The translations under genes and the position numbers were made by a program. The notes under the pieces were generated by a model that searched no databases, was not told the DNA's origin, and saw nothing but the letters and a program-made list of their open reading frames with translations. Positions 1-11,099 of a stretch of DNA of 11,099 nt are shown in pieces. Numbering within the stretch: the stretch's first letter is position 1; each line of letters begins with the position of its first letter. The stretch is from an uncultured Bacillota bacterium (GTDB taxonomy: Bacteria > Bacillota_I > Bacilli_A > Erysipelotrichales > Erysipelotrichaceae): contig CAMOMM010000009.1 in assembly GCA_946619805.1 (NCBI GenBank), positions 1 to 11,099 on the forward strand. Reading direction: 5' to 3'.

Positions 1-1
1 C

Positions 2-373
2 GACAAGACACTGGGTGACTATAAAATCACATCTTCCTATAAGCTGATGAAGGCTCTGACAGACGGTGATGCGATAATCACCAACCTGCACAGAAACATG
101 CTTATGAGTGAATGTCTGTTCTGTGAACTTGTCAGCGATAATAATGAAGCAACCGTTGAACACTATCATACCCGGTGCCAGAACATCTACAAGAGCATGA
201 AGGATTATCCTCCCTTCATCCGAACCCAATATGCCTATGCCGTCATTCACGACAAGGATCAGGTCAAGGCCAGGGAGATCCTTGAACACTTTGAAAAGGT
301 TAAGAAAAGTTATCCTTATCCGGAAAGCATCAGGGATGAGGAAAAGCTCATCGCAATTGTTAACGAAAGGTAA
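2..373 (+). CDS. C-terminal fragment of an unidentified protein (5' end outside window)
   Basis: The reading frame is open from the first complete codon of the window to a TAA stop, and the first Met (position 47) has no upstream Shine-Dalgarno site, so the true start lies left of the window. About 123 residues are visible. They are hydrophilic and helix-rich, with no membrane segment. A central stretch (QYAYAVIHDKDQVKAREIL) resembles a TPR-like helical pair, followed by a YPYPES...DEEKLIAIV tail. The pattern reminds me of the cytoplasmic tail seen on some Firmicute M50 (site-2-protease-like) membrane proteins, but the HExxH catalytic part would be upstream and cannot be seen, so this is only a guess. 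The rhomboid gene downstream is separated by 35 bp and has its own promoter overlapping this gene's end. Confidence 0.7.
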   Translation, partial: DKTLGDYKITSSYKLMKALTDGDAIITNLHRNMLMSECLFCELVSDNNEATVEHYHTRCQNIYKSMKDYPPFIRTQYAYAVIHDKDQVKAREILEHFEKVKKSYPYPESIRDEEKLIAIVNER

Positions 374-385
374 TTGGGGTATAAT
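357..385 (+). promoter_or_regulatory. Sigma-A-type promoter for the rhomboid gene
   Basis: A -35 element TTGTTA (357-362) and a perfect -10 TATAAT (380-385) are separated by 17 bp. The -35 lies inside the last codons of the preceding gene. Transcription would begin near 392, which leaves a short leader carrying the Shine-Dalgarno sequence. Confidence 0.6.
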
Positions 386-408
386 TTCAATATCAGGAAG
401 GTGATAAT

Positions 409-993
409 ATGAAAAAAAGAAAGTTTTTCATCGACTATAATGCTCCGGTAACACTGACATTTTCTTTAATATGTCTGCTGGTTCTGCTGTTAGGAAATTA
501 CACCGGTAATGCCAGTACCAGACTGCTGTTTATGACATATAATTCCGGCTGGTTCAATCCGCTGACTTATCTGCGTCTGTTTACCTACATCTTCGGCCAT
601 GCCAACTGGGATCATTTCCTGGGCAACATCATGTACATTCTTATCTTAGGACCGATGATCGAGGAGAAATACGGCAGCGTCAAGCTTCTGAAGATGATCG
701 CCATTACGGCTGTAATAGGTGGATTAGCCAACAACATCATTTTCCCTAATGTCCGGTTATGCGGTGCCAGCGGCATTGTCTTCATGATGATCATTCTGGC
801 TTCTGCCACCAGTTTTGAAAGCGGCCAGATTCCTTTAACGCTTATACTGGTACTGATCATTTATCTGGGCGGGGAAATCTATGATGCTCTGTATGTAGAT
901 GACAACATCTCCCAGCTGGCTCATATCGCAGGCGGTGTCTGCGGTGCGGTATTCGGTCTGTATAACACTTCATACCACAGGGAACCGATTTAG
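409..993 (+). CDS. Rhomboid-family intramembrane serine protease
   Basis: The product is a 194-residue polytopic membrane protein predicted to cleave transmembrane substrates within the bilayer. The diagnostic catalytic features are present: an HxxxN motif (His69 to Asn73, in HFLGN) in the second membrane segment, corresponding to the oxyanion-stabilising His/Asn of GlpG; the GASG motif with nucleophile Ser121 (residues 119-122); and the catalytic His172 in AHIAGG of the last core helix. A basic N-terminus (MKKRK) precedes the first hydrophobic segment, and about six membrane helices fill the rest. This is the minimal bacterial six-helix core without an added soluble domain. The start is supported by a strong Shine-Dalgarno site (AGGAAGG, 394-400). 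A terminator follows 25 bp after the stop, so the gene is not cotranscribed with nifJ. The physiological substrate cannot be read from the context. Confidence 0.93.
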   Translation: MKKRKFFIDYNAPVTLTFSLICLLVLLLGNYTGNASTRLLFMTYNSGWFNPLTYLRLFTYIFGHANWDHFLGNIMYILILGPMIEEKYGSVKLLKMIAITAVIGGLANNIIFPNVRLCGASGIVFMMIILASATSFESGQIPLTLILVLIIYLGGEIYDALYVDDNISQLAHIAGGVCGAVFGLYNTSYHREPI

Positions 994-1017
994 CAGACGG
1001 TTCAAAAAAGTATCATT

Positions 1018-1042
1018 AAACCGGGCAATTGCCTGGTTTTTT
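1018..1042 (+). terminator. Intrinsic terminator after the rhomboid gene
   Basis: A 9-bp stem (AAACCGGGC paired with GCCTGGTTT, with one G-U pair) with an AATT loop runs directly into a T tract (1037-1042). It separates the rhomboid transcript from the nifJ promoter immediately downstream. Confidence 0.85.
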
Positions 1043-1043
1043 A

Positions 1044-1072
1044 TTGAGGATACTATATTTTTGTTTTATAAT
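1044..1072 (+). promoter_or_regulatory. Strong sigma-A-type promoter for nifJ
   Basis: A -35 TTGAGG (1044-1049), an ideal 17-bp AT-rich spacer and a perfect -10 TATAAT (1067-1072) lie just after the upstream terminator. The predicted transcript start near 1079 gives a leader of about 28 nt containing AAAGGGAGG (1085-1093). These features fit high constitutive expression, as expected for a central fermentation enzyme. Confidence 0.75.
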
Positions 1073-1106
1073 ATTAAACGAGACAAAGGGAGGAAAACTA
1101 ATATTT

Positions 1107-4100
1107 ATGGCAAAGAAGTTTATGTCTATGGATGGAAACAATGCTGCCGCTCATAGCGCTTATGCGTTTACAGAAGTAGCTGCGATCTATCCTATTACTC
1201 CAAGTTCAACAATGGCAGAAGTTGTTGACCAGTGGGCAACACAGGGACGTAAAAACATTTTCGGAAGCACTGTAAAGGTTGCAGAAATGCAGTCTGAAGC
1301 AGGCGCAGCCGGTGCCGTACACGGTACATTACAGGCTGGTGCCTTAGCTACTACTTTCACTGCTTCACAGGGATTATTGTTAATGATTCCAAACATCTAT
1401 AAACTTGCAGGCGAATTACTGCCAGGCGTTATTCACGTTGCAGCCAGATCTCTGGCAAGCCGTTCACTGAGTATCTTCGGTGACCATCAGGACGTATATG
1501 CCTGCCGTCAGACCGGTGTCTGCATGCTGGCCAGCAACTCCGTTCAGGAAGCTATGGACCTGGCTGGTGTAGCACACCTGTCAGCCATCAAGGGTTCAGT
1601 TCCGTTCATTCATTTCTTCGATGGTTTCAGAACTTCTCATGAAATCCAGAAAGTCGAAGTCATGGATTATGACTATCTGAAGAGCCTGTTAGACCAGGAT
1701 GCCTTAGCTGCATTCCGTGCCAAGGCCATGAACCCTCATGGAAATCCAATCACCAGAGGCGGTGCTGAAAACGATGACATCACATTCCAGGGCAGAGAAG
1801 CTCAGAACCTGCATTATGCAGCAGTAGCTGACATCGTCAACGATTACATGGCAAAGATCTCTGAACATACGGGAAGAGATTACAAGCCATTCGTTTACTA
1901 TGGCGCACCTGATGCTGAAAGAGTTATCGTAGCCATGGGTTCCGTTAACGAAACAATCGAAGAAGTAGTCGATGCTTTAAACAAGCTGGGCGAAAAGGTC
2001 GGTGTCGTTAAGGTTCACTTATACCGTCCATTCAGTGCCAAGTATTTCCTGAATGTTTTACCTAAGACAGTCAAGAAGATCGCTGTATTAGACAGAACCA
2101 AGGAAATGGGTACCCGCGAACCGTTATATCTGGACGTCATGAACGTAATCAGAGGCTTAGATGTAACATTAATCGGCGGCAGATACGGTATCTCCAGCAA
2201 GAACACTGCTCCTAACCAGATCAAGGCTGTTTATGATGAACTGGCTAAGGAAAATCCAAGAGAAGAATTCACTTTAGGTATCAATGATGACGTAACTCAT
2301 CTGTCACTGGATGTAGATCCAAACTTCACGGTACCTAGTGACTATACTTCATGTCTGTTCTGGGGCTTAGGCTCAGACGGTACAGTAGGTGCCAATAAGA
2401 ACAGCGTTAAGATCATTGGTGACAATACTGATCTGTATGCTCAGGCATATTTCCAGTATGACTCACGTAAGGCCGGCGGCGTTACCAGAAGCCACCTGCG
2501 TTTCGGCCCTACACCAATCCGTTCAACTTACTATGTAACCAACATTGACTTCGTATCATGCTCTCTTGATTCATATGCTCTGAAATATGACATGATCGCT
2601 GAACTGAAGGATGGCGGTACATTCCTGCTGAACACAACACTCGATCCGGAAGAAGTAGTTGAATACATTCCTAACAGAATGAAATATCAGCTGGCTAAGA
2701 AGCATGCCAAGTTCTATATCATCAACGCTACCAAGATCTGTGCTGAAATCGGCATGGGAAGAAGAACAAATACAACATTACAGTCAGCATTCTTCGCTCT
2801 GAACGAACAGATCATGCCTTATGATCAGGCTTTAGGTCTGATGAAGGCAGCTGCCAAGAAGTCATATGGCAGGAAGGGCGACGATGTTGTTGAAATGAAC
2901 TACAAGGCAATTGATGCCGGTAAGGCTGGCCTGGTTCAGGTTGAAGTAAAGCCTGAATGGGCAGAACTGGATCCATTCTTCGAGATCCCTAAGACCGGTG
3001 ATGCCTACATGGACGAATATGTCAACAGAATCGGCAACCTGCAGGGTTATGACATGCCTGTATCAGCCTTCACTAAGTTTGGCGTATTAGACGGTTCAAT
3101 GAACAACAATGCTTCATACAATGAACACCGTAACATTGCAGCATTCGTTCCTAAGTGGAATCCTGAAAACTGTATCCAGTGCGGCTTCTGCTCATTCGTA
3201 TGTCCGCATGCAACAATCAGACAGTTCCTGTTAACTGATGAAGAAATCGCCAATGCTCCACAGCAGTTTGAAACAATCAAGGCTATGGGCAAGGGTGTTG
3301 AAAACCTGAAGTTCAGAATCCAGGTATCTCCTGACAACTGCGTAGGCTGCGGCTTATGTGCTAAGGAATGCCCGGGCAAGGGCGGCAACAAGGCCTTAAC
3401 TATGGTTGATGTTAAGGAACAGTTACCAGAAGCTCCATTAGCTAACTACTTATATCAGGAAACTGAATACAAGAGCCAGTACTTCCCAACAACAACTCCA
3501 AAGGGTGTACAGTTCTTAAAACCTTACTTCGAGGTTCCAGGTTCATGTCCAGGATGCGGTGAAGCTCCTTACTACAGATTAGTTTCACAGCTGTTCGGAC
3601 CTGACATGTTAGTCGCTAACGCAACAGGCTGTTCTTCAATCTATTGCGGATCTACACCTTCTACTCCATTCGTTAAGGATGCTGATGGCAACGGTGTTGC
3701 ATGGGCTAACTCATTATTCGAAGACAATGCAGAATTCGGTTATGGTATGGCTTTAGCAAGAAGCTACAAGAAGGCTTCAATGTTAAAGATCATGGAAGAC
3801 GAATTAGAAAACGTTGAACCTGAATTAAAGGCATTATTCGAAGAATACTTAAAGATCAACGGCAACCGTGCTGAAGAAAAACGTTTACAGCCTCAGCTTG
3901 TTAAGGCCTTAGAAGCCAGCAAGAACGAAAACGTTAAGCCTTTATTAAAGGATTCAAGAGATTTAGTAAGTGCTTCAGTATGGATCGTCGGCGGTGATGG
4001 CTGGTCATATGATATCGGTTACGGTGGATTAGACCACGTCATGGCTAATAACCTGAACGTTAACGTATTAGTATTAGATACAGAAGTTTACTCAAATACA

Positions 4101-4613
4101 GGCGGTCAGTCTTCTAAGTCTTCACAGGCAGCTTCAATCGCTCAGTTCGCTGCTGGCGGTAAGGCAGTTGCTAAGAAGGACTTAGGTCAAATCATCATGA
4201 CTTATGGCCATGTATATGTAGCAAGCGTCTGCATGGGTGCTAACAGACCTCAGGCCATCAAGGCTTTACAGGAAGCTGAAAGCTACAATGGTCCATCTCT
4301 GATCATTGCATACTGCCCATGCGAACTGCACGGTATCAAGGGCGGCTTAAGCAAGCAGCAGCAGGTTCAGAAGGAAGCTGTTGAATGCGGCTATGTTGCA
4401 CTGTATCGTTATGACCCAAGAAAAGAAAAGCCATTACAGATCGACTACACTAAGCCTGATTTCGAAAAGTTCAATGCCTTCTTAATGGATGAAGCCAGAT
4501 ACAATAACCTTGTTAAGGTAAATCCTGAAAAGGCTCAGGCTTTATATGATAAGGCCAGAAGCGATGCTGAAAAGCGTTTCAACAACCTGGTCAAGAAGTT
4601 TGAATCTCAGTAA
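1107..4613 (+). CDS. nifJ: Pyruvate:ferredoxin (flavodoxin) oxidoreductase, single-chain
   Basis: This 1168-residue homodimeric, cytosolic, TPP- and Fe-S-dependent enzyme oxidatively decarboxylates pyruvate with CoA to acetyl-CoA and CO2 and reduces ferredoxin or flavodoxin. Visible elements in order: YPITPSS (28-34, with substrate-site Thr31), Glu64 contacting the TPP pyrimidine, Arg114 of the pyruvate site, an EKR-type segment (about 585-640), a 2x[4Fe-4S] ferredoxin domain (Cys689/692/695/699 and Cys745/748/751/755), the proximal cluster ligands Cys814, Cys817, Cys842 and probably Cys1072, and the TPP/Mg site GDG (963-965) with DTEVYSNTGGQ (991-1001). It lacks the roughly 60-residue C-terminal extension of the Desulfovibrio africanus enzyme, so all catalytic parts are complete. 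I chose the ATG at 1107 (MAKKFMSMDG) because AAAGGGAGG lies 13 bp upstream; an in-frame ATG at 1029 lies inside the upstream terminator and before the promoter. It ends with TAA-TAG. Leucine codon use changes markedly in the last third (see findings). Confidence 0.97.
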   Translation: MAKKFMSMDGNNAAAHSAYAFTEVAAIYPITPSSTMAEVVDQWATQGRKNIFGSTVKVAEMQSEAGAAGAVHGTLQAGALATTFTASQGLLLMIPNIYKLAGELLPGVIHVAARSLASRSLSIFGDHQDVYACRQTGVCMLASNSVQEAMDLAGVAHLSAIKGSVPFIHFFDGFRTSHEIQKVEVMDYDYLKSLLDQDALAAFRAKAMNPHGNPITRGGAENDDITFQGREAQNLHYAAVADIVNDYMAKISEHTGRDYKPFVYYGAPDAERVIVAMGSVNETIEEVVDALNKLGEKVGVVKVHLYRPFSAKYFLNVLPKTVKKIAVLDRTKEMGTREPLYLDVMNVIRGLDVTLIGGRYGISSKNTAPNQIKAVYDELAKENPREEFTLGINDDVTHLSLDVDPNFTVPSDYTSCLFWGLGSDGTVGANKNSVKIIGDNTDLYAQAYFQYDSRKAGGVTRSHLRFGPTPIRSTYYVTNIDFVSCSLDSYALKYDMIAELKDGGTFLLNTTLDPEEVVEYIPNRMKYQLAKKHAKFYIINATKICAEIGMGRRTNTTLQSAFFALNEQIMPYDQALGLMKAAAKKSYGRKGDDVVEMNYKAIDAGKAGLVQVEVKPEWAELDPFFEIPKTGDAYMDEYVNRIGNLQGYDMPVSAFTKFGVLDGSMNNNASYNEHRNIAAFVPKWNPENCIQCGFCSFVCPHATIRQFLLTDEEIANAPQQFETIKAMGKGVENLKFRIQVSPDNCVGCGLCAKECPGKGGNKALTMVDVKEQLPEAPLANYLYQETEYKSQYFPTTTPKGVQFLKPYFEVPGSCPGCGEAPYYRLVSQLFGPDMLVANATGCSSIYCGSTPSTPFVKDADGNGVAWANSLFEDNAEFGYGMALARSYKKASMLKIMEDELENVEPELKALFEEYLKINGNRAEEKRLQPQLVKALEASKNENVKPLLKDSRDLVSASVWIVGGDGWSYDIGYGGLDHVMANNLNVNVLVLDTEVYSNTGGQSSKSSQAASIAQFAAGGKAVAKKDLGQIIMTYGHVYVASVCMGANRPQAIKALQEAESYNGPSLIIAYCPCELHGIKGGLSKQQQVQKEAVECGYVALYRYDPRKEKPLQIDYTKPDFEKFNAFLMDEARYNNLVKVNPEKAQALYDKARSDAEKRFNNLVKKFESQ

Positions 4614-4631
4614 TAGCTGAAATGAAGAATT

Positions 4632-4658
4632 AACCGGAAGAGCAATCTTCCGGTTTTT
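4632..4658 (+). terminator. Intrinsic terminator after nifJ
   Basis: A perfect 10-bp stem (AACCGGAAGA with TCTTCCGGTT) closes on a GCAA tetraloop and is followed by a short T run. It begins 18 bp past the nifJ stop and insulates the downstream glycyl radical operon. Confidence 0.9.
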
Positions 4659-4670
4659 CTATGCAACAAG

Positions 4671-4730
4671 TAGATTAAAAATGAATAATATAGAACAAAA
4701 ATGAATAATTATAATTGAAGGAATGAATAA
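4671..4730 (+). repeat. Direct repeats upstream of the GRE operon, candidate operator
   Basis: Two tandem 20-bp units (4671-4690 and 4691-4710) match at 17 of 20 positions and share AAAAATGAATAAT (4677-4689 and 4697-4709). A third copy of the core, ATGAATAA, lies at 4723-4730, between the predicted -35 and -10. Core-to-core spacing is 20 and 22 bp, about two helical turns, so all copies present the same DNA face. DeoR-family regulators commonly bind repeated short sites, and a DeoR gene is third in this operon, so autoregulation is a reasonable inference. AT-rich chance repetition is the main alternative. Confidence 0.5.
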
Positions 4731-4743
4731 ACAGGACTAAAAT
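4715..4743 (+). promoter_or_regulatory. Probable promoter of the GRE operon
   Basis: A -35 TTGAAG (4715-4720) and a -10 TAAAAT (4738-4743) are spaced by exactly 17 bp. The third ATGAATAA repeat lies within the spacer, a position where a bound repressor would block RNA polymerase. A TATAAT at 4710-4715 is also present but has no acceptable -35 at the right distance. Confidence 0.6.
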
Positions 4744-4776
4744 ATAAGTGCAGATACAGGGAAAGGAATGAGGAAC

Positions 4777-7047
4777 ATGATCATATCAAAGGTAGATGGA
4801 GAACAGAACGTCGAAGTATCAGTAAAACTGCCGAGTGAGAAAACACCGCTGCAGCAGCTGGAAATCATGGAGGCCTATACCAGAGCCTATCAGAATTCAC
4901 AGGGACTGGATAAGGCTTTCAGGGAAGTCAACTGTCTGAAGGTCATTTTCCCGACGCTTTTCCGCAGTATCAATGATGAAGACCTGATTGCCGGCAGGCT
5001 GGATTTCCTGCCGATCGGCTTTGGCTCGGTCACCAGTATTGGAGGCGTCGGTCATTACTGTGTCTTCAACAAGCTGAGGGAGTTCAAGGATCAGCTGGAT
5101 AATGAAGAAGATAAAAAAAGAGTGGATGCACTCTACCAATACTGGATGGATAAGGACGTTAAGGCCATCTATTGCCGGGATGTGCTCAATGATACTACAA
5201 CCGGACGTTTCATTGACTGTAAGTATCCATACATGGCTACAGCCCGACTGTCAGGTATGATGCTGGACTATAACAAGCTGCTGAGACTGGGAGTTAGCGG
5301 CATCATTGAACTGCTGCAGTCAAAACCGCAGAATGATTTCATCAGGGCTTCAATTGAAGCCATGAAGCTGTTTAAGACAGTAATAGATCATCAGATAAAG
5401 CTGGTTGATGACAAGCTGGATAAGCTTACTGACCGGCAGAAGATAAAAGATTTCACTTTGATGAAGGAAGATCTGATCTTCATTAAGGAGAATAAGCCGG
5501 AAACCTTCCATCAGGCTTTACAGCTGTTCTGGCTGTATGCCTTATGTGCCGGCTGCATCAACTATGGGCGCATGGATGTGGTATTGGGACCGTATCTGTA
5601 TAATGACATAAAGAAAGGCATCATTGATGAAGATGAGGCATACCGCTATGTGATATCACTGTGGTGGCTGATCGAAAACAGAAGAACGACAGTTAACGGC
5701 CGTATAATTGTCGGCGGTCAGGGCAGGGATAATGTGGAAGCCTGCGACCTCTTTGCCAAAATCTGCTTAAGAGTATGCAGGGATATCAGATATGTGGAAC
5801 CGCAGTTTACCTTCCGCTTTGATAAGACCACTGATCCGGTATTAAAGGACATGGCTTATGAATGCATTGCTTCAGGAGCTACCTACCCGACACTGTATAA
5901 CGACGATGTCAATGTCCCGGCCGTGATGCGAGCCATGAGGGTTGACCGTAAGACCGCTGAGCAGTATGTGCCGTTTGGCTGCGGGGAATTCGTCATTCAG
6001 GGCAAGAGTGTCGGTACTCCGAATACTCTGTTAAATCTGCTGAAGATCATGCAGATATCAATGAATGAGGGTGTTGACCCGATGGATGGCATTTACAAGG
6101 GAGACGGTGTAACACTTAAGCCATTAAGTGAAATAAACTCATTTGAAGAACTGTATGGACAGTATAACCGCCTGCTTGACCACTACATGGACTTGAGTGT
6201 CCGTGATCAGAAGTACAGCTACGAAGTCATGAATAAGGAGGCATCCTTCCTGTTTACCTCCATTCTGATGGATGACTGCATTGAAAGAGGCAGGGCATTG
6301 CTGGATGGTGGTGTTGAGATACTGGGCGGTACCAATGAAACCTATGGCAACATCAACACATCCGATGCCTTCTATGCAATTAAGACCCTGGTTTATGACC
6401 AGAAAAAATACACTTTATCACAGCTTAATGAAGCGTGTCTGAAAGACTATAAGGGTTATGAGAAGATTCAGAAGGATCTGATAAATGTACCGAAATACGG
6501 CAATGATCATCATGACTGTGATGAGATGGCCAACATGATGTACGAATATGTAGCTAAGGGGATCCGCCAGAGAGGAATTGAGGCCGGACTTGGTTATTAC
6601 CTTATTGTAATATCCAATAACCAGACCAATACGGACTGGGGCTTACAGACCGCTGCTTCCCTGGATGGCCGTAACAGCAAAGTCTACATGAACCCGGCCA
6701 ATAACCCACAGGGTGGGGCAGCCAAGTCCGGACCGACTGCCGTACTTAACTCCATCAGCCGATTTGATGCCGGCTATCATGGCGGCAGCGTGCAGAACAT
6801 CAAGTTCACCCCACGCATGATGCATGAAGATAAGGAAAAGGTAAAGGCGCTGTTTAAGACCTACTTTGAAAAGGGCGGCTGTCAGTTAATGGTAACTGTG
6901 GTTGACCATGGTGTACTGGAAGATGCCCAGAAGCATCCGGAGAAATATCCGGATCTGATCGTCAGAGTAGCCGGTTACAGTGCGATCTTCGTTAACTTGT
7001 CAAGAGACATACAGAATGAGCTCTTAAGCAGGACTTTATATGATTAA
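4777..7047 (+). CDS. Glycyl radical enzyme (PFL-like family, probable eliminase/lyase, not pyruvate formate-lyase)
   Basis: This is an oxygen-sensitive radical enzyme of about 756 residues. Residues about 1-615 form the PFL-like barrel and about 635-745 the glycine-radical domain, which ends in RVAGYSA with the predicted radical Gly733. The thiyl cysteine is Cys402 in VPFGCGEF. It is a single Cys, not the adjacent Cys-Cys required by pyruvate formate-lyase, and it keeps the C-x-Glu arrangement (Glu404) of GRE dehydratases and lyases. However, the usual GCVE is GCGE here. A GRMDVVLGPYLYNDI block and a VNGRIIVGGQGRDN block are family-like but do not point me to a known substrate. ATG 4777 is preferred because AAAGGA (4762-4767) sits 9 nt upstream; an in-frame ATG at 4768 would almost touch that site but could use AGGG at 4758. 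The gene overlaps its activase by 8 bp. Automatic labels such as 'formate acetyltransferase' or pflD would be misleading. Eliminases of a diol, polyol or sugar phosphate are the closest known chemistry. Confidence 0.93.
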   Translation: MIISKVDGEQNVEVSVKLPSEKTPLQQLEIMEAYTRAYQNSQGLDKAFREVNCLKVIFPTLFRSINDEDLIAGRLDFLPIGFGSVTSIGGVGHYCVFNKLREFKDQLDNEEDKKRVDALYQYWMDKDVKAIYCRDVLNDTTTGRFIDCKYPYMATARLSGMMLDYNKLLRLGVSGIIELLQSKPQNDFIRASIEAMKLFKTVIDHQIKLVDDKLDKLTDRQKIKDFTLMKEDLIFIKENKPETFHQALQLFWLYALCAGCINYGRMDVVLGPYLYNDIKKGIIDEDEAYRYVISLWWLIENRRTTVNGRIIVGGQGRDNVEACDLFAKICLRVCRDIRYVEPQFTFRFDKTTDPVLKDMAYECIASGATYPTLYNDDVNVPAVMRAMRVDRKTAEQYVPFGCGEFVIQGKSVGTPNTLLNLLKIMQISMNEGVDPMDGIYKGDGVTLKPLSEINSFEELYGQYNRLLDHYMDLSVRDQKYSYEVMNKEASFLFTSILMDDCIERGRALLDGGVEILGGTNETYGNINTSDAFYAIKTLVYDQKKYTLSQLNEACLKDYKGYEKIQKDLINVPKYGNDHHDCDEMANMMYEYVAKGIRQRGIEAGLGYYLIVISNNQTNTDWGLQTAASLDGRNSKVYMNPANNPQGGAAKSGPTAVLNSISRFDAGYHGGSVQNIKFTPRMMHEDKEKVKALFKTYFEKGGCQLMVTVVDHGVLEDAQKHPEKYPDLIVRVAGYSAIFVNLSRDIQNELLSRTLYD

Positions 7048-7930
7048 GGTGTCCAACATTGAACGCTTTGCGACCCATGACGGTCCGGGCATCAGAACAA
7101 CGGTATTTCTGAAAGGCTGTCCGCTGCACTGTCCATGGTGTGCCAATCCGGAAACCTGGAGCGTGAAGCCGGTATTAATGCATGATGAAAGAAAGTGTGT
7201 CAGATGCCACAGCTGTCAGATGACATGTAAAGAAGAAGCCATAAGTTTTGATCCGGTGTTTCACCTGGATGTCAGTAAGTGTACAGTCTGCGGCAGGTGT
7301 GTGGAAGTCTGTCTGCCCGATGCTCTGAGTGTAAATGGCAAGGACATGAGCATTGATGAGATCATTTCCGAAATCAGAAAGGATGATGACTATTACCGTA
7401 ACAGTAACGGTGGGGTGACACTGTCCGGGGGAGAACCGCTGTTTCAGTTTGAACAGAGTCTGAAACTGCTGAAAGAACTTAAGAAAAACGGTTACCATAC
7501 GGCTCTGGAAACCACGGGAATGTATTCTCTGGATAAGCTGAAGAGGGCGGAAGAACATGTTGATCTGTTCCTGTTTGACTTCAAGCATCCTGATCCGGAC
7601 AGATTAAGGGAAGTGACCGGCGGTGATTATGAAACCATTGTCACGAATCTGGAATATCTGCTGGAAAAGTGCCCTGATAAGGTCATCTTACGTACCCCGG
7701 TCATCCGGGATTTCAACAGGGATGAGGTTGAAAAGATAATAAGATGGGCTGCAGAAAGAAAAGTCAGGGAAATAGATCTGCTGCCATATCATTCCCTGGG
7801 CAAAAACAAATGGAATGATCTGGGCAGAGAGTATCCCTATGAAGGGTATCCGCTGATGGATAAAAGTGAGTTAAATGAATATAAGGCTCTGGGTGAAAGC
7901 CTGGGCATAAAGGTTAAGATCGGAGGCTAG
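7040..7930 (+). CDS. Glycyl radical enzyme activating enzyme (radical SAM)
   Basis: This 296-residue activase uses S-adenosylmethionine and a reduced [4Fe-4S] cluster to abstract hydrogen from the radical glycine of the enzyme encoded just upstream. The radical-SAM cluster motif CxxxCxxC is Cys27/Cys31/Cys34 (GCPLHCPWC), preceded by the family signature GPGIRT. A ferredoxin-like insert supplies two more clusters: Cys53/56/59/63 and Cys81/84/87/91. This insert is characteristic of activases for non-PFL GREs, whereas the pyruvate formate-lyase activase lacks it. SGGEP (129-133) is the SAM-binding motif. The start codon lies inside the last codons of the GRE gene (8-bp overlap), with AGGA at 7030-7033 as Shine-Dalgarno site, so translation is probably coupled. 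Electrons likely come from ferredoxin or flavodoxin, which nifJ could reduce. Confidence 0.96.
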   Translation: MIKVSNIERFATHDGPGIRTTVFLKGCPLHCPWCANPETWSVKPVLMHDERKCVRCHSCQMTCKEEAISFDPVFHLDVSKCTVCGRCVEVCLPDALSVNGKDMSIDEIISEIRKDDDYYRNSNGGVTLSGGEPLFQFEQSLKLLKELKKNGYHTALETTGMYSLDKLKRAEEHVDLFLFDFKHPDPDRLREVTGGDYETIVTNLEYLLEKCPDKVILRTPVIRDFNRDEVEKIIRWAAERKVREIDLLPYHSLGKNKWNDLGREYPYEGYPLMDKSELNEYKALGESLGIKVKIGG

Positions 7931-7931
7931 G

Positions 7932-8702
7932 ATGATAACTGAAGAGAGAAAGGTAAGAATAATGGAGCTGATCCGTAAAAACGGATTTGTCTCGGTCAGG
8001 GAATTGATGAAACTGTTTGGGATTTCCCGCAGTTCGATCATGCGTGATCTGAAGGAACTGGACCAGCAGGGTTTCATCTACCGCAAGCACGGTGGCGCTT
8101 CCCTGAAAAATACGTCAGACTTAATGTCCCGGTTTAATGAACCGGCAGTCAGGGAAAAGGAAATGATCAATTCCGAGGCCAAAAGAATGGTATGCCGGAA
8201 GGCAAGTGAACTGGTCACGGACGGAAACAACATCTACATTGATTCCGGTACAACTGTTCTGTGGATGCGGGAATATCTTAAGGATAAGCAGATCAACATC
8301 GTTACTCCCAATGCACTGTTACTGACAAAGATCCCGGAAAACTTTAAAGGAAATATAATTCTGTTAGGCGGAGATTACAGTATTCCGCTGGAATCCGTAT
8401 CCGGAATGATTACCAGCGGGATGCTGGAGAATTACAGCTTTGATTATTCTTTTCTGACGGCCAATGGAACAGATTTTACCAGAGGAGAGGTCTATGGCTA
8501 CAATGTGGCCTATTCCAATAATAAGAAGACAGTACTGCAGAGAAGCAGTAAAGCTGAACTGCTTATCGATTCATCCAAGCTGCAGCTTACCGGTTTCTGC
8601 AAGTGGGCGGATATCCGGGAATTTGATAATATCTTCATTGATGAATATACAGGAGAAAATGCTCCTGACAATCTTGTTATCTGTAAGGGGAAAGAGGTGT
8701 AA
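7932..8702 (+). CDS. DeoR/GlpR-family transcriptional regulator
   Basis: This 256-residue cytosolic DNA-binding protein has the standard two-part layout. Residues about 6-56 form the DeoR-type winged helix-turn-helix (ERKVRIMELIRKNG, then a recognition helix around SRSSIMRDLKEL, ending in the RKHGGA signature). Residues about 80-240 form the sugar-phosphate-sensing domain, including YIDSGTTVLW, LLGGDY, a SFDYSFLTANGTD block and LLIDSSKL. Family members usually repress carbohydrate operons and are released by a phosphorylated sugar intermediate. The start is one base after the activase stop, with GGAGG five bases upstream, and the next gene follows after 5 bp, so it is inside the operon. I infer that it controls this operon through the repeats near 4677-4730. 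The effector is unknown but is probably the substrate or product of the neighbouring epimerase or GRE. Confidence 0.94.
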   Translation: MITEERKVRIMELIRKNGFVSVRELMKLFGISRSSIMRDLKELDQQGFIYRKHGGASLKNTSDLMSRFNEPAVREKEMINSEAKRMVCRKASELVTDGNNIYIDSGTTVLWMREYLKDKQINIVTPNALLLTKIPENFKGNIILLGGDYSIPLESVSGMITSGMLENYSFDYSFLTANGTDFTRGEVYGYNVAYSNNKKTVLQRSSKAELLIDSSKLQLTGFCKWADIREFDNIFIDEYTGENAPDNLVICKGKEV

Positions 8703-8707
8703 TTAAG

Positions 8708-9472
8708 ATGACAGAAAATCCAAAGAAACTTGAATTGCTTGAAAGCATGAAGGGCGGGCTTATCGTATCCTGCCAGACACAGAAAGACGAACCGATCTAC
8801 ACACCGGACATGGTGGTAAAGATGGCTGAATGTGCCAGATGGGCCGGGGCAGTCGGATTAAGACTGAATTCACCTGAACAGATAAGACAGGTAAGGGAAG
8901 CCAATCTGGGCCTGCCTATCATCGGCTTATACAAGGTATGGTATGATGATACCGATGTTTTCATCACTCCTTCCATGAAGGAAGTTGATGCCATTGTGGA
9001 AGCCGGCTGTGACATCATTGCGCTGGACTGCACGGCTCAGATAAATCATGAAGGCAGACAGGCCTGGGACCTGCTGCCGGAAGTAAGGGCCAAGTATCCT
9101 GATCATCTGATCTTTGCGGATATTTCCAACATTGAGGAAGCTGAAAGAGCCGCTGAGAACGGGGCTGACATTGTGGCACCGACTCTGTATGGATATACCA
9201 AGGAAACTGCACATATTGAAGGAGCTGATTTCCGCATGATCGGTGAATTATGCCGCCGTCTGAAAGGAAAGGCCTGTGTCATTCATGAAGGTCATATCTA
9301 CACTCCTGATGAAGCCATGAAGTGCATCTTCTTAGGCTGTCATGCCGTGGTAGTGGGAAGTGCCATTACCCGTCCGCATTACACCGCCAAAAGATTCGTG
9401 GATGCCTTAAGCGGCTACAATGACAACTGGCGAAATGTGGAAAAAGCCAAGCATACCAATGAACTGAAGTAA
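8708..9472 (+). CDS. NanE-like sugar-phosphate 2-epimerase (ManNAc-6-P epimerase family), substrate uncertain
   Basis: This 254-residue TIM-barrel protein matches the N-acetylmannosamine-6-phosphate 2-epimerase family along its whole length, and the known reaction interconverts ManNAc-6-P and GlcNAc-6-P. Preserved landmarks are KGGLIVSCQ (15-23), GLRLN with Arg52, the catalytic lysine Lys76 in GLYKVWYDD, ITPSMKEVD (86-94), Asp138 in FADIS, the catalytic acid Glu194 in HEGHI, and the phosphate-site GSAITRP (217-223). Two signature motifs differ: the usual ALDATxR is ALDCTAQ (105-111), and EGRI is EGHI, losing an arginine. TLSGYT reads TLYGYT. No lyase, kinase, deacetylase or transporter of sialic-acid catabolism is in the window. 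It is the last gene of the GRE operon, 5 bp after the regulator, with GAGG at 8694-8697. It may act on ManNAc-6-P or on a related phosphorylated sugar that feeds the GRE; the context favours the latter, but this is inference. Confidence 0.88.
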   Translation: MTENPKKLELLESMKGGLIVSCQTQKDEPIYTPDMVVKMAECARWAGAVGLRLNSPEQIRQVREANLGLPIIGLYKVWYDDTDVFITPSMKEVDAIVEAGCDIIALDCTAQINHEGRQAWDLLPEVRAKYPDHLIFADISNIEEAERAAENGADIVAPTLYGYTKETAHIEGADFRMIGELCRRLKGKACVIHEGHIYTPDEAMKCIFLGCHAVVVGSAITRPHYTAKRFVDALSGYNDNWRNVEKAKHTNELK

Positions 9473-9492
9473 AGCGGAGGGATCCGCTTTTT
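9471..9492 (+). terminator. Intrinsic terminator of the GRE operon
   Basis: An 8-bp perfect stem (AAAGCGGA with TCCGCTTT, loop GGGA) followed by T residues begins within the stop codon of the epimerase gene. It marks the end of the four-gene transcript. Confidence 0.85.
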
Positions 9493-9505
9493 AACTGGCG
9501 CAGTC

Positions 9506-9520
9506 ATATATTTAATATAT
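9506..9520. repeat. AT-rich inverted repeat over the MATE-gene promoter
   Basis: ATATATT and AATATAT are perfect 7-bp arms around one T, overlapping the predicted -35 element. This is where a small dimeric repressor of the exporter could bind, but A/T-only palindromes arise easily by chance. Confidence 0.3.
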
Positions 9521-9540
9521 TCATATGGTTATGCTACAAT
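9512..9540 (+). promoter_or_regulatory. Promoter of the MATE exporter gene
   Basis: A -35 TTAATA (9512-9517) and a -10 TACAAT (9535-9540) are separated by 17 bp. The predicted transcript start (about 9546-9548) leaves only about 10-12 nt before the start codon. Confidence 0.6.
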
Positions 9541-9557
9541 AGATAGCGTGATGCCAT

Positions 9558-10925
9558 ATGGATGAAACCAAGACTATAGGAAAAGACTACTCTTTACTTC
9601 AGCTGGCTAAGTTTGCCCTGCCGGCAGTGTTAAATGAACTGATCATCAATCTGCTTTATACCATTGATGACGGTCTTTTCATTTCGCGCTATATTGGTTC
9701 CAATGCCATGGCAGCCTTTTCCGTGCTGTTTCCGTTATTCATGATCCATAACAGTCCGGCCATCCTTTTAGGAGGAGTTTCAACTCTGGCCTCCCGTAAG
9801 ATGGGCGAAGGAAAGAGCCAGGAAGCCAGGGCTGACTTTACAGCCATGGTGCTGTTTGTCGGGATGATTGGCATCCTTCTTGGGGTTATGGAAAGGGTCT
9901 TCATGGATCCGATCCTTAAACTGCTGGGAGCCACGGATATCATCTATCCCTATGCCCGTGACTTTGTCAGGGTAGGAGCCTTATATCTGCCATTGACATT
10001 GGTATCAACGATTTTCAGACGTTTCTATGTACCGGCCGGCAAACCGAAGATGGAATTACTGTCAACAGTTTTAAATGTCAGTGCCAATCTCTTTTTTGAC
10101 TGGTATTTTGTGGTATATAAAAGAGTCGGCATGGTCGGAACAGCCTATGCCAATCTGCTGGCTACTGTGTTAATGACGGTTATCGGTCTGCTGTTTTATT
10201 CCGGCAGAAAGTGTGAGATACAGTTTACCTCACCTACGAAAGATCTGCTGCCATTGATAAAAGAGTCCAGCAAGTATGGCATATCGTCTTTTCTTTCCAA
10301 TCTGTCAGTAGGCTTAAGTTCACTGGTATCCAACTATGCCATTTTATACTGGGGCTCGGAAGAATATCTGGCAGCCTATACCATTGTAGGGAACATTCAG
10401 TGGGCTTTCATGGGGTGTTTCTTCGGCCTGTTTGATACCTCGGGTCCGATTATTTCCTACGCAGTAGGCGAACGCAATGTCGAAAAACTAAAGAAGACCT
10501 TTGGACAAGTCGTCATTCTGACAACGGTGCTGTCTTTGACATTAATGATCAGCTTCCTGTTATTTGGCTGGCTGGTTGCCGGTCTCTACATATCGGAAGG
10601 AGCCAGAGACTACAAGGATCTGATCGATTTCGGTATGAAGATCGCACCTTACAGTTTCTTAATGTTCGGCTATAATCTGGGAGCCAGAATTACCTTTGCT
10701 TCCCTGGGAAATCACAGGACGTCAGCTGTTCTGACCTTCTTGCAGGAAGTAGTGCTGGCGAATGTGACAGTGGTGGCTTTACCGTTAATATTCGGCATAA
10801 AGGGAGTGTGGTTCTCCTTCCTGCTGACCAACATATTAATGCTGTTTTTCTCCCGGGGTGCCGTTTACCTCAACCGTGATAACTACGGATACGGGAAATC
10901 CGGTGAAGCTCTGTTAATACAATAA
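9558..10925 (+). CDS. MATE-family multidrug efflux transporter
   Basis: This 455-residue integral membrane protein of about 12 hydrophobic segments arranges as two MatE halves (about 15-175 and 235-395). It is predicted to export cationic drugs or metabolites using a Na+ or H+ gradient. The first half begins with the typical LNELIINLLYTIDDGLFISRYIG block, followed by GVSTLASRKMGEGK, which corresponds to the conserved G-x-x-(S/T)-x-x-(S/A) and loop residues of the family. The helix 7 region carries a charged FDTSGPIISYAVGERN segment. The overall style is closest to the MepA-like branch, a judgement by eye. An in-frame TGA lies at 9549-9551, so the ATG at 9558 is the first possible start. It lacks a recognisable Shine-Dalgarno site, which is unlike its neighbours. 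A terminator upstream and its own promoter show it is separate from the GRE operon; export of a product of that pathway is possible but unsupported. Confidence 0.93.
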   Translation: MDETKTIGKDYSLLQLAKFALPAVLNELIINLLYTIDDGLFISRYIGSNAMAAFSVLFPLFMIHNSPAILLGGVSTLASRKMGEGKSQEARADFTAMVLFVGMIGILLGVMERVFMDPILKLLGATDIIYPYARDFVRVGALYLPLTLVSTIFRRFYVPAGKPKMELLSTVLNVSANLFFDWYFVVYKRVGMVGTAYANLLATVLMTVIGLLFYSGRKCEIQFTSPTKDLLPLIKESSKYGISSFLSNLSVGLSSLVSNYAILYWGSEEYLAAYTIVGNIQWAFMGCFFGLFDTSGPIISYAVGERNVEKLKKTFGQVVILTTVLSLTLMISFLLFGWLVAGLYISEGARDYKDLIDFGMKIAPYSFLMFGYNLGARITFASLGNHRTSAVLTFLQEVVLANVTVVALPLIFGIKGVWFSFLLTNILMLFFSRGAVYLNRDNYGYGKSGEALLIQ

Positions 10926-10945
10926 GGAATCAAATATTTATAAAT

Positions 10946-10978
10946 AAAAAAAGGATATGGTGTAAATCGTATCCTTTT
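10946..10978. terminator. Bidirectional terminator between convergent transporter genes
   Basis: A 9-bp stem (AAAAGGATA, 10949-10957, with TATCCTTTT, 10970-10978) surrounds a 12-nt loop. On the minus strand it is followed by seven T residues (complement of 10946-10952), so it is strong for the minus-strand gene; on the plus strand the T run is only four. Confidence 0.8.
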
Positions 10979-10980
10979 GC

Positions 10981-11099
10981 TTATGCGGATCTGCAGACTT
11001 TCCTGTAGGCAATTATCCATAGGACGATCTCTATTATCATGGTGATGGCCCAGCTGACCGGGAAGCACATGTAGATGGACTGCAGGGTCCCCAGTTTCG
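10981..11099 (-). CDS. C-terminal fragment of a membrane protein, probably a second MATE-type transporter (5' end outside window)
   Basis: On the minus strand an open frame of 38 codons runs from the right edge to a TAA at 10983-10981, followed directly by a strong terminator for that strand. The peptide reads LGTLQSIYMCFPVSWAITMI and continues with a hydrophobic helix (IEIVLWIIAY) ending in a basic tail (RKVCRSA). A short helix with a FP-(V/I)-(S/A)-W turn, one last membrane helix and a basic tail is the usual end of MATE exporters, so I favour that family. Only the last helix is visible, and other polytopic proteins could end similarly. A longer open frame in another minus-strand frame here has a non-membrane, low-complexity translation and crosses the terminator, so it was not chosen. 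Confidence 0.55.
   Translation of the reverse strand, partial: KLGTLQSIYMCFPVSWAITMIIEIVLWIIAYRKVCRSA

Follow-up and report, generated by a model that had tools for sequence, protein, structure and literature searches.

A conserved operon of an uncharacterised glycyl radical enzyme and a NanE-like epimerase points to a possible undescribed breakdown route for a phosphorylated sugar

Many of the glycyl radical enzymes (GREs) of gut bacteria are without known function, as stated in a passage of PMC11574389. The closest described systems for the operon presented here are two GREs of E. coli, YbiW and PflD, which, according to passages of PMC12441222 that describe Ma et al. 2024, act as 1,5-anhydroglucitol-6-phosphate and 1,5-anhydromannitol-6-phosphate lyases, and, for its epimerase, the N-acetylmannosamine-6-phosphate 2-epimerase NanE of S. 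aureus and C. perfringens (passages of PMC8482478). No description of a GRE paired with a NanE was found in one open-access library, including passages of PMC8950772, PMC11528403, PMC12507026, and PMC10266427; unnamed clusters of Levin 2017 and Ma 2024 could include the GRE family. The conserved gene pairing points to what may be an undescribed breakdown route for a phosphorylated sugar. A second phosphosugar GRE family would mean that radical sugar catabolism extends beyond anhydroglycolysis.

The operon comes from a gut-type anaerobe and lies on the forward strand of the window, i.e., the whole stretch of 11,099 nucleotides that was analyzed. Open reading frames together with Pfam and NCBIfam profiles resolve four genes that encode a GRE, a radical-SAM GRE activase with a ferredoxin-type (4Fe-4S) region (7040..7930), a DeoR-family transcriptional regulator (7932..8702), and a NanE-like epimerase (8708..9472), which belongs to a GRE-linked branch and is termed NanE-II below. 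The GRE reading frame extends from 4768 to 7047, and homologue alignments begin at an internal ATG at 4777, the start also chosen by a first-pass annotation; we follow the homologues for the start of the gene (4777..7047) and number residues from 4768. GRE and activase genes overlap by 8 bases, followed by gaps of 1 base before the DeoR gene and 5 bases before the epimerase gene. This bears out the layout given in the first-pass annotation, which had also correctly described the operon in the window as free of kinase, aldolase, and transporter genes. Its promoter claim is weak, with 25 promoter-like matches in the window versus 20.7 in shuffles. Upstream, the operon is limited by a terminator-like hairpin from a terminator scan (4632..4655, forward strand) that lies 3' of a pyruvate:ferredoxin oxidoreductase gene. 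The likely downstream limit is a hairpin (AAGCGGA-GGGA-TCCGCTT, 9472-9489) with a short T run (9472..9492 in all, forward strand), which was recognized by eye and is absent from the scan list.

The DeoR protein carries an HTH_DeoR domain (53 bits) and a DeoRC sensor domain (105 bits), and its best NCBIfam match is AgaR with 121.2 bits, under the cut-off of 260. Between the upstream hairpin and the GRE gene, three direct repeats on the forward strand (4680..4731; AATGAATAA(T/A) at 4680, 4700, and 4722) are possible DeoR operator sites. Alone, the repeat in the window is weak, given that an 8-mer occurs at least three times in 313 of 5000 shuffles. The related motif TGAA[CT][ACG]AA, picked after viewing the sequences, also precedes the GRE gene at other loci, with 44 matches over 27 upstream regions that include the window (8 of them without the motif), compared to a shuffled mean of 7.3 and a highest value of 17 in 500 shuffles. 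These upstream repeats suggest that the operon may be controlled by its own DeoR protein.

The first gene product belongs to the oxygen-sensitive glycyl radical enzymes, with PFL-like (388.8 bits) and Gly_radical (95.1 bits) Pfam domains, the catalytic motif Cys405-x-Glu407, and a C-terminal glycyl radical loop (RVAGYSA, with Gly736). The adjoining gene encodes its cognate activase, which scores 333.3 bits with the profile of glycyl-radical-activating proteins (NCBIfam TIGR02494, cut-off 174.35). Cys405, Glu407, and Gly736 are conserved in 92 of 92 aligned GREs. Of 105 relatives, the best 80 were retained. Gene neighbors were counted by tblastn over 81 clade loci, and an activase gene is found within 3 kb of the GRE in 78 of these 81 loci. 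Relatives occur in Parabacteroides distasonis, Thomasclavelia, Holdemanella, Faecalitalea, and other gut anaerobes.

With YbiW and PflD, the window GRE shares the GRE fold, the Cys-x-Glu motif, a dedicated activase, family members that come with PTS genes, and probably a phosphorylated sugar as substrate. However, its identity to these two enzymes is 24-26%, compared to 39% between YbiW and PflD, and its score with the NCBIfam PFL2-3 profile (320.8 bits) stays below the cut-off of 678.2, so by sequence it does not group with either of them. Furthermore, 34 polar positions that are near-invariant in the GRE clade are missing from five of five sequences of the YbiW/PflD kind, and the clade has two shortened segments close to the active site. 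The comparison with YbiW and PflD drawn in the first-pass annotation is informative about the likely substrate class but not about family membership. Glycerol and 1,2-propanediol dehydratases (1R8W, 5I2A) are ca. 26% identical to the window GRE, and the glycerol-binding residues His164, His281, Ser282, and Asp447 are not matched by similar residues at the corresponding alignment positions (by eye). The GRE clusters with no characterized group among those that could be compared and is, as judged from sequence, a distinct and uncharacterized family.

The partner genes of this family also differ from those of YbiW and PflD. While YbiW/PflD-type GREs are usually accompanied by an FSA aldolase (adjoining 13 of 20 control GREs, which are other GREs hand-picked from relatives), such a gene lies within 3 kb of none of the 81 clade GREs and within 10 kb of one. 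Instead, a NanE gene is located within 3 kb of 63 of the 81, on the same strand in 61 cases, as opposed to none of the 20 controls (three of which have less than 3 kb on one side). When only loci flanked by 3 kb or more on each side are considered, the fraction is 47 of 56. This pairing extends across several bacterial phyla, and its recurrence in 63 of 81 loci places it beyond chance. A NanE gene is absent within 10 kb at 16 loci, and 15 of the genomes concerned were tested: ten encode a GRE-type NanE elsewhere (58-82% identity), four have only a NanE of ca. 40% identity, and one has none. Counter-cases are three YbiW/PflD-type GREs beyond the 20 controls that have a NanE ca. 1-5 kb away and were chosen for carrying it (L182, L183, and L184).

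Whole genomes show the same association. Among 98 genomes, 18 encode both the GRE and NanE-II, two only the GRE, two only the NanE, and 76 neither (Fisher p = 1.7e-15, inflated by shared ancestry); in an overlapping sample of 395 genomes of the class, these counts are eight, two, three, and 382. The GRE cut-off was E<=1e-150 for the former and E<=1e-120 for the latter sample, and the NanE cut-off was ca. 205 bits or, in G011, two split pieces. These cut-offs were fixed after viewing the lists, and the 205-bit line is no clean boundary, as seen with a second NanE of G015 (locus L116) that exceeds it yet falls outside the NanE-II branch. GRE and NanE distances are correlated as well (Mantel r 0.70 over 57 pairs, reached by 0 of 1000 permutations), again with inflation by shared ancestry. 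In the NanE-only genomes G031 and G040, a NanE of 48-50% identity is encoded beside a Man-type PTS; a sulfatase gene adjoins this NanE in G040 and, by eye, also in G031.

The window epimerase belongs to the NanE family (Pfam profile 170.2 bits, cut-off 27). Its residues Q23, R52, K76, D138, E194, and R222 correspond to the catalytic set of NanE, i.e., Gln11, Arg40, Lys63, Asp124, Glu180, and Arg208 in S. aureus numbering with sites placed by motif, so that all six are common to NanE-II and the S. aureus and C. perfringens enzymes as given in passages of PMC8482478. Among GRE-linked NanEs covering the respective sites, Q11, R40, and K63 are kept in 69 of 69 and D124, E180, and R208 in 71 of 71; by counting residue spacing, Phe72 and Tyr149 are also kept in the window protein. 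In contrast, the basic residue that follows the catalytic Lys in the NanE of these passages is replaced by Val in the window, and 66 of 69 GRE-linked NanEs have Ile or Val there. Most linked members also carry substitutions to Trp, His, Pro, Tyr, Met, and His nearby. Because of these changes, the substrate of NanE-II cannot be read from N-acetylmannosamine-6-phosphate (ManNAc-6-P). In a tree, 73 of 75 linked or signature-bearing NanEs form one branch that contains none of 29 other NanEs, and by this measure NanE-II is a separate branch of moderate support (0.68). Neighborhoods, genome co-occurrence, and this branch agree that GRE and epimerase are coupled, as the first-pass annotation had proposed. 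Of the two findings that it named as refuting, neither arose: the GRE joins no characterized group among those compared, and its homologues are usually neighbors of the epimerase.

Companion genes in relatives, by their families, mark sugar phosphates in part of the loci. A ROK kinase is encoded within 3 kb of the GRE in 26 of 81 loci. A Man-type PTS accompanies it in 4 of 81 (and 5 of 12 wider loci), a PMI-like protein in 5 (3 of 12), and DeoC in 6 (3 of 12), while genome G067 has a Fru-type PTS directly 5' of the GRE. Since each of these is present in a minority of loci, no single route of supply or cleavage is conserved.

We favor, as somewhat more probable than not, a module of two enzymes that acts on a phosphorylated hexose, with a dedicated C2-epimerase supplying one hexose-6-phosphate epimer to a radical eliminase. 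A PTS or ROK kinase, encoded outside the window, would deliver the sugar as its 6-phosphate or convert it to that form. Following NanE chemistry, Lys76 of NanE-II would then deprotonate C2 of the aldose in its open-chain form, and Glu194 together with the substrate would give a proton back, inverting C2. Once the activase has set the radical on Gly736, a Cys405 thiyl radical would abstract hydrogen from one CH-OH group of this 2-epimer, and Glu407 would act as the base for elimination of the adjacent C-O or C-N bond. An aldolase, which is probably of the DeoC type in some relatives, would then receive the resulting deoxy-carbonyl sugar phosphate, while the DeoR protein may repress the operon via the upstream repeats until released by a sugar phosphate. 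The sequences show family membership, catalytic residues, conserved pairing, the distinct epimerase branch, operator-like repeats, and, at some of the loci, neighbors that handle sugar phosphates; the sequence of reactions, the class of substrate, the bond that is cleaved, and the effector are inferred. More tentatively, the GRE might strip a hydroxyl, amine, or acylamine from C2 of the hexose-6-phosphate after NanE-II has oriented C2, with a DeoC-type aldolase cutting the 2-deoxy product; although rather doubtful, such a radical pathway would convert sugars or amino sugars to deoxy sugars in a way unlike anhydroglycolysis and NagA/NagB.

NanE-II could also act after the GRE, inverting the carbon adjacent to the carbonyl of its deoxy product for aldolase cleavage. 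This order, which we consider unlikely, would explain why NanE-II takes the place of the FSA aldolase found beside YbiW/PflD-type GREs and why, at a distance from the clade GRE, GRE-type NanEs are encoded with DeoC and isomerase genes in G020 and G586 and near HxlA/HxlB genes in G041. However, the retained NanE catalytic set would rather fit an aldose-6-phosphate as the product of a PTS or kinase. Genome G067, where a GntR gene and genes for a Fru-type EIIA and EIIBC lie directly 5' of GRE and activase and no NanE was found, counts against our favored reading as well, as do the tested genomes with only a NanE of ca. 40% identity or none, but it fits an upstream, dispensable epimerase better than a downstream one. 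It is improbable that the GRE acts like YbiW or PflD as a 1,5-anhydrohexitol-6-phosphate lyase and forms 1-deoxyfructose-6-phosphate: besides the low identity, the missing polar positions, the shorter active-site segments, and the lack of nearby FSA genes, the host already encodes a separate YbiW/PflD-kind GRE on contig C18, and an anhydrohexitol has no aldehyde as needed by NanE chemistry. Finally, the NCBIfam label of the epimerase (putative ManNAc-6-P 2-epimerase, 250.9 bits versus a cut-off of 189) and its intact catalytic residues would suit plain salvage of N-acetylmannosamine from sialic acid with an ordinary NanE and an incidental GRE neighbor. We regard this as highly improbable, because NanE-II forms its own GRE-linked branch, 12 of 18 genomes with both genes have a further NanE (at most 44% identical to NanE-II), and 80 of 81 loci have no sialic-acid lyase alongside, with the one NanA-like gene being 29% identical and more than 7 kb from the GRE. 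For the favored module, the known chemistry of the dedicated epimerase would limit candidate substrates to aldose phosphates whose C2 proton is acidic, so that purified GRE and epimerase and a small set of compounds would suffice to address the question.

An amino-sugar substrate is suggested by NagB-like genes, which lie within 3 kb of the GRE at 2 of 81 loci and beside orphan NanE-II genes in L224 and L227, and by a NagA above cut-off in L116, but these cases are too few to adopt this reading. A methylated sugar was likewise not adopted; corrinoid methyltransferase sets occur in one of the 81 loci (L061), in L117 and L118 of the 12 wider loci, and near GRE-type NanEs in L184 and L241, and are partly found with YbiW-type GREs and DeoC; L043 has an additional match to a corrinoid protein. 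A link to 3-keto-glucosides may be indicated in Bacteroidales by genes for DUF1080 and BT_2158-like dehydrogenase proteins, each within 10 kb in 10 of 81 loci, which in part form a separate unit behind a divergent AraC gene. A GH94-like protein, with a cellobiose phosphorylase profile match of 1.4e-12, is encoded within 3 kb of the GRE in 13 of 81 loci.

According to the first-pass annotation, four genes at 4777..9472 are closely packed: that for the glycyl radical enzyme (GRE) overlaps the activase gene by 8 bases, the DeoR regulator gene follows after a gap of 1 base, and the gene for a NanE-like epimerase after one of 5. ORF analysis confirmed these spacings, and domain searches bore out the claimed identities of all four products. 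The operon is flanked by genes for pyruvate:ferredoxin oxidoreductase (1107-4613; 1620.7 bits, cut-off 911.35) and, by domain search, a rhomboid-family protein (409-993) and a MatE-family transporter (9558-10925). The functions of many gut GREs are described as unknown in PMC11574389, and PMC12441222 (citing Ma 2024) reports that E. coli YbiW and PflD open anhydrosugar phosphates. No description of a GRE-NanE pairing was found in the open-access literature searched.

A scan of genome contigs gave 105 relatives of the GRE, the best 80 of which span Erysipelotrichales, Lachnospiraceae and other Clostridia, Bacteroidales, Coriobacteriia, and Treponema. The epimerase part of the check proposed at the outset, i.e., whether this gene adjoins GRE homologues in many genomes, came out positive: among these best 80 of 105 relatives and the window (81 loci, neighbors counted by tblastn), NanE lies within 3 kb of the clade GRE in 63 loci and within 10 kb in 65. 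Within 3 kb, the same sample shows the activase in 78 loci, DeoR in 38, AraC and a ROK kinase in 26 each, and a GH94-like protein in 13. Contig ends account for some NanE misses, and the count is 47 of 56 where at least 3 kb flank the GRE on both sides and 32 of 37 where ca. 10 kb do. Fifteen genomes of the 16 misses were tested, and a GRE-type NanE is encoded elsewhere in ten of them (58-82% identity), only a NanE of ca. 40% identity in four, and none in one. No NanE is present in the fetched stretch around any of 20 other GREs of related genomes, 13 of which have the aldolase FSA beside them; three further YbiW/PflD-type GREs outside these 20, in loci fetched because of their NanE, do have one within ca. 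1-5 kb.

The set of 98 genomes (the window's own included) comprises 18 with both clade GRE and GRE-linked NanE, 76 with neither, two with only the GRE (G067 and the 68%-complete G021), and two with only the NanE (G031 and G040), a co-occurrence with p = 1.7e-15 by a statistic that ignores shared ancestry. The 395 genomes of the class comprise 8 with both, 2 with GRE only, 3 with NanE only, and 382 with neither. The cut-offs were set after the lists had been seen.

The epimerases accompanying the clade GRE, here NanE-II, were compared across 104 distinct sequences (71 GRE-linked and 33 other). Every GRE-linked NanE covering them keeps all six catalytic residues named in PMC8482478, as placed by motif and spacing in an alignment without the S. 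aureus sequence. In most linked members, the catalytic Lys is preceded by Tyr or Trp and followed by Ile or Val, then Trp, then His; Pro and Tyr come ahead of the Tyr whose S. aureus NanE counterpart contacts the acetamide, Met precedes the catalytic Glu, and His follows the next Gly. The window NanE deviates at some of these sites, with Tyr79 in place of His and His193 in place of Met. This signature is also borne by four NanEs that are not GRE-linked (L175, L183, L184, and L189), and all four of their genomes (G001, G020, G015, and G027) hold a clade GRE. Of the 75 sequences that are linked or carry the signature, 73 group in a single branch of the tree (support 0.68), which includes none of the other 29; the two outside it are L116_13175 and L039_20080, the latter an ordinary NanE adjoining a PflD-type GRE. 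Given the kept catalytic residues, the changed residues beside them, and the separate branch, NanE-II has probably retained its chemistry in an altered pocket.

We propose that the substrate would be an aldohexose-6-phosphate on which NanE-II would invert C2 and the GRE would catalyze radical elimination of a neighboring C-O or C-N bond, before an aldolase would cleave the product. Substrate, inversion, and elimination are predicted from the kept residues and the conserved company, the order of steps mainly from genome G067 and the aldehyde required by NanE chemistry, and the leaving group is a guess. The neighborhood in G067 is the most telling: no NanE was found in this genome, and the clade GRE with its activase is directly preceded by genes for a GntR regulator, Fru-type EIIA, and EIIBC, the latter 34 bases from the GRE. 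If the PTS product is the GRE substrate in this one genome, NanE would be a feeder that is dispensable when the right epimer is imported.

The neighbors of the clade GRE differ by lineage, and their common theme is sugar phosphates. The gene immediately before NanE and GRE is often one for a ROK kinase in Clostridia and Bacteroidales (ROK, NanE, GRE, activase in P. distasonis); the only ROK protein scanned, from locus L102, best matches a ROK glucokinase model at 256.9 bits, slightly below the cut-off of 260.35. The wider clade of Erysipelotrichia has PMI-like and cupin isomerases and PTS genes, assigned to the Man type from the EIID of L239 and similarity. DeoC, deoxyribose-phosphate aldolase by NCBIfam, lies within 10 kb of the GRE in 6 of the 81 loci (window and best 80 of 105) and 3 of 12 wider loci, and adjoins the activase on the opposite strand in L081, L089, and L098. 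One reading is that the GRE strips the C2 substituent and DeoC then cleaves, which is consistent with the epimerase, the DERA-type aldolase, and NagB-like neighbors; DeoC and NagB occur only in a minority of loci, and we regard this version as rather unlikely. For the window operon, whose source genome is 68% complete, the kinase and aldolase of the proposed pathway could be supplied in trans, since a ROK protein, DeoC, and proteins of the TAL/FSA family are encoded on other contigs.

The same genome has a second GRE with activase, of the YbiW/PflD kind, on the 9.7-kb contig C18 (L122; identity 38% with YbiW and 26% with the window GRE), and no FSA gene was seen on this contig. In loci L117, L140, and L184, DeoC sits immediately beside YbiW-type GREs, a position held elsewhere by FSA. 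Several GRE clusters (L102 with two copies, L071, L095, L097, and others) contain the GH94-like protein of ca. 750 aa, a distant relative of cellobiose phosphorylase that may represent an unrecognized phosphorylase family. In G031 (L191) and G040 (L240), which lack the clade GRE, a 48-50% NanE relative is clustered with Man-type PTS genes. The L240 cluster also encodes a sulfatase whose C-terminal domain is of the N-sulphoglucosamine sulphohydrolase type, together with a DUF3604 protein, and L191 has look-alikes of both, judged by eye.

Upstream of the window GRE, three direct repeats AATGAATAA(T/A) are located at 4680, 4700, and 4722, ca. two helical turns apart, which is weak evidence in the window alone (313 of 5000 shuffles give three copies of an 8-mer). 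The related motif TGAA[CT][ACG]AA has 44 matches in 27 upstream regions (window included) vs 7.3 expected by shuffling (highest shuffle, 17), a figure flattered by picking the motif after the sequences were seen. Eight of the 27 regions have no match, and the window has one strict match, with the other two repeat copies differing at the final position of the motif. The operon's own DeoR regulator would be the natural candidate to bind these repeats.

Tandem arrays of four clade GREs are found in L113 (G001:C94:60000-79990), downstream of two NanE genes and one activase gene, and in L114 (G007:C69), where the corresponding NanE and activase genes lie apart on contig C26 (L192). All four L113 GREs retain Cys-x-Glu and the glycyl loop, and one G007 copy has an in-frame stop; the arrays suggest several related substrates. 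Genes for a corrinoid protein, an MtaA/CmuA-like methyltransferase, and corrinoid-activation-like proteins lie near GREs in L117, L184, L241 (G041, G015), L118 (G013), and L061, which looks like one-carbon chemistry linked to radical sugar catabolism. Near a GRE-type NanE, L184 and L241 also encode HxlA (hexulose-phosphate synthase) and HxlB (isomerase), and a YbiW-type GRE with DeoC is present in L117 and L184. On a Persicobacter psychrovividus plasmid (L124), a 39% GRE relative with activase lies next to genes for AraC and a protein of the phytanoyl-CoA dioxygenase family, and GH20, sulfatase, DeoC, and ribokinase genes occur within ca. 16 kb.
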